DNA of 64,000 nucleotides from an uncultured Spirochaetales bacterium (lineage in GTDB: Bacteria; Spirochaetota; Spirochaetia; Sphaerochaetales; Sphaerochaetaceae). Position numbers and translations under genes: made by a program. Under the pieces are notes generated by a model that saw only the letters and a list, made by a program, of their open reading frames with translations, had not been told where the DNA came from and did not search any database. Of this stretch, positions 1 to 64,000 are shown in pieces (within the stretch, counting starts at the first letter, position 1; each line of letters opens with the position of its first letter). The stretch is taken from positions 62,001-126,000 of the forward strand of contig CASEAG010000002.1 of NCBI GenBank assembly GCA_949285785.1, in the 5' to 3' direction.

Positions 1-1
1 G

Positions 2-979
2 CTGGAAGGCAACCTGGACATGTTCAGACGATACTTCCGGACAAAGGCGAAGCTGCTCGCACTGGACGAGCTGGCATGGTACGACATCAGCGCGCCGGTG
101 AACGTGCCCGGTGTCCAGCCCAGGCAGTATTCCTTCTGTGATGCCAGGGACCTCGTCGTCAGGAGCTTCACATCCTTCAGCCCGCAGATGGGCGCTTTCG
201 CAGACAGGGCCTTCGAAAACCACTGGATAGATGCACAGCCCCACAAGGGCAAGGTCGGGGGTGCCTACGATATCGCGTTCCCGCTTGTCGGACAGAGCCG
301 GGTGCTGACCAACTTCACCTTCGACTACTCGTCCGTGTCCACACTTGCGCATGAGCTCGGGCATGCCTACCACGACTCACAGGTCATGGGGCTTCCCTCA
401 CTGCTGTATTCGTATCCGATGACGCTTGCCGAGACGGCAAGCATCTTCAGTGAACAGATACTCTTCCAGGAGGTGCTGAAGACCTGCAGCGAGGCGGAGT
501 CGATACCAATCATCGAAAGCTTCGTCGCCGACGCCGCACAGGTATGCGTCGACATCCTCTCGCGCTACTACTTCGAGACTGCCCTGTTCGAGAGAAGGAA
601 GTATGGGGAGGTCAGTGCAGACGGCATGTGCGCACTGATGGCGGATGCACAGAATCGCAGCTACGGAGATGCGGTCGTCGACAAGCATGAGTACATGTGG
701 GCGGTCAAGGGGCACTACTATTCCGTCGATTTCAGCTTCTACAACTACCCGTATGCATTCGGCCAGCTGTTCGCCCTTGGCCTGTTCGCCCGATCCTCTG
801 GCGATGCCGGATTCGCGGACAGCTACAGGAGGCTGCTCTCGCTGACCGGAAGCATGAGCGCCGAGGATGTGGCCTCAAGCGCCGGAATTGACATAAGGAG
901 TCCTTCCTTCTGGCAGGAGGGCATGGACGTGATCCGTGGATACATAGAGAGGCTTGCCGACTTTGCAGACAGAATGTGA
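2..979 (+). CDS. M3-family oligoendopeptidase, C-terminal part (gene enters from upstream)
   Basis: The reading frame is open to the window edge, so only the C-terminal ~326 residues of a probable ~600-residue zinc metallopeptidase are seen. The thermolysin-type zinc motif HELGHAYH is present, followed about 25 residues later by the second helix (TLAETASIF) whose Glu should be the third zinc ligand, as in peptidase family M3 (PepF/oligoendopeptidase F). A Tyr-rich C-terminal stretch (GHYYSVDFSFYNYPYAFG) is typical of the M3 catalytic groove. There is no signal peptide in the visible part, so it probably cleaves short peptides in the cytoplasm. Its 3' end overlaps the start of the next gene by a few codons. 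Family assignment is firm; substrate is unknown. Confidence 0.88.
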   Translation: MEGNLDMFRRYFRTKAKLLALDELAWYDISAPVNVPGVQPRQYSFCDARDLVVRSFTSFSPQMGAFADRAFENHWIDAQPHKGKVGGAYDIAFPLVGQSRVLTNFTFDYSSVSTLAHELGHAYHDSQVMGLPSLLYSYPMTLAETASIFSEQILFQEVLKTCSEAESIPIIESFVADAAQVCVDILSRYYFETALFERRKYGEVSADGMCALMADAQNRSYGDAVVDKHEYMWAVKGHYYSVDFSFYNYPYAFGQLFALGLFARSSGDAGFADSYRRLLSLTGSMSAEDVASSAGIDIRSPSFWQEGMDVIRGYIERLADFADRM

Positions 980-2096
980 ATACCTCACGACAGGTGCCAT
1001 AGGCTGTGCCATGGTCGATGGAAGGACGCTGTACCTCCCCGGACTTCTTCCGGGGGAGACGGGGGAATACCCGACGCTGTTCGAGAGGCGTGGGCATCTC
1101 AAGGCGACGGATCTCCATCGCATCGGTTCTGCCCCTGAACGCATCGCTCCGGCATGTCCGTACTCCGGCATCTGCGGAGGTTGCGACTTCGATTACGTGG
1201 ATGAGGAGCACAGCGCACTGTTCAAGAGCGCGATCGTGAAGGCCAACATCGAGAAGGCCACGGGACGTGACATCTCGGATGTGATGATGCCGCCTCTTCA
1301 CGCTTCATCCTCCTGCTACCGCTCACGCTGTCGAATACATGTCAGCATGAAGGACAGGCGCATAGGCTTTCTTGCAAAGCACAGCAACGAGCTGGTGGAT
1401 GTGGGCCGGTGTCCGATGCTGACGCAGAGGCTGAACGACATCCTCGCAGATCCTAGAAGTCTGTTCACCAGGGCCCAGAGCCATCTGTTCTCAAGCGGGG
1501 TGAACCGCAAGACCGGCTTCGTGGAGCTCGCGCTCTTCGATGCGGATGACAAGGTGCTCATCGCAGGCGAGGAGGGGGTGAAGACAGTCGGGCCATACCG
1601 CTTCCATCTGAGCGCCGGCGTGTTCTTCCAGTCCAATGCCGTGCTGCTTCCACGGCTCTTCGAGACCGTGAAGCGGAACGTCATGGGCAGCCGTGTCATG
1701 GATTTGTACAGCGGGGTGGGCACGTTCTCCACAATACTGGAAGGCGAGGGTCTTGAGGTCGTTGCCGTCGAACGGGACCGCCAGTGTCTCTCCTTCGCCA
1801 GGCGGAACGCCCCTTCGGCCAGGTTCTTCACCGATGACGTCGCACTGTGGTCGAAGAAGACCAGGGGAGGAGTGGATACGGTCATCGTCGATCCTCCACG
1901 TACCGGACTGGGCCAGGCTGCCCATACGATCGCTTCCTGGTCGGCCGGCAGGGTGATATATGTCTCGTGCAACAGCGCGACTCTCGCAAACGACCTGAGG
2001 GCTTTCGAAGGCTACGACATCAGGTCCCTCCAGGTGATCGACTTCTACCCCGGAACCGGACATGAGGAGAGTGTCGTTGTCATGGACAGGAGGTGA
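963..2096 (+). CDS. rumA: RumA/TrmA-family 23S rRNA (uracil-5-)-methyltransferase
   Basis: SAM-dependent methylase that makes m5U in RNA, most likely U1939 or U747 of 23S rRNA. A TRAM-like N-terminus is followed by a 4Fe-4S cysteine set (CPYSGICGGC, i.e. C-x5-C-x2-C, with a fourth Cys in GRCPM). Then come SAM motif I (DLYSGVGTF), the DPPRTG motif and the catalytic-Cys motif SCNSATLANDL. The length of about 377 residues is a little short for RumA. The start is a TTG: at 963 it lies 10 bases after a GAGAGG ribosome site (947-952). TTG 954 is in frame but almost touches that site. The gene overlaps the end of the peptidase gene and ends just before cutC, so the three are probably co-transcribed. 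RlmC, RlmD and TrmA specificity cannot be separated here. Confidence 0.9.
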   Translation: MQTECEYLTTGAIGCAMVDGRTLYLPGLLPGETGEYPTLFERRGHLKATDLHRIGSAPERIAPACPYSGICGGCDFDYVDEEHSALFKSAIVKANIEKATGRDISDVMMPPLHASSSCYRSRCRIHVSMKDRRIGFLAKHSNELVDVGRCPMLTQRLNDILADPRSLFTRAQSHLFSSGVNRKTGFVELALFDADDKVLIAGEEGVKTVGPYRFHLSAGVFFQSNAVLLPRLFETVKRNVMGSRVMDLYSGVGTFSTILEGEGLEVVAVERDRQCLSFARRNAPSARFFTDDVALWSKKTRGGVDTVIVDPPRTGLGQAAHTIASWSAGRVIYVSCNSATLANDLRAFEGYDIRSLQVIDFYPGTGHEESVVVMDRR

Positions 2097-2099
2097 GTG

Positions 2100-2837
2100 A
2101 TGAGAAAAATCATTGAAGTGTGTCTGGACTCGGTGGAGTCCATCATGGCCGCCGAGAAGGGCGGAGCGGACAGGGTGGAGCTTTGCAGCGACCTGTTCGA
2201 AGGGGGCCTGTCCCCATCGATAGGCATGGTGCGTGTCGCGAAGAGGCTTACACATATCCCGATAAACGCCATGGTCCGCCCCCGCGGCGGCGATTTCTGC
2301 TACAGCGACGTGGAGTTCGAGGTGATGTGTGCTGAGGTCGAGGCATTCAAGGCCGAAGGTGTAAACGCCATAGTCTTCGGCATCCTCACTCCCGATGGCG
2401 ATGTCGACATGGATCGCAGCCGGAGGATAGTTGAGCTTGCCAGGCCGCTTGAGGTGACATTCCACAGGGCCTTCGACATGACACGTGACCTCTCGAAGTC
2501 CCTCGAGGACCTGGTCTCGCTTGGGATAGAGCGCGTGCTGACCAGTGGTGGCGAGGCGAGTGTGGCCGAGGGTGCGGACACGCTCAAGGCTCTGATTGAA
2601 CAGGCCGGCGACAGGATAGTCGTCATGCCGGGATGCGGCATCAAGGAACGCAACTTCAGAAAGCTCGATTCCATCATAGGCGCAAGAGAGTACCACATGT
2701 CGCTCAACGGTTCCCATGACAGCCGCATGCGCTTTCATCCCGGGCACATCTACATGGGCGGGATGCTGCGCCAGAGCGAGTTCACGCTATCATGCACGGA
2801 TGAAGAGAGGGTCAGGACCATCGTCTCGATGAGTTGA
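2100..2837 (+). CDS. cutC: CutC-family protein (copper homeostasis protein CutC)
   Basis: A 245-residue TIM-barrel protein with the characteristic CutC N-terminus (EVCLDSVESIMAAEKGGADRV, then ELCSDLFEGGLSPS) and the inner motifs GGDFCYS and FHRAFDM. CutC was named for copper tolerance, but its biochemical role is still unclear. ATG 2100 follows an AGGAGG site with normal spacing; a GTG at 2097 is in frame but less well placed. It starts four bases after the rumA stop and is probably its operon partner. Its last 26 bases overlap the 3' end of the convergent rlmN gene. Confidence 0.9.
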   Translation: MRKIIEVCLDSVESIMAAEKGGADRVELCSDLFEGGLSPSIGMVRVAKRLTHIPINAMVRPRGGDFCYSDVEFEVMCAEVEAFKAEGVNAIVFGILTPDGDVDMDRSRRIVELARPLEVTFHRAFDMTRDLSKSLEDLVSLGIERVLTSGGEASVAEGADTLKALIEQAGDRIVVMPGCGIKERNFRKLDSIIGAREYHMSLNGSHDSRMRFHPGHIYMGGMLRQSEFTLSCTDEERVRTIVSMS

Positions 2838-3858
2838 GGGACTGCTCTCTTCTGCTGGCGGTGGCGAGCTGGCCGCAGGCTCCCGAGATGCCTCTTCCCT
2901 TCGGCATCCTCAGCGTGTAGTTCACCCTGAGTCTGTCCAGATGGGATGTGAAGGAGCGGATCTCCTGTGCATCGGGTGTCCTCCATTCCATGCCCTCGAT
3001 GGGGTTCCAGGGAATCAGGTTCACCACTGCGAACAGCCCCGCCGTGAACGACGCCAGGTCCTTTGCGGCCTCGGGTGTGGTGTTGACGCCGCCCAGCATG
3101 CAGTACTCAAGCGTGATCCTCTTGTCGCAGGTGTGCTGGAATGCGACCAGCGCCTTCTTCAGCTCCGAGAGCGGGTATGTCCTGTTGACGCGCATGATGC
3201 GGCTTCTGGTCTCGTCGTCCGCGCTGACGAGCGAGACTGCAAGTCTAATGCCGAGATCCAGCTCGCCAAGGCTTCTGATGCCCGGCACGAGACCGCATGT
3301 CGAGACCGTCATCTTCCTGTAGGAGATGTTGAACAGCTTCGGGTTGTGGAAGTACGTGATGGCGCTCATGAGCGCTCCCAGGTTGTTCAGAGGCTCGCCC
3401 ATGCCCATGAAGACGATGTGTCCGATAGTTGGATCGAGAGTGCGAAGATGCACCATCTGTTCGACGATCTCATAGTCCTTCAGGTTGCGCACAAGGCCCA
3501 TGGTGCCTGTCTTGCAGAATGCGCAGCCCATTGCGCAGCCGACCTGGCTGGAGATACAGGCCGTCTTGCGTCCTGTTCCATCGGACAGCATCACGCATTC
3601 TATCAGGGCCTTGTCCTCGAGCTGGACCAGAAGTTTGACGGCGCTTCTGTCGTCCTTTCTGTCGACGACATGTGAGGAGATGGTGCACAGGTGCTCCTCC
3701 TTGAACCGGGTGCGGTCCTTGAGCGGCAGGTCGCTCATCCTGTCCCAGTCGGTGACGCCCTTGACCAGCCATGCCATGACCTGACGGGCCTGGTAGGCCT
3801 TCTCCAGAGAGAGGATCCCCATCAGGTCCTCTTCGCTTCTTGCATACAGACTTGCCAT
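2812..3858 (-). CDS. rlmN: RlmN dual-specificity 23S rRNA / tRNA adenine-C2 methyltransferase
   Basis: Radical-SAM enzyme that methylates A2503 of 23S rRNA and A37 of some tRNAs. The CxxxCxxC cluster motif is CAMGCAFC, followed by the RlmN signature FMGMGEPLNN and the late catalytic Cys in ACGQL. Length 348 matches the family. The N-terminal helical domain needs the ATG at 3858. There is no Shine-Dalgarno sequence in front of it; instead a perfect TATAAT lies nine bases upstream (3868-3873), so the mRNA may be nearly leaderless. It is convergent with cutC and overlaps it by 26 bases. Confidence 0.95.
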   Translation of the reverse strand: MASLYARSEEDLMGILSLEKAYQARQVMAWLVKGVTDWDRMSDLPLKDRTRFKEEHLCTISSHVVDRKDDRSAVKLLVQLEDKALIECVMLSDGTGRKTACISSQVGCAMGCAFCKTGTMGLVRNLKDYEIVEQMVHLRTLDPTIGHIVFMGMGEPLNNLGALMSAITYFHNPKLFNISYRKMTVSTCGLVPGIRSLGELDLGIRLAVSLVSADDETRSRIMRVNRTYPLSELKKALVAFQHTCDKRITLEYCMLGGVNTTPEAAKDLASFTAGLFAVVNLIPWNPIEGMEWRTPDAQEIRSFTSHLDRLRVNYTLRMPKGRGISGACGQLATASRREQSLNSSRRWS

Positions 3859-3867
3859 ACGTGTGGG

Positions 3868-3896
3868 ATTATATCAGAAGGGGATGAGTGGGGAAA
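3868..3896 (-). promoter_or_regulatory. Promoter of rlmN with a very short leader
   Basis: On the minus strand TATAAT (3868-3873) is a perfect -10 hexamer. A weak -35 (TTTCCC, 3891-3896) lies 17 bases away. Only nine bases separate the -10 from the ATG, which leaves a 5' leader of zero to about four bases. Confidence 0.55.
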
Positions 3897-4027
3897 GAAA
3901 GGGTGCAGTGCCAGTGAAAACACACATTCTTCACATGAAATGTCGCTTTTCTCCTGTAACTTTCAGCGCTTCCTATTACATTTATCATATAGGTTCGTCC
4001 CTCTCCATGGGGACAAGGGAGCTTGTA

Positions 4028-4540
4028 ATGAAGAAGAAACTTGCAATACTTGCACTGGCACTCGTCATGATGGTCACACCGGCATTCGCGGCAGGAGGCG
4101 CGGCGGAGGACGACTCGATCGGAGTAGGTCTGAATCTCGGAACTAACACCGGTGTCGCGCTCCGCTTCGGTCTTGGTGACTTCGACATCCTGTCCAACCT
4201 GGGCTTCAGCATGCTGAGGGCATTCGAAGGCGACTTCGGCATGTCAGGCGATGTGGCCTTCAGCTGGAACTTCTACACGATCGATGGCGGTCGCGGTCTG
4301 GAGTTCCCTCTCACGGTCGGACTCGGAGCGAATGTCGACATCGACTTCTCGCATGACTGGAACACCGATTTCTCGATTCTCTTCCCGATCGGAATCGAGT
4401 ACGACTTCGCACAGCTTAACAGCGATGTGCCCATAACGGTGTACTTCCGCTTCGCACCCGGCTTCTCCATCATCCAGAACAGCAAGGCGGATGTCGGCTT
4501 CGCATACGGCGTCTACCTCGGTGCGATGTGGAATTTCTGA
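4028..4540 (+). CDS. Small outer-membrane beta-barrel protein
   Basis: 170 residues. A clear signal peptide (MKKKLAILALALVMMVTPAFA) is followed by an acidic segment and then alternating amphipathic strands, ending in an aromatic residue (MWNF). This is the pattern of a small 8-stranded outer-membrane barrel. ATG 4028 is chosen because it gives the signal peptide and is preceded by AGGGAG; the reading frame is open further upstream but has no plausible start. The gene stands alone, between rlmN on the other strand and a terminator at 4565. No specific family was recognised. A role in envelope structure or as a small porin is only a guess. Confidence 0.72.
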   Translation: MKKKLAILALALVMMVTPAFAAGGAAEDDSIGVGLNLGTNTGVALRFGLGDFDILSNLGFSMLRAFEGDFGMSGDVAFSWNFYTIDGGRGLEFPLTVGLGANVDIDFSHDWNTDFSILFPIGIEYDFAQLNSDVPITVYFRFAPGFSIIQNSKADVGFAYGVYLGAMWNF

Positions 4541-4564
4541 CAGTACATCATGTTTCCTCCACAT

Positions 4565-4595
4565 GAAAGGCAGCCTTCGGGCTGTCTTTCTCTTT
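4565..4595 (+). terminator. Rho-independent terminator after the small barrel gene
   Basis: GAAAGGCAGCC (4565-4575), a TTCG tetraloop and GGCTGTCTTTC (4580-4590) form an 11-bp stem with one G-U pair, followed by a T-rich run. Confidence 0.8.
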
Positions 4596-4622
4596 GTCCG
4601 CCATTGTTGTAGGCTTTCATCC

Positions 4623-5402
4623 ATGGACAGCGCGATCAAGGCCATATTCTTCGACATCGACCATACACTGTATTCGCACAACGTGAAGAGGATCCCGTCA
4701 TCCACATGGGATGCCCTGAAGGCCCTGAGAGAGAAGGGTGTCAAGCTCTTCATAGCAAGCGGCAGGCAGTACAAGGAGATGTTCATCCTCGACGAGGACT
4801 GGGACTTCTTCGACGGGTATGTGACGCTCAATGGAACCGTGGTCCTGGACGGCGACGGGAGGATGCTGGCATCGTTCCCTCTCGATGAGGCGGCGAGGGC
4901 AAGTGCCGTGAAGCTGTTCGAGAGCCGGACGATTCCGCTGATCGTGGTGGAGAAGGACAGACTGTATGCGAACATGTACGACGAGAATGTGTACCTTGCG
5001 CAGAAACGCATAAGCACTCCGCTTCCCGAGATACAGGACCTCAGCGACGAGCCGATCTACCAGCTGATCTTCTATGCCACGAGAGAGCATGAGGCCGGAA
5101 TCATGGGCATGCTTGACGGGTGCGTCGCGAACAGATGGAACGAATACGCATTCGACGTGATCCGCAGCGATGCAGGCAAGGACAAGGGCATACTTGCTGC
5201 TCTGGACCATTACGGTCTGAGGGGAGATGAGTGCATGGTCTTCGGCGACGGCGACAACGACATATCGATGCTGTCTGCATTCCACAATTCAGTCGCGATG
5301 GGCAACGGAACCGAAGGCGCAAGAACGGCCGCATCCTTCGTCACGAAGGCCATCGACGAAGGCGGCGTGCCATACGCCCTGGAGCGTTTCGGCCTGCTGT
5401 GA
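4623..5402 (+). CDS. HAD-superfamily phosphatase, Cof type (IIB)
   Basis: A 259-residue cytoplasmic hydrolase of the Cof/YidA-like group, which dephosphorylates sugar phosphates and related metabolites. It shows motif I DIDHT (nucleophile Asp11, acid Asp13), motif II (IASGRQ) and the metal-binding motif GDGDNDISML, with a cap domain between. ATG 4623 is used because the protein then begins right at motif I. No Shine-Dalgarno sequence is seen, and a weak -10 (TAGGCT, 4610-4615) lies seven bases upstream. The gene sits downstream of a terminator, so it should have its own promoter. It runs directly into the next small gene. The substrate cannot be told. Confidence 0.87.
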   Translation: MDSAIKAIFFDIDHTLYSHNVKRIPSSTWDALKALREKGVKLFIASGRQYKEMFILDEDWDFFDGYVTLNGTVVLDGDGRMLASFPLDEAARASAVKLFESRTIPLIVVEKDRLYANMYDENVYLAQKRISTPLPEIQDLSDEPIYQLIFYATREHEAGIMGMLDGCVANRWNEYAFDVIRSDAGKDKGILAALDHYGLRGDECMVFGDGDNDISMLSAFHNSVAMGNGTEGARTAASFVTKAIDEGGVPYALERFGLL

Positions 5403-5412
5403 GGAGTGCTTG

Positions 5413-5802
5413 ATGAAGATGGAGCTGTCGATTGCGGGATGTGGTCTCGCATGTTGTCTGTGTACAGAGAACGACCATTGTGCAGGCTGTGACAGTGAAG
5501 GGTGTCCGGACAAGGACAGTTGCGAGAACCTGGCATGTCTTCACAGCAGAGGGCTGACCCGCTGCCATCTCTGTCCGGATGTGGAAGGTTGCAGTAAGGG
5601 GCTGCTTTCGAAGATCAAGCCATATGGCTTCTCGCTGTTCGCAAGAAAATATGGTGAGAAGATGCTGCTAGACTGTCTGGAGCGCAATGAACGTGATGGT
5701 GTTCAATACCATCGTAGCGGTCTTGTCGGGGACTATGACGATTTCACTGACGAGGATGATCTGATTGCGTTCATCAAGGATGGTGTACGGGCAAAGGTCT
5801 AG
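5413..5802 (+). CDS. Cys-rich small protein, DUF3795-like
   Basis: 129 residues with a dense N-terminal cysteine cluster (GCGLACCLCTEN, CAGCDSEGC and further Cys pairs up to about residue 65). A more ordinary charged C-terminal part follows. The pattern resembles DUF3795 proteins, which are thought to bind zinc or an Fe-S cluster and have no known function. GAGGAG at 5401-5406, overlapping the stop of the HAD gene, gives a good ribosome site, so the two genes are probably translated from one mRNA. No partner suggests its role. Confidence 0.6.
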   Translation: MKMELSIAGCGLACCLCTENDHCAGCDSEGCPDKDSCENLACLHSRGLTRCHLCPDVEGCSKGLLSKIKPYGFSLFARKYGEKMLLDCLERNERDGVQYHRSGLVGDYDDFTDEDDLIAFIKDGVRAKV

Positions 5803-5924
5803 GCCTGACCTGGAAGGCAGATGGTTGGTTGCCTGCATATCATGGGTATGTGAATGCTGTTCAAGGTGCCAATACAGGCAGAATGTGGAGTTCTTCCACA
5901 ATCCGTCCATATTCGATTGATACG

Positions 5925-5958
5925 AAAAGACCTCATCCCGGCTGTGGAATGAGGTCTT
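5925..5958 (-). terminator. Terminator behind tRNA-Pro
   Basis: AAGACCTCAT (5927-5936) and ATGAGGTCTT (5949-5958) form a perfect 10-bp stem. Read on the minus strand it follows the tRNA and ends in TTTTC. Confidence 0.8.
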
Positions 5959-5963
5959 GAAGT

Positions 5964-6035
5964 CGGGTAGAGAGGATTTGAACCTCCGACCCCTTGGTCC
6001 CGAACCAAGTGCGCTAGCCCCTGCGCTACTACCCG
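5964..6035 (-). tRNA. tRNA-Pro (anticodon CGG)
   Basis: 72-base cloverleaf on the minus strand: acceptor CGGGTAG/CTACCCG, D stem GCGC/GCGC, anticodon stem CTTGG/CCAAG with loop TTCGGGA (anticodon CGG, reading CCG), and T arm GGAGG-TTCAAAT-CCTCT. CCA is not encoded. Its promoter and terminator are both visible. Confidence 0.93.
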
Positions 6036-6046
6036 AAACATGTGCT

Positions 6047-6075
6047 ATTTTCCTCAAACGCCCCCTGTCTGTCAA
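6047..6075 (-). promoter_or_regulatory. Promoter of tRNA-Pro
   Basis: On the minus strand a perfect TTGACA (6070-6075) is separated by 17 bases from GAAAAT (6047-6052), about 12 bases before the mature tRNA 5' end. Confidence 0.6.
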
Positions 6076-6117
6076 CCACCGGCTATATGCCTGTGAAAGG
6101 CATGGCGTAGGCGGTGC

Positions 6118-7308
6118 TCACAGTGAGAAATATGCGCCGACGCTCCAGTCGAAGAAGCTTCCGTATGTCTCGATGTTGCTGAACACATAGCTGACCTGCG
6201 CACTCAGATGAAGCATTCCGAGGACCTCCAGATGGAGGTTGAGCCCGACTTCCATGTACGCAAGGTTCTGCCATTTTGCGCCGTTGCTGTTGTTCGGCTT
6301 GCCCATGGCAAGTCCGGCATCAAGGAACACATAGCCGTACGGCACCGTGTTGTCGGTGATGAAGTTGGGTCCGTATACATAGAGCTTGAGCTGGTTCTGT
6401 ATGATCAGCGGGAGATTCGTGTAGCCGAGCCCGGGGTAGGAGATGGTGTCGGCGAACTTCGGCACGTCGCTTCCGAGCAGCACCTGAGCGAAGGTGCGGT
6501 TCTCCAGGACCACTGAGATGATGTTCCAGCGTTTCCAATTCTCCTTGTTGTACAGCACCTTTGCCCAGGTCACATCTCCATTGAGCGAATAGTAGTCGAC
6601 GCTCGTATCGAAGAAGCGCGGGAGCCTGTTGAGAAGGAACCATGGGGCGAGCGTGATCTTGCCAGTAGCCGTAAGCCCTTCGCGATAATACTGTCTGGAC
6701 TCCCTGTACATGTCGTTCCAGGTGGCCGAGAACGACAGCGATGTGGCAAGCATGTATGCCTGTCCGGCGATGTCCGGAGCGGCGATGAAGCTCTGCTGGG
6801 CGTTCCAGTATGTGGTATCCGTCCCCTCAAGGTATTCCTGGAGGAAGCCCCTGCCGCTCCTGATGTTGCCGAAGGAGTCGAATGCCTGCTCGAAGCGCAC
6901 GTTGATTGCGGCATCCAGCGTCAGGTACTTCGACTCGGTCCTCCTGTTGTCGAACAGCGCATTGCGGAAGACGTAGCTTGTCTGCGAATAGAACGTGGAG
7001 TAGTCATACTGCCAGGAGCCTATTCTGCCGGCAGGCAGATAGTCTCCTGTAGCGGGGTCCTGGACGAGCCTGCGCTGCGCCAGACCGAAGCTGATGTCCA
7101 TCAGCAATGTCGTGTCCACATCGTCGAACCATCCCATGTCGCTTGCACCCTGCTCGATATGGGCGGAGGCCGGGAAGCGTGTTATGTTCCCGAAGGCGAA
7201 GTTCGACATGTGGCCCATGCCCGCCAGCACCGAGAACGAGGTTGCGGCGCATAGCGGGCTGACGGCGACTGTCATGAGGAGCAAAAGCTCAGCGATCTTC
7301 CTTCTCAT
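6118..7308 (-). CDS. Predicted outer-membrane beta-barrel protein, unknown family
   Basis: 396 residues. An N-terminal signal peptide (MRRKIAELLLLMTVAVSPLCA) is followed by a Tyr/Trp/Phe-rich sequence with repeated amphipathic strands. The end (DWSVGAYFSL) looks like a barrel-terminal strand. I do not recognise the family. The start overlaps the end of rlmKL by 20 bases, so it is translated from the same mRNA as hslO and rlmKL. That is an odd pairing of a chaperone, an rRNA methylase and an envelope protein. It probably forms a channel or adhesin-like barrel, but nothing in the sequence shows the substrate. Confidence 0.62.
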   Translation of the reverse strand: MRRKIAELLLLMTVAVSPLCAATSFSVLAGMGHMSNFAFGNITRFPASAHIEQGASDMGWFDDVDTTLLMDISFGLAQRRLVQDPATGDYLPAGRIGSWQYDYSTFYSQTSYVFRNALFDNRRTESKYLTLDAAINVRFEQAFDSFGNIRSGRGFLQEYLEGTDTTYWNAQQSFIAAPDIAGQAYMLATSLSFSATWNDMYRESRQYYREGLTATGKITLAPWFLLNRLPRFFDTSVDYYSLNGDVTWAKVLYNKENWKRWNIISVVLENRTFAQVLLGSDVPKFADTISYPGLGYTNLPLIIQNQLKLYVYGPNFITDNTVPYGYVFLDAGLAMGKPNNSNGAKWQNLAYMEVGLNLHLEVLGMLHLSAQVSYVFSNIETYGSFFDWSVGAYFSL

Positions 7309-9529
7309 CTGCAGTCCTGACCTTTATCACACGCTTCTTCTCGCCGCTTATCCTGTACTTGTGCCTGATGATGTAGCACTTGTGGATCTTCATGTCGCGC
7401 TCAAAGTCGCGTCCGATGGTCTTCTCGCTGATATCCTGGACCGAATACTTGTCCATGATGTAGTCGTCCATCGCGAAACGGCGGTAGTTGCAGCTGAAGA
7501 TCATCATGCCGTCCTTCTCCAGGTGCATCATGGCGGCGTCGATCAGACGGCTGTGGTCCTTCTGGACATCGAAGCTGTCGCGGCCCTTGCTGTTCGAGAA
7601 TGTCGGGGGATCGCAGAAGATCAGGTCGTAGCGGTCGAACGTGTCCCACAGGAACTGGATCGCATCACTGCGGTAGAAGAAGTTCCCGATGTCGGTGGAC
7701 CATCCGTTGATCCTGAAGTTCTGCATCGCCCAGTCAAGGTATGTAGCAGAGGTGTCGACGCTGGTTGTGCTGATGGCACCGCCCTTGACCGCGTTCAGCG
7801 ATGCGGTGGCCGTGTAGCAGAAGAGGTTGAGGAACCTCTTTCCTGCGGCGTTCTCCTGTATGAACTTCCTGACCGGTCTGTGGTCCAGGAAGATGCCGGT
7901 GTCGAGGTAGTCGGCGAGGTTCACCAGGAAGGCGACGCCGTTCTCGTGGCATACATAGAAGTGGTCGCTGTTCGCAAGCTTCCTGTACTGTTCGCTGCCC
8001 TTCTGCCGGCTGCGCTGCTTCACGTGGATGTCATCGTAGTCGATTCCGGTCGCCCTTTCGGTGGCCAGGACGAGCTCCTCAAGCCGCCTTCTGGCATCCT
8101 CCGGGTCGATTGTCGCAGGAGGTGCGTACTCCGCCAGGTTTATGAACCGGCCCTCGTACATGTCTATCGCGGCGCTGTACTCTGGCATGTCGGCATCGTA
8201 GATGCGGTAGCATGTGACCCCCTCGGCCTCCATGTCCTTCCTGAGTTCGGAGAGGTTCTTCACAAGCCTGTTGTATGCCATCTGGGCACCCTCGCTCAGC
8301 GGTGTGGCAAGGCGCTCCTCCCGTCTGGCCCTGGCCTTGTCCGCCATGGCCTGCTTCTCCTCGTCCGTGTACACGCGATAGTGTGCCAGCTGACATGTCA
8401 GCGGACCGTTGAACAGCGCGTTGGTCCTCTGCGGCTTCATGGGGATGTTGGACAGCAGTCTGCTGTCTGCACACAGTATCGAGACATGCCATCCCTTGAA
8501 CAGCTCCTGGAGCCTGTCCCCGATTGCACTGTACAGCTTCTGGCAGTCGACTTCGTCCATCCTCACGCCGTATGGCGGATCCGTGACGATGCACCCGTCG
8601 CTGCAGGGGACGTCATCCTGGGAGTATTTCGTGAAGTCCTTCGTCTGGAACGTGATGTAGTCGTATACTCCGGCCTTCAGCGCTGCGGCCTTGGCACGCT
8701 CGATGTTCACCGGTCTGATGTCGGAGGCGAAGATCCTGATGTCGCGGCCCTTTGCCGCCTCGGCCCTGTCCGACAGTTCGTCCAGCACTCTGTTGTATGC
8801 CTCGCCGTCGAAATCCTTCAGCTTCTCGAAGGCGTATGGAGTCTTCCTCGTCAGGCCGGGAGCGATGTCGGCGGCCATCAGGGCGGCCTCTATGGGTATG
8901 GTCCCCAGACCGCAGAACGGGTCGAGGAGGGGAGCCGGGCAGCCGTCGAGCACGCCCTTGTACCATTCGCTCCTCATCAGCACGGCCGAAGCCAGATGCT
9001 CCTTGAGCACGGCCTCCACCTCTCCGCTCCTGTAGCCTCTGCGGTACAGGCCCTCTCCCGAGAAGTCCAGATAGACGACCACGCGGGTGCCCCTGATGTG
9101 GAGATGGAATGTCATGTCGGGATTGTCGACGTCGACATCGGGTCTCCTGCCGTCGTTTACGCTCTTTAGCCTGTCGACGATCGCGTCCTTGAGTCTCAAT
9201 GCGGCGAAGTGGCTGTTCTTCAGCCAGTTGCATGCCTGGACGGTCTGAGTGACCTGGAAAGTGTCATCCGGCGAGATGTACTGCTCCCATGGCATGTCCA
9301 GACATGTCTCGTACAGCCTGTCGGCATCGTCGATGCCGTCTTCGAAACCTACTGCCAGCAGGACTCTGCTCGCGATTCTCGTGGTCATCGTGAAGCGGTA
9401 GCCGACTTCGAGCGGACCGCTGAACTGCACACCTGCCGCTGTCGCCTTGACTCGCAGGGCACCGGCCTTCTCGGCCTCCCTGACGACGAGGTCGTTCTGG
9501 TTTGCGGCGACCTGTGCGAAATAGATCAT
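7289..9529 (-). CDS. rlmKL: RlmKL: fused 23S rRNA m2G2445 / m7G2069 methyltransferase
   Basis: 746 residues, close to E. coli RlmL/RlmKL. The N-terminal THUMP region leads to the RlmL methylase domain, with SAM motif DPFCGLGTIPIEAAL and catalytic motif TDPPYG. A linker then leads to the RlmK domain, with SAM motif FLNLFCYTATASLNA and FCDPPTFSNSKG. It modifies helices 74 and 93-adjacent sites of 23S rRNA. It starts one base after the hslO stop, so it follows hslO in one operon, and the outer-membrane protein gene overlaps its end. Assignment is secure from both motif pairs. Confidence 0.94.
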   Translation of the reverse strand: MIYFAQVAANQNDLVVREAEKAGALRVKATAAGVQFSGPLEVGYRFTMTTRIASRVLLAVGFEDGIDDADRLYETCLDMPWEQYISPDDTFQVTQTVQACNWLKNSHFAALRLKDAIVDRLKSVNDGRRPDVDVDNPDMTFHLHIRGTRVVVYLDFSGEGLYRRGYRSGEVEAVLKEHLASAVLMRSEWYKGVLDGCPAPLLDPFCGLGTIPIEAALMAADIAPGLTRKTPYAFEKLKDFDGEAYNRVLDELSDRAEAAKGRDIRIFASDIRPVNIERAKAAALKAGVYDYITFQTKDFTKYSQDDVPCSDGCIVTDPPYGVRMDEVDCQKLYSAIGDRLQELFKGWHVSILCADSRLLSNIPMKPQRTNALFNGPLTCQLAHYRVYTDEEKQAMADKARARREERLATPLSEGAQMAYNRLVKNLSELRKDMEAEGVTCYRIYDADMPEYSAAIDMYEGRFINLAEYAPPATIDPEDARRRLEELVLATERATGIDYDDIHVKQRSRQKGSEQYRKLANSDHFYVCHENGVAFLVNLADYLDTGIFLDHRPVRKFIQENAAGKRFLNLFCYTATASLNAVKGGAISTTSVDTSATYLDWAMQNFRINGWSTDIGNFFYRSDAIQFLWDTFDRYDLIFCDPPTFSNSKGRDSFDVQKDHSRLIDAAMMHLEKDGMMIFSCNYRRFAMDDYIMDKYSVQDISEKTIGRDFERDMKIHKCYIIRHKYRISGEKKRVIKVRTADEKEDR

Positions 9530-9530
9530 C

Positions 9531-10460
9531 TCAATTCTCCTTTCCGAAGAGCGTTTCCACGTCGCTCTTCATGAATCTATATGACGTGCCGCAGTTAAAG
9601 CATTCGAGATCGAGAGGGAAGGGACCTGACAGGATCTCATCTTTTTCCTTCTGCGGCAGTCCAGCGAGATAGTGCTGGAAATGTTCTCTTGTACATGGGC
9701 ATGAGAAGGCCACGAACGAGCTGCCCAGCTCCTGTGGGGCGAAGTCTGCAAACTGCGCCTCCACATATTCCTTTATGCTTCTGCCTTCCGCTATGCTGCG
9801 TCCGAGGTCGGCGAGGGAGGTCGTCTTGTCCGCAAGCGCCTCCAGGACTTCCCTGCTGCATCCCGGCATCGCCTGGATGAAGAGGCCTCCTGCACCCATG
9901 ACGTTCCCGTTCCTGTCGAAATGCAGCGACAGGTAGAACAGGGTGGGCGTCTGTTCGCTCTCATCGAAATAGACGGCCAGATCCTTGGCTATGTTCCCGT
10001 ACTGGAGCATCACCGTCCCGCTTACAGGCTCCCTGCTGCCCTCGAGCACCTTGGAGACCGTGAGGAATCCCGGTCCGAAGAGCATGGAGGTGTCCAGACT
10101 GGCAAGCGGCTTGTCGAGGGGGATGGGGTTCTCGAGCAGGTAGCCTCGCACGGCTCCGCATGCCCACGCCTCGACGCTGATGCCCCTGATCGGGCCGCCG
10201 CATTCTATCGACAGCTGGATCCGGTCATCGCCCTTGATGGTCGATGTGAGCAGCAGTCCTGCGATATATGCCTGGCCGAGCACATATGTCTCGAGCAGGC
10301 CGAGACGGTGGTTGGCCTTCATCTGGTTCACTACATGTGTCGCGCTGACGAGCGTGAGGCGCACCTGTCCGTCTGCGAGCAGGAAGATGTCCTTGCTGTC
10401 GTCAGCCAGGGCGGCAAGCTGCGCCCTGAGCTCCTCTCCTTCGATGGGGGTCTTTGTCAT
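9531..10460 (-). CDS. hslO: Hsp33 redox-regulated chaperone
   Basis: 309-residue cytoplasmic holdase that is activated when its zinc-bound cysteines are oxidised. The four Cys are present in the C-terminal region as CPC and, about 30 residues later, CFNC, the Hsp33 arrangement CxC...CxxC. The N-terminal body has the usual DGQVRLTLVSAT and GxRGY-like segments. It is the first gene of a probable hslO-rlmKL-barrel operon. No ribosome site precedes ATG 10460; TATATT (10468-10473) lies seven bases upstream, so this may be a leaderless start. Confidence 0.94.
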   Translation of the reverse strand: MTKTPIEGEELRAQLAALADDSKDIFLLADGQVRLTLVSATHVVNQMKANHRLGLLETYVLGQAYIAGLLLTSTIKGDDRIQLSIECGGPIRGISVEAWACGAVRGYLLENPIPLDKPLASLDTSMLFGPGFLTVSKVLEGSREPVSGTVMLQYGNIAKDLAVYFDESEQTPTLFYLSLHFDRNGNVMGAGGLFIQAMPGCSREVLEALADKTTSLADLGRSIAEGRSIKEYVEAQFADFAPQELGSSFVAFSCPCTREHFQHYLAGLPQKEKDEILSGPFPLDLECFNCGTSYRFMKSDVETLFGKEN

Positions 10461-10467
10461 GGTGCCA

Positions 10468-10496
10468 AATATATATTAACGCGCGAGATTAAGAAA
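10468..10496 (-). promoter_or_regulatory. Probable hslO promoter, leaderless arrangement
   Basis: TATATT (10468-10473, minus) lies seven bases from the ATG. A poor -35 (TTTCTT, 10491-10496) is at 17-base spacing, inside the mgl terminator run. Confidence 0.4.
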
Positions 10497-10525
10497 GAGG
10501 CCACCGGAGGCATGCTCCGGTGGCC
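10491..10525 (-). terminator. Terminator of the mglBAC operon
   Basis: GGCCACCGGA (10499-10508) and TCCGGTGGCC (10516-10525) form a perfect 10-bp stem. It is followed on the minus strand by TCTTTCTT. Confidence 0.85.
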
Positions 10526-10554
10526 GGCAACCGATAGAAGATCCTCTTGTGGAA

Positions 10555-12228
10555 TCACTTCTTCTTGAGGTACTTCACGCTGTCCAGTGCGACGGCGGCG
10601 ATGATGATAGCGCCCTTGAAGACGAACTGGAGGTTCGTATCGATTCCAAGGAACGTCAGGCAGTAGGTGAGGCCGGTGAAGATGATGACGCCGAACATGG
10701 CTCCCGTGATCTTTCCGATACCTCCGTTGAACGAGATTCCTCCGACGACGCAGGCTGCGATGGCATCCGTCTCATAGCCCTGTCCCGTACCGGCCGAGGC
10801 GTTGGCACGGAAGGCCTCGAGGAAGGAGCCGCATCCGTAGAAGATGCCAGCCATGATGAAAACGCCCATGGTGACCTTGAACACCGAGATTCCCGAAACG
10901 GCGGCCGCTTCGCTGTTGCCGCCCACGGCGTACATGTTCTTGCCGAATGTCGTCTTGTTCCAGATGAACCATGCGACGAGACAGGCCAGGATTGCCGGGA
11001 TGATCAGCTTGGGGAATGTGATCAGTTGCCCGTTGACGATTCCCAGCTCCCAGCGTCCTCCGATCAGGTCCTTGATGCCCGAGTCGATCGAGCCTGTAGG
11101 CGTTCCCGAGGTTCCGAAGAACAGCAGGCCGTAGATGATCAGCTGCGTGGACATCGTGGAGATGAACGGGTGTATCTTCAGCTTGGCGGTGAAGACGCCG
11201 GCGAAGCTGGAGAAGGCGACGCAGAAGATTATGGACAGGCACAGTGCGATGACGACCCTGGCACCCATCGGAATGGAGTCGAAGTTCCAGGGCTCCGCAC
11301 CGAAGACGCGCACGATGTTCACGCCCCTGTGCAGCAGGAGTCCTGTCGTGACCGAACCCAGGGCGACCATTCTTCCGACCGAAAGGTCGGTTCCTGCAAG
11401 GAGGATCAGACCTGCGACGCCCAGTGCGTAGAACATCCTGGTCGAGCTCTGCTCGAGAATCGTCAGGATGTTTGGCAGACTGAGCAGCTGGCCTCTTCCC
11501 TGCATCGGGGCGATGATGACGCACACTATGAAGAAAATCAGGACGGCGATGTACAGACCGTTGTTGAGGAAGAACGTCGATGCCTTGAAGCGGTTGACGT
11601 AGTCCTTCCACCTGAGGGTCATGTCCTCCTTGAAGTTCGTCTTACCGTTGCGCAGCGTGCGGTTCGTCTGCACATGGTCGACGTATGCCTGGTTCTTCGT
11701 CGCCTTGGCCCTGTCGACCTGGCTCGTGAAGTGGCTTTTCGCATCGAAGAGGGCGGACTTCTCCTCATAGCGGATCTGCTGGATCTCGTCCTTCTTCTCC
11801 TTGCCGTCCGCGATCGTGATGCCGGCGATCCTCTTCGACGACTCCGCCTTTATGGTCTCGACCTTCGCCTTGTACTCCTCCTTGAGGCGGGCGATGATCG
11901 CATCCTGCTCGGCGTAGACGTTCCTCTCGATCTGTGTGCTGACCGTGTTGACGTAGCTTACGGCCTCCTTCGTGAGAGCGTCGATCTCCGCCTTGTGCCG
12001 GGCGGCATCCTCCTGTGCCACGGCGATCTGCTTTCTGCAGTCCTCGATCATCTTCGCCTTCGCCTCGTCGCTGAGCATCCTGCTCTTCTTCGTGGCGATG
12101 ATCTGCTGCTTGAGATCGTTGACGCGCGTGATCCCCGTGCTTCTGAGATCGGCAAGCTTCGAGATGTATTCCCTTACCTTGAGGTCCTCATCCAGAGCTG
12201 CCGGTACGTTCCTGATGTCAGTTGTCAT
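10555..12228 (-). CDS. mglC: MglC-type sugar ABC permease with a long N-terminal helical extension
   Basis: Inner-membrane permease of the galactose/methyl-galactoside (ribose-type) ABC importer. From about residue 222 to the end it is a normal MglC: the first membrane helix is LYIAVLIFFIVCVIIAP, followed by motifs such as LILLAGTDLSVG, FGKNMYAVGGN and the C-terminal GGIGKITGAMFGV. The first ~215 residues are extra, since E. coli MglC is ~336 residues and this protein is 557. The extension is rich in Lys, Glu, Ala and Gln with almost no Gly or Pro, so it probably forms long helices or a coiled coil facing the cytoplasm. It has no signal peptide. A strong AGGAGG site precedes ATG 12228, and the frame shows no break between extension and permease. 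Last gene of the mgl operon. Confidence 0.92.
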   Translation of the reverse strand: MTTDIRNVPAALDEDLKVREYISKLADLRSTGITRVNDLKQQIIATKKSRMLSDEAKAKMIEDCRKQIAVAQEDAARHKAEIDALTKEAVSYVNTVSTQIERNVYAEQDAIIARLKEEYKAKVETIKAESSKRIAGITIADGKEKKDEIQQIRYEEKSALFDAKSHFTSQVDRAKATKNQAYVDHVQTNRTLRNGKTNFKEDMTLRWKDYVNRFKASTFFLNNGLYIAVLIFFIVCVIIAPMQGRGQLLSLPNILTILEQSSTRMFYALGVAGLILLAGTDLSVGRMVALGSVTTGLLLHRGVNIVRVFGAEPWNFDSIPMGARVVIALCLSIIFCVAFSSFAGVFTAKLKIHPFISTMSTQLIIYGLLFFGTSGTPTGSIDSGIKDLIGGRWELGIVNGQLITFPKLIIPAILACLVAWFIWNKTTFGKNMYAVGGNSEAAAVSGISVFKVTMGVFIMAGIFYGCGSFLEAFRANASAGTGQGYETDAIAACVVGGISFNGGIGKITGAMFGVIIFTGLTYCLTFLGIDTNLQFVFKGAIIIAAVALDSVKYLKKK

Positions 12229-12240
12229 TTTCTCCTCCTC

Positions 12241-13734
12241 TCATAGATACATTGCAGAAAGACGCAGCAGCTCTTCCTGGTCGGTCTTCTTCGTCTCGAC
12301 GATGCCTGCAAGCCTGTGGTTCGACATGACCGCGATGCGGTTGGTGATGCCGAGTATCTCGGGCATCTCCGAACTGACCACGATTATGGTCTTGCCGTTC
12401 TTGGCCATCTCGATGATCAGCTGGTAGATCTCGTACTTCGCACCAACGTCGATGCCCCTTGTGGGCTCGTCCATCAGGAACACGTTCGGCTCCCTCTCCA
12501 TCCACTTGCCGATGATGACCTTCTGCTGGTTTCCTCCGGACAGGGCGGTGATCAGCTCGTCGCAGGAGACGCACTTGGTGTTCATCAGCCTGATCTGTCT
12601 GTTGGCCGCATCCGTCATGAGACGGTTGTTGAGAACGCCATGCGACTTGTAGCTGTTCAGGTTCGTGATGACCGTGTTGAAGCGGATAGTGTCTTTGCCG
12701 AACATGCCGTTGAGCTTGCGTTCCTCCGTGACGAGGGCGAAGTCGTAGTCCATCGCGTCCTTGGATGAGCGGAACCTGAGCGGCTTTCCGTCGAGTATGA
12801 TGCGTCCGGATGCGATCGTGCGGATGCCGAACATGGACTCGAGCAGCTCGCTGCGTCCGGCTCCGACCAGGCCGTAGAGACCGAAGATCTCGCCCTTGCG
12901 CACCGTGAAGGAGATGTCCTCCAGCTTCGGATCGAACTTCGTCGTCAGATGGCTGACCTCCAGGTAGTCCCTGCCGGGCACGTTGTCCACATCCGGGAAC
13001 CTCTTGTCCAGAGAGCGTCCGACCATGGCCGCGATCAGCTCGTTCATGTTCGTCTCGCTGGTCTTCTTGGTCATGATCAGCTTTCCGTCACGCAGGACGG
13101 ATACGTGGTCGCAGATCTCGAACACCTCGTCCATCTTGTGCGAGATGTAGATGAAGGAGACCCCTTTCTCCTTGAGCTCGTTGACGATCGAGAACAGCTT
13201 CTTCACCTCGCGTTCCGTCAAGGAGGAGGTGGGCTCGTCAAGCACTATGATCTTGGCGTTGTAGCTCACCGCCTTGGCGATCTCGACCATCTGGCGCTGG
13301 GATACGGACATCGTCCTCATGATCGTCGTCGGGTTCACATTCATGTTGAGCGAGGCGAAGAGCTTGTTCGCCTCGGTCAGCATCTTGTTCTCGTCGATTA
13401 TTCCGCCCCTGGTGGGGTAGCGCCCGAGAAAGAGGTTGTCGGTGACCGTGCGGTCCAGACACTGGTTCAGCTCCTGGTGGACCATGGCCACTCCGTTCTC
13501 GAGAGCCTCCTTGGGACTGTTGAAGTTTATCTGCCTGCCGTCGAAGATGAACTGCCCCTCGTCCTTGGCGTAGATGCCGAACAGGCATTTCATCATCGTG
13601 GACTTGCCAGCTCCGTTCTCTCCCATGAGCCCAAGCACGGAGCCCTTGTCCAGCGTCAGGTTGATGCCGTCAAGGACCTTGTTCTTCGCGAAGGACTTGG
13701 AGAGGTTCCTGATTTCTAGAATTGTGTTGTCCAT
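12241..13734 (-). CDS. mglA: MglA-type sugar ABC ATPase (two nucleotide-binding domains)
   Basis: 497 residues with tandem ABC domains, as in MglA/RbsA. Domain 1 has Walker A GENGAGKST and Walker B IIVLDEPTSSLTE, with an atypical signature (VSQRQMVEIAKA). Domain 2 has a degenerate Walker A (GLVGAGRSEL), signature LSGGNQQKV and Walker B VFLMDEPTRGIDVGAK. One degenerate Walker A is normal for this family. It powers the MglC permease at the cytoplasmic face. It lies 12 bases before mglC, and a pair of hairpins separates it from mglB. Confidence 0.96.
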   Translation of the reverse strand: MDNTILEIRNLSKSFAKNKVLDGINLTLDKGSVLGLMGENGAGKSTMMKCLFGIYAKDEGQFIFDGRQINFNSPKEALENGVAMVHQELNQCLDRTVTDNLFLGRYPTRGGIIDENKMLTEANKLFASLNMNVNPTTIMRTMSVSQRQMVEIAKAVSYNAKIIVLDEPTSSLTEREVKKLFSIVNELKEKGVSFIYISHKMDEVFEICDHVSVLRDGKLIMTKKTSETNMNELIAAMVGRSLDKRFPDVDNVPGRDYLEVSHLTTKFDPKLEDISFTVRKGEIFGLYGLVGAGRSELLESMFGIRTIASGRIILDGKPLRFRSSKDAMDYDFALVTEERKLNGMFGKDTIRFNTVITNLNSYKSHGVLNNRLMTDAANRQIRLMNTKCVSCDELITALSGGNQQKVIIGKWMEREPNVFLMDEPTRGIDVGAKYEIYQLIIEMAKNGKTIIVVSSEMPEILGITNRIAVMSNHRLAGIVETKKTDQEELLRLSAMYL

Positions 13735-13770
13735 TGATATCTTCTATGGTTGCCTCGTCTCAATTGAGAA

Positions 13771-13837
13771 CAAGCATGCGGGAAGCCTCCCTCCCACATG
13801 CTTGTCCACTGTCATGCGGCTTCGTCGGATGAAGCCG
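13771..13837 (-). promoter_or_regulatory. Two intercistronic hairpins between mglB and mglA
   Basis: CAAGCATG (13771-13778) pairs with CATGCTTG (13797-13804), and CGGCTTC (13817-13823) pairs with GAAGCCG (13831-13837). Neither has a T run on the minus strand. They may stabilise or partly terminate the mRNA so that more binding protein than transporter is made; this is inferred from the usual pattern in ABC operons. Confidence 0.55.
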
Positions 13838-13845
13838 TCAGGCGA

Positions 13846-15075
<1,230 letters not shown>

Positions 15076-15088
15076 TTACTGAAAAAAG

Positions 15089-15111
15089 TGTGCAACCTGC
15101 TGGGTTACACA
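15089..15111. promoter_or_regulatory. Inverted repeat upstream of mglB, candidate operator
   Basis: TGTGCAACC (15089-15097) and GGTTACACA (15103-15111) are 9-base arms with one mismatch and a 5-base centre. The repeat lies about 20 bases upstream of the mglB ribosome site, a normal place for a repressor site. The regulator is unknown, and no LacI/GalR gene is in this window. Confidence 0.4.
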
Positions 15112-15176
15112 TACTATTTCACCATGGAAAACGGCAGAATGCAAAAGGAATTTTGCGTCGTTTGTGTGAAATCCTG

Positions 15177-15205
15177 TCCATCCGCGAATTCAAGCGCGGG
15201 ATGGA
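15177..15205 (-). terminator. Weak hairpin at the end of yitT
   Basis: TCCATCC-GCG and CGC-GGGATGGA can pair across a short AATTCAAG loop (with one bulged base), just past and overlapping the yitT end region. There is no real T tract, so termination is uncertain. Confidence 0.3.
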
Positions 15206-15212
15206 TGAAGAT

Positions 15213-16127
15213 TCATTCCTGCGTGACGTCGTTCTTCTGTTCGGCCACCATCCGGCCGATCGGCGTGAACCCTTCGCCCAGGACGTGATGCGTATCCTGG
15301 ATTATGAGGAAGGCCCTCTCGTCGAGCTCGTGCACCCGTCGTACCAGGCGGGATATGCTCTGGTTCGGGATGACCGTCATCAGCATCTCGCGCTCCTCGT
15401 TCGTGTAGAGGCCTTTTGCAGGCAGCACCGTGCCGCTGCGCTCGAGGTCGTCGAGTATGAAGCGTCCGATCTCCTCCAGATGGTCGCTGATGATGTAGAT
15501 CGTCTTGGCGTACCCCGTGCCCATGGAAAGGACGACCTTGTCCAGCACCCACGACATGATGAACACCACGACTATCGCGTACAGCGCGCTCTCTATGCTG
15601 AAGATGAACGCCGATGCCGCGATGATCAGCGCATCGACGATCATAAGGCATGTTCCTGTGGTTATCTTCGTGTATCTTGCGATGATCAGCGCGATGATGT
15701 CCGTGCCGCCGGTGTTGCTGCCTCCCTTCATGACCAGCCCCATTCCGAAGCCGGACAGGACGCCGCCGTACAGGCAGCTGAGCCACAGGGACATGTCCTT
15801 GGAGTAGTCCAGGATCCCTCCGTAGCCGAAGATCATGTTCCACATCGAGGTGAAGAGCGAGAGAAGGAGCGTTCCGACCAGGCTCTTGAGACCGTACATC
15901 CTGCCGAACAGCTTGACTCCTATCAGGAAGATCGGGAGGCTGAGCACCAGGATGGACAGGCCGACGTCGATGCCGAGCGTGTGGTAGAGCAGGGTGCCGA
16001 TTCCGCTCACCCCTCCGGGGGCGATCTGCGCCGGGTTCGTGAACATCGCGATGGACAGCGCGGTGATCGCGCTGCCTATGGTTATGTATGCGTAATCTAT
16101 AAGGGCGTTCCTGTATCCTTCCTTCAT
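15213..16127 (-). CDS. YitT-family membrane protein (DUF161/DUF2179)
   Basis: 304 residues. Five or six membrane segments fill the first ~195 residues, with the YitT motifs TNPAQIAPGGVSGIGTLL and KGGSNTGGTDIIA. A cytoplasmic DUF2179 domain follows (TIYIISDHLEEIGRFILDDL... ERAFLIIQDTHHVLGEGF). Members are widespread and are suspected transporters, but no substrate is established. Its start overlaps the stop of the LOG gene as ATGA, so the two are translationally coupled. Confidence 0.9.
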   Translation of the reverse strand: MKEGYRNALIDYAYITIGSAITALSIAMFTNPAQIAPGGVSGIGTLLYHTLGIDVGLSILVLSLPIFLIGVKLFGRMYGLKSLVGTLLLSLFTSMWNMIFGYGGILDYSKDMSLWLSCLYGGVLSGFGMGLVMKGGSNTGGTDIIALIIARYTKITTGTCLMIVDALIIAASAFIFSIESALYAIVVVFIMSWVLDKVVLSMGTGYAKTIYIISDHLEEIGRFILDDLERSGTVLPAKGLYTNEEREMLMTVIPNQSISRLVRRVHELDERAFLIIQDTHHVLGEGFTPIGRMVAEQKNDVTQE

Positions 16128-16705
16128 CAGTCTATCTTCTCCGGAAGGACGGCCCTGTCCCCTGCGAGCCGTGCCAGTATGACGTCTATGTCATCGCTGA
16201 CGATCAGGCTGTCCCTGACGGCCTGCGTCATCAGCCCCTGGGCGACCATGGAGTCGAGAAGGGAGAGCAGAGGGTCGAAGAATCCTGCGACATTGCATAG
16301 CGCGATGTTCTTGTCATGCAGGCCGATCTGGCGCCATGTGAAGACCTCGAAGAACTCGTCCATGGTCCCGATGCCGCCTGGCAGGATGATGAAGCCGTCC
16401 GCCATCGAGTACATCGTCTGCTTGCGCTCGTGCATCGTCGGCACGACGACCAGCCTCGTGTGCACCTTTCTGAGCTTCACCTGTGGAATGTCGAAGATCT
16501 CCGGAAGCACGCCGACCACCTCTCCACCATCCTCATGGCAGGCCTGGGCGAGCGTTCCCATGATGCCTCTGGCACCGCCGCCGTACACCAGACTGATGCC
16601 TCTTGCCGCCAGCTCATGTCCGAGCTTTCTGGCCTTGTCCGAAATCGCTCCATCCACCGGGTGGCTGGATGCGCAGAACACGGCCACCGATCCGATTCTG
16701 TCCAT
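16127..16705 (-). CDS. LOG-family protein (TIGR00730, lysine decarboxylase-like fold)
   Basis: About 192 residues with the LOG signature PGGIGTMDEFFE and the companion MHERK motif. Enzymes of this family release cytokinin-type bases from nucleoside monophosphates. In bacteria they act as AMP/nucleotide nucleosidases of uncertain role. An ATG at 16714 gives three more residues, but it overlaps the -10 of the only good promoter (TAACAT, 16713-16718). The ATG at 16705, seven bases from that -10, is therefore preferred. No ribosome site is seen, consistent with a leaderless mRNA. Coupled to yitT. Confidence 0.88.
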   Translation of the reverse strand: MDRIGSVAVFCASSHPVDGAISDKARKLGHELAARGISLVYGGGARGIMGTLAQACHEDGGEVVGVLPEIFDIPQVKLRKVHTRLVVVPTMHERKQTMYSMADGFIILPGGIGTMDEFFEVFTWRQIGLHDKNIALCNVAGFFDPLLSLLDSMVAQGLMTQAVRDSLIVSDDIDVILARLAGDRAVLPEKID

Positions 16706-16712
16706 GGCAGGC

Positions 16713-16742
16713 ATGTTAGCATCCGTCCAGAATGATTGACAA
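16713..16742 (-). promoter_or_regulatory. Promoter of LOG-yitT, leaderless arrangement
   Basis: TTGTCA (16737-16742, minus) and TAACAT (16713-16718) are 18 bases apart. The -10 has an extended TGC in front. The preferred ATG (16705) starts seven bases after the -10. Confidence 0.55.
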
Positions 16743-16767
16743 CAGGGGACATCGTCATCGTATCGGC

Positions 16768-16796
16768 TTGTTAGCCGGCGATTTGTTCCTTATAAT
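16768..16796 (+). promoter_or_regulatory. Promoter of the 16882 outer-membrane protein gene
   Basis: TTGTTA (16768-16773) and a perfect TATAAT (16791-16796) are 17 bases apart, the best sigma-70 match in the window. It gives a leader of about 80 bases. Confidence 0.75.
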
Positions 16797-16802
16797 CTAC
16801 AG

Positions 16803-16839
16803 TCAAGAGGACTGCCTTGCGGCAGGAATCGACTCTTGA
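16803..16839 (+). promoter_or_regulatory. Stem-loop at the very start of the leader
   Basis: TCAAGAG (16803-16809) pairs with CTCTTGA (16833-16839). Inside it CTGCC and GGCAG form a second small stem. It occupies the predicted mRNA 5' end, where it could protect or regulate the transcript. Confidence 0.5.
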
Positions 16840-16852
16840 GAAAGGAGAGGCC

Positions 16853-16885
16853 GTGTGGAAGACATGCGGTGGTGAATACTTATGA
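16853..16885 (+). CDS. Ten-codon leader ORF (GTG start) coupled to the next gene
   Basis: A strong ribosome site (AAAGGAGAGG, 16841-16850) is followed by GTG 16853 and ten codons, MWKTCGGEYL, then a TGA. That TGA overlaps the ATG of the outer-membrane gene as ATGA. The main gene itself has only a weak GGTGGT site. The arrangement suggests that ribosomes load on the leader ORF and re-initiate on the gene. No run of one amino acid is seen that would mark a classic attenuator. Confidence 0.45.
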   Translation: MWKTCGGEYL

Positions 16886-17883
16886 GAAACAAGAGAATCC
16901 TCATCGTGCTTTCGCTTCTGGCGATGATCGTCCTCCCGTTGGCGGCTGCGCAGGTCACAGTCGACTGGAACTGGGTGAAGAACGATCCCGGTGTGCAGTA
17001 TTTCCGCTATCAGATGGATGGCGAGGCGGAGGACGGCTGGACGGTCGTCGATGCATCAGTCACCAGCTATTCCGCATCAGGATTGGATGGAAGCAGGGGC
17101 TATACGCTCTATCTTCAGCAGTCGTATGACGGCGTCTACTGGTCTGCAAGCGCTGCTTCGTCTTCGCAGCCCGTGGTCCCGCAGGAGGCCGTGCTTGACG
17201 AGCCTGTCGTGACCGAGGAGGTCGTCGAGACGCCCGAGGAAGAGGTTGTCGTCGAACAGGCCGCACCCGTCGAGGCTCTTGCCGTAGAGGAGGCCGAAGA
17301 GGTTGTCGAGGAGCCTGCCGTGGTCGAGAGCGCACCCGTAGCGGCACCCGTCGCCGAACCCCAGACGCCGGGCACGTTCTCCTTCTCGCTCTCCTTCGCA
17401 GGCGGCGTGGGACTGAACAACATCGGCGACAAGCTGGACTACGACTACCAGGGTATAGTGCAGCTCGGCTTCGAGGACATGCTTGCCAATTCCGTGGCAG
17501 GCTGGGACATCAGGCTGAACCTCGGCTTCATGGCGAACTCGATCTATGACATCGCCGATACCACGGCTGACAATCTCTTCGACATGGACAAGTACAACAA
17601 GTCCATGTTCTTCGACCTGCTGACCGGCGTAAACTTCAAGGCAGGGGACACGATCTTCTACATCGACGGCGGTGCCAGGTTGCTGATGAACCACGGTTTC
17701 GGTGCATCCGGCGAGCTGTTCGCCCTCGGCGACTTCCACAGCAGGATCCAGGTCACGGGCCTGCTCGGCTTCCGCTGGAACATTGGATGGTTCCATCTCG
17801 GCCTCGAGGGCCAGTATGTCTACGACTTCGATGCCAACACCCATTCCGTCACGCCCCGACTGCTCATGGGCTTCTCGTTCTGA
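16882..17883 (+). CDS. Outer-membrane protein: FnIII-like domain, acidic linker, beta-barrel
   Basis: 333 residues. Signal peptide (ending PLAAAQ, ~residue 23). Next comes an ~85-residue domain with Trp/Tyr spacing like a fibronectin type III or carbohydrate-binding sandwich (VQYFRYQMDGEAEDGWTVVD). A ~70-residue linker of Glu, Val, Pro and Ala follows (residues ~98-170). The C-terminal part of ~165 residues is a beta-barrel ending in GFSF. The linker probably lets the N-terminal domain reach through or along peptidoglycan, or project from the barrel. No family name is recognised. It has a good promoter, a structured leader and its own terminator, so it is a single-gene unit and probably abundant. 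Confidence 0.7.
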   Translation: MRNKRILIVLSLLAMIVLPLAAAQVTVDWNWVKNDPGVQYFRYQMDGEAEDGWTVVDASVTSYSASGLDGSRGYTLYLQQSYDGVYWSASAASSSQPVVPQEAVLDEPVVTEEVVETPEEEVVVEQAAPVEALAVEEAEEVVEEPAVVESAPVAAPVAEPQTPGTFSFSLSFAGGVGLNNIGDKLDYDYQGIVQLGFEDMLANSVAGWDIRLNLGFMANSIYDIADTTADNLFDMDKYNKSMFFDLLTGVNFKAGDTIFYIDGGARLLMNHGFGASGELFALGDFHSRIQVTGLLGFRWNIGWFHLGLEGQYVYDFDANTHSVTPRLLMGFSF

Positions 17884-17910
17884 GAGCGGTCCGGTACATG
17901 AGGCAAGGGG

Positions 17911-17940
17911 AGGGAGGCGTCGTCCTCCCTTTCCGCTTTC
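17911..17940 (+). terminator. Terminator after the 16882 gene
   Basis: AGGGAGG (17911-17917) and CCTCCCT (17924-17930) form a 7-bp stem followed by TTCCGCTTTC. Confidence 0.65.
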
Positions 17941-18048
17941 AAGGCCCGCCGTTTGACGTGGAAGCTGGAGACCGGCGCAAAGGTTGAAAAAGGGGCCGCT
18001 AGAATATATCATCAGACAGCATAGCGTACAGGAGGACTTCTACAGCCT

Positions 18049-18813
18049 ATGAATGATGGCAGGATGCGCGAGTGCATCGACTACATCAGATTCACCATGG
18101 ATATGGAGGGCAGCAGTCTTTCCCCGACCGTCGAGTCCGTCGTCCATGACGTGCTCGCCCAGGAGTGCAGCGCCGAGGATGCCATAGCCTCATTCATAAG
18201 ACACGAAGGTCTGGACACGCAGTACGAGGCGCAATACGACGAGATGTCGACCTACCCGGAGACGAAGTGCCTGGTCAACTATTTCAACATAAGGGACAGG
18301 GCCCGTCTGAGGCAGGTTGAGCACTATATGGTGAACGTGCGCACCGCCGAGCTCTTCCTGCATCCGCTCAAGGGTATGCCGACCTTCTCGTATCTGAGGG
18401 ACGTGCACTCGCACCTTTTCGGCGACATCTTCCCGTCCGCCGGCATGCTTCGCACCGCAGAGGCGAGCAAGCGCAAGGACTTCTGCCGCCCCCAGTACAT
18501 CGAGCGCTTCAGCCAGGAGATCTTCTCGCGTCTGAGCCGCGAGGACTATCTGAGGAACATCGCGGACGTCGACGACTTCGTCAACGATCTCGCCTTCTAC
18601 ATGGGCGAGGCGGAGGCTCTGCATCCATTCCGTGATGGCAACGGGCGTGCCATCCGCTTCTTCTTCAACCGACTTGTCGAGGAGGCCGGCTACACGATCC
18701 GCTGGTGTGATGCCGATCCCGACAGGATGCTCGAGGCCTCCATAGCCGCAATCGACGGCGACTACCAGGCCCTGATCGCCGAACTGGGCGAGATGATCGA
18801 GCCTAGAGCATAG
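18049..18813 (+). CDS. Fic-domain protein with built-in N-terminal inhibitory motif
   Basis: 254 residues. The active-site loop HPFRDGNGRAIR (His192 to Arg203) fits HxFx(D/E)GNGRxxR, so the protein should transfer AMP or another nucleotide part to a target protein. Residues ~1-55 look like a fused VbhA-type antitoxin helix; T16-M-D-M-E20-G21 fits the inhibitory pattern (S/T)xxxE(G/N), whose Glu blocks ATP binding. A flap region (EASKRKDF, ~138-145) lies upstream of the active site. No separate antitoxin gene is nearby, which agrees with a self-inhibited enzyme. An AGGAGG lies about 12 bases before the ATG, a little far. The last 11 bases overlap the convergent gene. The target is unknown. Confidence 0.9.
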   Translation: MNDGRMRECIDYIRFTMDMEGSSLSPTVESVVHDVLAQECSAEDAIASFIRHEGLDTQYEAQYDEMSTYPETKCLVNYFNIRDRARLRQVEHYMVNVRTAELFLHPLKGMPTFSYLRDVHSHLFGDIFPSAGMLRTAEASKRKDFCRPQYIERFSQEIFSRLSREDYLRNIADVDDFVNDLAFYMGEAEALHPFRDGNGRAIRFFFNRLVEEAGYTIRWCDADPDRMLEASIAAIDGDYQALIAELGEMIEPRA

Positions 18814-19387
18814 CCTCCAGTCTACCCTTCGCATCCTGAAGCATCTGCTCGTACTGCTGCCTGAGCGCATCCAGTTGCTGCTGGGCTATCTTCAGGAACT
18901 CCGGATCCCTGTCCACCGACATGGGCACGTCCTGTCCGTACTGCTGTCTGAGCTTTGCCGCCTTCTCCTGCATCATCGGCTCGAAGCGCTCCTTCAGCTG
19001 GTCCACAAGCTGCCTCTGATGCTCCGGGTACTGCTTGAGAAAGCCGACGATCTGGGTCATGAGCTGTGCGACCTGCGCATCATGACTGATCAGCGAGCAC
19101 AGCGTCTGGATCCGCTCATAGCGGTCGGAGAGCACCTGCTCCGTGGGAAGCGTCAGGTTCTGCAGCACGCTCTGACGGATGCCGTCCCTGGCGCCGTCGA
19201 GTCCGGCGATGAGCGAATACTGCTCACGCAGCTTCTCCTCGTCCATGTCCTCGTCGTAGTTGAGGTAGCTTCCCGCCAGACGTCTGGCGCTGTTGAAGTT
19301 CTCCTCTCTGGCGAGCCTGTCCTTGTCTATCTGTATGTCCTGGGTCTTCTCGAGGGCGATCTCCCAGGCCGATCTTATCTTTGCCAT
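18803..19387 (-). CDS. Conserved spirochaetal protein of unknown function (DUF6657-like)
   Basis: 194 residues, highly charged and Gln-rich, nearly all helical by composition, with no signal peptide or membrane segment. The opening MAKIRSAWEIALEKTQDI resembles a family I associate with spirochaetes (DUF6657); this is from memory and not certain. The C-terminal third (QQQLDALRQQYEQMLQDAKGRLEAML) looks like a coiled coil. A GGAGGAG ribosome site and a fair promoter are present. It is divergent from the TRIC-type channel gene and shares the promoter region with it. Function unknown. Confidence 0.72.
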   Translation of the reverse strand: MAKIRSAWEIALEKTQDIQIDKDRLAREENFNSARRLAGSYLNYDEDMDEEKLREQYSLIAGLDGARDGIRQSVLQNLTLPTEQVLSDRYERIQTLCSLISHDAQVAQLMTQIVGFLKQYPEHQRQLVDQLKERFEPMMQEKAAKLRQQYGQDVPMSVDRDPEFLKIAQQQLDALRQQYEQMLQDAKGRLEAML

Positions 19388-19407
19388 GTCTTTCTCCTCC
19401 AGAATGG

Positions 19408-19459
19408 AAAATAATGCTTTTTCGACGTATTAACAACAGCATGCCTTTTTAAGTACACT
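19408..19459. promoter_or_regulatory. Back-to-back promoters sharing a -35 region
   Basis: Minus strand: TTGTTA (19431-19436), 17 bases, TATTTT (19408-19413), for the 18803 gene. Plus strand: TTAACA (19430-19435), 18 bases, TACACT (19454-19459), for the channel gene. The two -35 boxes overlap, so the polymerases should compete for this site. Confidence 0.5.
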
Positions 19460-19466
19460 GGGCAGG

Positions 19467-20093
19467 ATGCACAACGGGATAATCTACGCGCTTGACCTTT
19501 TCGGAACGATGATCTTCGCCATAACCGGGGCGGTGAAGGGCGTCAGACTGCGTCTTGACATGCTGGGCGTGATGGTGTTCGCCATAACCGTCGGCTGTGC
19601 CGGGGGCATGGTGCGCGACTGTCTGCTCGGCATCACACCGGTGGCGGCGTTCACGGACAGCGCCTATGTGATCGTGTCGGCGATCACCGGTCTTGTTGTC
19701 TTCTTCGCGGCACCGAAGTTCGTCGGCAGATGGCGAGTGATCATCCACTGCGATGCAATAGGGCTTGGCGTATTCACGGCAATCGGTGTGGAGAAGGCCG
19801 CACTGCTTGGCCTGGGCGTCGTCGGTCAGGTCCTCTCGGGCGTGATCGGAGCCGTGGGCGGCGGTGTGCTCAGGGATGTCTTCTCGAAGGAGATTCCCGC
19901 CGTGTTGACATCGGACTTCTATGCCACGGCATCGATCATCGGAGCGCTGCTGTACATCATACTCGAGCAGATCCCCACGCTCGACAACGCCGTATGCTTC
20001 GCTGCATCCGCCGCGTGTGTCATTCTCATCCGCTTCTATGCAATCCGCAAGAACCTCAAGCTTCCAGTGGCGAGGATGGTGGGGGAGAAGTGA
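19467..20093 (+). CDS. TRIC-family (UPF0126/YadS-like) cation channel protein
   Basis: 208 residues with seven predicted membrane helices in two repeats. Each repeat carries the family mark: GCAGGMVRDCLLG in the first half and AVGGGVLRDVFSKEIP in the second. Bacterial homologues of TRIC channels are trimeric monovalent cation channels; some members were earlier linked to glycine transport. No Shine-Dalgarno sequence precedes ATG 19467; a -10 (TACACT) lies seven bases upstream, so it may be leaderless. The next gene follows within 50 bases on the same strand. Confidence 0.88.
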   Translation: MHNGIIYALDLFGTMIFAITGAVKGVRLRLDMLGVMVFAITVGCAGGMVRDCLLGITPVAAFTDSAYVIVSAITGLVVFFAAPKFVGRWRVIIHCDAIGLGVFTAIGVEKAALLGLGVVGQVLSGVIGAVGGGVLRDVFSKEIPAVLTSDFYATASIIGALLYIILEQIPTLDNAVCFAASAACVILIRFYAIRKNLKLPVARMVGEK

Positions 20094-20141
20094 CCGGACA
20101 CTTGCCCCTCTGTCGAGGGAATTGCTAACTTGGACATTACA

Positions 20142-21269
20142 ATGGAAGGACGAACAGTCAGAAGATATTATGAGGAACCGTATCTGAAGAGCCTTGATGC
20201 CGATGTGCTCGACGTCAGGCAGGACGGTCTCGTGCTGGACCGGACCATCTTCTATCCCGAAGGCGGTGGACAGCGTGGTGACCGTGGCATGATCGACGAT
20301 GTGCAGGTGCTGGACACCCGGACTGTCGACGATGACATCGTGCATGTCGTCAAGGATCCTGCGGCCTTCCATGCCGGGCAGCGCGTCCATCTCCAGCTGG
20401 ACTGGGATGCACGCTTCAGGATGATGCAGGCGCACACCGCACAGCACATGATAGCGGGAACGCTGCATGATGCCTTCTCGATCGGGACTGTCGCGATACA
20501 TCTTGCGGATGACGTGGTCACCGTCGAGACGGACCGCTCAGACATCCCGCTGTCCACCCTCCACGAGGTCGAGCGTCTGGTCAACGACGCCATCCTCGCC
20601 GATTGCGGCGTCACATGCATCGAGATGGAACACGAGGAGGCGGAGCGCCTGCCTCTCAGACGGTCCATAAAGGTCTCCGGACCTGTCAGACTCGTGAAGA
20701 TCGAAGGCGTGGACCTCATCGCATGCGGCGGTGTACACGTGTCGTTCACCGGCCAGATAGGGCTTGTCACATACGCGGGATGCGAGGCCGTCAGGGGGCA
20801 CGTGCGTACAATATGGCACTATGGCCGTTCGGCATGGGACCATATACATCAGGACAGACTCGTCCTGTCCCGTGTCTCGACGATGCTCTCCTCTCCGATG
20901 GGCGAGGCCGATGAGGCGCTATCACGTCTGCTGGACGAGGTGAAGGAGCTCAAGGGGGAGATCAGGAGCCGTGACGCCATGATCGCCACCATGATGCTGG
21001 AGCGTCCGGCGCGCGTGTTCGTCTCGCCGGTCGGCCTTTCCGCGTACCAGAAGCTTGCATCCCCGCAGAGGGTGTTCTTCACCGTCTACGACAGGGGTGA
21101 CCGGCTGGACTGGCTTCTTTGTGCGCCACAGGATGTGTTCGAGCGCCTTGAGGAGCGCTTCGCCGACTTCTCGATGAAGGGCGGTGGTCGCGCTCCGCTC
21201 TACCAGGGAAGCGCTGTGTGCTGCATCGACGATCTGATGCGTTTCATGGAGGGGCTTCTCGATGGATAG
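20142..21269 (+). CDS. alaX: Alanyl-tRNA editing protein (AlaX-L type, with DHHA1-like C-terminus)
   Basis: 375 residues. The editing-domain zinc ligands are HTAQHM (HxxxH) and CGGVHV (CxxxH), as in AlaRS editing domains and free AlaX. A helical segment and a C-terminal DHHA1-like end (KGGGRAPLYQGSA) follow. It hydrolyses Ser or Gly mischarged on tRNA-Ala. Two starts are possible. ATG 20142 lies ten bases after an extended -10 (TGCTAACTT, 20123-20131) and gives the usual N-terminus. TTG 20130 has a GAGGGA site nine bases upstream and adds four residues. The stop overlaps the next gene by eight bases, so the two are coupled. Confidence 0.88.
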   Translation: MEGRTVRRYYEEPYLKSLDADVLDVRQDGLVLDRTIFYPEGGGQRGDRGMIDDVQVLDTRTVDDDIVHVVKDPAAFHAGQRVHLQLDWDARFRMMQAHTAQHMIAGTLHDAFSIGTVAIHLADDVVTVETDRSDIPLSTLHEVERLVNDAILADCGVTCIEMEHEEAERLPLRRSIKVSGPVRLVKIEGVDLIACGGVHVSFTGQIGLVTYAGCEAVRGHVRTIWHYGRSAWDHIHQDRLVLSRVSTMLSSPMGEADEALSRLLDEVKELKGEIRSRDAMIATMMLERPARVFVSPVGLSAYQKLASPQRVFFTVYDRGDRLDWLLCAPQDVFERLEERFADFSMKGGGRAPLYQGSAVCCIDDLMRFMEGLLDG

Positions 21270-21849
21270 CCGTCATACGGACGAAAGAGAGGCGCACATC
21301 AACTGGACAAAGGTCCTGACGATAGGCCTCATCCCGATACTGCTGATCTTCGTTGGCTTCTTCCTCGTGGTGAAGAGCATAGGAACGGAGAGCTATGGCG
21401 ACATCGTCGGCTTCATAGACGAGAAGTTCGGCATGCTCGGCATCTTCCTGTACGTGTTCATCGTCGACACTCTTATCATGCCGCTGTCGCCGGACTTCGT
21501 CTTCCCGATAGTCGCGGGCATGCCATGGTTCGAGGTCATTCCCGTCATAGGTCTGGCGAGTGCGATGGGCGGATGGGCCAGCTACTTCATAGGCCGTGTG
21601 CTGATCAAGGTCCCCCTCATAGACAAGTGGGTGGAGAAGGCGAAGGACAAGTGGGGGCGGTACATAGACCGCTACGGCATCGTCTTCGTCATCCTCTCCA
21701 CGCTGACGCCGATTCCGTTCTCTACCGTGTGCATGGCCGCAGGAGCAGTGAAGCTCCCTGTCCGCAAGGTGCTTCCGTGCTGTCTTTTCAGGATCCTGAG
21801 GATGGGACTGTACTACTTCCTCTTCAGGTTAGGCCTAGTGCTTGTCTGA
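21262..21849 (+). CDS. VTT/DedA-like (SNARE-associated Golgi superfamily) membrane protein
   Basis: 195 residues, with an N-terminal membrane helix at ~20-42 and at least three more. The VTT core contains the reentrant segment LSPDFVFPIVAGM, then GGWASYFIGR and LSTLTPIPFSTVCMAAG, and resembles YqaA-type proteins. VTT-domain proteins of bacteria are linked to flipping of undecaprenyl or phospholipids and to membrane potential; which applies here is not shown. Coupled to alaX by an eight-base overlap. Its 3' end overlaps convergent purB by 26 bases. Confidence 0.82.
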   Translation: MDSRHTDEREAHINWTKVLTIGLIPILLIFVGFFLVVKSIGTESYGDIVGFIDEKFGMLGIFLYVFIVDTLIMPLSPDFVFPIVAGMPWFEVIPVIGLASAMGGWASYFIGRVLIKVPLIDKWVEKAKDKWGRYIDRYGIVFVILSTLTPIPFSTVCMAAGAVKLPVRKVLPCCLFRILRMGLYYFLFRLGLVLV

Positions 21850-23230
21850 TCCTGGCGGCGACGATGCGCGTGCGCTCGGGGGCGTCCCCCACATAGGAGT
21901 CCGCCTCCATCAGCGCGGCGATCTCGTCACGTGACATGTAGTCCCGGATCCGCCGGTCCTCCATGAGGTGCTCGGCGAGCCGGTTAGGCTGGCCCGACTG
22001 CACTTCGCCCCATGCCCTGAGGCTCTCCTGTCTTATGACCTCATGCATCTCCTGACGGTCCGCGCCTCTTCTTCCAAGCTCCATCAGCAGACGCTCGCTG
22101 GCGCTGAACATGCCGTATGAATCCATCATCCGCTGCACTGCACCTTCGTGTATGGACATGCCCTCTACGACGCGCTTGAGCGTCAGCAGGGCCTCTTCGG
22201 TGGCGAGGAATGCCTCCGGAATCATGATACGGCGGTTCGCGCTGTCGTCCAGGGTGCGCTCCAGGAACGTCGTCGCACCGTTCTGCCATGCGATCATGTA
22301 CAGAGAGGACACGTAGCGGGTCAGCGAGTCCACCTTCTCGCAGTTTATGGGGTTGCGCTTGAACGGCATCGCGGAGGAGCCGACCTGCCTGCTGCCGAAC
22401 GGCTCCGACCATTCGCCGATCGGAGGCGACATCATGATCCTGAAGTCGGCGGCGAACCTGTACATCGTGCAGCAGAGGCCTGAGAGCGCCTGGATGACCC
22501 TGAGGTCCTGCTTGCGCGTGTAGATCTGCGTGGCGGCGTCGAAGCACTCCAGCCCGAGCTCGTCCATCACGGCCTTCTCCAGCTCCATGGCGCTCATGCC
22601 TCTGTCCTTGACGAGCTCCTTGTAGCTTGCGCCTGTGCCCACTGCGCCCTTCATGCCCTTGCCGCGTATCGAGGCGAGTGTGCGCTCGAGATCGTCTAGA
22701 TCCTCCAGAAGGTCCTGGGCGCTCTGGCTGAAGCGGTAGCCGACCGTCGTGATCTCCGCTGGCTGCAGATGGGTGAAGGCCATGCACGGGACATCGGCCC
22801 AGCTCTCCATCTTCCCGAGGAAGGCGGCAAGCAGGCTCTTCGTCTCGTCGATTATCAGCGACAGGGCCTCCTTGAGCCTTATGGCGTCCATGTTGTCCAG
22901 GACGTCCATGCTCGTGGCCCCCAGATGGATTATGGCACCGGCCTTGGGACACTGCTCGGCATAGGTGCGGATCTCGGCCATCAGGTCATGCCTTATCTCG
23001 GCCTCGATCTGTCCTGCACGCTCTATGTCTATGTCCTGGCCGTGCTCCTCGAGCTCGTCGATCTGCTCCTGGGTGACCAGACCGGCCTTGGCCTCGGCCC
23101 TGGCCAGGGCGATCCAGACTCTGCGAAGAAGAATCCTCTTGTGGCGTTCGCTGAAGATCCCCCTCATCTCCTGCGATCCGTAGCGCCAGGTGAACGGGCT
23201 GATGAACGTGGAGTGGTCGAACTGTGTCAT
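21824..23230 (-). CDS. purB: Adenylosuccinate lyase
   Basis: 468 residues, fumarase/aspartase superfamily. The signature loop SSAMPFKRNPINCE is intact, and the catalytic His region (FTHLQPAEITTVGYR) and THxGATSMDVLDN-like segment (HLGATSMDVLDN) are both present. It cleaves adenylosuccinate to AMP and fumarate, and SAICAR in the de novo pathway. It is the last gene of a purine cluster hpt, phosphoribosyltransferase, purA, purB, and a perfect hairpin separates it from purA. GGGAGG lies before the start. Confidence 0.96.
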   Translation of the reverse strand: MTQFDHSTFISPFTWRYGSQEMRGIFSERHKRILLRRVWIALARAEAKAGLVTQEQIDELEEHGQDIDIERAGQIEAEIRHDLMAEIRTYAEQCPKAGAIIHLGATSMDVLDNMDAIRLKEALSLIIDETKSLLAAFLGKMESWADVPCMAFTHLQPAEITTVGYRFSQSAQDLLEDLDDLERTLASIRGKGMKGAVGTGASYKELVKDRGMSAMELEKAVMDELGLECFDAATQIYTRKQDLRVIQALSGLCCTMYRFAADFRIMMSPPIGEWSEPFGSRQVGSSAMPFKRNPINCEKVDSLTRYVSSLYMIAWQNGATTFLERTLDDSANRRIMIPEAFLATEEALLTLKRVVEGMSIHEGAVQRMMDSYGMFSASERLLMELGRRGADRQEMHEVIRQESLRAWGEVQSGQPNRLAEHLMEDRRIRDYMSRDEIAALMEADSYVGDAPERTRIVAARIRQALGLT

Positions 23231-23252
23231 GGATGTGCCTCCCTCAGACGAA

Positions 23253-23276
23253 GGATGCCGGGCATAGCCGGCATCC
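23253..23276 (-). promoter_or_regulatory. Hairpin between purA and purB
   Basis: GGATGCCGG (23253-23261) and CCGGCATCC (23268-23276) pair perfectly around a 6-base loop. There is no T run, so it is more likely an mRNA processing or stability element than a full terminator. Confidence 0.55.
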
Positions 23277-23285
23277 CAACGCCTC

Positions 23286-24557
23286 CTAGCGGATGATTAT
23301 CTGGTCGCGCTCAGGGCCCACGGAGATGTATGTTATGTGGACCGAGAGCCTCTTCTCGATCTCCAGGACGTAGTCCTTGGCCTTGGCAGGGAGCTCGTCC
23401 CAGGTGCGGCACTTCGTCGTGTCGCACATCCAGCCGGGGAAGTCCTCGTAGATCGGCTTCGCCCTCTCCTGGTAGATCGTGTCGGGAAGATGGTTGTAGT
23501 ACTCGCCGTCGATCATGTAGCCGGTGCAGACCCTGATGGTCTCGAAGCTGTCCAGAACGTCCAGCTTGGTAAGCGCGAGGTCCGTGACGCCGTTCATGTA
23601 GCAGGCGTAGTCGGCGGCGACAAGATCAAGCCAGCCGCAGCGGCGGGGCCTTCCCGTGGTGGCGCCGAACTCGCCTCCGATGGTGCGCAGCTTCTCGCCG
23701 TCGGCATCGAAGAGCTCGGTCATGTATGGTCCCCCTCCGACCGATGTGGAGTATGCCTTGATGACTCCGTACACCCTGTCGATGTGTCTCGGGGCGATTC
23801 CTGCGCCGTTGCAGGCGCCTGCAACGGTCGGGTTGGAGCTGGTGGTGTAGGGGTAGATGCCCCAGTCGTTGTCCCTCATGATGCCGAGCTGGCCCTCGAG
23901 GAGTATCGACCTGCCGGATTCGACCGCGTCCCTCACGACCGGTACGGAGTCGATGATGTATGAGCCGAAGCGCTCCTTCCATGCGGCGCACTTGGCCATA
24001 AGCTCGTCGACGGTGAAGGTCTTGAGTCCGTAGTACTCGAGGTCCCTGTTCTTCTTGGGGAGCAGGAGCTCGATGCGGGTGCGCAGCCACTCCTCGTCGA
24101 GGATGTCGCCGGCCCTCAGTCCGGTCCTGGCAGCCTTGTCGCTGTAGCATGGACCGATTCCGCGCTTCGTGGTGCCGATCTTCTGGCCTTCGGACCTCCT
24201 GCCTTCCTCGGCGCCGTCGAGCAGACAGTGATAGGGCATGATGAGATGGGCCCTGCGGTCTATGAAGACGTTGTCGACGCTGCGTCCCGAGATCTTCTCG
24301 ATGTTCTCGATCTCACCCGCCATCGTGTCGAAGTTGACGACGGTGCCGGCGCTGACGATGTTCATCGTATCGGGGTTGAAGACACCCGACGGGATGATGT
24401 GGAGCGCGAACTTGCCGAGCTCGTTGATGACCGTGTGGCCGGCGTTGTCTCCACCCTGGAACCTGATGACCATCTGCGCATCTCGGGCGAGGTAGTCCAC
24501 GATGCGGCCCTTGCCCTCGTCTCCCCACTGGATTCCTACAACTGCATTGACGCTCAT
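23286..24557 (-). CDS. purA: Adenylosuccinate synthetase
   Basis: 423 residues. The GTP-binding N-terminus GIQWGDEGKGRIVDYL carries the family loop (usual GDEGKGK, here Arg for the last Lys). Also present are QGGDNAGHT, GTTKRGIGPCYSDKAAR and the C-terminal TTGRPRRCGWLD. It joins IMP and aspartate with GTP hydrolysis. The true start is the ATG at 24557, which overlaps the upstream stop as ATGA with an AAGGAGAGG site; the frame extends 30 codons further up, but that part is the neighbour read out of frame. Confidence 0.96.
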   Translation of the reverse strand: MSVNAVVGIQWGDEGKGRIVDYLARDAQMVIRFQGGDNAGHTVINELGKFALHIIPSGVFNPDTMNIVSAGTVVNFDTMAGEIENIEKISGRSVDNVFIDRRAHLIMPYHCLLDGAEEGRRSEGQKIGTTKRGIGPCYSDKAARTGLRAGDILDEEWLRTRIELLLPKKNRDLEYYGLKTFTVDELMAKCAAWKERFGSYIIDSVPVVRDAVESGRSILLEGQLGIMRDNDWGIYPYTTSSNPTVAGACNGAGIAPRHIDRVYGVIKAYSTSVGGGPYMTELFDADGEKLRTIGGEFGATTGRPRRCGWLDLVAADYACYMNGVTDLALTKLDVLDSFETIRVCTGYMIDGEYYNHLPDTIYQERAKPIYEDFPGWMCDTTKCRTWDELPAKAKDYVLEIEKRLSVHITYISVGPERDQIIIR

Positions 24558-25099
24558 GTCCTCTCCTTGTCCATCTGCTCGAGCATCTCGGCCTCGAGCT
24601 TCGTGTGCTCGTCTATGTCCTCCGCATCCCAGGGATACTTGATCCACATGTCGCCGATCTCGAGGGCGGGGTAGTAGCGCCTGATCTCGGGCGGGAACTC
24701 GACATCCTTCTTCTTCAGCTTGTTGTGAAGCACCAGCACCGCGATCTCCTCAGGCTTGTAGCTCAGCAGCTCGCCGACGCAGTAGGCGAGGGTCGCCCTG
24801 GTGTCGTCGACCTCGTCGATCAGGAGCACCTTCTTGCCCCTCAGCTGATCCGCCACCTCGTCGATCCACTGGATCTTCGTCGGGTGGTCCTTGTGCTTCT
24901 TGTCCACGCCGTAGTACGAGATTCCGACGGCATAGATCGGCCTGTTGATGAAGGTCTTGATGATTCTGGCCGGTATGAAGCCTCCAGAACCGATCGCGAC
25001 GATCACGTCCGGATCGAAACCGCTTGCCAGAATCTTCTCCGCAAGGCCCTTTACGAGCTTGTGGACCGTGTTGTAGCCGACATAGAACTTGTCACTCAT
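24554..25099 (-). CDS. Purine phosphoribosyltransferase (xanthine/guanine type, putative)
   Basis: 181 residues, type I phosphoribosyltransferase fold. The PRPP-binding loop is VLLIDEVDDTRATL, and an earlier GSGGFIPARI loop binds pyrophosphate. The layout resembles xanthine or GMP-forming enzymes (Gpt/Xpt-like), and the position between hpt and purA supports a purine substrate. The start at 25099 has GGGGAG six bases before it; ATG 25105 is in frame but too near that site. Exact base specificity is not shown. Confidence 0.82.
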   Translation of the reverse strand: MSDKFYVGYNTVHKLVKGLAEKILASGFDPDVIVAIGSGGFIPARIIKTFINRPIYAVGISYYGVDKKHKDHPTKIQWIDEVADQLRGKKVLLIDEVDDTRATLAYCVGELLSYKPEEIAVLVLHNKLKKKDVEFPPEIRRYYPALEIGDMWIKYPWDAEDIDEHTKLEAEMLEQMDKERT

Positions 25100-25115
25100 C
25101 TCCATCTCCCCATGA

Positions 25116-25679
25116 TCAGTGTACTGGATACATCTCCGCGATGTATGGCAGCGTGCGGTATCTCTCCTTGTAGTCGAGGCCGTAGCCGACGACCCATACG
25201 TCCGGAATCGTGAAGCCCATGTAGTCGAGCTTCAGGTCCACCTTGTGCCGTTCAGGCTTGTCCAGGAAGGTGGCGATCCTGACGCTCCTGGCCCCGCGGG
25301 TGGCGAAGTTCCTCTGCAGATATGCCAGGGTGTTGCCGCTGTCAAGGATGTCCTCGACGATCAGGACGTCGCGTCCCGACATGTTTTCCCTGATGTCCAT
25401 GAGCATCCTCACGTTGCCCTGCTGGTCACCGTTGTTCCCGTAGGACGATATCGCGATGAAGTCGACGACGTGCGGGATGCGCAGCTTTCGGCACAGGTCT
25501 GCAAGAAATATGAAGGAACCTTTCAGTACCCCTACGAGTATGAGCGGTTCCCCGATGTCCCTGTAGTCCCTGTTTATCTCGCCTGCGATCTCGTCGACCC
25601 GCCTCTCGATGGTGGCGGCGTCGATGAGGACCTGTGCCAGGTCCTCCGTAAGTGGCGGTATGGTCAGTGTCTTCGTCAT
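25116..25679 (-). CDS. hpt: Hypoxanthine phosphoribosyltransferase
   Basis: 187 residues with the PRPP motif VLIVEDILDSGNTL, the GVLKGSFIFLADL loop and the C-terminal PDVWVVGYGLDYKERYR that contacts the base. It converts hypoxanthine and guanine to IMP and GMP. ATG 25679 follows GGGAGA; an upstream in-frame ATG adds 28 residues without family similarity and overlaps the promoter. First gene of the purine cluster. Confidence 0.94.
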   Translation of the reverse strand: MTKTLTIPPLTEDLAQVLIDAATIERRVDEIAGEINRDYRDIGEPLILVGVLKGSFIFLADLCRKLRIPHVVDFIAISSYGNNGDQQGNVRMLMDIRENMSGRDVLIVEDILDSGNTLAYLQRNFATRGARSVRIATFLDKPERHKVDLKLDYMGFTIPDVWVVGYGLDYKERYRTLPYIAEMYPVH

Positions 25680-25708
25680 GTGTTCTCCCGAATTGTGATG
25701 ACCTGTCC

Positions 25709-25737
25709 ATTGTAAGGGAATGAAGGACTTTGGTGAA
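25709..25737 (-). promoter_or_regulatory. Promoter of the hpt-purA-purB cluster
   Basis: On the minus strand TTCACC (25732-25737) and TACAAT (25709-25714) are 17 bases apart, about 30 bases before the hpt ATG. Confidence 0.55.
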
Positions 25738-25800
25738 GACGCCGACATTTCGCTTTCGTACACCCGTGCGGCATGCTAGAATCTGGGCAGGAGGTGACCT

Positions 25801-26298
25801 ATGAAGAGGGAGGTGCTGATAAGCCAGCTTGAGTTCAATCCGTTCTCGATGATCGGCGAGGACGGCTTTCTCGTCTCCGCGGCCAGAGGGGCGGACATCG
25901 CCCTGACCACGTCGCAGTGGGGACTGATGGGATTCCTGTGGAACATGCCCGTGGTCACCATGTACATCAGGCCGTCGCGCTATACGTTCGACTTCCTGCG
26001 CAATGTGGACAGGTTCACCGTGTCCTTCTTCCCTCCGGAGATGTCGGGCGCACTGCGCTACTGCGCCACGCACAGGGGCTGGGACGAGGACAAGATCGCG
26101 GGAAGCGGTCTGGTTCCCGAGCGTGTCGGCGACTATGTCCTGTTCAGCCAGTCGAATCTCACGTTCGCCTGTAGGAAGGTCTATATGCGTCCAATGGACG
26201 AGTCCCTGATCATGGACAAGGACATAGCCGGTGAATATTATAAGCACAAGGATGTCCACTGGTCGTTCAGCGGCCAGATCGAACATGTCTACATCTGA
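25801..26298 (+). CDS. Flavin reductase-like protein (FMN-binding split barrel)
   Basis: 165 residues. The core TTSQWGLMGFLWNMPVVTMYIRPSRYT is the flavin reductase domain (HpaC/FlaRed type), followed by the VSFFP segment. Stand-alone members in anaerobes are often annotated as flavin reductases or flavoredoxins without a proven partner. AGGAGGTGA gives a strong ribosome site, and an extended -10 (TGCTAGAAT, 25774-25782) lies upstream. It precedes the E1 gene by about 50 bases and is probably co-transcribed with it, which suggests a redox link, but this is inference. Confidence 0.85.
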   Translation: MKREVLISQLEFNPFSMIGEDGFLVSAARGADIALTTSQWGLMGFLWNMPVVTMYIRPSRYTFDFLRNVDRFTVSFFPPEMSGALRYCATHRGWDEDKIAGSGLVPERVGDYVLFSQSNLTFACRKVYMRPMDESLIMDKDIAGEYYKHKDVHWSFSGQIEHVYI

Positions 26299-26349
26299 AA
26301 AAACGTCTTGAGGAGAGTCTCCGGACTGCACATCCGGCGGCGTATCACA

Positions 26350-28290
26350 ATGGTCGACAAGATCGAAGCCTACAAGGCCATGCTCCGTTCCCGCTTCTTC
26401 GAGGAGAAGGTCAGGGACCTCTTCGCCGAAGGGGGGATGTATGGCACTACACATCTCAACATCGGACAGGAGGCCAGCCATGCCGGGCTGTGCCTCGCGC
26501 TCGACGGCGATGACTGGATAGTCCCCACGCACCGCTGTCACGGCTTCAACGTCGCCAGGGGAAGCTCCCTGACTGCGATGTTCGCCGAGCTGTACGGCTC
26601 ACGCCATGGCCTGTGCATGGGCATCGGGGGCTCGATGCACATGAGTGACGTGTCCACCCGCGACTTCGGCGCGTCGGCCGTCGTCGGCTCATCGGTCGCC
26701 CTTGCCACGGGAATCGCGTTCGCGCTATCGAGGCAGCATCGCAGGGCGATAGGCGTCGCGATACTCGGCGACGGCGCCACCAGCAGGGGCGTGGTGCACG
26801 AATGCATGAACCTGGCATCCGTGTGGTCCCTTCCGGTCCTCTTCTACTGCGAGAACAACCATTACGGAATGTCGGCATCGGCTGCCAGGATGGTCTCGAC
26901 CGGAGACATCGCGGGAAGGGCCGCGGCCTATGGCATCAGGGCCTTCCGTGCGGACGGCAACGACTTCGACGACGTGTACGACACGGTGAGGCGTGCCCGC
27001 AACCACATCCTGGAACATGGGGAGCCGGCCTTCGTCGAGGTGGACACATACCGCCAGTGCGGGCACAGCAAGTCGGACGGATGCGTGTACCGTACCAGCC
27101 AGGAGGAGCAGCAGTGGAGGGAGAAGGATCCGATTCTCCTGTATGAGCGCCGGCTCGCCCTGCCAAAGGAAACGCTTCGGGGAATCCGTGAAAGCGTGCG
27201 TCAGGAGGTGGAGGATGCCCATCGCGAGGCATGGCTCCATCGCAGCGAGACGCTTTCCATGCAGGAGCTTGCATCGTTCGTCCATTCACCTGTCAGGAAC
27301 ATGCCGCAGCGGACCGGGGCGACCCATCCGACCACATACCGTCTTGCGATAAGGGAGGCTCTGGACGAGATTCTCGAAGGCGACGGGAGGGCGACTCTCA
27401 TAGGCGAGGACGTCGGACTGTACGGAGGCTGCTTCGGCGTCTCCGGGGACCTGTGGACCCGCCATCCGGACCAGGTGCTGGAGACTCCTGTGAGCGAGGA
27501 GGCCTTCACGACCATGGCCGCGGGGGCCGCGGCGATGGGAGAGCACCCTATCGTCGAGATCATGTACGGCGACTTCTGCACACTGGCATCCGACGGACTG
27601 GTGAACCATGCGGCGAAGCTCCGCTACATGAGCGCCGGACAGCTGTCGTGCCCGATGGTACTGCGCACCCCGATGGGCAGTGGGACCGGGCATGGAAGCC
27701 AGCACACCCAGTCGCTGGAGGCGATGTTCCTCAACGTGCCGGGGCTGAAGATCGTCGCCCCTTCCGACCCGTTCACGGCCAAGGCGGTCCTGAAGGCGGC
27801 GGCCGCCGATCCGGATCCGGTGCTCTTCCTCGAGCACAAGGCTCTCTACGGCAGTGCAGGCGAGGCCGGAGACAGTCTCACGTTCTGGCCGATCGGCAGG
27901 GCGCAGGTGCTTACGCAGGGCGATGGCCTGACGCTGATCAGCTACTCCCGTGCCACCCTGACATGCCGCAGGGCCGTGAGCGAGTGCGGAGCATCCGTGG
28001 ACCACATCGACCTGGTGTCGCTCAAGCCGCTTGACATGGAAACCATCAGGGCCAGCGTCCTGAAGACGGGGCGTGTGCTGATCGTCCAGGAGACGCCCGA
28101 GGAGGGTTCCGTCGGCGCCTCGATCGCCGCGGCGATCGCATCGGATGCATCCATGCTTGGCGCTCTCAAGGCTCCGGTCAGGATCGTCTCGTCGCTCGAC
28201 ATGCCCATCCCGTTCAGCCGTCCTCTCGAGCGTGACACGGTGCCCACGAGCGAGCTCGTCATCGACTGCATCCTGGCTATGCTGGAGTGA
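26350..28290 (+). CDS. Fused alpha-beta E1 of a 2-oxoacid (pyruvate/acetoin/branched-chain) dehydrogenase
   Basis: 646 residues combining both E1 subunits. The alpha half (1-~320) has the thiamine-diphosphate motif GDGATSR...ENN (residues 140-170) and the HRCHGFNVARG loop. The beta half (from ~325) begins TTYRLAIREALDEIL, has IGEDVGLYGGCFGVS and ends in the transketolase C domain (IVQETPEEGSVGASI). Such enzymes decarboxylate a 2-oxoacid and pass the acyl group to lipoyl-E2. No E2, E3 or lipoate gene is next to it, which is unusual. The start is unsure: ATG 26350 has no ribosome site, whereas an AGGAGAG at 26311-26317 would suit CTG 26326 in the same frame. Confidence 0.88.
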   Translation: MVDKIEAYKAMLRSRFFEEKVRDLFAEGGMYGTTHLNIGQEASHAGLCLALDGDDWIVPTHRCHGFNVARGSSLTAMFAELYGSRHGLCMGIGGSMHMSDVSTRDFGASAVVGSSVALATGIAFALSRQHRRAIGVAILGDGATSRGVVHECMNLASVWSLPVLFYCENNHYGMSASAARMVSTGDIAGRAAAYGIRAFRADGNDFDDVYDTVRRARNHILEHGEPAFVEVDTYRQCGHSKSDGCVYRTSQEEQQWREKDPILLYERRLALPKETLRGIRESVRQEVEDAHREAWLHRSETLSMQELASFVHSPVRNMPQRTGATHPTTYRLAIREALDEILEGDGRATLIGEDVGLYGGCFGVSGDLWTRHPDQVLETPVSEEAFTTMAAGAAAMGEHPIVEIMYGDFCTLASDGLVNHAAKLRYMSAGQLSCPMVLRTPMGSGTGHGSQHTQSLEAMFLNVPGLKIVAPSDPFTAKAVLKAAAADPDPVLFLEHKALYGSAGEAGDSLTFWPIGRAQVLTQGDGLTLISYSRATLTCRRAVSECGASVDHIDLVSLKPLDMETIRASVLKTGRVLIVQETPEEGSVGASIAAAIASDASMLGALKAPVRIVSSLDMPIPFSRPLERDTVPTSELVIDCILAMLE

Positions 28291-28310
28291 AGCGGTACAG
28301 GCCTTTCCCC

Positions 28311-28339
28311 TTGTTCTAATCACGTCAAATGGCTACACT
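28311..28339 (+). promoter_or_regulatory. Possible pheST promoter
   Basis: TTGTTC (28311-28316) and TACACT (28334-28339) are 17 bases apart. This places the mRNA start about 40 bases before ATG 28386 and excludes the upstream ATG 28329 as the start codon. Confidence 0.35.
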
Positions 28340-28385
28340 TGACGCAATCTATATGGATGATTTTCCAAGGGAGGCCCCCAACATT

Positions 28386-29927
28386 ATGGATATAGAGGTC
28401 AAGAACCTTCATCCGCTCGAGGTCAGGCTGCTGCGCCATGTCGACCTCGGTCAGGACATCACTGCACAGCGGCTCGTGGACGAGCTGGACTACAAGATCG
28501 GCCAGTGCAACCAGGCGTTCAGCTGGCTGACCGCAAAGGGATGCATCGAGGAGAAGTCGCGTGACAGATATACTCTGTACGAGCTCACCGACACCGGTGC
28601 CGAGCAGGCCGTCACCGGGCTGCCCGTCGAGATGATATTCGCCAGCATCAGGGACGACGGTCCCGCGACGCTTCCACAGCTGGCTTCCAGACTGTCGCTC
28701 CAGCAGAGCGACGTCGGCTCCGCATTCGGTGTCCTGACCTCCGCAAAGGTCGCCAGGATGGATGAGGAGAAGAAGGCGACGCTGATCTCCGATTCGCTTC
28801 CTCGCGAGGTCATGGTACAGCATGACCTGATCGCCCGGGCCAAGGCCTCCGGAGTGCTGTACGAGAGGGATCTCGACGATGAGCAGAAGGCGGCCATCTC
28901 GAAGCTTGCAAAGAAGCGCGGTGCCAGTGCATCGACGTTCAAGCAGGTGGAGAAGGAGGACGTCACCTATGTCCTCACGGCAAAGGGCGCCGAGGTCAAG
29001 CAGGCCCTGCTGGATGCCAACATAACCGGAGAGGAGTTCGGCCTCCTCACGCCGCAGATGCTGCAGACCGGCTCGTGGAAGAACGGCACGTTCCGCCCAT
29101 ACGGACTCGACGCACCGGTCTCGAGGCTGATCCCCGGACGTACGAACGCCTATGCGGACTACCTGATGTGGGTCAAGGACAAGCTCGTCAGCCTCGGTTT
29201 CGAGGAGTTCGACGGTCCGCTGGTGGTCAACGAGTTCTGGAACGGCGATGCGCTGTTCATGCCGCAGTTCCACTCGGCCCGCGACATCCATGACGTCTAC
29301 TACATAAAGGATCCCGTGCACTGCCGCGAGATCGAGGAGCCATGGCTCAGCCGCGTCGCCGCGACGCATGAGAACGGCGGCGACACCGGATCGAGGGGCT
29401 GGGGCTACACGTTCGACCACGAGTTCACCCGCCGTCAGGTCATGAGGAGCCAGGGTACCGTGCTCTCCGCCACCCAGCTGCCGCATGCCAAGGTGCCCGG
29501 CAAGTACTTCGGAATCGCACGCTGCTTCCGCTATGACCAGGTGGATGCCACGCATGGAGCCGACTTCTACCAGACCGAGGGCATCGTCGTCGGAGAGGAC
29601 GTGAACCTGCGCAATCTACTCGGCCTGCTGAAGATGTTCGCCGAGGAGGTGGCGGGAGCCGAGGAGGTCAAGTACGTGCCCGGCTACTTCCCGTTCACCG
29701 AGCCCAGCATCGAGGTCCACATAAAGCATCCCGTGCTCGGCTGGTTCGAGCTGGGCGGAAGCGGAATCTTCCGTCCCGAGGTCACGAAGGCTCTCGGTCT
29801 TGACGTCCCCGTCCTGGCCTGGGGACTGGGAATCGACCGCATGGCCCTGATGCATCTGGGCCTCAACGACCTCAGGGAGCTGTTCACTCCCGACATCGAG
29901 AGCGTGAGAATGAGGAGGGGTAACTGA
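28386..29927 (+). CDS. pheS: Phenylalanyl-tRNA synthetase alpha subunit, archaeal/eukaryotic type
   Basis: 513 residues, far longer than the usual bacterial PheS (~340). The N-terminal ~200 residues hold winged-helix DNA/RNA-binding-like repeats typical of the archaeal/eukaryotic enzyme. The class II catalytic core carries motif 2 (FGIARCFRYDQVDATHGADFYQTEG) and motif 3 (GWGLGIDRMALMHLG, read as LAWGLGIDRMAL). The start at 28386 follows AAGGGAGG and matches the archaeal N-terminus (NLHPLEVRLL); ATG 28329 overlaps the promoter. Its stop overlaps the pheT start as TGATG. Confidence 0.96.
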   Translation: MDIEVKNLHPLEVRLLRHVDLGQDITAQRLVDELDYKIGQCNQAFSWLTAKGCIEEKSRDRYTLYELTDTGAEQAVTGLPVEMIFASIRDDGPATLPQLASRLSLQQSDVGSAFGVLTSAKVARMDEEKKATLISDSLPREVMVQHDLIARAKASGVLYERDLDDEQKAAISKLAKKRGASASTFKQVEKEDVTYVLTAKGAEVKQALLDANITGEEFGLLTPQMLQTGSWKNGTFRPYGLDAPVSRLIPGRTNAYADYLMWVKDKLVSLGFEEFDGPLVVNEFWNGDALFMPQFHSARDIHDVYYIKDPVHCREIEEPWLSRVAATHENGGDTGSRGWGYTFDHEFTRRQVMRSQGTVLSATQLPHAKVPGKYFGIARCFRYDQVDATHGADFYQTEGIVVGEDVNLRNLLGLLKMFAEEVAGAEEVKYVPGYFPFTEPSIEVHIKHPVLGWFELGGSGIFRPEVTKALGLDVPVLAWGLGIDRMALMHLGLNDLRELFTPDIESVRMRRGN

Positions 29928-31618
29928 TGCCTAAGATAGAAGTGCCCGAGAAGCTCTTTTTCGAGCTTTGCGGAAGGACATACACCGACGACGAGATGAA
30001 TGACATTTTCCCGGTCGCCAAGGCCGAGCTGGACGGACACGAGGACGGCACGATCAAGATCGAGCTGAACGACACCAACAGGCCCGACCTGTGGTCGGTG
30101 GCAGGTGTCGCAAGGGCTCTGAAGACCTATGAGACGGGAGTCATGCCGCAGTATGACTTCTTCTCCTCGAAGGACCGTACGATGGACAGCGGGGATCGCG
30201 TCCACATCGACTACGACAGCTGCCTCGGCATCAGGGACTTCTCCATAAGCTTCGCCGCCGAGGGATGCACGGTCACCGAGGAGCTGCTGGTCAACCTGAT
30301 CCAGAGCCAGGAGAAGCTGTGCCAGAACTTCGGACGCAAGAGGAAGACGATCGCCATCGGCATCTTCCGCTCCGATCTGATCACATACCCGATCCACTAC
30401 ATCGGAGCCGATCCCGACAAGACAGCCTTCGTCCCGCTCGGCATGACGGAGAAGCTGACGCTTCGCGAGATCCTGGAGAAGCATCCGAAGGGCAGGGAGT
30501 ACGGATTCATCATCAGCGACAAGCCGCGCTATCCGTATCTGTATGACGACAAGGGAGAGACGCTGAGCTTCTCGCCCATCATAAACAGCGCCCATTCGGG
30601 AGCCGTCGAGGTCGGCGACAGGAACCTGTTCATCGACATCTCCGGTCCGATCCTCGACGACCTGCTGCTCGCCGCATCCATTCTTGCATGCGACATGGCC
30701 GACATGGGCTTCACCATCCTGCCCGTGAAGGTGAAGCTGGCCAAGGACACGAAGTACGGACGCGAGATCACGGTGCCGTACTACTTCCAGCAGGAGACCA
30801 CCTGCCCGGTGGCCTTCGTCGAGAAGGAGCTCGGCGAGAAGCTGAGCGGCCAGCAGTGCATTGATGCCCTGAAGAGGATGGGCGTCGAGGCGAGCGTGAA
30901 GGACGGCATCATAACGGCACGCTGTCCGCAGTACAGGAACGACTTCCTGCATGCCGTGGACATCGTCGAGGACATCATGATCGGCCATGGGCTTTCCAGG
31001 TTCGAACCCGTTCTGCCATCCGACTTCACCAAGGGCTACCTGTCCAAGGCGGAGGAGTACTCCAGGAAGGTCAAGACCCTCATGGTCGGCATGGGCTTCC
31101 AGGAGATGATGTACAACTACCTGGGAAGCAGGAGGGAGTACGTCGAGAACATGCACATCAGCGACGAGAAGGTCGTGTTCATCGCCAATCCGATGAGCGA
31201 GAACTACGAGGTGGTGCGCCCCTCGATCCTCCCAAGCCTGCTGGAGAGCGAGTCTGTGTCCGGTCATGCGGTCTATCCCCATCGGATCTTCGAGCTCGGC
31301 AAGGTCTGCTTCAAGGACGAGGCCGACAACAGCGGAACGGTCACCCGCAACAGCCTGGGCTTCCTGGCGGCCGACAACCAGATCGGCTTCAACGAGGCCT
31401 CCAGCTACGTCAACACGCTGATGTACTTCCTGCGCATAGACTACAAGCTGCAGCCGGTAGAGAACGACGAACGCTACATCCCGGGCCGCGCGGCACGCGT
31501 GATGTACAATGGAGTCGAGATCGGCACCTTCGGCGAGGTCCATCCACAGGTCCTGGAGAGCTGGGGATGCTCGATGCCTGCCATCATGGCCGAGTTCGAC
31601 CTCGACCTGATGCACTGA
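29927..31618 (+). CDS. pheT: Phenylalanyl-tRNA synthetase beta subunit, archaeal/eukaryotic type
   Basis: 563 residues, the short archaeal-type form lacking the N-terminal EMAP and C-terminal anticodon domains of ordinary bacterial PheT (~800). A short N-terminal domain (RPDLWSVAGVARALKTYE) is followed by the B3/B4 editing region (residues ~90-270), the B5 region (ITVPYYFQQETT) and a catalytic-like fold at the end. It forms the alpha2-beta2 synthetase with PheS. Translation is coupled to pheS by the overlapping stop and start. Spirochaetes are known to carry this transferred type. Confidence 0.95.
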   Translation: MPKIEVPEKLFFELCGRTYTDDEMNDIFPVAKAELDGHEDGTIKIELNDTNRPDLWSVAGVARALKTYETGVMPQYDFFSSKDRTMDSGDRVHIDYDSCLGIRDFSISFAAEGCTVTEELLVNLIQSQEKLCQNFGRKRKTIAIGIFRSDLITYPIHYIGADPDKTAFVPLGMTEKLTLREILEKHPKGREYGFIISDKPRYPYLYDDKGETLSFSPIINSAHSGAVEVGDRNLFIDISGPILDDLLLAASILACDMADMGFTILPVKVKLAKDTKYGREITVPYYFQQETTCPVAFVEKELGEKLSGQQCIDALKRMGVEASVKDGIITARCPQYRNDFLHAVDIVEDIMIGHGLSRFEPVLPSDFTKGYLSKAEEYSRKVKTLMVGMGFQEMMYNYLGSRREYVENMHISDEKVVFIANPMSENYEVVRPSILPSLLESESVSGHAVYPHRIFELGKVCFKDEADNSGTVTRNSLGFLAADNQIGFNEASSYVNTLMYFLRIDYKLQPVENDERYIPGRAARVMYNGVEIGTFGEVHPQVLESWGCSMPAIMAEFDLDLMH

Positions 31619-31636
31619 TTCGTGTATTCGATTGCG

Positions 31637-31668
31637 ATGGGCATCCGGCGAGGATGCCCGTCTTCGTC
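31637..31668 (+). terminator. Hairpin terminator after pheT
   Basis: GGGCATCC (31639-31646) and GGATGCCC (31652-31659) form an 8-bp stem with a 5-base loop. The following tail, GTCTTCGTCT, is T-rich but not a clean run. Confidence 0.55.
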
Positions 31669-31685
31669 TCTGGAGGATCGGGGAG

Positions 31686-32474
31686 ATGGTCTTTTCAAAA
31701 TGTGATGAAGGATACCTGGTTGATGGAAGGCCGGTAGCGAAGGACGGGCTGCTGGAGCACGTGATGCGTCTTGATGACGAGCGCGGCGGCTCCTTCACGC
31801 TGAGCGCCGGTGAGAACGAGGCGCTTTCCCGGCTCTTTGCGGAGTATGTCGGGGTGCCCGACTTCACCCGCGTCTCGTTCATGGAGGCCTCAAGCGCACT
31901 GTTCTCCTATCTTGCGCTTAGTGGGGACGGGGAGCTTGCCGGCACTGTGGCCGGCTCGATGGGCTGGATGAGGAAGGACGAGCAGCTGGACCATATCAGG
32001 GGGATACTGCCTGCATCCGAGGCATACCGCTCGTACTGGCATCTGCTTGCCCGGGAGGTGCTCACATACGAGGGCTTCGACGACTTCCGCTTCGGAAGCG
32101 TGAAGAGGGAAGGCTGCGGAACCTATCTGTATGATGGTGAGAAGGCCGTGTGCTATATCGAGGTCTCCCGCGAAGGGGATGAGAGACGGCGTGCCGTGAT
32201 CAGCCTCACCCTGCTTGGCAACCCCGAGGCGGTGGAGGACGAGGAGGGCGGGAGACAGTTCGAGTGGTGCTGCTGGTTCGACGACGAGATCTCGGGAAGC
32301 GACGACGATGCACATCTTCTCGGAGGCCGCCTGAGGACCATCGACCCGTATGGGGCATCCAGTCTGCTGCACAGACGCTACGACCTGGTGTTCGACTCCA
32401 TAGACGCCTCCACGCTTGCCCTCGTCACAAGAAGTCTCGTGAGGATGCTTGAATCCTATCCGCCCAAGGAGTAG
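31686..32474 (+). CDS. Hypothetical protein
   Basis: 262 residues, cytoplasmic by composition (no signal peptide or membrane helix), acidic, with many Trp, Tyr and Phe. A C-terminal half built around RREGCGTYLYDGEKAVCYIEVSR-like strands and EFEWCCWFDDEI suggests a mixed alpha/beta fold. I do not recognise a family. ATG 31686 is nine bases after GGAGG (31672-31676); the frame is open upstream but enters the pheT terminator. It lies between the pheT terminator and tRNA-Gly, and the tRNA promoter overlaps its last codons. No neighbour suggests its function. Confidence 0.6.
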   Translation: MVFSKCDEGYLVDGRPVAKDGLLEHVMRLDDERGGSFTLSAGENEALSRLFAEYVGVPDFTRVSFMEASSALFSYLALSGDGELAGTVAGSMGWMRKDEQLDHIRGILPASEAYRSYWHLLAREVLTYEGFDDFRFGSVKREGCGTYLYDGEKAVCYIEVSREGDERRRAVISLTLLGNPEAVEDEEGGRQFEWCCWFDDEISGSDDDAHLLGGRLRTIDPYGASSLLHRRYDLVFDSIDASTLALVTRSLVRMLESYPPKE

Positions 32475-32477
32475 AAT
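32449..32477 (+). promoter_or_regulatory. Promoter of tRNA-Gly
   Basis: TTGAAT (32449-32454) and TAGAAT (32472-32477) are 17 bases apart, with the tRNA beginning 12 bases later. Confidence 0.65.
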
Positions 32478-32488
32478 TGTCGACAAAC

Positions 32489-32559
32489 GCGGTCGTAGTA
32501 CAATGGTAGTACCCCAGCTTCCCAAGCTGGTCACGCGGGTTCGATTCCCGTCGACCGCT
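32489..32559 (+). tRNA. tRNA-Gly (anticodon CCC)
   Basis: 71-base cloverleaf: acceptor GCGGTCG/CGACCGC, anticodon stem CCAGC/GCTGG with loop TTCCCAA (anticodon CCC, reading GGG), T arm CGGG-TTCGATT-CCCG. CCA is not encoded. Confidence 0.94.
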
Positions 32560-32609
32560 TTCGATCTGTCCCTGGAAAACGACTCATGATGTCTGGAGGA
32601 GAGGGACAA

Positions 32610-32957
32610 ATGATCACCCCATACATGTTCTGGAAACGATTCGACCGGCTTAAGCGGGAATCGCTCAAGGACATCTGCGCCCGGCAGGGAATAAGATACG
32701 ACAGGCTGTTGCACAACAGGAGCGACTGCCGTCTTCCCAAGGCGGAGGACCTGGTGGCTCTCGGCGATGCCGTGGGTGTGAGCATCGAGTACCTGCTGAC
32801 AGGCAGGCACCATTACAGTGCACGCATCAGGAGAATCGCCGACCATCTGACGGACCAGGGGGAGGATGCTCTGGGCGAGGTCGAGAGACTGCTCGGCCTC
32901 GACTGTGCCTGCGTGGCCGACGAGAGCGACGAGACAGGGACGCAATCCACTTTGTGA
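32610..32957 (+). CDS. Small helix-turn-helix (XRE-like) regulator
   Basis: 115 residues. Residues ~10-65 form a helix-turn-helix of XRE type (SLKDICARQGIRYDRLLHNRSDCRLPKAEDLVALGDAVGVSIEYLLTG), whose end is the usual SxEYLLTG of phage-repressor-like proteins. The remainder is acidic and probably helical. ATG 32610 follows GGAGGAG with seven-base spacing. It stands alone between tRNA-Gly and the NifX-like gene; the target promoter is not evident. Confidence 0.8.
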   Translation: MITPYMFWKRFDRLKRESLKDICARQGIRYDRLLHNRSDCRLPKAEDLVALGDAVGVSIEYLLTGRHHYSARIRRIADHLTDQGEDALGEVERLLGLDCACVADESDETGTQSTL

Positions 32958-33017
32958 CATTGCCGGGCCTTTCCTTTCCGCGCTTTTCAGCTATCCTTGT
33001 ATGAGGAGGTCATGACA

Positions 33018-33419
33018 ATGAGAATTGCAGTCACATATGATGATGGTTCCGTGTTCCAGCACTTCGGGCACACACAGGCGTTCAAGGTCTATACGGTGGA
33101 GAATGGAGAAATCGTCGACAGCCAGGTCGTCTCTTCTAACGGACAGGGGCATGGAGCCCTTGCCACCCTGCTGGCCGACAAGGCCATCGACGCCCTGGTG
33201 TGCGGCGGCATCGGAATGGGTGCGGTCAATGCACTTTCAGGGTACGGCATCAGAGTCTACGCCGGCGTGAGCGGAGATGCGGACGAGGCGGTCTCGGCGC
33301 TTCTTGCCGGAACGCTGGAATACAGCGAGAGCGCCAACTGCGACCATCATCATGAGCATGGGGAGGAGCACGAGTGCCATCACCATGGAGATGGTCATTC
33401 CTGTTCCTGCCATCATTGA
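33018..33419 (+). CDS. NifX/NifB-type Fe-Mo cofactor-binding domain protein with His-rich tail
   Basis: 133 residues. The first ~100 form the dinitrogenase cofactor-biosynthesis fold (RIAVTYDDGSVFQHFGHTQAFKVY, then ALVCGGIGMGAVNAL). The tail holds about 13 His and several Cys, probably a metal-binding extension. No nitrogenase gene is near. In non-fixing anaerobes such proteins are orphan metal or Fe-S cluster carriers. ATG 33018 is seven bases after AGGAGGT; an ATG at 33012 is too close to that site. Confidence 0.85.
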   Translation: MRIAVTYDDGSVFQHFGHTQAFKVYTVENGEIVDSQVVSSNGQGHGALATLLADKAIDALVCGGIGMGAVNALSGYGIRVYAGVSGDADEAVSALLAGTLEYSESANCDHHHEHGEEHECHHHGDGHSCSCHH

Positions 33420-33453
33420 GCCGGCACGGGCTCTGGGGTTATCATAGGGGGCG

Positions 33454-34206
33454 ATGACCGGAAAGCTGCTGATACCTTCCATAGTCGCCCTCTGCCTGCT
33501 GTCAGGCTGTTCGATGGACAGCTTCGGCTTTCTGCACGGTCTGACATCCTCGCTCAAGGAGAACGTGTTCACGGACGTCCTCGGTGCGGATGTCTCTCAG
33601 CTGCTTGCCGACATCGACGGCGCAATCGATTCCATAAGTCCATTGGAGTATGAAGACGGCTACCGGATCGGAGCACACCGCTTCGATCCCGGGACAGAGA
33701 GCCGTGTATCGCTGATGCCTCCTCTGGGCTACTCGCTGCTTGACAGCCTTGCGGGTGCAAGCGAGAACAGGGTCAAGGTCGAGAAGATCACATCCCATCT
33801 CTCTGCCAGGGCATCGGCCGAGGATGCCAGGCTTGTCGTCGATACATACGATGTCATCGGATCGGTCGTCGAAGAGCTTGGAGAGGAGCACAAGGCCCAT
33901 GATGTGCTCGAGCGCTTCGTGCGCGAGATCGAGGTGCAGGATGTGACAATGCGCGATGTGGTCGCACTCGGCACGCTGATGTACGTTTTGTCTGCTGCAC
34001 TGGACCACTTCCCATCCGGTGACACTGTCGACATGGAAATGGTCAGGGATGCCTTCTCCATGGGAATAGACGATATGTCCGCTGAATACATCGATTCGTT
34101 CGCGCTGGCTTTGGGCATGGGCAAGAGCGCATCCCGTGCCATAGGCTCACAGTGGCTGTTCTGGGCCCTGGACGGAGTGCTGCTTTCGATAAGAGGTGCG
34201 ATGTGA
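33454..34206 (+). CDS. Putative lipoprotein of unknown function
   Basis: 250 residues. The N-terminus ends in a lipobox (ALCLLSGC, Cys19), so the mature protein should be a lipoprotein. The rest is acidic and mostly helical, with segments such as DVLGADVSQLLADIDGAID. I recognise no family. The stop overlaps the GTG start of the next gene, so the two are made together, and a role in assembling or assisting that barrel protein is possible. ATG 33454 lies eight bases after TATCAT (33440-33445), itself 18 bases from TTGAGC; this is a leaderless arrangement. Confidence 0.7.
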   Translation: MTGKLLIPSIVALCLLSGCSMDSFGFLHGLTSSLKENVFTDVLGADVSQLLADIDGAIDSISPLEYEDGYRIGAHRFDPGTESRVSLMPPLGYSLLDSLAGASENRVKVEKITSHLSARASAEDARLVVDTYDVIGSVVEELGEEHKAHDVLERFVREIEVQDVTMRDVVALGTLMYVLSAALDHFPSGDTVDMEMVRDAFSMGIDDMSAEYIDSFALALGMGKSASRAIGSQWLFWALDGVLLSIRGAM

Positions 34207-35450
34207 GAAGACTTGCCGTACTGCTGGTTCTGCTGTCGCTCGTCGCCGCACTCCTTCCGGCATCTGGCGGAGATTCGCTGGGCGCCTTCACGCCACTGTA
34301 CAACAGGAGCCTGGGAATGGGTGGAACCGGTGTCGCCTCGGCTCGGTACGGCGAGACCCTGTACACGAATCCGGCTCTGGTGGGTGTGGACAACCAGTAT
34401 TTCTCGACTCCATCCGTCAGTTTCACGCTGTACAACGTCAACAAGCTTGTCCAGCCGGGTGGCGCCCTGGACATATTCTTCACCCAGGACGACGCCGACA
34501 GGGCGTTCGACCAGCTGATCAACTCGATCGGCTCCGGTCGGGGAGACGTGATGTCGGCCCAGATGTCCTTCGGCTTCATCTCCGGAATAACGGGGCTTGG
34601 CATCGATGCCGCACTCGATGTGCACAGCCAAGGGCAGGGGGGAGAGGCCAGCACGCTGGTGCTGGAAGGCGACTTCGCAATGACTCTTGCCATCTCGGTG
34701 CCCATCACAGTGGCTGAAGAGCACACGTTCAGCCTGGGAGCCGGGGCTCATCTCGTCTTCCGCGGCTTCTCCATACAGGACATGGACGAGCCCGTGCAGG
34801 TCGGCGGCTTCACCGCCGGCAGGATACTCGGCTTTTACGGTGACGAGGATATTCTGGCCTCGGTGCTCAACGAAGTGCCTGTCGCCTTCGGCTTCGCGAT
34901 TCCGCTCGATTTCGGTTTCACATACGACTGGAGGGAGATCTTCACCTTCGGTCTGGCCCTCAGGAACGTCAACGGCGAGTACCACATGCAGACATACAGC
35001 GGGACCAACCAGCTTTACTACATGCTCACCGGCGGATACATCGGATCGAGTCCGCCGGGAGAGGCGGAGACCGGTGTGAGCTACAGCTTCCACACCCCGA
35101 TGTCGCTTGATGTCGGCATCGCGCTCAGGACGCCCGACGGCGGATTCTGGGACTGGGTCGACATGACGTTCGCCTTCGATGTCGTGGACGTGTGGGATCT
35201 GCTCTTCGTCGAGAAGCCGACCCTGGAGGGCTTCATCTCCCGTATGAGGACCGGCGTCGAGCTGTCGCTGATGAGGACCTTCGACTTCCGCTTCGGCCTG
35301 AACGCCGGCTACATGTCCTTCGGCTTCACGTTCGACTTCCAGATCATGACGATCGACCTGACATACGCGACCCTGGAATACGGGGATGCGACAGGCGACA
35401 AGCCTCTCGACCTGTTCTCCATCGCCTTCAGAATCGGGCTCGAGAACTGA
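34203..35450 (+). CDS. FadL/UPF0164-like outer-membrane protein
   Basis: 415 residues from the GTG at 34203. A signal peptide ending LLPASGGDS comes first. Then the stretch NRSLGMGGTGVASARYGETLYTNPAL follows, the N-terminal hatch-like pattern of FadL/PorV-type barrels (MGGTGVA...NPA). In treponemes related proteins are called UPF0164 and are proposed long-chain fatty-acid transporters. The remainder shows repeated amphipathic strands. GTG overlaps the lipoprotein stop (GTGA) and is preceded by AGAGGTG, so translation is coupled. The fatty-acid role is inferred from the family pattern only. Confidence 0.7.
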   Translation: MRRLAVLLVLLSLVAALLPASGGDSLGAFTPLYNRSLGMGGTGVASARYGETLYTNPALVGVDNQYFSTPSVSFTLYNVNKLVQPGGALDIFFTQDDADRAFDQLINSIGSGRGDVMSAQMSFGFISGITGLGIDAALDVHSQGQGGEASTLVLEGDFAMTLAISVPITVAEEHTFSLGAGAHLVFRGFSIQDMDEPVQVGGFTAGRILGFYGDEDILASVLNEVPVAFGFAIPLDFGFTYDWREIFTFGLALRNVNGEYHMQTYSGTNQLYYMLTGGYIGSSPPGEAETGVSYSFHTPMSLDVGIALRTPDGGFWDWVDMTFAFDVVDVWDLLFVEKPTLEGFISRMRTGVELSLMRTFDFRFGLNAGYMSFGFTFDFQIMTIDLTYATLEYGDATGDKPLDLFSIAFRIGLEN

Positions 35451-35488
35451 GCGGACTGTGCTACAATGCCTAACAGGAGGCGGAGAGT

Positions 35489-36664
35489 ATGCAGATAGTC
35501 AGGATCAGGGGATGTTTCAAGGACTATTCCTGGGGCTCCAGGGATGTGCTTCCTTCCATGTTCCACTATGATGCCGGCGGCAGACCACAGGCGGAGGCCT
35601 GGTTCGGCGTGCATCCGGACGGACAGGCGAGGCTCGAGGACGGCACTCTCCTCAAGGACTATCTTGAAAGCGACCCGGAAGCGCTCTTCGGTGAAGGCTG
35701 CAGCGCATACCTGGAATGCTTTCCCCTGATGCTCAAGGTGCTTGCGGTGAACAACCCTCTCTCTCTTCATGTGCACCCGGATGCCGCGCAGGCCGCGCTT
35801 GGCTGGCGGAACGAGGAGATGGACAGGCGGGCGGGAAGGGATCCGTCGCTGCTGAACTATTCGGATGCCAACCGCAAGAGCGAGCTGTACTATGCCCTGA
35901 CGCCTTCGACGCTCATGTGCGGCTTCAGGGACTTCGATTCGATACATCACCACCTGAAACGCCTGCTTCCCTGCTCGTTCGACCGTCTCTTTTCCAGAAG
36001 CGGCACCATAAGAGGTTTCGTGAAGACGCTGTTCTCCCTTGAAGGGGATGATCTGAAGGCCGTCGTCGACGAGTTCCTGCAGTCGTTGCAGGATGCCGGC
36101 GAGGAGCTCAGGCGCGGTGGCGTCTACTACACCGAACGCGGCATCAGCGAGAAGATATTCTCCCTGTTCGGCTACGATGCGTCGCTCGTCATGCCGTACC
36201 TGATGAACGTCGTGCACATGAGGATAGGCGATGCCGTCTACATCCATAGCGGAATGCTGCACACCTATGTCCATGGCACCGGCATCGAGCTCGAGGACTC
36301 GTCCGACAACGAGGTGAGGCTGGGCATGAGCAACAAGCACAAGGACATCGCAACCGGACTGAACCTGATCGACTTCGAGGCCGGATTCACCGGCAAGCTG
36401 GACATCAGACAGGACAGGTTCCTCCGCCATAGGGCGGAAGGTGGAGGTCTTTCGCTTGCCATCCTGCCAAGCGGCTCATATGACATCAGGGAACGTGTAC
36501 CGTCCATCGCGTTGTGCACCGAGGGACAGGCGCGGGTGGGGACCAGCACTGACCATGTGATGCTGCGCGAGGGCGAGTGCTGCTTCATCCCGTCCTGTGA
36601 CGAGGAGTACCATATCCGCGTGGCGGGAAAGGTCTTCCAGGCCGTGTTCCCGGAGAAGGGCTGA
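35489..36664 (+). CDS. manA: Mannose-6-phosphate isomerase, class I
   Basis: 391 residues, cupin-type zinc enzyme interconverting mannose-6-P and fructose-6-P. The zinc ligands are visible in LSLHVHPDAAQA and in IHSGMLHTYVHGTGIELEDSSDNEVRLGMSNKHKD, the class I signature. A GGAGGCGGAGAG site precedes the ATG, and an extended -10 (TGCTACAAT, 35459-35467) lies just upstream. Its stop overlaps the exonuclease start as TGATG. It fits a cell that uses mannose or makes mannosylated glycolipids. Confidence 0.95.
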   Translation: MQIVRIRGCFKDYSWGSRDVLPSMFHYDAGGRPQAEAWFGVHPDGQARLEDGTLLKDYLESDPEALFGEGCSAYLECFPLMLKVLAVNNPLSLHVHPDAAQAALGWRNEEMDRRAGRDPSLLNYSDANRKSELYYALTPSTLMCGFRDFDSIHHHLKRLLPCSFDRLFSRSGTIRGFVKTLFSLEGDDLKAVVDEFLQSLQDAGEELRRGGVYYTERGISEKIFSLFGYDASLVMPYLMNVVHMRIGDAVYIHSGMLHTYVHGTGIELEDSSDNEVRLGMSNKHKDIATGLNLIDFEAGFTGKLDIRQDRFLRHRAEGGGLSLAILPSGSYDIRERVPSIALCTEGQARVGTSTDHVMLREGECCFIPSCDEEYHIRVAGKVFQAVFPEKG

Positions 36665-37242
36665 TGCAGTTCGTCTCCATCGACTTCGAGACCGCGAACC
36701 AGGATCCCTCGAGCGCCTGTGCCATAGGCATGTCGCGTTTCGACGAGGACGGAAGGCAGATCGACTCGTACTATAGCCTGATCAGACCGCCTGTGATGTA
36801 CTTCGATCCGGTGTGCATCGCCGTGCACGGCCTTCATCCGGCCGACTGCCGCTGGCAGCCCACCTTCGACGAGCTGTTCGAAGGCATCCGCTCTTTCATC
36901 GGGGAGGATGTGCTGGTAGCCCACAACGCACCGTTCGACATGGGGGTGCTGAAGGCCGCTGCCGCGCGCTACTCGATACGGCTGCCGAACTGGCAGTACT
37001 ACTGCACGCTTGCAATCTCCAGGAGGCTGTTGCCTCAGTACCGCTCGCATCGTCTGGGTCATCTCGTGAGCGAATACCTGTGCGATGAGTATGATGCCCA
37101 TGTGGCATCCAGCGACGCATACGAATGCGCCAGACTGTTCTCAAGGATGCTTTCCGACATGCTCTACGACAAGCAGAGTCTCGACCGTTTCCTGTCGCTC
37201 AAGGGCATCAGGTACCCGAGGAATCTGTTTCCATCAGTCTGA
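36664..37242 (+). CDS. DEDDh 3'-5' exonuclease (DNA polymerase III epsilon-like)
   Basis: 192 residues. Exo I is SIDFETANQ (Asp/Glu), Exo II is LVAHNAPFDMGVL, and Exo III is a HVASSDAYECARLF type (His, then Asp five residues on). This is the compact single-domain form, without BRCT or polymerase-binding parts; it may act on DNA or small RNAs. Translation follows manA by stop/start overlap. The last 35 bases overlap the end of the convergent PAP2 gene. Confidence 0.88.
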   Translation: MQFVSIDFETANQDPSSACAIGMSRFDEDGRQIDSYYSLIRPPVMYFDPVCIAVHGLHPADCRWQPTFDELFEGIRSFIGEDVLVAHNAPFDMGVLKAAAARYSIRLPNWQYYCTLAISRRLLPQYRSHRLGHLVSEYLCDEYDAHVASSDAYECARLFSRMLSDMLYDKQSLDRFLSLKGIRYPRNLFPSV

Positions 37243-38116
37243 TCCGTGTCGCCAGCAGCGGAAGGAGTCCTGTTGCCCAGATGCCGATGAGCAGATAGCG
37301 GACGAAGGCTCCGATGAAATAGGCAGGCTCCGGGATGATGGCCTTGGCCGCCATTATGGCAAGAGTTCCGGCCATGCCGATCGCTATACAGGCCATCGCC
37401 TTGAGCGGTTGGCGCTGAACCTTGAACGAGATGTGACGGATATCGAGGAGGCAGCCCGCGTATGCCCCTCCTGCAAGGGAGAGCACCTTCATCAGGTCGC
37501 TGAATGCAGTCCTGTCGGCGGTGTCCAGGCTGAGCAGGACGGCCAGGACTAGGGCGACGGCGGTCGCGCCTGCCGCGACGAGCCTGGAGAATGCGATCCT
37601 CCTGTCCCTGTCCTCGTATACCCTGTCGACGATGCGTGAGAGCGCAAGCGAGAAGACCAGGCCTATGAACAGCCCCACGATGACGTCCAGCGGCCAGTGC
37701 ACGCGAAGCATGTTGCGGCTTAGACCTATGAGAATGGAAAGGACGATCGCGACGACAATTGCCCAGCGTCTTCCACTCTCGCGTGCCAGGGCGGGGTAGA
37801 AGGCCGCAGCACCTGTGGTGTGCCCGGATGGGAACGAGTAGCCGGTCGCCGTCTCGACGCGGTCTGCCAGCAGGTCGGGATGCAGCGTGAAGGGCCGGGG
37901 GAAGCGCACGATTGCCTTTATCGTGTTGGTCATGACCTGTGCGCCTATCAGGGAGGAGAGGACGCAGAAGCCGGCCCTCTTGTCCCAGACGTAGTAGACG
38001 ATGAGCATAATGAATATCATCACGCCTTCCTCGCCCAGCATGGACAGGGTGTTCGCCAGCGTGTTGACCAGTGGTGTCTCCAGGTTCCTGAAGAAGCTCA
38101 GAATGGCATACTGCAT
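37208..38116 (-). CDS. PAP2-family membrane phosphatase
   Basis: 302 residues. The three phosphatase motifs are KAIVRFPRP, YSFPSGHTT and SRNMLRVHWPLDV, placed among about six to eight membrane helices, so the active site faces the periplasm. A C-terminal membrane part of ~120 residues extends beyond the ordinary PAP2 core. Substrates of relatives are undecaprenyl-PP or phosphatidic acid. ATG 38116 has no ribosome site; an extended -10 (TGCTATATT) lies six bases upstream, so a leaderless mRNA is likely. Confidence 0.9.
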   Translation of the reverse strand: MQYAILSFFRNLETPLVNTLANTLSMLGEEGVMIFIMLIVYYVWDKRAGFCVLSSLIGAQVMTNTIKAIVRFPRPFTLHPDLLADRVETATGYSFPSGHTTGAAAFYPALARESGRRWAIVVAIVLSILIGLSRNMLRVHWPLDVIVGLFIGLVFSLALSRIVDRVYEDRDRRIAFSRLVAAGATAVALVLAVLLSLDTADRTAFSDLMKVLSLAGGAYAGCLLDIRHISFKVQRQPLKAMACIAIGMAGTLAIMAAKAIIPEPAYFIGAFVRYLLIGIWATGLLPLLATRIRLMETDSSGT

Positions 38117-38122
38117 ATGAAG

Positions 38123-38131
38123 AATATAGCA
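38123..38131 (-). promoter_or_regulatory. Extended -10 of the PAP2 gene, leaderless arrangement
   Basis: Minus strand TGCTATATT (38123-38131); the -10 hexamer ends six bases before the ATG. No convincing -35 is present, as is usual with a TGn extended -10. Confidence 0.45.
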
Positions 38132-38170
38132 TGAAAGTGCATAGTGATGGGAAATCCGGGTGAAGAGGTG

Positions 38171-38195
38171 GTCATGTGGGCTGTAACCACATGAC
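38171..38195. promoter_or_regulatory. Perfect inverted repeat between PAP2 and lnt
   Basis: GTCATGTGG (38171-38179) and CCACATGAC (38187-38195) are perfect 9-base arms around a 7-base centre. It lies in the shared upstream region of two divergent envelope genes, so it may be an operator; an RNA hairpin is the other option. No matching regulator was found. Confidence 0.4.
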
Positions 38196-38233
38196 GTCGA
38201 TGCATGTTTGGCAATATATTTGTTTCATAGGAG

Positions 38234-39841
38234 ATGCGGCAGATGGGCGGAGTAAGGATGTTCTTGAAGGGGCTGGGGGTGTTCATCCTGGAGGCTCTTG
38301 CGATGGTGCTCGCCGCATTCATCGCCTCACTTGCCTTCCCGTCTCCGTTCGATGACGAGGGCTGGGGTTGGATTGCATTCGTCTCCCTGATACCCGTCTT
38401 CTACGTCATCGACCGCACGAGGTGGAGCCATGCGCCCTTCCTAGGCCTCGTGTACGGCTTCATGTTCTACATCTTCTACAACTACTGGCTGAGCACCTTC
38501 CATCCACTTGCCATACTCATCGCCCCGATACTGGAAAGCGTGCAGTATATGGTGCTGTTCCCGGTCCTCAAGAGCGCTACGAGCCTGTTTGGAAAGCGCT
38601 CATATGTGGTGCAGACCTTCTTCTACGTGGCCTACCTCTACCTCACGCAGCAGGGCTTCCTGGGCTATCCATACGGCAATCTCTCCTCGGCCGTCACGAG
38701 CTTCAGGACGCTGATACAGATAGCCGACATCACGGGGATCTGGGGCATATGCCTCGTGATGACGCTTGCTCAGACGCTTGCGGCGAAGATGCTGGCCGAG
38801 CGCAGACTGTCTGCATACTATGTCGACGTGATGCTGGTCGTCTCCCTCTATCTTGCGATGCTGATCTACGGCATGTTCGCCATCTGGCGCTACGAAAGCC
38901 AGGAGCCGGACAGGATCGTGCGCATCGCGTCCGTACAGCACAGCGCGGATTCCTGGGAGGGCGGGGATGCGACCTACAGGCGCAACTTCGAGACCCTCAC
39001 GGCGCTTACCGAAGCGGCCCTTGAGGAGGAGCCCGACCTCGTCGCCTGGTCCGAGACCGCATTCGTCCCATCGGTCACCTGGAACATGCAGTATCCCATA
39101 ACCCCGGCGCGTTACAGACTCACAAAGGAGTTCGTGGACTTCGGCCTGTCAATGCCGGTTCCTCTGGTGACGGGCAACCCCGAGTCCGTGATCGCGGACG
39201 AGAGCCTTCCTCCGGTGTTGTCGGACGGCACGATGAACTGGAAGAAGTACAACACGGTAATACTGTTCGCCGATGGTCAGGTCCAGCAGACCTATCGCAA
39301 GCAGCATCTGGTCCCATTCACCGAGCACTTTCCATACGGGAAGGAGCTGCCCTGGCTGTACGAGCTGCTGCTCGCCAACGACTACAACTGGTGGGAGAAG
39401 GGGTACGAGGAGACCGTGTTCCACTACGACGGCTACTCGTTTTCGACTCCGATCTGCTTCGAGGACACCTTCGGCTACATCTCCGCAGGTTTCGTGTCGA
39501 ACGGCGCCGACTTCCTGCTGAACATGACCAACGACGTATGGTCTGGAGCCGTCCCCGCCGAGGTCCAGCACATGCAGCTTGCCGTCTTCCGCGCGATAGA
39601 GAACAGGAGGCCTCTGGTTAGGAGCACCAACAGCGGTATCAGCTGCATGATCACGACCACGGGAGAGGTCGTCGACCCGATGGAGCCATTCACCCAGTCC
39701 TGGCACATCTACGAGGTCCCCATAGTCGAGGATGCGGGCCTGACGTTCTACACGATGTTCCCGGACCTGTTCGCGAAGCTGTTCACCATCATCGCATTCT
39801 CCTGTCTCGCATTCGGCATGGGGCGCAGGCTGTACTCCTGA
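38234..39841 (+). CDS. lnt: Apolipoprotein N-acyltransferase
   Basis: 535 residues. An N-terminal membrane region of about six to seven helices is followed by a nitrilase-type domain in the periplasm. The catalytic triad is visible as Glu274 (VAWSETAF), Lys356 (YRKQHLVPF) and Cys408 (PICFEDTFGY). It adds the third acyl chain to lipoproteins, consistent with a two-membrane cell rich in lipoproteins. ATG 38234 is used; ATG 38243 and 38258 are in frame and 38258 has a nearer GGAG. TATATT (38215-38220) is the likely -10. Confidence 0.93.
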   Translation: MRQMGGVRMFLKGLGVFILEALAMVLAAFIASLAFPSPFDDEGWGWIAFVSLIPVFYVIDRTRWSHAPFLGLVYGFMFYIFYNYWLSTFHPLAILIAPILESVQYMVLFPVLKSATSLFGKRSYVVQTFFYVAYLYLTQQGFLGYPYGNLSSAVTSFRTLIQIADITGIWGICLVMTLAQTLAAKMLAERRLSAYYVDVMLVVSLYLAMLIYGMFAIWRYESQEPDRIVRIASVQHSADSWEGGDATYRRNFETLTALTEAALEEEPDLVAWSETAFVPSVTWNMQYPITPARYRLTKEFVDFGLSMPVPLVTGNPESVIADESLPPVLSDGTMNWKKYNTVILFADGQVQQTYRKQHLVPFTEHFPYGKELPWLYELLLANDYNWWEKGYEETVFHYDGYSFSTPICFEDTFGYISAGFVSNGADFLLNMTNDVWSGAVPAEVQHMQLAVFRAIENRRPLVRSTNSGISCMITTTGEVVDPMEPFTQSWHIYEVPIVEDAGLTFYTMFPDLFAKLFTIIAFSCLAFGMGRRLYS

Positions 39842-39848
39842 TTTACCG

Positions 39849-39877
39849 TTGACCTGCTTCGTGCTCGGGTGGACAAT
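39849..39877 (+). promoter_or_regulatory. Promoter of the hexosaminidase gene, leaderless arrangement
   Basis: TTGACC (39849-39854) and GACAAT (39872-39877) are 17 bases apart. ATG 39884 begins six bases later, at the expected mRNA start. Confidence 0.55.
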
Positions 39878-39883
39878 TCATCC

Positions 39884-41299
39884 ATGAGCGATTCGACCGA
39901 CCTCCTGATCCCCCGTCCAGCGAGATGCATTTCCATGGGACGGATGTTCGAGTGCGACGGCTTCACCTTCATCAATCCGGATCCGCGATGCAGGCTTTAC
40001 GAGAGGCTGCTTGCCGGAGACGGATGCGTCCCCCTGGCATTCGCGGACGACCCATTGCTTCCGGCGGAAGGCTACCGGCTTGACGTGAATCCCTCCTGCA
40101 CCAAGCTCTACAGCCATGACGATGGCGGACTGTTCAATGGTCTTGCCACGCTTCGGCAGATGACGGTTCTCGGGCAGGGAACGATTGATGAATGCATAAT
40201 CGAGGACCGGCCGCGCTACGGACACAGGGGCATGATGCTGGACTGTGCACGCCACTTCTTCCCCGTAAGCTATATCCTCCGTCTGCTGGAGGCGCTGGCG
40301 CTGTACCACATCAACGTCTTCCATTGGCACCTGACGGACGACCAGGGCTGGAGACTGTGGATCCCATCACATCCGGAACTGGTGTCGGTGAATCCGCAGC
40401 AGTACTACACGGCGGTGGATGTGGAGGCGGTGGTGGAGAAGGCCGGCCTTCTCGGCATCGAAGTCGTTCCCGAGATCGAGTGCCCGGGCCATGTAGGGGC
40501 GCTGCTTGCAAGCCATCCGGAGCTCGGCTGCACTAGCGGACCGTATGTGCTTGAGGACCGCCATGGCATATTCGATGACGTGCTGTGCATGGGCCAGGAG
40601 CGCATCTACGATATCCTGGAGGACGTGTTTCGGGATGTGGCATCCATGTTCCCTTCCCGCAGAATCGGTATCGGTGGTGACGAGTGTCCTGTCACGAGAT
40701 GGAAGTCGTGTCACAGATGCCGGGCAAGGATGGAGGAGGAAGGGCTGGAAGATGAGCATGACCTCCAGTGGCTCTTCACGAAGCGCATCTGTGCCATTGT
40801 CGAGAAGCTCGGCAGAACACCTGTCGCCTGGGATGATGTCGCCAAGCCTCTTTCACGGGGCCGCGATGTGGATTCATCCATCCAGGTGCTCCTGTGGCGG
40901 GACAGGGATGCCGCGGCGACGATACTGGCCAACGGGAATCCAGTCATGGTCTGCCGTTACGATGACGGGGCGTATCTGGACTACAAACAGGTCGATGATG
41001 AGGAGGAGATGGGCAATCTTGGTGTCAACACGCTTGAGATGAGCTACTCCATGAGGCTGGACTACAGCCCTCTGGCTGGTCATGGGAATGTGATCGGCGG
41101 GCAGGGCAATCTGTGGTCGGAGAAGATTCTCTTTCCGATGCAGGCAAACTACATGCTCTTTCCCAGACTGCCGGCCCTGGCAGAGGACTTCTGGTGCTTC
41201 GACGATGCCAAGGACTTCGACTCGTTCAAACATAGGCTGTCCGGGATGAAGAGGATACTGGGAACCCTGGGGCTTGATGTGGACTTCAGACTTGAATGA
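39884..41299 (+). CDS. Glycoside hydrolase family 20 beta-N-acetylhexosaminidase
   Basis: 471 residues. The family 20 order is intact: an N-terminal alpha/beta domain, then RGMMLDCARHFFP, HWHLTDDQGWRLWI, PEIECPGH and the catalytic pair in IGIGGDECP (Asp266, Glu267). It releases terminal GlcNAc or GalNAc. There is no signal peptide, so it acts in the cytoplasm on imported amino-sugar oligomers. A GTG at 39869 is in frame, but ATG 39884 coincides with the predicted mRNA start. A CxxC pair (SCHRCRARM) just after the catalytic loop is unusual and could bind a metal. The PTS at 47.6 kb may take up its product. Confidence 0.92.
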   Translation: MSDSTDLLIPRPARCISMGRMFECDGFTFINPDPRCRLYERLLAGDGCVPLAFADDPLLPAEGYRLDVNPSCTKLYSHDDGGLFNGLATLRQMTVLGQGTIDECIIEDRPRYGHRGMMLDCARHFFPVSYILRLLEALALYHINVFHWHLTDDQGWRLWIPSHPELVSVNPQQYYTAVDVEAVVEKAGLLGIEVVPEIECPGHVGALLASHPELGCTSGPYVLEDRHGIFDDVLCMGQERIYDILEDVFRDVASMFPSRRIGIGGDECPVTRWKSCHRCRARMEEEGLEDEHDLQWLFTKRICAIVEKLGRTPVAWDDVAKPLSRGRDVDSSIQVLLWRDRDAAATILANGNPVMVCRYDDGAYLDYKQVDDEEEMGNLGVNTLEMSYSMRLDYSPLAGHGNVIGGQGNLWSEKILFPMQANYMLFPRLPALAEDFWCFDDAKDFDSFKHRLSGMKRILGTLGLDVDFRLE

Positions 41300-41464
41300 A
41301 GGATGTCTCTCTGTCTGATCGGGTATCGGTTCCTCGTCACAGTGGTACTGTCTTCAGCTGTAGCACAGTAGCCGGCATTCTGATGTAGCGGTTCTCTGCG
41401 GGATGTGTTGCTGAAGTCTGCACAAGATTTGCACAAAATCCGAAAAACCGGCTTAAGAAGGCAA
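41300..41464. other. Intergenic DNA without recognised features
   Basis: Between the hexosaminidase and the tRNA-Asp terminator I see no gene, hairpin with T run, or repeat. Confidence 0.5.
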
Positions 41465-41492
41465 TAAAAAAGTCCTTACAGCGTAAGGACTT
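41465..41492 (-). terminator. Terminator behind tRNA-Asp
   Basis: AAGTCCTTAC (41470-41479) and GTAAGGACTT (41483-41492) form a perfect 10-bp stem with a 3-base loop, followed on the minus strand by a run of six T. Confidence 0.9.
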
Positions 41493-41500
41493 AGATTCTT

Positions 41501-41574
41501 CGTGAGAGACGGGGCTCGAACCCGCGATCTCCGGCGTGACAGGCCAGCGCGATAACCAGCTTCGCTACTCCCAC
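41501..41574 (-). tRNA. tRNA-Asp (anticodon GTC)
   Basis: Minus-strand cloverleaf: acceptor GTGGGAG/CTCTCAC (one G-U pair), D stem GCGA/TCGC, anticodon stem CTGGC/GCCGG with loop CTGTCAC (anticodon GTC), and T arm GCGGG-TTCGAGC-CCCGT. CCA is not encoded. TTGACA (41609-41614) upstream is the likely -35. Confidence 0.93.
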
Positions 41575-41625
41575 ATGCGAGGTTAAAGTTATCAGGTATG
41601 CCCCTTTGTGTCAACACTGGAATGA

Positions 41626-41653
41626 CAAAAAAACATGAAAAAGAGCATGTTTT
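41626..41653 (-). terminator. Terminator of the marR-ABC exporter operon
   Basis: AAAACATG (41630-41637) and CATGTTTT (41646-41653) pair, and the minus strand continues into a long T run. The tRNA-Asp promoter lies just beyond. Confidence 0.75.
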
Positions 41654-41679
41654 CTAGTAACTCCTCGCCTCATAATGAC

Positions 41680-43482
41680 TTATTTGAGCTCAAACATTCC
41701 TGTGTAGAGCTTGTAGTAGCGTCCACGCTGGGCGATCAGGTCGTCATGGTCGCCTCTTTCCATGATCTTTCCTCCTTCCAGGACCATGATTGCATCGGCG
41801 TTTCTGACCGTGGACAGGCGATGGGCTATCACGAAGACCGTGCGGCCTTCCATCAGATGGTCCATTCCCTTTTCGATCAGGTCCTCGGTTCTGGTGTCGA
41901 TGTTGCTGGTCGCCTCGTCGAGTATGAGGACGGGAGGATCGGCGACCGCCGCCCTCGCGATGGCCAGCAGCTGCCTCTGGCCACTCGAGAGGTTCGCGCC
42001 GTCCGAGACGACCATCGTGTCATAGCCGTCCGGAAGACGGCGGATGAACGAATCCGCATTCGCGATCCTGGCCGCCCGTGCCACATCCTCGTCGGTTGCA
42101 TCCAGTCGGCCGTACCTGATGTTCTCCCGGATGGTTCCTGTAAAGAGGTGGGTGTCCTGCAGCACCATGCCCAGCGAGCTCCTGAGATCCCTCTTCCTTA
42201 TCCGCCTTACATCGATTCCGTCGAATATGATCCGCCCCTCGTCGACATCGTAGAAGCGGTTGATCAGGTTCGTCATCGTCGTCTTGCCGGCTCCGGTGGA
42301 ACCGACGAAGGCGATCTTCTGACCAGGTTTCGCGTACAGCGACACGTTCTTCAGGATGGGGTGGCCAGGTTCGTATGAGAACGTCACGTCCTCGAACCTC
42401 ACATCGCCCTTGAGCGGTATGGACTCGTCACCGTCCTGCCATGCCCAGCCATCGGCTGTACGCTTCAATGTGACAGTGCCATCGTCGACCTCCTGTGGCA
42501 TGTCCACGAGCTCGAATATCCTCTCGGCACCTGCCAGAGAGGAGAGCAGGAAGTTGCTCTGCTGGGTGAACTGGTTGATCGGCGCCGCCGCCTGACGAAC
42601 GAACACCAGGTAGCTTGCCAGCGCCCCAAGGCTCGTCAGATCCGAAAGAACCATGAATCCTCCACACAGGGAGACGATGGTGTAGGTGAGGAAGGAGATG
42701 CTGACGACGGCGGGTATCATCGTGGAGGCGTATGCCTGGGCTGCGCTGCCCATCGCCTGCAGATGCGCGTTTCGCTCGTCGAATCCCTCAAGATTGCGCT
42801 TCTCATGATTGAAGACCTTGATGACCTTCTGCCCTGCGACCATCTCCTGGATATAGCCGTCCAGCGCTCCGATGCTGGTCTGCTGCTTCCTGTAGTACTG
42901 CTTGCTACGTCTTGCGGAGTGGCGGACATACATGAACATCGCGATGTATGACAGCGCGACTATCATGGAGAGTCTCCAGTTGAGCACCAGCAGCATCGTC
43001 ATCGTGCCGACGATCTGTATGCCGTTCTTGATCACCGCCGCGAAGCTGTTGTTCAGCGCGTCCGAGATCGTGTCGACATCGTTCGTGTAGTAGCTCATCA
43101 CATCGCCGTGCTGGTGTGTGTCGAAGTACTTGAGGGGCAGCGACTGCATGTGGTCGAATAGGTCGATGCGTATGTCGTAGACGACCTTCTGGCTGGCGTA
43201 GGCCATGATCTGGCTGTAGCCGAGTGCCGCAAGCACTCCGATGACGTAGATCACTGCGGTGAATAGGACTCCTTCCACAAGAGCCTGCCTGCCGCCGCCA
43301 TCGACAAGAGCGTCGATGACCGGGCTGATCATGTACGTGCCTGCAAGGTTGCATACGACGCTTATGACGACGAGGAGGGCCACAGCAATCAGTGAGAAGC
43401 TGTGGCGTCCCATGTAGGAGAAGAGCCGCTTGAGCGTATACATCAGGTTCTTGGGCTTCTTGGCACTTACTATCCTGGGCAT
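41680..43482 (-). CDS. ABC exporter half-transporter, consensus ATP site subunit
   Basis: 600 residues: six membrane helices (~25-330), then an ABC domain with Walker A GSTGAGKTT, signature LSSGQRQLL and Walker B LILDEATSNID with an intact catalytic Glu. With the preceding gene it should form a heterodimeric multidrug-type exporter (BmrCD/TM287-288 class) in the inner membrane. Its start overlaps the upstream stop as TGATG. The substrate is unknown; a MarR regulator in the same operon points to export of a small toxic compound. Confidence 0.93.
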   Translation of the reverse strand: MPRIVSAKKPKNLMYTLKRLFSYMGRHSFSLIAVALLVVISVVCNLAGTYMISPVIDALVDGGGRQALVEGVLFTAVIYVIGVLAALGYSQIMAYASQKVVYDIRIDLFDHMQSLPLKYFDTHQHGDVMSYYTNDVDTISDALNNSFAAVIKNGIQIVGTMTMLLVLNWRLSMIVALSYIAMFMYVRHSARRSKQYYRKQQTSIGALDGYIQEMVAGQKVIKVFNHEKRNLEGFDERNAHLQAMGSAAQAYASTMIPAVVSISFLTYTIVSLCGGFMVLSDLTSLGALASYLVFVRQAAAPINQFTQQSNFLLSSLAGAERIFELVDMPQEVDDGTVTLKRTADGWAWQDGDESIPLKGDVRFEDVTFSYEPGHPILKNVSLYAKPGQKIAFVGSTGAGKTTMTNLINRFYDVDEGRIIFDGIDVRRIRKRDLRSSLGMVLQDTHLFTGTIRENIRYGRLDATDEDVARAARIANADSFIRRLPDGYDTMVVSDGANLSSGQRQLLAIARAAVADPPVLILDEATSNIDTRTEDLIEKGMDHLMEGRTVFVIAHRLSTVRNADAIMVLEGGKIMERGDHDDLIAQRGRYYKLYTGMFELK

Positions 43483-45212
43483 CAGAGGACTCCTCCCTTG
43501 GTCTGCGACCTGTATATCTCCTGGTAGATGGGACTTGTGGCGATCAGCTCGTCATGGGTGCCCGTAGCGACAAGGTGGCCATCGTCGAGGATGGCGATCA
43601 GGTCGGCGCCCATCACCGTCGATATCCTCTGGGCGATGAAAATCTTCGTCACACCGTCCAGTCTGTCCAGTGCCTTTCTGATAGACGCCTCGGTGGCTGT
43701 GTCGACGGCGCTTGTGGAGTCGTCGAGAATCAGGACCTTCGGCTTCTTGAGCAGGGCGCGTGCGATGCAAAGCCTCTGCTTCTGACCGCCTGAGACGTTG
43801 ACGCCTCCCTGTCCCAGGTCGGTGTCCAGACCGGCAGGGAAACGGTGCAGGAACTCTGCCGCTCCCGCCATCTCGCATGCCTTCCACAGCGTCTCGTCGT
43901 CAGCCTCCTCATCACCCCAGCGAAGGTTGTCCCTCACCGTTCCGCTGAAGAGCAGATTCTTCTGAAGCACCATGGCGACGGCATCGCGCAGCGTCTGCAG
44001 AGAGTAGTCCCTCACATCGACGCCTCCCACCGTGATGCAGCCTTCGCTGACGTCGTACAGTCTGTCGATCAGCTGGACAAGAGTCGACTTGCCGCTGCCC
44101 GTGCCGCCAAGGATTCCCAGTGTCGAGCCTGGTCTTATGTCCAGGCTTATGTCGCTGAGCGTGTTCTCCATCGCCTTCTCGGAATACCTGAACGATACGT
44201 GGTCGAAGACGATTCCTCCGTCCTTGACGGTGCGTACCGGATTCTCCCGCTCCTCCAGGGAAGGGATCTCGTCCAGAACCTGGCAGATCCTGTCTGCGCT
44301 TGCCACCGAACGCGTGAGCAGCAGGAACACGTTGGAGAGCATCATCATGGAGTTGAGCACCTGCATGACGTAGCTCAGGAATCCCGTGAGCTGACCCACC
44401 AGGAGCGTTCCATCCAGCACCATCATGCCACCGAAGAACATGAGGCACAGCACGCATATGTACATCGCCATCTGGAACATCGGCAGGTTGAGCACCGCAC
44501 GGCTGTTCGTCCTGGTCGCGGTGTGGTAGAGGGTCTTGTCTACCTTCTCGAACTTCGACTCCTCGTATTCGTCCCTGACGAAGGCCTTCACCGTCCTGAC
44601 CGCCCTGAGGTTCTCCTCCACGACGCCGTTGAGGTCGTCGACAGTCTTCTGAAGCTTCGAATACATCGGGGCGACCGAGCGGACGATGAGGAAGAGGACG
44701 AGGCCGAGCAGCGGGGTGATGACGAGGAACACGAGTGCCAGCTCCGGGTTCATCGTGAACGAGAAGAAAACGCCCAGGGCACACATGACAGGTGCCCTGA
44801 CCAGCGGCCTGAGTCCGTTGTTGATCGCGTTCTGCATGACTGTCACGTCGCTTGTCAGTCGGGTGACGAGCGACGAGGTCTCGTATCTGTCTATGTTCGA
44901 GAAGGCATATGACTGGATTGCCGCGTACTCGGCCCGTCTGATGTTGGCTCCCCAGCCGTAGGCGGCCCTGGCGGCGAAGCGGGCATAGGTGAGACCTGTG
45001 GCAAGGGCCAGGATGGCGCAAAGGGCCATCTGGCCTCCCTTGAGGAACATGTATTCCACATCGGCGTATGCCACGCCGTTGTCGATGAGGTCGGCCATCA
45101 TCGTCGGGATTATCAGTTCGAAGCAGGTCTCGACGAAGACGAGCAGGGCGGCTATGGCAAGGTCCCTGCGGTAGTTCCCGAAGAGGTGGAAGAGCTGTGC
45201 GATGCGCTTCAT
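43482..45212 (-). CDS. ABC exporter half-transporter, degenerate ATP site subunit
   Basis: 576 residues: six membrane helices, then an ABC domain with Walker A GGTGSGKST, signature VSGGQKQRL and Walker B LILDDSTSAVD. The catalytic Glu after Walker B is Asp, the hallmark of the degenerate subunit in heterodimeric exporters. It overlaps the MarR gene by ATGA and its partner by one base, so all three are translated in series from one mRNA. Confidence 0.93.
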   Translation of the reverse strand: MKRIAQLFHLFGNYRRDLAIAALLVFVETCFELIIPTMMADLIDNGVAYADVEYMFLKGGQMALCAILALATGLTYARFAARAAYGWGANIRRAEYAAIQSYAFSNIDRYETSSLVTRLTSDVTVMQNAINNGLRPLVRAPVMCALGVFFSFTMNPELALVFLVITPLLGLVLFLIVRSVAPMYSKLQKTVDDLNGVVEENLRAVRTVKAFVRDEYEESKFEKVDKTLYHTATRTNSRAVLNLPMFQMAMYICVLCLMFFGGMMVLDGTLLVGQLTGFLSYVMQVLNSMMMLSNVFLLLTRSVASADRICQVLDEIPSLEERENPVRTVKDGGIVFDHVSFRYSEKAMENTLSDISLDIRPGSTLGILGGTGSGKSTLVQLIDRLYDVSEGCITVGGVDVRDYSLQTLRDAVAMVLQKNLLFSGTVRDNLRWGDEEADDETLWKACEMAGAAEFLHRFPAGLDTDLGQGGVNVSGGQKQRLCIARALLKKPKVLILDDSTSAVDTATEASIRKALDRLDGVTKIFIAQRISTVMGADLIAILDDGHLVATGTHDELIATSPIYQEIYRSQTKGGVL

Positions 45213-45637
45213 CCCCTGTGCCTCCTGAGGTTCTCGATGAGGCGGGAGAGAAGGGCTTCGAGCATCTCCTTCTCATTCTGGTCGAAGCCGTCCAGCATCA
45301 TGTCGTTCACCTGGGCGCACTCGTCCTTCCAGCGTCCGGCTGCCAGACGGCCCTTGTCTGTGAGCTCGAGGCGGTTGGCCCTCCTGCACTGGCTGTCCTC
45401 CTGTCGTGTCAGGAAGCCGTTGAGCCGCAACGCCTCCGTCATCCGGGATATCGAGGCGGGGTCCGTGTCGAAGTACGATGCGATGTCGCTCTGGCTTGAA
45501 GGGCCATGCTCGAGAAGATAGCCCAGTATGCGGGGCTGTCCTCTTCCCAGTCCAAGCTCCTCGCGCTGGGGCTGGAGTATGTTGTTCTGCCCATGATAGG
45601 CCCTGAACAGAAGCTGATGCAGGGAAAGTCCGGACAA
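45209..45637 (-). CDS. MarR-family transcriptional regulator
   Basis: 142 residues with a winged helix (HGPSSQSDIASYFDTDPASISRMTEALRLNGFLTRQEDSQ) flanked by dimerisation helices, typical of MarR. The start is taken as TTG 45637, five to six bases after a strong GGAGGTC. ATG 45649 is in frame but has no ribosome site and contains this Shine-Dalgarno sequence in its own first codons. It should repress its own operon by binding the palindromes at 45653-45681, and a bound ligand probably releases it to turn on the exporter. Confidence 0.9.
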   Translation of the reverse strand: MSGLSLHQLLFRAYHGQNNILQPQREELGLGRGQPRILGYLLEHGPSSQSDIASYFDTDPASISRMTEALRLNGFLTRQEDSQCRRANRLELTDKGRLAAGRWKDECAQVNDMMLDGFDQNEKEMLEALLSRLIENLRRHRG

Positions 45638-45652
45638 GGTGACCTCCATGTC

Positions 45653-45681
45653 GTTGATTTGTCAACTGTTGATATATCAAC
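45653..45681. promoter_or_regulatory. Tandem palindromes, likely MarR operator
   Basis: GTTGATTTGTCAAC (45653-45666) and GTTGATATATCAAC (45668-45681) lie 15 bases centre to centre. The second is a perfect palindrome that extends to 16 bases and covers the -10 of the marR promoter. Confidence 0.72.
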
Positions 45682-45699
45682 AATCGCTGAAAGTGTAAA
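45671..45699 (-). promoter_or_regulatory. Promoter of marR-ABC operon
   Basis: Minus strand TTTACA (45694-45699) and TATATC (45671-45676), 17 bases apart, with the -10 inside the operator palindrome. Confidence 0.6.
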
Positions 45700-45720
45700 C
45701 CTATGCCCATGGAATAAGAC

Positions 45721-45744
45721 GGGGTGCGTCGGATGACACACCCC
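45721..45744 (-). terminator. Possible terminator of sufCB
   Basis: GGGGTGCG (45721-45728) and CACACCCC (45737-45744) pair with one G-U; the tail GTCTTATTCC is only moderately T-rich. Confidence 0.4.
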
Positions 45745-45773
45745 GGATGATCTAATCGGATGCATTATGCCCT

Positions 45774-46697
45774 TCAGCGCAGGAAGCCTTCGATGATCTT
45801 CTGCTCGGCCTCCTCCTCGCTAAGTCCGAAGGTCCTGAGCTTCATGATCTGCTCCCCGGCTATCTTGCCGATGGCAGCTTCGTGGATGAGCGACGCGTCC
45901 TGATGTGCCGCATAGAGGGCGGGGCAGGCGTTCACACGGCCATGCTCCGTGATGATCGAGTCGCATTCGCTGTGTCCCGTGCAGGGGGCGTTTCCCGTGA
46001 TCGTGCTGTGGTACTCCTGATATGACTCTCCACGTGCGACGGAGCGCGACACCAGGTCGACTGCGCTGTCTTCCCCATCCAGTGTGACGTCGAACTTCGT
46101 GACAGCCTTCTCATTCCCCTCGGTCAGCAGATGCTCCCTGATCACGAGACGGGCTCCTCTTGCAAGGTGGCCTCTGGTCTCGCGCGTGGTGCTGTCCACG
46201 CCGCCGATCTGGCTGGTGTCCATCTCGAGGAAGCTGTCTTCATCCAGGAAGACCTCGGTGACCGGGTCGATTACACGTCTCGTGTCCTTCTTTCCGCCTG
46301 TGCCGACATGCTTCTCCTCGTAGCGCACCTTGCTGCCCCGTGCGAGGAAGAAGCGGTGGATGCCGCTGTGTCTGGCCTCCTCTCCGTTCTTCACATGGAT
46401 GCCGCAGCCTGCGATGATCGTGACATCGGCGCCTTCGGCTATATGGAAGTCGTTGTATACCAGGTCGTCGATATGGGCCGCAGTGATGCATGCGGGAATG
46501 GCGACCTTCTCGCCCTTGGTCGCTGCAGCGACGTAGATGTCCAGCCCGGATCCATCCTCCTTCGCCCGGATCTCGACGTTCTTCGTGCTGAGCCTTTCCA
46601 CGCTCCTGCCGTTTTCACGGATCGAGTGGGCACATCCTTCGCTCTTGAGCACATCCCAGTCGGAGATCAGGGACAGAAGCGCATTGGTCTCGTTCAT
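45774..46697 (-). CDS. sufB: SufB/SufD-family Fe-S scaffold protein of a minimal SUF system
   Basis: 307 residues, shorter than SufB (~490), with the parallel beta-helix core of the family. The C-terminal cluster region retains GHSECDSI, VNACPALYA and IHEAAIGKI, where SufB has its Cys/Glu/His ligands. It pairs with SufC as the scaffold that builds Fe-S clusters. No sufS, sufU or sufE is beside it, so this is the two-gene SufBC type (also called SMS) common in anaerobes and archaea. Its start overlaps the sufC stop as ATGA. Confidence 0.86.
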   Translation of the reverse strand: MNETNALLSLISDWDVLKSEGCAHSIRENGRSVERLSTKNVEIRAKEDGSGLDIYVAAATKGEKVAIPACITAAHIDDLVYNDFHIAEGADVTIIAGCGIHVKNGEEARHSGIHRFFLARGSKVRYEEKHVGTGGKKDTRRVIDPVTEVFLDEDSFLEMDTSQIGGVDSTTRETRGHLARGARLVIREHLLTEGNEKAVTKFDVTLDGEDSAVDLVSRSVARGESYQEYHSTITGNAPCTGHSECDSIITEHGRVNACPALYAAHQDASLIHEAAIGKIAGEQIMKLRTFGLSEEEAEQKIIEGFLR

Positions 46698-47422
46698 AAT
46701 CTCACCCCCGTGACTGCATCACGCCCCATGGGGCAGGGCGAGAACGTTGCAAGCGATGGCAGAACCTCGTCGCGGCTGCCGTCCTTCACGACGGATCCGT
46801 TCTCCACCACGATGATCCGGTCGGCGACCTGGAGTATCCTCTCCTGGTGGCTGATGATGAGCTGGCTCGCCTTCCTCTCCCTCTTCATCTCCTCGAAGGC
46901 CTCGATGAGACCGTTGAACGACCATAGGTCGATGCCGGCCTCCGGCTCGTCGAAGATGACGAGCTTCGAGTTGCGGGCGAGGACGGATGCGATCTCGATC
47001 CGCTTGATCTCTCCTCCTGACAGCGAGGCGTTGACCTCCCTGTCCTTGTAGTCCCTGGCGCACAGTCCCACCTTTGAAAGCAGGTTGCACACCTGCGCCT
47101 CGTCTATCGGTCTGCCGCTTCCCAGCTCCAGAAGGTCCCTGACGGTGATGCCCTTGAAGCGGACCGGCTGCTGGAAGGCATAGCTTATTCCAAGCCTGGC
47201 CCTCTGCGTGACATCAAGAGCGGTGATGTCGATTCCGTCGAGCAGGATCGTGCCCCTGTCCGGGCTGATGAGTCCTGCGATGATTCTTGCAAGTGTCGTC
47301 TTTCCACCGCCGTTCGGGCCGGTGACCACTGCAAGCCCTGTATCCTCTATCCTGAGCGACAGGTCCTTCAGGATAGGCACTCCTTCCGGAGTGGACCAGT
47401 ATATGTTCTCAAGCTCCAGCAT
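46694..47422 (-). CDS. sufC: SufC-type ABC ATPase of the Fe-S assembly system
   Basis: 242 residues, a soluble ABC ATPase: Walker A GPNGGGKTT, signature LSGGEIKRIEIA and Walker B LVIFDEPEAGIDLWS, where EPEAGID and the following acidic/aromatic stretch are typical of SufC. It drives cluster assembly on SufB in the cytoplasm. A CGGAGG site precedes the ATG. First gene of the two-gene operon. Confidence 0.91.
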   Translation of the reverse strand: MLELENIYWSTPEGVPILKDLSLRIEDTGLAVVTGPNGGGKTTLARIIAGLISPDRGTILLDGIDITALDVTQRARLGISYAFQQPVRFKGITVRDLLELGSGRPIDEAQVCNLLSKVGLCARDYKDREVNASLSGGEIKRIEIASVLARNSKLVIFDEPEAGIDLWSFNGLIEAFEEMKRERKASQLIISHQERILQVADRIIVVENGSVVKDGSRDEVLPSLATFSPCPMGRDAVTGVRL

Positions 47423-47508
47423 GAAAGCCTCCGGACGAAGAATAATGTCTGTTCGCCCAAAAGGAAAGCGGGTAGGGCCGATCTGTCACAAACGGTTGTC
47501 CCCAAAGG

Positions 47509-47542
47509 GAAAAGGAATGGGCCCCGGTTGCCCCGGAGCCCA
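47509..47542 (-). terminator. Terminator of the PTS operon
   Basis: TGGGCCCCGG (47518-47527) and CCGGAGCCCA (47533-47542) form a 10-bp stem with one mismatch. The minus strand continues TTCCTTTTCCC. Confidence 0.7.
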
Positions 47543-47567
47543 TATGGTCAAAGTGTCCTGAAGCCTG

Positions 47568-49022
47568 TTATTTGCAAAGCTTCTTGAACTCGTCTGCGAC
47601 GAACTGCACCTTCGGTCCGATGATGACCTGGACGGAGTTCTTCGCAGGGCGGAGCACACCCTTGACGCCTGCGCTCTTGATCTTCTTCTCGTCGACCTTG
47701 AGGCGGTCCTTGACCTCGAGGCGGAGGCGTGTGATGCAGTTGTCGATGGTGGAGACGTTCTCGACACCGCCGACACCCTCGAGGATGATCGTGGCGATCT
47801 GGGTGTAGTCGTTGCTGGCCAGCTCGATCGTGAGCTCCTCTTCCTGGTCGTCCTCTCTACCGGGCGTCTTCAGATCGAACTTCTTGATGACGAAGTAGAA
47901 GACGACGAAGTAGATGGCTGCGACGACGAGTCCGATGGGGATGATGAGCCACGGATTGACCGCGTTAGGCGCATTGAACGACAGGAACCAGTCTACGAAA
48001 CCGGCGGAGAAGTTGAATCCTGCCCTGACCGGGAGCATTGCACAGACCGCGACGGAGACTGCGGTGAGCAGAGCATGTACGAGGTACAGACCCGGTGCGA
48101 GGAACATGAAGGAGAACTCGAAGGGCTCCGTGACGCCGGTGAAGAAGCTGGAGAGGGCTGCTGCGAGCAGGATACCTGCAGTGGCCTTCTTGTTCTTGTC
48201 CTTTGCCGTGAAGTACATTGCGAGAGCTCCGGCAGGAAGACCGAACATCATGACAGGGAAGAAGCCTGTCTGGTAGATGCCGGTGACCTGGAAGTCGCCG
48301 TTCCACAGGACGTCCGCCGGCGTGCCCCAGAATCTTGCGATGTCGTTGATTCCGGCGACGTCGAACCAGAAGACGCTGTTGAGGGCGTGGTGCAGTCCGA
48401 CAGGGATCAGCAGCCTGTTGAAGAACGCGTAGATTCCGGCTCCGACAGGTCCGAGGCTGATCATGGCCTCGCCGAAGGAGACCAGTGCACCGTAGATGAA
48501 CGGCCACAGGAACATCATCGGGATACAGATGATCAGTGTGATGAACGCAGTCACGATGGCGACAGAGCGGCGACCGGAGAAGAAGCCGAGGAACTCGGGC
48601 AGCTCGGTCTTGCAGAATCTGTTGTAGCACATCGCGCCGATGATACCGGAGGCGATACCGATGAACTGGTTGTTGACCTTTGCGAAGGCCGCGACATCAA
48701 GCCAGCTGATTCCGCCGACGACGGTCGGAGCGACCTTGCCGAGGAGCGTCTGGAAGATGAACCAGGCAACGATACCTGCCAGTCCGGACGTGCCTTCCTG
48801 ATCCTTCGACATTCCGACCGCGACGCCGATGGCGAACAGGACGGACATGTTGTCGATGATCGAGCTGCCGGCGGAGTAGAGGATGTTGGAGACGATATTG
48901 CTACCAGCACCCCATCCGCTGGGGTCGATCCAGTATCCGATACCGACCAGGATACCGGCTACAGGAAGACATGCCACAGGGAGCATGAGAGACTTGCCGA
49001 GTCTCTGCAGGAATTTCATCAT
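47568..49022 (-). CDS. PTS glucose/N-acetylglucosamine-family IICB permease
   Basis: 484 residues: an IIC membrane domain with ~8-10 helices (residues ~1-390) and a C-terminal IIB domain with the phosphorylated Cys429 in STIDNCITRLR. The IIC part is of the glucose superfamily (LLIPVGLHHALNSVFWF, GVTEPFEFSF). The NDIARFWG segment resembles NagE more than PtsG, so GlcNAc is the favoured sugar, with glucose as the alternative. It has no IIA domain; that is supplied by crr, first gene of the operon. GGAGGT precedes the ATG. Confidence 0.88.
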   Translation of the reverse strand: MMKFLQRLGKSLMLPVACLPVAGILVGIGYWIDPSGWGAGSNIVSNILYSAGSSIIDNMSVLFAIGVAVGMSKDQEGTSGLAGIVAWFIFQTLLGKVAPTVVGGISWLDVAAFAKVNNQFIGIASGIIGAMCYNRFCKTELPEFLGFFSGRRSVAIVTAFITLIICIPMMFLWPFIYGALVSFGEAMISLGPVGAGIYAFFNRLLIPVGLHHALNSVFWFDVAGINDIARFWGTPADVLWNGDFQVTGIYQTGFFPVMMFGLPAGALAMYFTAKDKNKKATAGILLAAALSSFFTGVTEPFEFSFMFLAPGLYLVHALLTAVSVAVCAMLPVRAGFNFSAGFVDWFLSFNAPNAVNPWLIIPIGLVVAAIYFVVFYFVIKKFDLKTPGREDDQEEELTIELASNDYTQIATIILEGVGGVENVSTIDNCITRLRLEVKDRLKVDEKKIKSAGVKGVLRPAKNSVQVIIGPKVQFVADEFKKLCK

Positions 49023-49085
49023 GGAAATACCTCCAAATAGTTTATTGTCAGACGCGATGCGCCTGTTGTACCAATGTAGTAGAGC

Positions 49086-49349
49086 CTAGAAGTTGTCCTT
49101 GAAGAACTGCTCGATCTCCGGCGCTACGGCATCCTCGTCCTCGCCGTCGATCGTCACGGTGACCGTGTCGCCCTGCTTGACCGCCATCTTCATGACCGCC
49201 ATGAGCCTCTTGGCGTCGGCGCTCTTGTCCTTCGCCTTGACCTCGATGGTCACGCTGCTCTTCACGCTGGAGAGTCTCTTGACGAGGATTCCCGCCGGAC
49301 GTGCATGGATTCCCAGTTCATCCTTGACCGTGTACTCGAATGTCTTCAT
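49086..49349 (-). CDS. ptsH: PTS phosphocarrier HPr
   Basis: 87 residues with the active-site His15 in GIHARPAG. The regulatory Ser46 site of Firmicute and many spirochaete HPrs (KSIMGVM) is replaced: the aligned stretch is KRLMAVM, with Arg at the Ser position. It should therefore carry phosphate between Enzyme I and IIA but not be a target of HPr kinase. Third gene of crr-ptsI-ptsH-IICB. Confidence 0.96.
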   Translation of the reverse strand: MKTFEYTVKDELGIHARPAGILVKRLSSVKSSVTIEVKAKDKSADAKRLMAVMKMAVKQGDTVTVTIDGEDEDAVAPEIEQFFKDNF

Positions 49350-49352
49350 CTC

Positions 49353-50966
49353 TCAAACCTCGCTTTCTATTACGTTCTTCCTCAATTCGAGGATCCTGGA
49401 CGGGGCGACGGACAGTTCGTCGTATCCCATCTTCAGGAATTCGTCAGTCAGTGACAGGTCTCCGGCAAGCTCGCCGCATATGCCGGCCCAGATTCCCGCC
49501 TTGTGCGCGTTCTCGGCGATCATCGCCAGGAAACGCATGAGTGCGGGGTGGTGCGCATCGTAGAAGCCGTCCAGCTTCTCGTTCTGCCGGTCTATCGCCA
49601 GAGTATACTGCGTCAGGTCGTTGGTCCCGACGCTGAAGAAGTCGACGTGCTGCGCCAGGATGTCGCTGGTGAGCGCGGCGGCAGGCGTCTCTATCATGAT
49701 GCCGAGCTCGACAGGGGATGTCCTGATGCCTTCGGCCTCGAGTTCGCCGACGACCTCGGCGCAGAAGGCCTTGATGTCCTCGACCTCCTTGAGGGAGATG
49801 ATCATCGGGAACATGATCGCCACGCGGCCGTATGCGCTTGCGCGGTAGATCGCCCGGAGCTGTGTACGGAAGATGTCCTTCTGCGTGAGGCAGATCCTGA
49901 TGCCCCTGTATCCGAGAGCGGGGTTCTCCTCCGGCTCGAGGCGGAAGTAGTCGACCTTCTTGTCTGCTCCGATGTCCAGAGTCCTTATGACGACCTTTCT
50001 GCCTTCCATGGCCTCGACGATCTTCCTGTACGCCGCGAACAGCTCGTCCTCGGTGGGGAAGTCGTCGCGCCCGAGATACAGGAACTCGCTTCTGAGCAGT
50101 CCTATGCCTTCGGCGTCGCCGTCGATGACGTACCTGATGTCGTCAGGACTTCCGATGTTGGCGAACAGCGAGACCTTCTGTCCTTTCCTGGTCACGCTCT
50201 CTCTGCCACGATAGCTCTCCAGGCTCGCCTTGTATTCGCCTGCGCTCCTCTTCTTGTCCTGCATCGCCTTCATCGTCGCGTCGTCCGGGTCGATGTAGTA
50301 GTTGCCGGCAAAGCCGTCGACGATGATGGTGCGTCCGTTGAGAGAGGGGTCGATGTCGATGTCCGTGAGCACGAGGGAGGGGATGTTCATCACACGAGCC
50401 AGAATGGCGGTATGTGAATTGGATGATCCCTGTCTGGTGACGAATGCGAGTATCTTGTCCTTGTCCAGGGCGACCGTCTCGCTGGGCGTGAGGTCCTCGG
50501 CGACGATGATGCCCGGTTCGTCCATCCTGAAGCCCTGGTCCGCTCCCGTGAGGATTCTCACGAGGCGGTCGGAGATGTCGCGGATATCAGTGGCACGGGC
50601 CTTCATGTACTCGTCGTCCAGAGCGGCGAATGCGCTTGCCTGGGCATCCCCGATCTCGTGCACGCTGAAGGCGGCATCGCTTCCCTGCCTTATCATGTCC
50701 TGGATGCCTTCGATATAGTCCAGATCGTCCAGGAAGAGGGACTGGACCTCGATGATGCCCGCCTGCTCCTCGCCGATCTCGTTGAGAGTCTTGTCATAGA
50801 GTGCCTCGAGCTCCTTCCTGGCGCTCTCCTTGGCCCCTTCGAAGCGCTCCAGCTCCTTCGCAATATCCGTGCACTTGCGGTTGACGACGTCCCGAGCCTT
50901 CGTGTGGACGTAGATCCTGCCGATTGCCACACCCTGGTATACGGGGCGTCCGTTTCCCTTGATCAT
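49353..50966 (-). CDS. ptsI: PTS Enzyme I (phosphoenolpyruvate-protein phosphotransferase)
   Basis: 537 residues. The N-terminal domain carries the phosphorylated His185 in GSSNSHTAILAR. The C-terminal PEP-binding barrel has GIGLLRSEFLYL, GYRGIRICL, IMIETPAAAL, DFFSVGTNDLTQY and GICGELAGD. It takes phosphate from PEP and passes it to HPr. Lengths and order match the family (~575) with slight shortening. It lies 12 bases after crr and four bases before ptsH. Confidence 0.97.
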   Translation of the reverse strand: MIKGNGRPVYQGVAIGRIYVHTKARDVVNRKCTDIAKELERFEGAKESARKELEALYDKTLNEIGEEQAGIIEVQSLFLDDLDYIEGIQDMIRQGSDAAFSVHEIGDAQASAFAALDDEYMKARATDIRDISDRLVRILTGADQGFRMDEPGIIVAEDLTPSETVALDKDKILAFVTRQGSSNSHTAILARVMNIPSLVLTDIDIDPSLNGRTIIVDGFAGNYYIDPDDATMKAMQDKKRSAGEYKASLESYRGRESVTRKGQKVSLFANIGSPDDIRYVIDGDAEGIGLLRSEFLYLGRDDFPTEDELFAAYRKIVEAMEGRKVVIRTLDIGADKKVDYFRLEPEENPALGYRGIRICLTQKDIFRTQLRAIYRASAYGRVAIMFPMIISLKEVEDIKAFCAEVVGELEAEGIRTSPVELGIMIETPAAALTSDILAQHVDFFSVGTNDLTQYTLAIDRQNEKLDGFYDAHHPALMRFLAMIAENAHKAGIWAGICGELAGDLSLTDEFLKMGYDELSVAPSRILELRKNVIESEV

Positions 50967-50978
50967 TTCGTACTCCTC

Positions 50979-51470
50979 TTATTTCGCGATGCTCAGGATC
51001 TTGTCTCCCACCTTCACGTCTCCCAGCACGGGAGTCACGGAGGAGTAGGAGTCGCTGTTGCATATGACCATAGGGACGATGGTGTTGAAGCCTTCCTCTG
51101 CGATGGCCTCGCGCTCGAAGCGGATCAGCGCATCGCCTTTCTTCACCTTGTCTCCGCTCTCTTTGAGCGTGGTGAAGTGTCTACCCTTGAGGGATACGGT
51201 CTCGAGACCGATGTGGATGAGTATCTCGATTCCGGAGTCGGATACGAGATTCACCGCATGCCCGGTGTCGAACATGAGATCCACCGTTCCATCGCAAGGG
51301 CTGCAGACGGTATCGCCAGACGGGATGATCGCGACACCCTTGCCCAGGATCTCCTCGCCGAATGTCGGGTCAGGAACCTCCGCCAGAGCGACCGCCTTGC
51401 CGTCGACAGGTGCACTCAATGTGAATGCAGGATCGTCTCCTGCCTTGAAAAGCCTGTTGAAAAACCCCAT
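50979..51470 (-). CDS. crr: PTS glucose-type IIA component
   Basis: 163 residues. The active His86 lies in ILIHIGLETVSLKG, and the second His71 in FDTGHAV, as in IIA-Glc. It accepts phosphate from HPr and gives it to the IIB domain of the IICB permease in the same operon. First gene; AGGGGAA precedes the ATG, and an extended -10 (TGTTATGAT, around 51515-51523 on the minus strand) lies upstream. Confidence 0.95.
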   Translation of the reverse strand: MGFFNRLFKAGDDPAFTLSAPVDGKAVALAEVPDPTFGEEILGKGVAIIPSGDTVCSPCDGTVDLMFDTGHAVNLVSDSGIEILIHIGLETVSLKGRHFTTLKESGDKVKKGDALIRFEREAIAEEGFNTIVPMVICNSDSYSSVTPVLGDVKVGDKILSIAK

Positions 51471-51545
51471 TTCTTCTGTTCCCCTTTTTTTCGATTCCAG
51501 TTGTGCTTTTGTCCATCATAACACACAAGAACTTCATATAGGAAG

Positions 51546-51582
51546 GGAAAAAGAAGTCCCACACAGGATGTTCTGTGTGGGA
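51546..51582 (-). terminator. Terminator of the amino-acid ABC operon
   Basis: TCCCACACAG (51557-51566) and CTGTGTGGGA (51573-51582) form a perfect 10-bp stem. The minus strand then reads CTTCTTTTTCCC. Confidence 0.9.
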
Positions 51583-51587
51583 TTCCG

Positions 51588-52334
51588 TCACAGGATGTGG
51601 TTCAGGAAGCTTCTTGTACGCTCCGACTTCGGGTTGCCGAATATCTCCTCGGGCGTACCCGTCTCGATTATCTCGCCGCTGTCCATGAAGACTATCTTGT
51701 CGGCGGCGGCTCTTGCGAAGCCCATCTCATGGGTCACCAGAAGCATCGTCATGCCTTCCTTGGCGAGCATCATCATGACGTCCAGGACCTCCTTGATCAT
51801 CTCGGGATCCAGTGCGCTGGTAGGCTCGTCGAAGAGCATCGCCTTCGGCTTCATCGCCAGTGCACGGGCAATCGCCACGCGCTGCTGCTGTCCGCCGGAC
51901 AGCTGGGCGGGGCGGCTGTCGGCCTTGTCAGCAAGTCCGACGCGGGTGAGAAGCTGCATGCCAAGCTCCTCGGCTTCCTTCCTGCCCATGCCGCGCACCT
52001 TGCGCGGTGCCAGTGTGACGTTGTCCAGGACGCTGAGGTGGGGGAAGAGGTTGAAGGACTGGAACACCATGCCAACGTCCTCTCGGATCCTCCTCAGGTC
52101 GGTCTTCGGGTCGGTGACCTCGACTCCGTCTATCCTTATGGAGCCGGATGTGGGCTCCTCCAGCTTGTTTACGCTTCTCAGAAGCGTGGACTTGCCGCTT
52201 CCGCTGGGACCGATGATCACGACGACCTGTCCGTCGTCGACCGTCAGGCTGGCATGCTTGACCGCATGTACGGTCTTCGTGCCCTGGACCGTGGTGAAGT
52301 CCTTGCAAAGGTCGGTTATCTCTATCTTAGCCAT
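51588..52334 (-). CDS. Polar amino-acid ABC importer, ATPase (GlnQ type)
   Basis: 248 residues: Walker [10 protein letters not shown], signature [14 protein letters not shown], Walker [15 protein letters not shown] and the family tail [16 protein letters not shown]. It powers the permease encoded just upstream, overlapping it by eight bases. The substrate is probably glutamine or another polar amino acid, from the type of binding proteins nearby. Confidence 0.95.
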
Positions 52335-53190
52335 TCTTGTGCAACCTCTCCTCGAGCATTCCCACCAGTCTGGAGAGCACCAGGGTGAAGATCAGGTAGA
52401 TCAGTGCGACGACGAGCATCGTCTCCAGGGACAGGAACGTCCTCGAGATGTATTCGCGTCCCTTCCTCAGGATGTCTGCAAGCGCGAGCTGCGAGACGAG
52501 CGAGGAGTCCTTGAGCATCGAGATGAACTCGTTTCCGATTGCAGGCAGGACGACCTTCACCGTCTGGGGGAGGATGACGTGGATGAACGTCTGCGTCCTG
52601 GTCATTCCAAGCGCCGTGGCAGCCTCGCTCTGTCCTTTCGGGATGGCCTGTATGCCGGCGCGCACGATCTCGCCCATGTATGCACCGAAGCAGATGGACA
52701 GGGCTATGATCGCAGCCATCATGCCTTCCATGTGGAGGAAGCGCCCAAGTGCGTAGTAGATGAAGATCAGCTGGACAAGAAGCGGGATGCCTCTGATGAG
52801 CTCGACGTAGACGCCCGAGATCATGTTGATCCATCTGTGGCTGGAGACGGAGCCCAGTCCCGTGAAGGTTCCGATCACCACGGCTCCGATGATCGCGCAG
52901 ATCGTGACCTCGAAGGTGACCGGAGCTCCCTGGATACACACGATGAAGATCTGCCTATACGGTTCCGGCTTGAAGATGATCAGAGCCAGAAGGAGCACGA
53001 CGGCTCCGATGAACGTCAGCCTCCAGGAGGAGAGCACATGCTTCTCCCCTTTTTTCGGAATCAGTGGACCATCGGTCATTGTGATGGTCTTCGGAGTCTG
53101 GGCTGCAAGCGCAGCCGAATCGACCGAGACGACCTTGCGCCTGATCGATTCGACCTTGAGTTCCTCTTCTATTCTGTTGTCGTCTTTCAT
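52327..53190 (-). CDS. Polar amino-acid ABC importer, permease
   Basis: 287 residues. A ~75-residue cytoplasmic N-terminal segment is followed by five membrane helices. The HisM/GlnP motifs are [33 protein letters not shown] and the EAA loop ([21 protein letters not shown]). The long N-terminal tail is larger than in GlnP (~220). It pairs as a homodimer with the ATPase. It follows the binding-protein gene by seven bases. Confidence 0.93.
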
Positions 53191-53197
53191 GTTCTCT

Positions 53198-53947
53198 CTA
53201 CATCAGGTTCCACTTGGCATACAGCTCGTCGAGCTTTCCGTTCTCCTGGAGCGTGGCGATCGACGAATTGATGATGTCAAGCAGTTCGCTGTTTCCCTTC
53301 TCGACGGCGATGGCTATGTCCTCGATCGTCTCGCTGGCAGTGCCTGTGACGACGAGCATGTCGCGGTAGTTCTCGTTGGCCAGGACATAGTCCGAGGCGA
53401 TGACGCTGTCGCATACGACCGCATCGCTGTTGCCGTTGATCATGTCCTCGATCGCAAGCGCGATGTCCTCATAGGCCTTGATGGTTATCTCCGGGTATTC
53501 CTCCATCGCGAAGTGTCCCGTGGTACCCATCTGGACACCGACCGTCTTGCCGAATAGGGACTCGACACTGCTCAGGTCGCTGTTCTCCTTCTTTGTGAGG
53601 ATCGACTGCGTCACCTGGTATATCGTGGTGGAGAAGTCGATGGTCAGCTTGCGCTCCTCTGTGACCGTGACACCGCTTGCTATCGCGTCGTACTGTCCAT
53701 TGGCAAGGCCTGCGAAGATGGTGTCCCATGAGGTGTTGACGTAGTCCATCGGGACGCCGGAGACCTCGCTCATCGCGTTTATCAGGTCAATCTCGAAGCC
53801 GACTATCTCGCCGTTCTCGTCGACATACTCGAGAGGCGGCCAGTTTGCATTGGTTGCAAAGGTGTATCCATCACTCTCGGCGGCACCGGATGCGAAGACG
53901 GCGAAGCAGGCCGTCAGGACTATAAACAGAGCTGAAATCTTCTTCAT
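53198..53947 (-). CDS. Polar amino-acid ABC importer, binding protein 1
   Basis: 249 residues, family 3 solute-binding protein. A signal peptide (MKKISALFIVLTACFAVFA) precedes mature FATNANWPPLEYVDENGEIVGFEIDL, with the usual WDTIFAGLANGQYDAIASGVTVT. ATG 53947 gives this signal peptide and has AAGGAGGAC before it; an upstream ATG in frame lies inside the promoter. First gene of a three-gene importer operon. Similar in layout to the neighbouring 54071 protein. Confidence 0.93.
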   Translation of the reverse strand: MKKISALFIVLTACFAVFASGAAESDGYTFATNANWPPLEYVDENGEIVGFEIDLINAMSEVSGVPMDYVNTSWDTIFAGLANGQYDAIASGVTVTEERKLTIDFSTTIYQVTQSILTKKENSDLSSVESLFGKTVGVQMGTTGHFAMEEYPEITIKAYEDIALAIEDMINGNSDAVVCDSVIASDYVLANENYRDMLVVTGTASETIEDIAIAVEKGNSELLDIINSSIATLQENGKLDELYAKWNLM

Positions 53948-53977
53948 TTGACTGTCCTCCTTTTCGAATATGGTGCC

Positions 53978-54006
53978 ATTATGGAAATTTATGCAGTCCA
54001 AGTCAA
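53978..54006 (-). promoter_or_regulatory. Promoter of the amino-acid importer operon
   Basis: Minus strand TTGACT (54001-54006) and CATAAT (53978-53983) are exactly 17 bases apart, each with one mismatch to consensus. Confidence 0.75.
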
Positions 54007-54025
54007 TAGATTTTGCATAAAAAAT

Positions 54026-54060
54026 GAATAAAAATACCGGGAGAGCGATTCTCCCGGTAT
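54026..54060 (-). terminator. Terminator after binding protein 2
   Basis: ATACCGGGAG (54034-54043) and CTCCCGGTAT (54051-54060) form a perfect 10-bp stem followed on the minus strand by TTTTTATTC. Confidence 0.9.
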
Positions 54061-54070
54061 TCTCAATGCC

Positions 54071-54817
54071 TTACAGCAGATTCCACTTGGCCTTGAGCGC
54101 ATCGAAGGATCCGTCCTCCATCATAGCCTCCAGGCCCTGGTTGATCATGTCAAGAAGCTCACTGTTGCCCTTCTTGACGGCGATTGCGATCTGCTCGTCG
54201 GTGAAAGGCTCGCCGGCCACGCGGAGCATGCCCTTGTAGTTCTCGTTCGCAAGCACGAAGTCGGATGCGATGATCGAGTCGCACACGCATGCGTCGATGT
54301 TGCCGTTGAGCATGTCCTGGATGGCGAGTCCGATGTCGTCATACTGCCTTCTGTCCACATCGTAGTCGTCGAGTGCGAAGTCTCCGGTGGTGCCGATCTG
54401 GACACCGACCTTCTTGCCGGTCAGGTCATCCACGCTCTGTACAGGTGAGTCGGTCATCACGACCACCACTTGGCCCTGGTCGGCGATAGGCATGGAGAAG
54501 TCCATCGTCGCCTTGCGCTCCTCGGTGATGGTGACACCGCTTGCAACACCGTCGTACTGACCATTGGCGAGACCTGCGAAGATCGTGTCCCATGCGATGT
54601 TCTCCACGACCATCTCGACTCCAACATGCTCTCCGATCAGCGGCATGAGCTCGACCTCGAAGCCTGTGAGGTTCCCGTTCTCGTCGATGAACTCGAAGGG
54701 AGGCCATGTGGCATCGGCTGCGAATACGTAGACGCCATCGTCCTCGCTGGCGCCACCTGCGAACACGCCTGCCATCGCGATGAGCGAGACAAGCAGAATG
54801 ATTGCGATTCTCTTCAT
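54071..54817 (-). CDS. Polar amino-acid ABC binding protein 2 (paralogue)
   Basis: 248 residues, solute-binding family 3, with signal peptide ending AMAGVFAGG and mature FAADATWPPFEFIDENGNLTGFEVEL. The same NGQYDGVASGVTITEERKATMDFS block occurs as in binding protein 1, so the two look like a tandem duplication that has diverged. A terminator and a separate promoter split it from the importer operon, so the dose of the two proteins can differ. It probably delivers a related amino acid to the same permease. Confidence 0.93.
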   Translation of the reverse strand: MKRIAIILLVSLIAMAGVFAGGASEDDGVYVFAADATWPPFEFIDENGNLTGFEVELMPLIGEHVGVEMVVENIAWDTIFAGLANGQYDGVASGVTITEERKATMDFSMPIADQGQVVVVMTDSPVQSVDDLTGKKVGVQIGTTGDFALDDYDVDRRQYDDIGLAIQDMLNGNIDACVCDSIIASDFVLANENYKGMLRVAGEPFTDEQIAIAVKKGNSELLDMINQGLEAMMEDGSFDALKAKWNLL

Positions 54818-54831
54818 AATTGACAAACCCC

Positions 54832-54849
54832 CGGTAATAGTGGTTACCG
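54832..54849. promoter_or_regulatory. Inverted repeat in the leader of binding protein 2
   Basis: CGGTAA (54832-54837) and TTACCG (54844-54849) flank a 6-base centre between the -10 and the start codon; an operator or a small leader hairpin. Confidence 0.4.
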
Positions 54850-54857
54850 AGGGTCGT

Positions 54858-54885
54858 GTTATCATTTTGGATACTGATATGTCAA
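54858..54885 (-). promoter_or_regulatory. Promoter of binding protein 2
   Basis: Minus strand perfect TTGACA (54880-54885) and GATAAC (54858-54863), 16 bases apart. Confidence 0.6.
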
Positions 54886-54923
54886 GCGGAAAATGAATCT
54901 TTATGCAGATTCTTCCTCACATT

Positions 54924-56279
54924 TCATGCATATTCTTGCATTGTCGCTGTGAGATTCCGTATTTTCCTCTTGTAGACATACAGGAAGAAGACAATGGCGA
55001 ACGTCAGGCCGAAGACCTCTGCAACGGTGAAGCTGAGCCAGACGCCGGTCACTCCGATGAGGGCTCCGAGTATATATGCACAGGGGCACAGGACGACCAG
55101 CTGCCTTATGATGGACACCAGCATTGAGAATATACCGTATCCCGTCGCCTGGAATGCGGCGGACAGCACGATGGAGAACGCCGCAGGCACGAAGCAGATG
55201 CTGAGTATCCTGAGCGCCGGCACTCCAATGGCCTCCATCTGCTCGGATGCGCTGAAGAACGAGAGCAGAAGGGAGGGGAACAGCTGAAACACCAGGGTGC
55301 CGACCGCCATGATGAGCACGGCGATCACGATGCCGTACTTCATCGCGGTGGCCATCCTCTTCCTGTTGCGGGCTCCGTAGTTGAATGCCAGGATGGGGAT
55401 GAGACCGTTGTTCAGGCCGAAGACCGGCATGAACACGAAGGACTGCAGCTTGTAGTAGACGCCGAACACCGTCACCGCCATGTTGGAGAAGCTGATCAGG
55501 ATGCCGTTGAGTGCGGAGACCAGGACGGTGCTGACGCTGTTCATGACGATGGTGGGAGCGCCGACGACGTAGATGTCCTTGAGAATCCTCCTGTCCGGTC
55601 TGATTCTGCGCATGCGGATGTGGATGAACTGGTTCTTCCTTACATAATATATCGAGAGGAACATCGAGACCCACTGTCCGATGACCGTGGCGATCGCTGC
55701 ACCGGCGACGCCCATGTCGAAGACGAATATGAACACCGGGTCGAGGATGATGTTGGTGATGGCACCCGCACCCTGGATGATCATCGGGTGGAACGAGTCG
55801 CCCGTGGCCTGTATGATGCGCTCTCCCATGATGTCGACGAAGCATCCCAGCGAGAAGCACATGCAGATCATCGCGTACTGCGTCGACAGTCCGAGCAGCT
55901 CGGAATCTTCCGTGAACATGCCCAGGAACGGCTTTGCAAGGAACAGTCCGGCAAGCGCGAAGACGATGAATGTGGCGAATGCCAGGAACATTCCGGTGCT
56001 TGCCGCCTTGTTTGCATCCTCCATGTTCTTCTCACCAAGGCGACGGGCGAGGATGGAGTTGACGCCGACTCCGGTACCCACCGCGAATGCTATGATCAGG
56101 TTCTGTAGAGGGAAGGCGAGAGACACGGCGGTCAGAGCCACCTCCGAATACATCGCCACGAATATGGAATCGACTACGTTGTATAGGGCCTGGACGAGCA
56201 TGCTCAGCATCATCGGCAGGGACATGCGCATTATGAGGCGGGGAATCCGCTCTGTGCCCATAATGTTCTCTTTCTGCAT
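54924..56279 (-). CDS. MATE-family efflux protein
   Basis: 451 residues with 12 membrane helices in two halves, each starting with the MATE pattern (GTERIPRLIMRMSLPMMLSMLVQALYNVVDSIF; later APTIVMNSVSTVLVSALNGILI). It exports drugs or metabolites by Na or H antiport. Two starts are possible. ATG 56279 lies eight bases after a -10 and is probably the transcription start. ATG 56261 (MGTERIP) has an AAAGAGAAC ribosome site. Single-gene unit; no regulator is next to it. Confidence 0.92.
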   Translation of the reverse strand: MQKENIMGTERIPRLIMRMSLPMMLSMLVQALYNVVDSIFVAMYSEVALTAVSLAFPLQNLIIAFAVGTGVGVNSILARRLGEKNMEDANKAASTGMFLAFATFIVFALAGLFLAKPFLGMFTEDSELLGLSTQYAMICMCFSLGCFVDIMGERIIQATGDSFHPMIIQGAGAITNIILDPVFIFVFDMGVAGAAIATVIGQWVSMFLSIYYVRKNQFIHIRMRRIRPDRRILKDIYVVGAPTIVMNSVSTVLVSALNGILISFSNMAVTVFGVYYKLQSFVFMPVFGLNNGLIPILAFNYGARNRKRMATAMKYGIVIAVLIMAVGTLVFQLFPSLLLSFFSASEQMEAIGVPALRILSICFVPAAFSIVLSAAFQATGYGIFSMLVSIIRQLVVLCPCAYILGALIGVTGVWLSFTVAEVFGLTFAIVFFLYVYKRKIRNLTATMQEYA

Positions 56280-56287
56280 GACTGTCT

Positions 56288-56316
56288 TGTTTAACGTGAA
56301 AAATTTTTTGTGTCAA
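56288..56316 (-). promoter_or_regulatory. Promoter of the MATE gene
   Basis: Minus strand perfect TTGACA (56311-56316) and TAAACA (56288-56293), 17 bases apart, with ATG eight bases after the -10. Confidence 0.5.
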
Positions 56317-56353
56317 TAAAGCGTACAGCAGGTCGCCATGGCATCGGCAAGTC

Positions 56354-56382
56354 TTGCTAAATCCTTCTCTTGCCTATATTAT
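56354..56382 (+). promoter_or_regulatory. Promoter of lysC
   Basis: TTGCTA (56354-56359) and TATTAT (56377-56382) are 17 bases apart, with a leader of about 26 bases to ATG 56415. Confidence 0.65.
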
Positions 56383-56414
56383 TGGCCCGGGTATACCCCA
56401 TCCAGGAGAAGAGA

Positions 56415-57710
56415 ATGACAGTATGCAAGTTCGGCGGTTCCTCCCTTGCGGACGAGAACCAGATCAGGAAGGTCAAGGCCATACTCGATGCCGATGACAG
56501 ACGCACCATCGCCGTCGTCAGCGCACCTGGCAAACGCAATGCGGACGACGAGAAGATCACCGACATGCTCTACGAATGCAACAGACTTGCACAGCAGAAC
56601 AGGAGCTGCCGTCCCGTATTCGACCGGATCGCACACCGTTATGTAGAGATCGCCAGGGCTCTCAAGCTCGACGTCGACAGGCTGACGGCTGCGCTGGACG
56701 ACATCAGGCACAACATAGATGCAGGCCGTGGCAGCGACTACAGTGCAAGCCGTGGCGAATACCTCTCGGGGCAGATCATGGCCGCCTATCTGGGGTGGGA
56801 GTTCGTCGAGCCTGCGGACTACATCGTGATCAACGGCGACGGGACGGTGAACCCGCTGACATACGAGAGGCTTTCGGCCCGGCTCGCAGAAGGCGGCCGC
56901 TATGTGATTCCCGGCTTCTACGGCGCAAGCGAGCAGGGTGTGGTGAAGACATTCTCGCGAGGTGGAAGCGACATCTCTGGTGCGATCGCCGCCCGCGCGG
57001 CAGGCGCCGACCTGTACGAGAACTGGACCGACGTGAGCGGAATGTATGCTGCAGATCCGAGGATCGTGAAGGATGCCAGGGTCATAGAAGAGCTCACATA
57101 CACCCAGGTGCGCGAGCTGAGCGACGTGGGTGCATCGGTCTTCCACGAGGAGGCGATAGCACCGGTCTTCGAGAAGGGCATCCCCATAAACATCCGCAAC
57201 ACGAACGAGCCTGAAGCCGCAGGCACCATGATACGCCCCGACAGCGCCTCGAGCGGTCTGGTCGGAATCTCCGGCAAGGGCGGCTACAGCAAGCTCAAGC
57301 TGCGCAAGCTGATGATGTTCAAGCGTCCGGGCATGAGGCATGCCCTGCTGACTATGCTGCATCTTTATGGAGTGCGTCCCAGCTATTCGCTCTTCGGAAT
57401 CGACTCCATCGTCTGGTTCTTCGAGAGCAGCCAGGCCTCCGACAGCGTACTTGGCGCCATGACCGAGAGGCTGAAGAAGGATTTCGCACTTGATGACGTG
57501 ACCATAGAGCGCGGTCATGCGATTCTTGGCCTCGTCGGCTGCCACATGGAGCAGAGCACGGCCTTCATCGATGCCTGCACCGCATTAAGGGATGCCGGCA
57601 TAGGAATCAACTGCGTCAACTATGGTGCATCCAACACGACCACGCTGATCGGGGTAGGCGAGGATGACTGCCGCAAGGCTGTGCAGGTGATCTACAAGGC
57701 ACTGTTCTGA
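56415..57710 (+). CDS. lysC: Aspartate kinase
   Basis: 431 residues. The kinase motif is KFGGSSLADENQ at residues 5-16, with GRGSDYSASRGEYLSG and DPRIV...ELTYTQVRELSDVGA as in aspartokinases. Two C-terminal ACT-like stretches (~ residues 290-430) would bind the feedback amino acid. It makes aspartyl-phosphate for lysine, threonine and methionine synthesis. It is monofunctional: no homoserine dehydrogenase domain follows. ATG 56415 follows CAGGAGAAGA; an upstream frame extension lies in the promoter. A terminator follows, with a group II intron immediately behind it. Confidence 0.92.
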   Translation: MTVCKFGGSSLADENQIRKVKAILDADDRRTIAVVSAPGKRNADDEKITDMLYECNRLAQQNRSCRPVFDRIAHRYVEIARALKLDVDRLTAALDDIRHNIDAGRGSDYSASRGEYLSGQIMAAYLGWEFVEPADYIVINGDGTVNPLTYERLSARLAEGGRYVIPGFYGASEQGVVKTFSRGGSDISGAIAARAAGADLYENWTDVSGMYAADPRIVKDARVIEELTYTQVRELSDVGASVFHEEAIAPVFEKGIPINIRNTNEPEAAGTMIRPDSASSGLVGISGKGGYSKLKLRKLMMFKRPGMRHALLTMLHLYGVRPSYSLFGIDSIVWFFESSQASDSVLGAMTERLKKDFALDDVTIERGHAILGLVGCHMEQSTAFIDACTALRDAGIGINCVNYGASNTTTLIGVGEDDCRKAVQVIYKALF

Positions 57711-57732
57711 CAGCAATCAGATCCTTTGAATC

Positions 57733-57760
57733 GGGGGCCGGCATCCGTCGGCCCCTTTCT
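57733..57760 (+). terminator. Terminator of lysC
   Basis: GGGGCCG (57734-57740) and CGGCCCC (57749-57755) form a 7-bp GC stem followed by TTTCT. The intron starts three bases after this tail. Confidence 0.85.
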
Positions 57761-57762
57761 CA

Positions 57763-59677
57763 GTTTGCCCTGCATGGGTGTTGACCTGGTGGTGAAAGTC
57801 CACTGCGAGTACAGCTCGGAACGAGAGTTCCAAATCGCTAGCCAAGAGCAAGGGCGTTGTCGTGAGGCAGGGTCTGAAGGAAGCTGGAGGCAAAATCGCG
57901 GGCCTACGGACAGAAACTGCATACAAGGCATGCATGATGGATGAGTCTGCTGAATAAGACAAAATCCAGAGCTGAGTCATGGATGTAAATGCGGAGGCCA
58001 TATGCGAGGAAGGTCAATGCTCTTAACGGGGGAGGTCTCACAGGCGCCGAGGCTGCAACATCGCCTATGACAGCGTAGTAACAACGAACTGTGAGAAGTC
58101 AGCCGAGGTCATAGTAGTCATAAGGGAGATGGCGAAGGACCGAACAGATGAATCTTCGAGTAAGGAGGGAAAACTACGACATGATGAGAAAGATACCGCA
58201 CTGCGGAGTTATTCATGTGTCGGAAGAAGGAAATCGATGAAAGAAGAGAACTTGAGAGAACCCAATACGGAATTATGCAGGAGGATGCTCTCGCCTCATA
58301 ACCTTGAAGTAGCCATCCGGAATGTAAAGCGAAACAAGGGCAGTGCCGGTGTCGATGGAGTGGAGGTCAAGGATATTGACGAGTACATGGAAGACAACTG
58401 GACACGGATTGAGGAACAGATACTTGCAAGAACGTACAAACCGAAACCTGTGAAAAGAGTCGAGATACCGAAGGATAACGGAGGGGTCAGGCTACTCGGA
58501 GTGCCATGTGTAATAGACAGGGTCATACAGCAGGCGATGGTGCAGGTTCTCCAGCCGGTCTTCGAACCGACATTCTCACAGTACAGCTACGGGTTCAGGC
58601 CCGGACGCAGTGCAGAGGATGCGGTGAGGAAGGTGCAGGAGTACATGGCAGAGGGATACAAACACGTTGTAGACCTCGACCTGTCCAGATTCTTCGACAC
58701 GGTCAACCACGACCTTCTGATGAGTCTGGTGGACCGGACGCTTGAGGACAAGGACATCAGGAGACTGATATATGTGTACCTCAAGAGCGGGATAATGACC
58801 AACGGATGCATGATGGAGAGCGATGAGGGAACGCCGCAGGGCGGGCCGCTGTCGCCGCTTCTGTCGAACATCTATCTCACTCCCTATGACAAGGAGCTTG
58901 AGAAGAGAGGTCATAAGTTCGTCAGATACGCCGATGATTGCAACATATTCACGAAGAGCAAATATTCTGCGAAGAGGGTAAAGGATTCCGTGATACGGTT
59001 CCTCGAGAACAGGATGAAGCTGAAGGTGAACATGGAGAAGACGGAGGCGAGGAGAGCCGTCGGCTCTTCATTCCTTGGATTCACATTCACAACCATCAGG
59101 TCTAAGAATGGGCTCGGATACTGTAAGCCGAAGCAGAAGAAGATTGAGAAGTTCGAACAGCGTATAAGGGAGATAACCAAACGCAACCGCGGAGTGTCTG
59201 CCGAACGCATGATTACAGAGCTCAACTCATACTTGTGCGGGTGGATAAACTACTACGCGAGAGGATACTTCAAGAAATGGCTTGGAGAAAAGGCCCAGTG
59301 GATAAGGCGGAGGGTACGGCAGTACCTATGGAAACTGTGGAAGAAGAAGGATGCAAGAAAGAAACACCTGCGGGAGCTGGGTGTGCCTGAATGGTGGATA
59401 AGCAGATACCGGAAAGGCCTTTCAAGCAACAGATACTGGCGGATGGCTCAATGCCTCGGCAAAGGGCTACACAACGACATCCTGCATGACAAACTCGGTT
59501 TGCTCAACATCGAAGAGTATTACAGAGTGAAGCATAACGAGCGGATGGAGATGGACAGGACATACAACTCCCAGCTGGAGTTTGTATTCATCTGAACCGC
59601 CCACTACGGACCCGTATGGTGGGTGGTGTGAGAGGAAAGCTCTCAGTGCTGACGCTCTGAGAGCCTACCTACTCGAT
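57763..59677 (+). mobile_element. Group II intron with maturase ORF, inserted behind the lysC terminator
   Basis: The 5' end is taken as GTTTGCCCTGCATGGG (57763 onward), close to the GTGTGCCC...GCATGGG start seen in many bacterial group II introns. About 470 bases of structured non-coding RNA follow (with motifs such as GTGAAAGTCCAC and CTGAAGGAAGCTGGAGGC), then the maturase gene. The 3' end has a domain V-like hairpin (GAACCGCCCACTACGG at 59593 onward, ending GGTGGTGTGAGAGG) and a domain VI hairpin (AGCTCTCAG...CTCTGAGAGC), ending CTACTCGAT near 59677. It occupies the gap between convergent lysC and ugpC and breaks no gene. Boundaries are estimates (few bases). The position downstream of a terminator is what class IIC introns prefer, but the class itself is not settled. 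Confidence 0.85.
58237..59595 (+). CDS. ltrA: Group II intron reverse transcriptase/maturase
   Basis: 452 residues from ATG 58237; an upstream ATG at 58129 adds 36 residues of intron RNA-like sequence. The reverse-transcriptase core has the catalytic YADD (FVRYADDCNIF), GTPQGGPLSPLLSN and LGFTF. The maturase (X) region is LNSYLCGWINYYARGYFKKW. No HNH endonuclease motif (CxxC pairs with His-Asn) is seen at the end, so the element probably moves without target-strand nicking by its own protein. The frame is intact, so the intron may be active. It helps splicing and copies the intron RNA into DNA. Confidence 0.93.
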   Translation: MKEENLREPNTELCRRMLSPHNLEVAIRNVKRNKGSAGVDGVEVKDIDEYMEDNWTRIEEQILARTYKPKPVKRVEIPKDNGGVRLLGVPCVIDRVIQQAMVQVLQPVFEPTFSQYSYGFRPGRSAEDAVRKVQEYMAEGYKHVVDLDLSRFFDTVNHDLLMSLVDRTLEDKDIRRLIYVYLKSGIMTNGCMMESDEGTPQGGPLSPLLSNIYLTPYDKELEKRGHKFVRYADDCNIFTKSKYSAKRVKDSVIRFLENRMKLKVNMEKTEARRAVGSSFLGFTFTTIRSKNGLGYCKPKQKKIEKFEQRIREITKRNRGVSAERMITELNSYLCGWINYYARGYFKKWLGEKAQWIRRRVRQYLWKLWKKKDARKKHLRELGVPEWWISRYRKGLSSNRYWRMAQCLGKGLHNDILHDKLGLLNIEEYYRVKHNERMEMDRTYNSQLEFVFI

Positions 59678-59687
59678 TGTCCTCCGG

Positions 59688-59722
59688 GTAAAACGAAATG
59701 GAGCCGGTCTCCCGGCTCCATT
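59688..59722 (-). terminator. Terminator of ugpC
   Basis: AATGGAGCCGG (59697-59707) and CCGGCTCCATT (59712-59722) form a perfect 11-bp stem. The minus strand then reads TCGTTTTACC. Confidence 0.85.
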
Positions 59723-59751
59723 CCATCTGGTTGTGAGCTTTCGGATGATGC

Positions 59752-60846
59752 TCAGCGGATGGCCAGCTCCGTGTCGATGTCGAAGAACTTTGCCTTGTCC
59801 ATGTTCGGAATCAGGCTGATCTTCTCGTCGATGTTCGGGATGACCGTTCCGTCGATCTTTCCGATGACCTTCGCCGTGCTGGTGGCGATGTAGACGTGGG
59901 TCTCTGCACCGAGAGGCTCGACGACGGACACATGTCCATCGATCGTCTTTCCGGGCTGCGGGGTGTGGGTGAACTCCACATCCTCAGGCCTGATGCCGTA
60001 GGTGACCTGCTTGCCGACGTAGGGCTTGAGGACCTTGGCCTGCGCCTCGGTGACATAGAGCGTGAACGTACCCTCGTCCACGTAGACTCCCTTCTCGTCC
60101 TCCTTGACGGCGACGTTGACGAAGTTCATGGGTGGGCTTCCGATGAATCCGGCGACGAACTTGTTGTCCGGGTTGTTGTACAGCTCGAGCGGTCCGCCGA
60201 TCTGCTGGATGACACCGAGCTTCATGACGACGATCTTGTCGGCCATCGTGAGGGCCTCGACCTGGTCGTGAGTGACGTAGATCATCGTCGCCTTCAGCCT
60301 GTGGTGAAGGCCGCTGATCTCGGCTCTCATCTGGACACGGAGCTTCGCGTCGAGGTTGGAAAGCGGCTCGTCGAAGAGGAAGACCTTCGGCTGGCGGACG
60401 ATTGCACGTCCGACTGCGACACGCTGGCGCTGTCCACCGGAGAGGGCCTTCGGCTTTCTCTCGAGCAGCTGCTCGATGTCGAGGATCTTGGCGGCCTCCC
60501 TGACGCGCTTGTCGATCTCGGCCTTGTCGAACTTCCTGATCTTCAGTCCGAACGCCATGTTGTCATAGACGGTCATGTGCGGATAGAGAGCGTAGTTCTG
60601 GAAGACCATTGCGATGTCCCTGTCCTTCGGGGGAACGTCGTTGACGACCTTTCCATCGATGGTGAGGGTTCCGGAAGAGATGTCTTCAAGACCGGCGATC
60701 ATTCTCAGGGTGGTGGACTTTCCACAGCCCGAAGGACCGACGAGGACGACGAACTCCTGGTCTTCGATGTCGATGTTGACATTGTCGACCGCCTTGACTC
60801 CGCCATCGTAAATCTTGCAGATGTTCTCAAGCTTTACTGTTGCCAT
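59752..60846 (-). CDS. ugpC: Sugar ABC importer ATPase, UgpC/MsmK/MalK type
   Basis: 364 residues: Walker A GPSGCGKST, signature LSGGQRQRVAVGRA, Walker B VFLFDEPLSNLDAKL and the MalK-type C-terminal regulatory domain (from ~ residue 240, GIRPEDVEF). No permease or binding protein is nearby, so this is probably a shared ATPase that serves several sugar importers elsewhere, as MsmK does. AAAAGGAGAAAA precedes the ATG; TAGAAT (60871-60876, minus) is the likely -10. Divergent from tetR. Confidence 0.95.
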   Translation of the reverse strand: MATVKLENICKIYDGGVKAVDNVNIDIEDQEFVVLVGPSGCGKSTTLRMIAGLEDISSGTLTIDGKVVNDVPPKDRDIAMVFQNYALYPHMTVYDNMAFGLKIRKFDKAEIDKRVREAAKILDIEQLLERKPKALSGGQRQRVAVGRAIVRQPKVFLFDEPLSNLDAKLRVQMRAEISGLHHRLKATMIYVTHDQVEALTMADKIVVMKLGVIQQIGGPLELYNNPDNKFVAGFIGSPPMNFVNVAVKEDEKGVYVDEGTFTLYVTEAQAKVLKPYVGKQVTYGIRPEDVEFTHTPQPGKTIDGHVSVVEPLGAETHVYIATSTAKVIGKIDGTVIPNIDEKISLIPNMDKAKFFDIDTELAIR

Positions 60847-60944
60847 TGTCCTGGTTTTCTCCTTTTTGAAATTCTATGGCACCAGTATGTGGGAGAAATC
60901 CGGCCAAATAAAGGGAAATCTTTTCGAGTGTGTGCTGTTTTTCG

Positions 60945-60974
60945 TTGAAAAATGCCGGAAAAAGGCATTATGCT
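60945..60974 (+). promoter_or_regulatory. tetR promoter with a palindrome filling the spacer
   Basis: TTGAAA (60945-60950), an 18-base spacer and TATGCT (60969-60974). The spacer holds AATGCC (60951-60956), 7 bases, GGCATT (60964-60969), a perfect inverted repeat of 19 bases. A bound TetR dimer here would block polymerase; autoregulation is inferred. Confidence 0.5.
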
Positions 60975-61010
60975 GACTAAAAAGACGAATGTGGTCAAAA
61001 AGAGGTCGCA

Positions 61011-61598
61011 ATGCCGAAGAAGTACACCGATGTCCAGAAGGAGAACATAAGAAGGGATCTGCGCGCGATGGCCGAGCGGAGCCTGTTCCACAAGGGTGTC
61101 AAGGACACCAGCGTCGACGAGCTGGTCAAGGCCGTCGGCATACCAAAGGGCACGTTCTACTTGTTCTATGGATCCAAGGAGGAGCTGTATCAGGACGTGA
61201 TGGTGGCCTTCCGGGCCCAGATGCAGGAGGAGATGCTGGCCATGCTGCAGGAGCTCGACGAGAACCATATCGTCACAAGTCTGACCACGGTGTTCGGCCA
61301 TCTCGTGAAGAACATATACGAACGCGGGATATTCAAGCTTCTTGACAGGCGGACTGCACGTCTGATTTCCCGCTCCTGTCCGGAGGATGTGATGGCCCGG
61401 GAGCAGAAGGCCCTGATGGACTTCTTCCGCGAGCTGTTCGGCTACTTCGCCATAGAGGACGAGTCGGACATAGCCGGATTCGACGAGGCCTTTCTTGCAA
61501 TAGTCTATTCAATGGACAGGGCGGGGGACATGGAAAGGCCCCTGGATGCATATGGACTGCTTCTCAGGGGCCTAATGCTTCAGCTTGTAGGCGAGTGA
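61011..61598 (+). CDS. TetR-family transcriptional regulator
   Basis: 195 residues. Residues ~10-55 are the TetR helix-turn-helix (MAERSLFHKGVKDTSVDELVKAVGIPKGTFYLFYGSKEELYQDV), followed by an all-helical ligand domain. An AGAGGTC site lies close to the ATG. The gene stands between divergent ugpC and a convergent CNNM gene, and the spacer palindrome suggests that it controls itself and perhaps ugpC 120 bases away. The ligand is unknown. Confidence 0.92.
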   Translation: MPKKYTDVQKENIRRDLRAMAERSLFHKGVKDTSVDELVKAVGIPKGTFYLFYGSKEELYQDVMVAFRAQMQEEMLAMLQELDENHIVTSLTTVFGHLVKNIYERGIFKLLDRRTARLISRSCPEDVMAREQKALMDFFRELFGYFAIEDESDIAGFDEAFLAIVYSMDRAGDMERPLDAYGLLLRGLMLQLVGE

Positions 61599-61601
61599 GG
61601 G

Positions 61602-62966
61602 CTATTCTCCCTTTCTGGACTCGTCCTTGCGCTCGTCCTGCGCGCCTTCACCGGTCTTCTCGATCTTCTCGACAATCGCCTCGACGATCCTCTTGTCCTC
61701 GACCCTGGTGACCGTTATGCGCAAATCATTGATCTCGATGGTGAACGTCTGCCCGTCCTCGGGAATCTCGTGCAGGCAGGAGAACACCATGCCACCGACC
61801 GTATCGTAGTCGCCTTCGTCGGGTATGTCGACGTCAAGCTCCTTCTCAAGATCCTCGATCGAGAGCGTGCCGGAAACGCGCCAGCGGTTGTCGCCGAGCT
61901 TTTCGATCTCCGGGGCCTCCGCCTCGTCGAACTCGTCGTAGATGTTGCCCACGATCTCCTCCAGAAGATCCTCGAGGGTTATGATGCCGCGCGTCTCGCC
62001 GTATTCGTCGATGACGATCGCGATATGGACCTTCTTCTTCTGCATGTCGCTGAACAGCTGGTCGGCCTTGATCGATTCGGGCACGAAGTAGGCGGAGCGC
62101 AGCATCTGGCGAACGGTCTTCTTGTGCGGCTCGTTGATGTTCAGCAGGAAGTCGCGTGCATTGAGGATTCCAATGACGTTGTTGATGTCGTCCTCGTATA
62201 CGGGATAGCGGGAGTTGCCGCTCTCCTTGATCGTGTCCAGTATGGTCTTCTCGTCCTCGTCGACGTCGAAGTAGTTCACGTCCCCGATGCGGGTCATGAT
62301 CTCGCTGACGCGGATGTCATTGAACTCGAAGATGTTCTGGATCATCTCCTTCTCGTCCTCTTCGATGGTGCCGGAGTCGCCACCGGACTCGACCATCATC
62401 CTGATCTCCGCCTCAGAGACCGCGTCGTCCTCGCTGCTGGTCTTCAGATGAAGCATCCTGAGGATGAGGTTGGTCGCGCTGCTGGTCAGCCAGATGACCG
62501 GCTTGAGGATCGTGGATATCGCCACGAGCAGCTTGAGGAAGATCCTGGCCATCTCGTAGCTCTTCTGCTGCGCGATGCGCTTTGGTACGAGTTCGCCGAA
62601 GATGATCGTGACTATGGTCAGTATGATCGTGATGACCACGACCGAGATGCTGTTCAGGGTGGAGTAGGGGATTCCCGTCAAGCCGAGCGAGATCAGCCAG
62701 TCGGTCAGTGGCTCCGACAGACTGTCCGCCGCGAATGCGGATCCGAGGAATCCGGACAGCGAAATCGCCACCTGGATCGCCGAAAGGAACCCTGCGGGGT
62801 TCTCAAGCATCTTGAGTAGCCGCCTTGCCGCCTTGTCCCCTTCCTCGTCGAGCATCTTCAGCTTCGTCGAGTTGAGTGACACCATGGCCATCTCGAGGCC
62901 TGCGAAGACCGCGTTGATCGCTATGAACACGGCCTGTATCAACAATTGTCTGGGTACTGAAATCAT
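61602..62966 (-). CDS. CNNM/CorC-type membrane protein (DUF21, CBS pair, CorC_HlyC domain)
   Basis: 454 residues: DUF21 membrane domain (three helices, residues ~1-170), two CBS domains (~200-320) and the C-terminal CorC_HlyC domain (VHIAIVIDEYGETRGIITLEDLLEEIVGNIYDEFD). Relatives export Mg or Co or serve as hemolysin-like proteins (TlyC, YrkA). Which role applies is not shown. It is convergent with tetR, only three bases apart. An AAGGAG lies 13 bases before ATG 62966, a rather long spacing. Confidence 0.9.
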   Translation of the reverse strand: MISVPRQLLIQAVFIAINAVFAGLEMAMVSLNSTKLKMLDEEGDKAARRLLKMLENPAGFLSAIQVAISLSGFLGSAFAADSLSEPLTDWLISLGLTGIPYSTLNSISVVVITIILTIVTIIFGELVPKRIAQQKSYEMARIFLKLLVAISTILKPVIWLTSSATNLILRMLHLKTSSEDDAVSEAEIRMMVESGGDSGTIEEDEKEMIQNIFEFNDIRVSEIMTRIGDVNYFDVDEDEKTILDTIKESGNSRYPVYEDDINNVIGILNARDFLLNINEPHKKTVRQMLRSAYFVPESIKADQLFSDMQKKKVHIAIVIDEYGETRGIITLEDLLEEIVGNIYDEFDEAEAPEIEKLGDNRWRVSGTLSIEDLEKELDVDIPDEGDYDTVGGMVFSCLHEIPEDGQTFTIEINDLRITVTRVEDKRIVEAIVEKIEKTGEGAQDERKDESRKGE

Positions 62967-63056
62967 TCTATCTCGTATGCTCCTTTATCTTTTCATATGT
63001 CTTGCGAGTCGTATGTTCCGTCGTTGCGGAATGCGCTCTCACAGGAGCATGTCGAG

Positions 63057-63173
63057 ATGTACGCGATGGATCAGATGATGACGACTACTGTACGGGTCGT
63101 CTTGGGATTCACACTTTGGCTCATTGCCAGGGCCTTCGTCCACTTGTTCTTGAAACTCCTCGAAGTCGAATGA
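63057..63173 (+). CDS. Candidate small single-helix membrane protein
   Basis: 38 codons starting MYAMDQMM, then one hydrophobic stretch (VRVVLGFTLWLIARAFVHL) followed by a charged end. AGGAG (63043-63047) is nine bases before the ATG. The frame is open further back to ATG 62997, giving 58 residues, but there is no ribosome site there. It fits a one-helix inner-membrane peptide between the CNNM and ATPase genes. Codon use is unremarkable and no family is recognised, so it could be a chance ORF. Confidence 0.35.
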   Translation: MYAMDQMMTTTVRVVLGFTLWLIARAFVHLFLKLLEVE

Positions 63174-63261
63174 TATGGCAATATGATATTGTCCCACGCC
63201 TTGCATCGTCAAGAGAAGCGGGCCGCATTCGCCGTGGGGCGATTTTTCCACCCTCTTCTTC

Positions 63262-63289
63262 TTGCACCGGACCGACGGCATGCTATAAT
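63262..63289 (+). promoter_or_regulatory. Promoter of the P-loop ATPase gene
   Basis: Extended -10 TGCTATAAT (63281-63289) with a perfect TATAAT; TTGCAC (63262-63267) is a weak -35 at 16 bases. Confidence 0.6.
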
Positions 63290-63318
63290 TGAGCAAACGA
63301 AATGCGGAGGTACAGCAT

Positions 63319-64000
63319 ATGGATATCCAAGAACTGAACAAGATCAGCCCGCTGCGCGTATTCGACGATGCCATCAACGGTGGCCTTGGAAGAGGCAACC
63401 TTGGTGTCATTGTCTCCCGACACGGCGTAGGTAAGACGGCATGTCTGGTCCATCTCGCCACCGACAAGCTCATGAGGGGCGAGCACGTGATCCACGTCTC
63501 CTTCTCCGGCAACGTCGAGCACGTGATGAACTGGTACAAGGAGGTATTCAGGGAGATCGCCGAGATCCAGAGCCTCGACGATGCCCATAACGTCTATTCA
63601 AGCATTCTGACCAACAGGGTCGTGATGAACTTCTCCCAGTCCCAGATCTCGGTGGAGAAGGTCCTCTCATCGCTCAAGAGCCTGATCGAGCAGGGCGCAT
63701 TCGCCGCCGACGCGATCCTCTTCGACGGCTACAAGCTGACGCTTGCCGACGAGGACGACATCGTCAAGATCAGACAGTTCGCAAAGGAGATGAACCTCGA
63801 GGTGTGGTTCAGCGTGTCGCCGGTCAACCCCGACGTGGTGTACGACGAGTACGGAGTGCCTTCCTCCCTCGAGAAATACTATTCATATATCGATGTGCTT
63901 GTCGGCCTGAGGTACCAGGAGGCGATCGACAAGGTCGTCATGACGGTCGTTCGCGCCCATGGCAAGGAAGTGACCAAGCCCATGCAGGTCAAGCTCGACC
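63319..64000 (+). CDS. RecA/KaiC-like P-loop ATPase, N-terminal part (gene leaves the window)
   Basis: 227 residues are visible, open to the edge. The start is ATG 63319, eight bases after GGAGG. After NGGLGRGNLGVI the Walker A loop is SRHGVGKT (residues 33-40), in which the first Gly is Ser. A Walker B-like strand AAILFDGY-type (DAILFDGYKL) follows. The GGLGRGN entry to the loop resembles RecA/Rad55/KaiC proteins, which act in DNA or circadian signalling, or as ATP-dependent switches in archaea. I do not recognise a named family. A strong extended -10 lies in front. Function unknown. Confidence 0.8.
   Translation, partial: MDIQELNKISPLRVFDDAINGGLGRGNLGVIVSRHGVGKTACLVHLATDKLMRGEHVIHVSFSGNVEHVMNWYKEVFREIAEIQSLDDAHNVYSSILTNRVVMNFSQSQISVEKVLSSLKSLIEQGAFAADAILFDGYKLTLADEDDIVKIRQFAKEMNLEVWFSVSPVNPDVVYDEYGVPSSLEKYYSYIDVLVGLRYQEAIDKVVMTVVRAHGKEVTKPMQVKLD

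Follow-up and report, generated by a model that had tools for sequence, protein, structure and literature searches.

The 64,000-nucleotide stretch of DNA analysed here (the window), from an uncultured Spirochaetales bacterium, encodes an MglC-like sugar permease preceded by an N-terminal extension of about 215 residues, the arm, which is predicted to fold as a rigid bundle of helical hairpins. The adjacent genes encode a two-domain ATPase and a circularly permuted MglB-type binding protein. We tentatively interpret these genes as members of a lineage of CUT2-type (MglBAC) glucose/galactose importers in which a permuted MglB is combined with an arm that may brace or regulate MglA, a reading to which we give somewhat less than an even chance. 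The occurrence of the arm outside spirochaetes and its pairing with the permuted MglB are new relative to the preliminary description of this DNA, which had reported the extension itself.

The permease gene (10555..12228, minus strand, 557 residues) was identified from its open reading frame and its Pfam and NCBIfam matches. Its ATG start codon at 12228 is preceded by a ribosome-binding site graded strong (AGGAGGAG; 12232..12239, minus strand), and relatives have similar sites ahead of this same start. Residues 1-215 (11584..12228, minus strand) hold no known domain and are followed by the permease domain (residues 216-557; 10558..11583, minus strand; BPD_transp_2), the first transmembrane segment (TM1) of which spans residues 216-242. 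Depending on the model, the permease match starts at residues 212-253: the NCBIfam MglC model aligns from 212 and Pfam BPD_transp_2 (PF02653) covers 253-546. The PF02653 score was 108.4 bits (cut-off 26.8); the NCBIfam MglC equivalog score was 283.7 bits, below the curated cut-off of 386, and the protein is therefore called MglC-like rather than a strict MglC. Open frames of unextended relatives are just ~330-370 residues long. The earlier statements that some 215 residues precede the permease domain and that this is unusual for MglC were borne out.

The view that extension and permease form one continuous protein also held: a single open reading frame covers both, the upstream ribosome-binding sites are conserved, and the extension is under purifying selection, with dN/dS values of 0.03-0.24 (0-0.09 in the permease part) in comparisons of the window with relatives from its genus and of these relatives with one another. 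The alignment of the extensions contained no methionine near residues 203-215 conserved across the family. The ribosome-binding site before the upstream ATG, the dN/dS values and the lack of a conserved internal methionine indicate that the extension is real coding sequence, and rule out a chance open frame or a mis-called start. A plus-strand open frame of 565 codons (10549-12246) lies antisense to nearly all of the permease gene; it is interrupted by stops in relatives and was rejected as the true gene, being an artefact of composition.

The composition of residues 1-215 agreed with a charged, K-, A- and E-rich segment almost free of glycine and proline (K 12.1, A 11.6, E 8.4, D 7.9, R 7.4, G 1.9 and P 0.5 %), as described previously; the richness in glutamine did not stand, Q being only moderate at 5.1 %. 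The structure was predicted by running AlphaFold2 on the permease of the window with 46 aligned Bacillota/Actinomycetota relatives. The extension was modelled as helical with high confidence (mean pLDDT 87-98 per ten-residue block over residues 21-190, and 92-98 over most of 20-180). Helices were predicted at residues 5/9-30, 33-48, 54-135, 142-192/194 and 199-213/222, with turns at 49-53 and 136-141, giving about five helical segments arranged as antiparallel hairpins. Confidence was low for the permease part of the full-length model (pLDDT ~48-78), and the model therefore does not fix how the arm is oriented to the membrane.

In this model, helix A (residues 9-48; 12085..12204, minus strand) is kinked at a conserved LRxxG motif (28-32) and is followed by the long helix B (54-135; 11824..12069, minus strand), which is ~12 nm long. 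Helix C (142-192; 11653..11805, minus strand) contains the conserved FDAK motif (161-164), K175 and A181. The juxtamembrane helix D (199-213; 11590..11634, minus strand) is positively charged in both sub-clades by charge counts. Judging from the helix lengths, helix B would be the spine of the arm; helix A would pack along its first half and helix C along its second half, from where C would run back to the membrane. Further conserved positions are KK 47-48, A71, NK 78-79, L85, A89 and Y92 in the first two helices, and LR 192-193, E201, Y210 and F214 towards the permease. The long helical coiled coil on the cytoplasmic side that had been suggested thus survives as a charged helical domain on that side, refined from a simple coiled coil to a predicted bundle of antiparallel hairpins. 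The hydrophobic periods, 3.68 in helix B and 3.62 in helix C, are closer to a hendecad (11/3) than to the 3.5 of a classical heptad. The pattern of insertions and deletions independently backs the model. Among 103 extensions, nearly all indels after residue 20 fall at the predicted tip (137-143), and a Treponema pallidum-like copy (G095; L145 / L035) lacks residues 117-149, making it 33 residues shorter than the window arm by a cut that straddles the tip, which is what an antiparallel hairpin would predict.

Searches of Pfam, NCBIfam and the PDB, by sequence and by fold, returned nothing convincing, consistent with the earlier observation that the extension matches no recognised family. In Pfam no family was consistently shared; the best-supported, DUF7286, matched 7 of 24 members (best E 4.7e-5) through a helical stretch of its 1000-position model. 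The best PDB profile match was an ATP synthase b' helix (E 0.0011), and the fold search of the PDB gave no match to the arm at E<=0.001. Known domains considered as identities for the arm (XPR1/SPX, BAR domains, ribosomal S3 and DUF7286) were rejected as chance-level or generic helical matches. The SPX domain of eukaryotic XPR1 is likewise a cytoplasmic N-terminal helical domain on a transporter, but homology was not supported (Foldseek E 0.06 or worse, TM-score ~0.1). BAR/F-BAR domains are also elongated, three-helix antiparallel and located on the cytoplasmic side of the membrane; their fold matches were insignificant (E 0.38 or worse), and their charge pattern is not conserved in the arm.

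A survey of spirochaete MglC proteins, as the preliminary description had advised, found the extension in some of them and also well beyond the phylum. It was present in 11 of 16 genomes of the window's genus (its own included) and in one of the nine other genomes sampled from the family. The Spirochaetota sample yielded 19 carriers among 247 genomes, three in the window's family and 16 in a Treponemataceae-like family (f18); the latter include a reduced, T. pallidum-sized genome (G095, 1,139,633 bp), which has kept the arm-bearing permease. A Brachyspira-like family (f33) and others have an ordinary MglC of ~340 residues. A plasmid search detected the extension in Treponema saccharophilum and Agathobacter rectalis and not in Fusobacterium, Cetobacterium or Subdoligranulum. 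When the A. rectalis protein was used as a query against one genome per species, the best 80 loci all matched over essentially its full 549 residues, and their hosts included Lachnospiraceae, Oscillospiraceae, Erysipelotrichaceae and Atopobium. An extension profile (A3) matched 9 of 149 genomes of Atopobium's class (Coriobacteriia), and in a broad phylum-level sample it matched 2 of 398; all of these matches lay in frames of 549-617 residues. It also matched 45 of 397 genomes of the Lachnospiraceae, the Anaerobutyricum family, where all frames had 510-576 residues except two that look incomplete (93 and 365 residues). Across the genomes scanned, every arm was found in a permease-length frame or in one that looks incomplete, as at contig ends; neither a free-standing arm nor a fusion to another permease type was seen.

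In a tree of the permease core, the extension-bearing proteins formed one clade (100/100 support), which splits into one half from Spirochaetota and one from Bacillota and Atopobium. This single clade suggests that the extension was gained once. Identity between the window and Treponemataceae proteins is 26-45% in the arm and 74-82% in the permease, so that the arm is the faster-evolving part. The special role in the thin spirochaete cell that had been envisaged for the extension is not upheld, the same extension being common in Lachnospiraceae, Oscillospiraceae and Coriobacteriia. A spirochaete-specific tether, whether related to cell shape or to the cytoplasmic filament, was rejected because arm-bearing members exist in Bacillota and Coriobacteriia.

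The permease gene lies downstream of genes for an MglA-like ATPase with two ABC domains (12241..13734, minus strand, 497 residues; domain matches) and a sugar-binding protein (13846..15060, minus strand, 404 residues), so that the window holds the binding protein, two-domain ATPase and permease of a CUT2 MglBAC operon. The binding protein matches T. pallidum MglB-2 (Tp0684; PDB 5jx2) over its full length (E 7e-183) and is collinear with it over residues 35-404. The N-terminal strands have moved to its C-terminus, as in the permuted MglBs of the proposed 'Type Ic/Cluster Bc'. The marker of this permutation is a C-terminal Peripla_BP_7 (PF18610) segment (residues 325-395; 13876..14088, minus strand; E 9.5e-35), whose homologous segment in two normal MglBs matches weakly from residue 33, near the N-terminus.

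A permuted binding protein adjoined 82 of 82 extended permeases in the operons read, and a normal one adjoined 15 of 15 unextended permeases; these counts refer to permeases with a binding protein in view, which five further extended and one further unextended permease did not have. Profile searches gave the same result: in the 397 Lachnospiraceae genomes, the identical 45 were selected by PF18610 and by the extension profile, with none having either alone, and in Spirochaetota PF18610 was found in 30 of 30 genomes with the extension. A genome of the window's own genus (G006) has an unextended MglC and lacks PF18610. The counts are not independent events, as the arm clade has one origin; most simply, the arm and the permuted MglB would have arisen on one stem and stayed together ever since.

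Several other arrangements of these genes were observed. Two Treponemataceae-family genomes carry orphan permuted binding proteins with no adjoining permease or ATPase (L132:5143-6354 and L133:5252-6490), which are perhaps sensors. A second permuted binding protein lies in tandem upstream of the mgl operon in another genome (G149; L142:8075-9328). In a Brachyspira-like genome (G117; L134:8300-9367), one MglB copy, adjoined by more MglB copies, is split over two neighbouring open frames, which hints at an interruption of the gene. In A. rectalis (L048:7792-13277), the trio is followed by genes for a response regulator, a histidine kinase and two more binding proteins, and most Bacillota loci (many of L052-L131) have a normal galactose-type binding protein ~4.5 kb downstream; the genes downstream of Bacillota trios are possibly a sugar-sensing module.

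The arm probably lies on the cytoplasmic side. The residues preceding TM1 were more positive than those following it in 78 of 79 proteins, TM1 is homologous to that of ordinary MglC, and the N-terminus of ordinary MglC is taken as cytoplasmic; by the charge rule, flank charges and homology together place the arm in the cytoplasm. MglB and MglA are the sole proteins seen encoded beside the arm in all lineages. Of these two, MglB is outside and only MglA is cytoplasmic, which makes MglA the natural candidate for the partner of the arm. In the mechanism that we favour, which takes up the MglA docking suggested earlier, the importer lineage would be marked by two co-inherited traits, a Tp0684-type MglB and the cytoplasmic arm. 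If the permease is a dimer, as presumed, the complex would have two arms, one per MglC; in each, helix B would pack against A on one half and C on the other, and the positive juxtamembrane helix would join TM1. The arms would reach down alongside MglA and either brace it or set its ATPase activity, so that the importer subunits would be held together and docking of the permuted MglB would be matched by the ATPase. We infer the contact with MglA, its bracing or regulatory role and the exact helix packing. A dedicated MglA insertion was looked for in arm-bearing systems and none was found, ~25 clade-specific residues being scattered, so that no docking site is visible. The faster evolution of the arm also weighs against this mechanism. 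A stronger version, in which the importers form a mechanistically distinct class with coupled parts and the arm gates or senses the ATPase in concert with a permuted MglB that docks from a shifted tether point, seems rather unlikely to us.

The main rival makes the arm a platform on which some other soluble protein of the cytoplasm docks, such as a sugar kinase or a regulator, which would allow sugar to be handed on or uptake to be throttled. The long arm offers much exposed surface, and many conserved charged residues (R29, K47, K79, D162, K164, K175, R193, E201) go beyond what a bare packing core needs. The second, normal binding protein downstream of many Bacillota loci, and the two-component system adjoining the A. 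rectalis locus, which links uptake to sensing there, point the same way. However, no other gene was found beside the trio in all lineages, and the partner would have to be encoded elsewhere in the genome and be conserved across three phyla; we regard a docking platform as possible, if somewhat unlikely. A clustering function, with arms linking neighbouring transporters or lying BAR-like along the membrane, would suit the elongated three-helix architecture and the juxtamembrane helix, positive in both groups, and several F-BAR/BAR domains were among the best, though insignificant, fold matches. The best E in that fold search was 0.18, and the arm itself does not retain its net positive charge in Bacillota, where helix segments average -0.9 to +0.1, which leaves clustering decidedly unlikely.

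Because the arm clade is monophyletic, its pairing with the permuted MglB may be plain co-inheritance. Taken further, the arm would be a lineage relic with a role in folding or stability only, and the pairing would reflect one ancestral event and operon transfer without functional coupling. The single gain, the faster evolution of the arm and its shortening in the T. pallidum-sized reduced genome are compatible with a relic. Against this, no loss of the arm was seen within the sampled arm-bearing clade, even in the reduced genome, and the arm is under purifying selection with indels nearly absent outside the tip; a relic is accordingly quite unlikely. An extracytoplasmic extension, its N-tail translocated like that of E. 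coli ProW, could meet the permuted MglB directly and so account for the pairing with a periplasmic or surface protein. The charge distribution about TM1 points to N-inside, ordinary MglC can be aligned to the TM1 region, and the extension contains no hydrophobic signal-like or membrane-crossing stretch (maximum Kyte-Doolittle mean 0.32), making this location very improbable.

The arm-bearing importer can be compared with known systems. E. coli-type MglBAC (CUT2) shares with the window the B-A-C gene order, the two-domain ATPase and the BPD_transp_2 permease, but has no arm and a binding protein of normal topology; unlike the E. coli type, the window proteins score below the NCBIfam equivalog cut-offs for both MglC (see above) and MglA (678 against 828). 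A further close system is T. pallidum MglB-2 (Tp0684, with permease Tp0686), which has the same circularly permuted binding protein, and the T. pallidum-sized genome G095 has the gene order of the window. Tp0684 is known to be circularly permuted and to bind D-glucose, permuted binding proteins and Tp0686 homologues have a common distribution in treponemes and Gram-positives, and the system is a candidate for the main glucose uptake route of the syphilis spirochaete (PMC4990184). That MglB is permuted, and that the permuted form extends to Gram-positives along with Tp0686-like permeases, is thus already published; the main text of that paper names tp0686 once and does not mention a permease extension. 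In the open-access literature we found no description of the arm, its predicted structure or its strict pairing with the permutation, and we regard the arm-bearing system as a variant, not described before, within an importer type that is already known.

Collectively, the permuted T. pallidum MglB, reported as an oddity of the binding protein alone, is one half of a two-part signature. The other half is an undescribed 215-residue cytoplasmic domain of the permease, present in every case checked. Together they mark an importer lineage across gut Bacillota, Coriobacteriia and treponemes, and the version found in gut commensals may provide a means of learning how the arm works.
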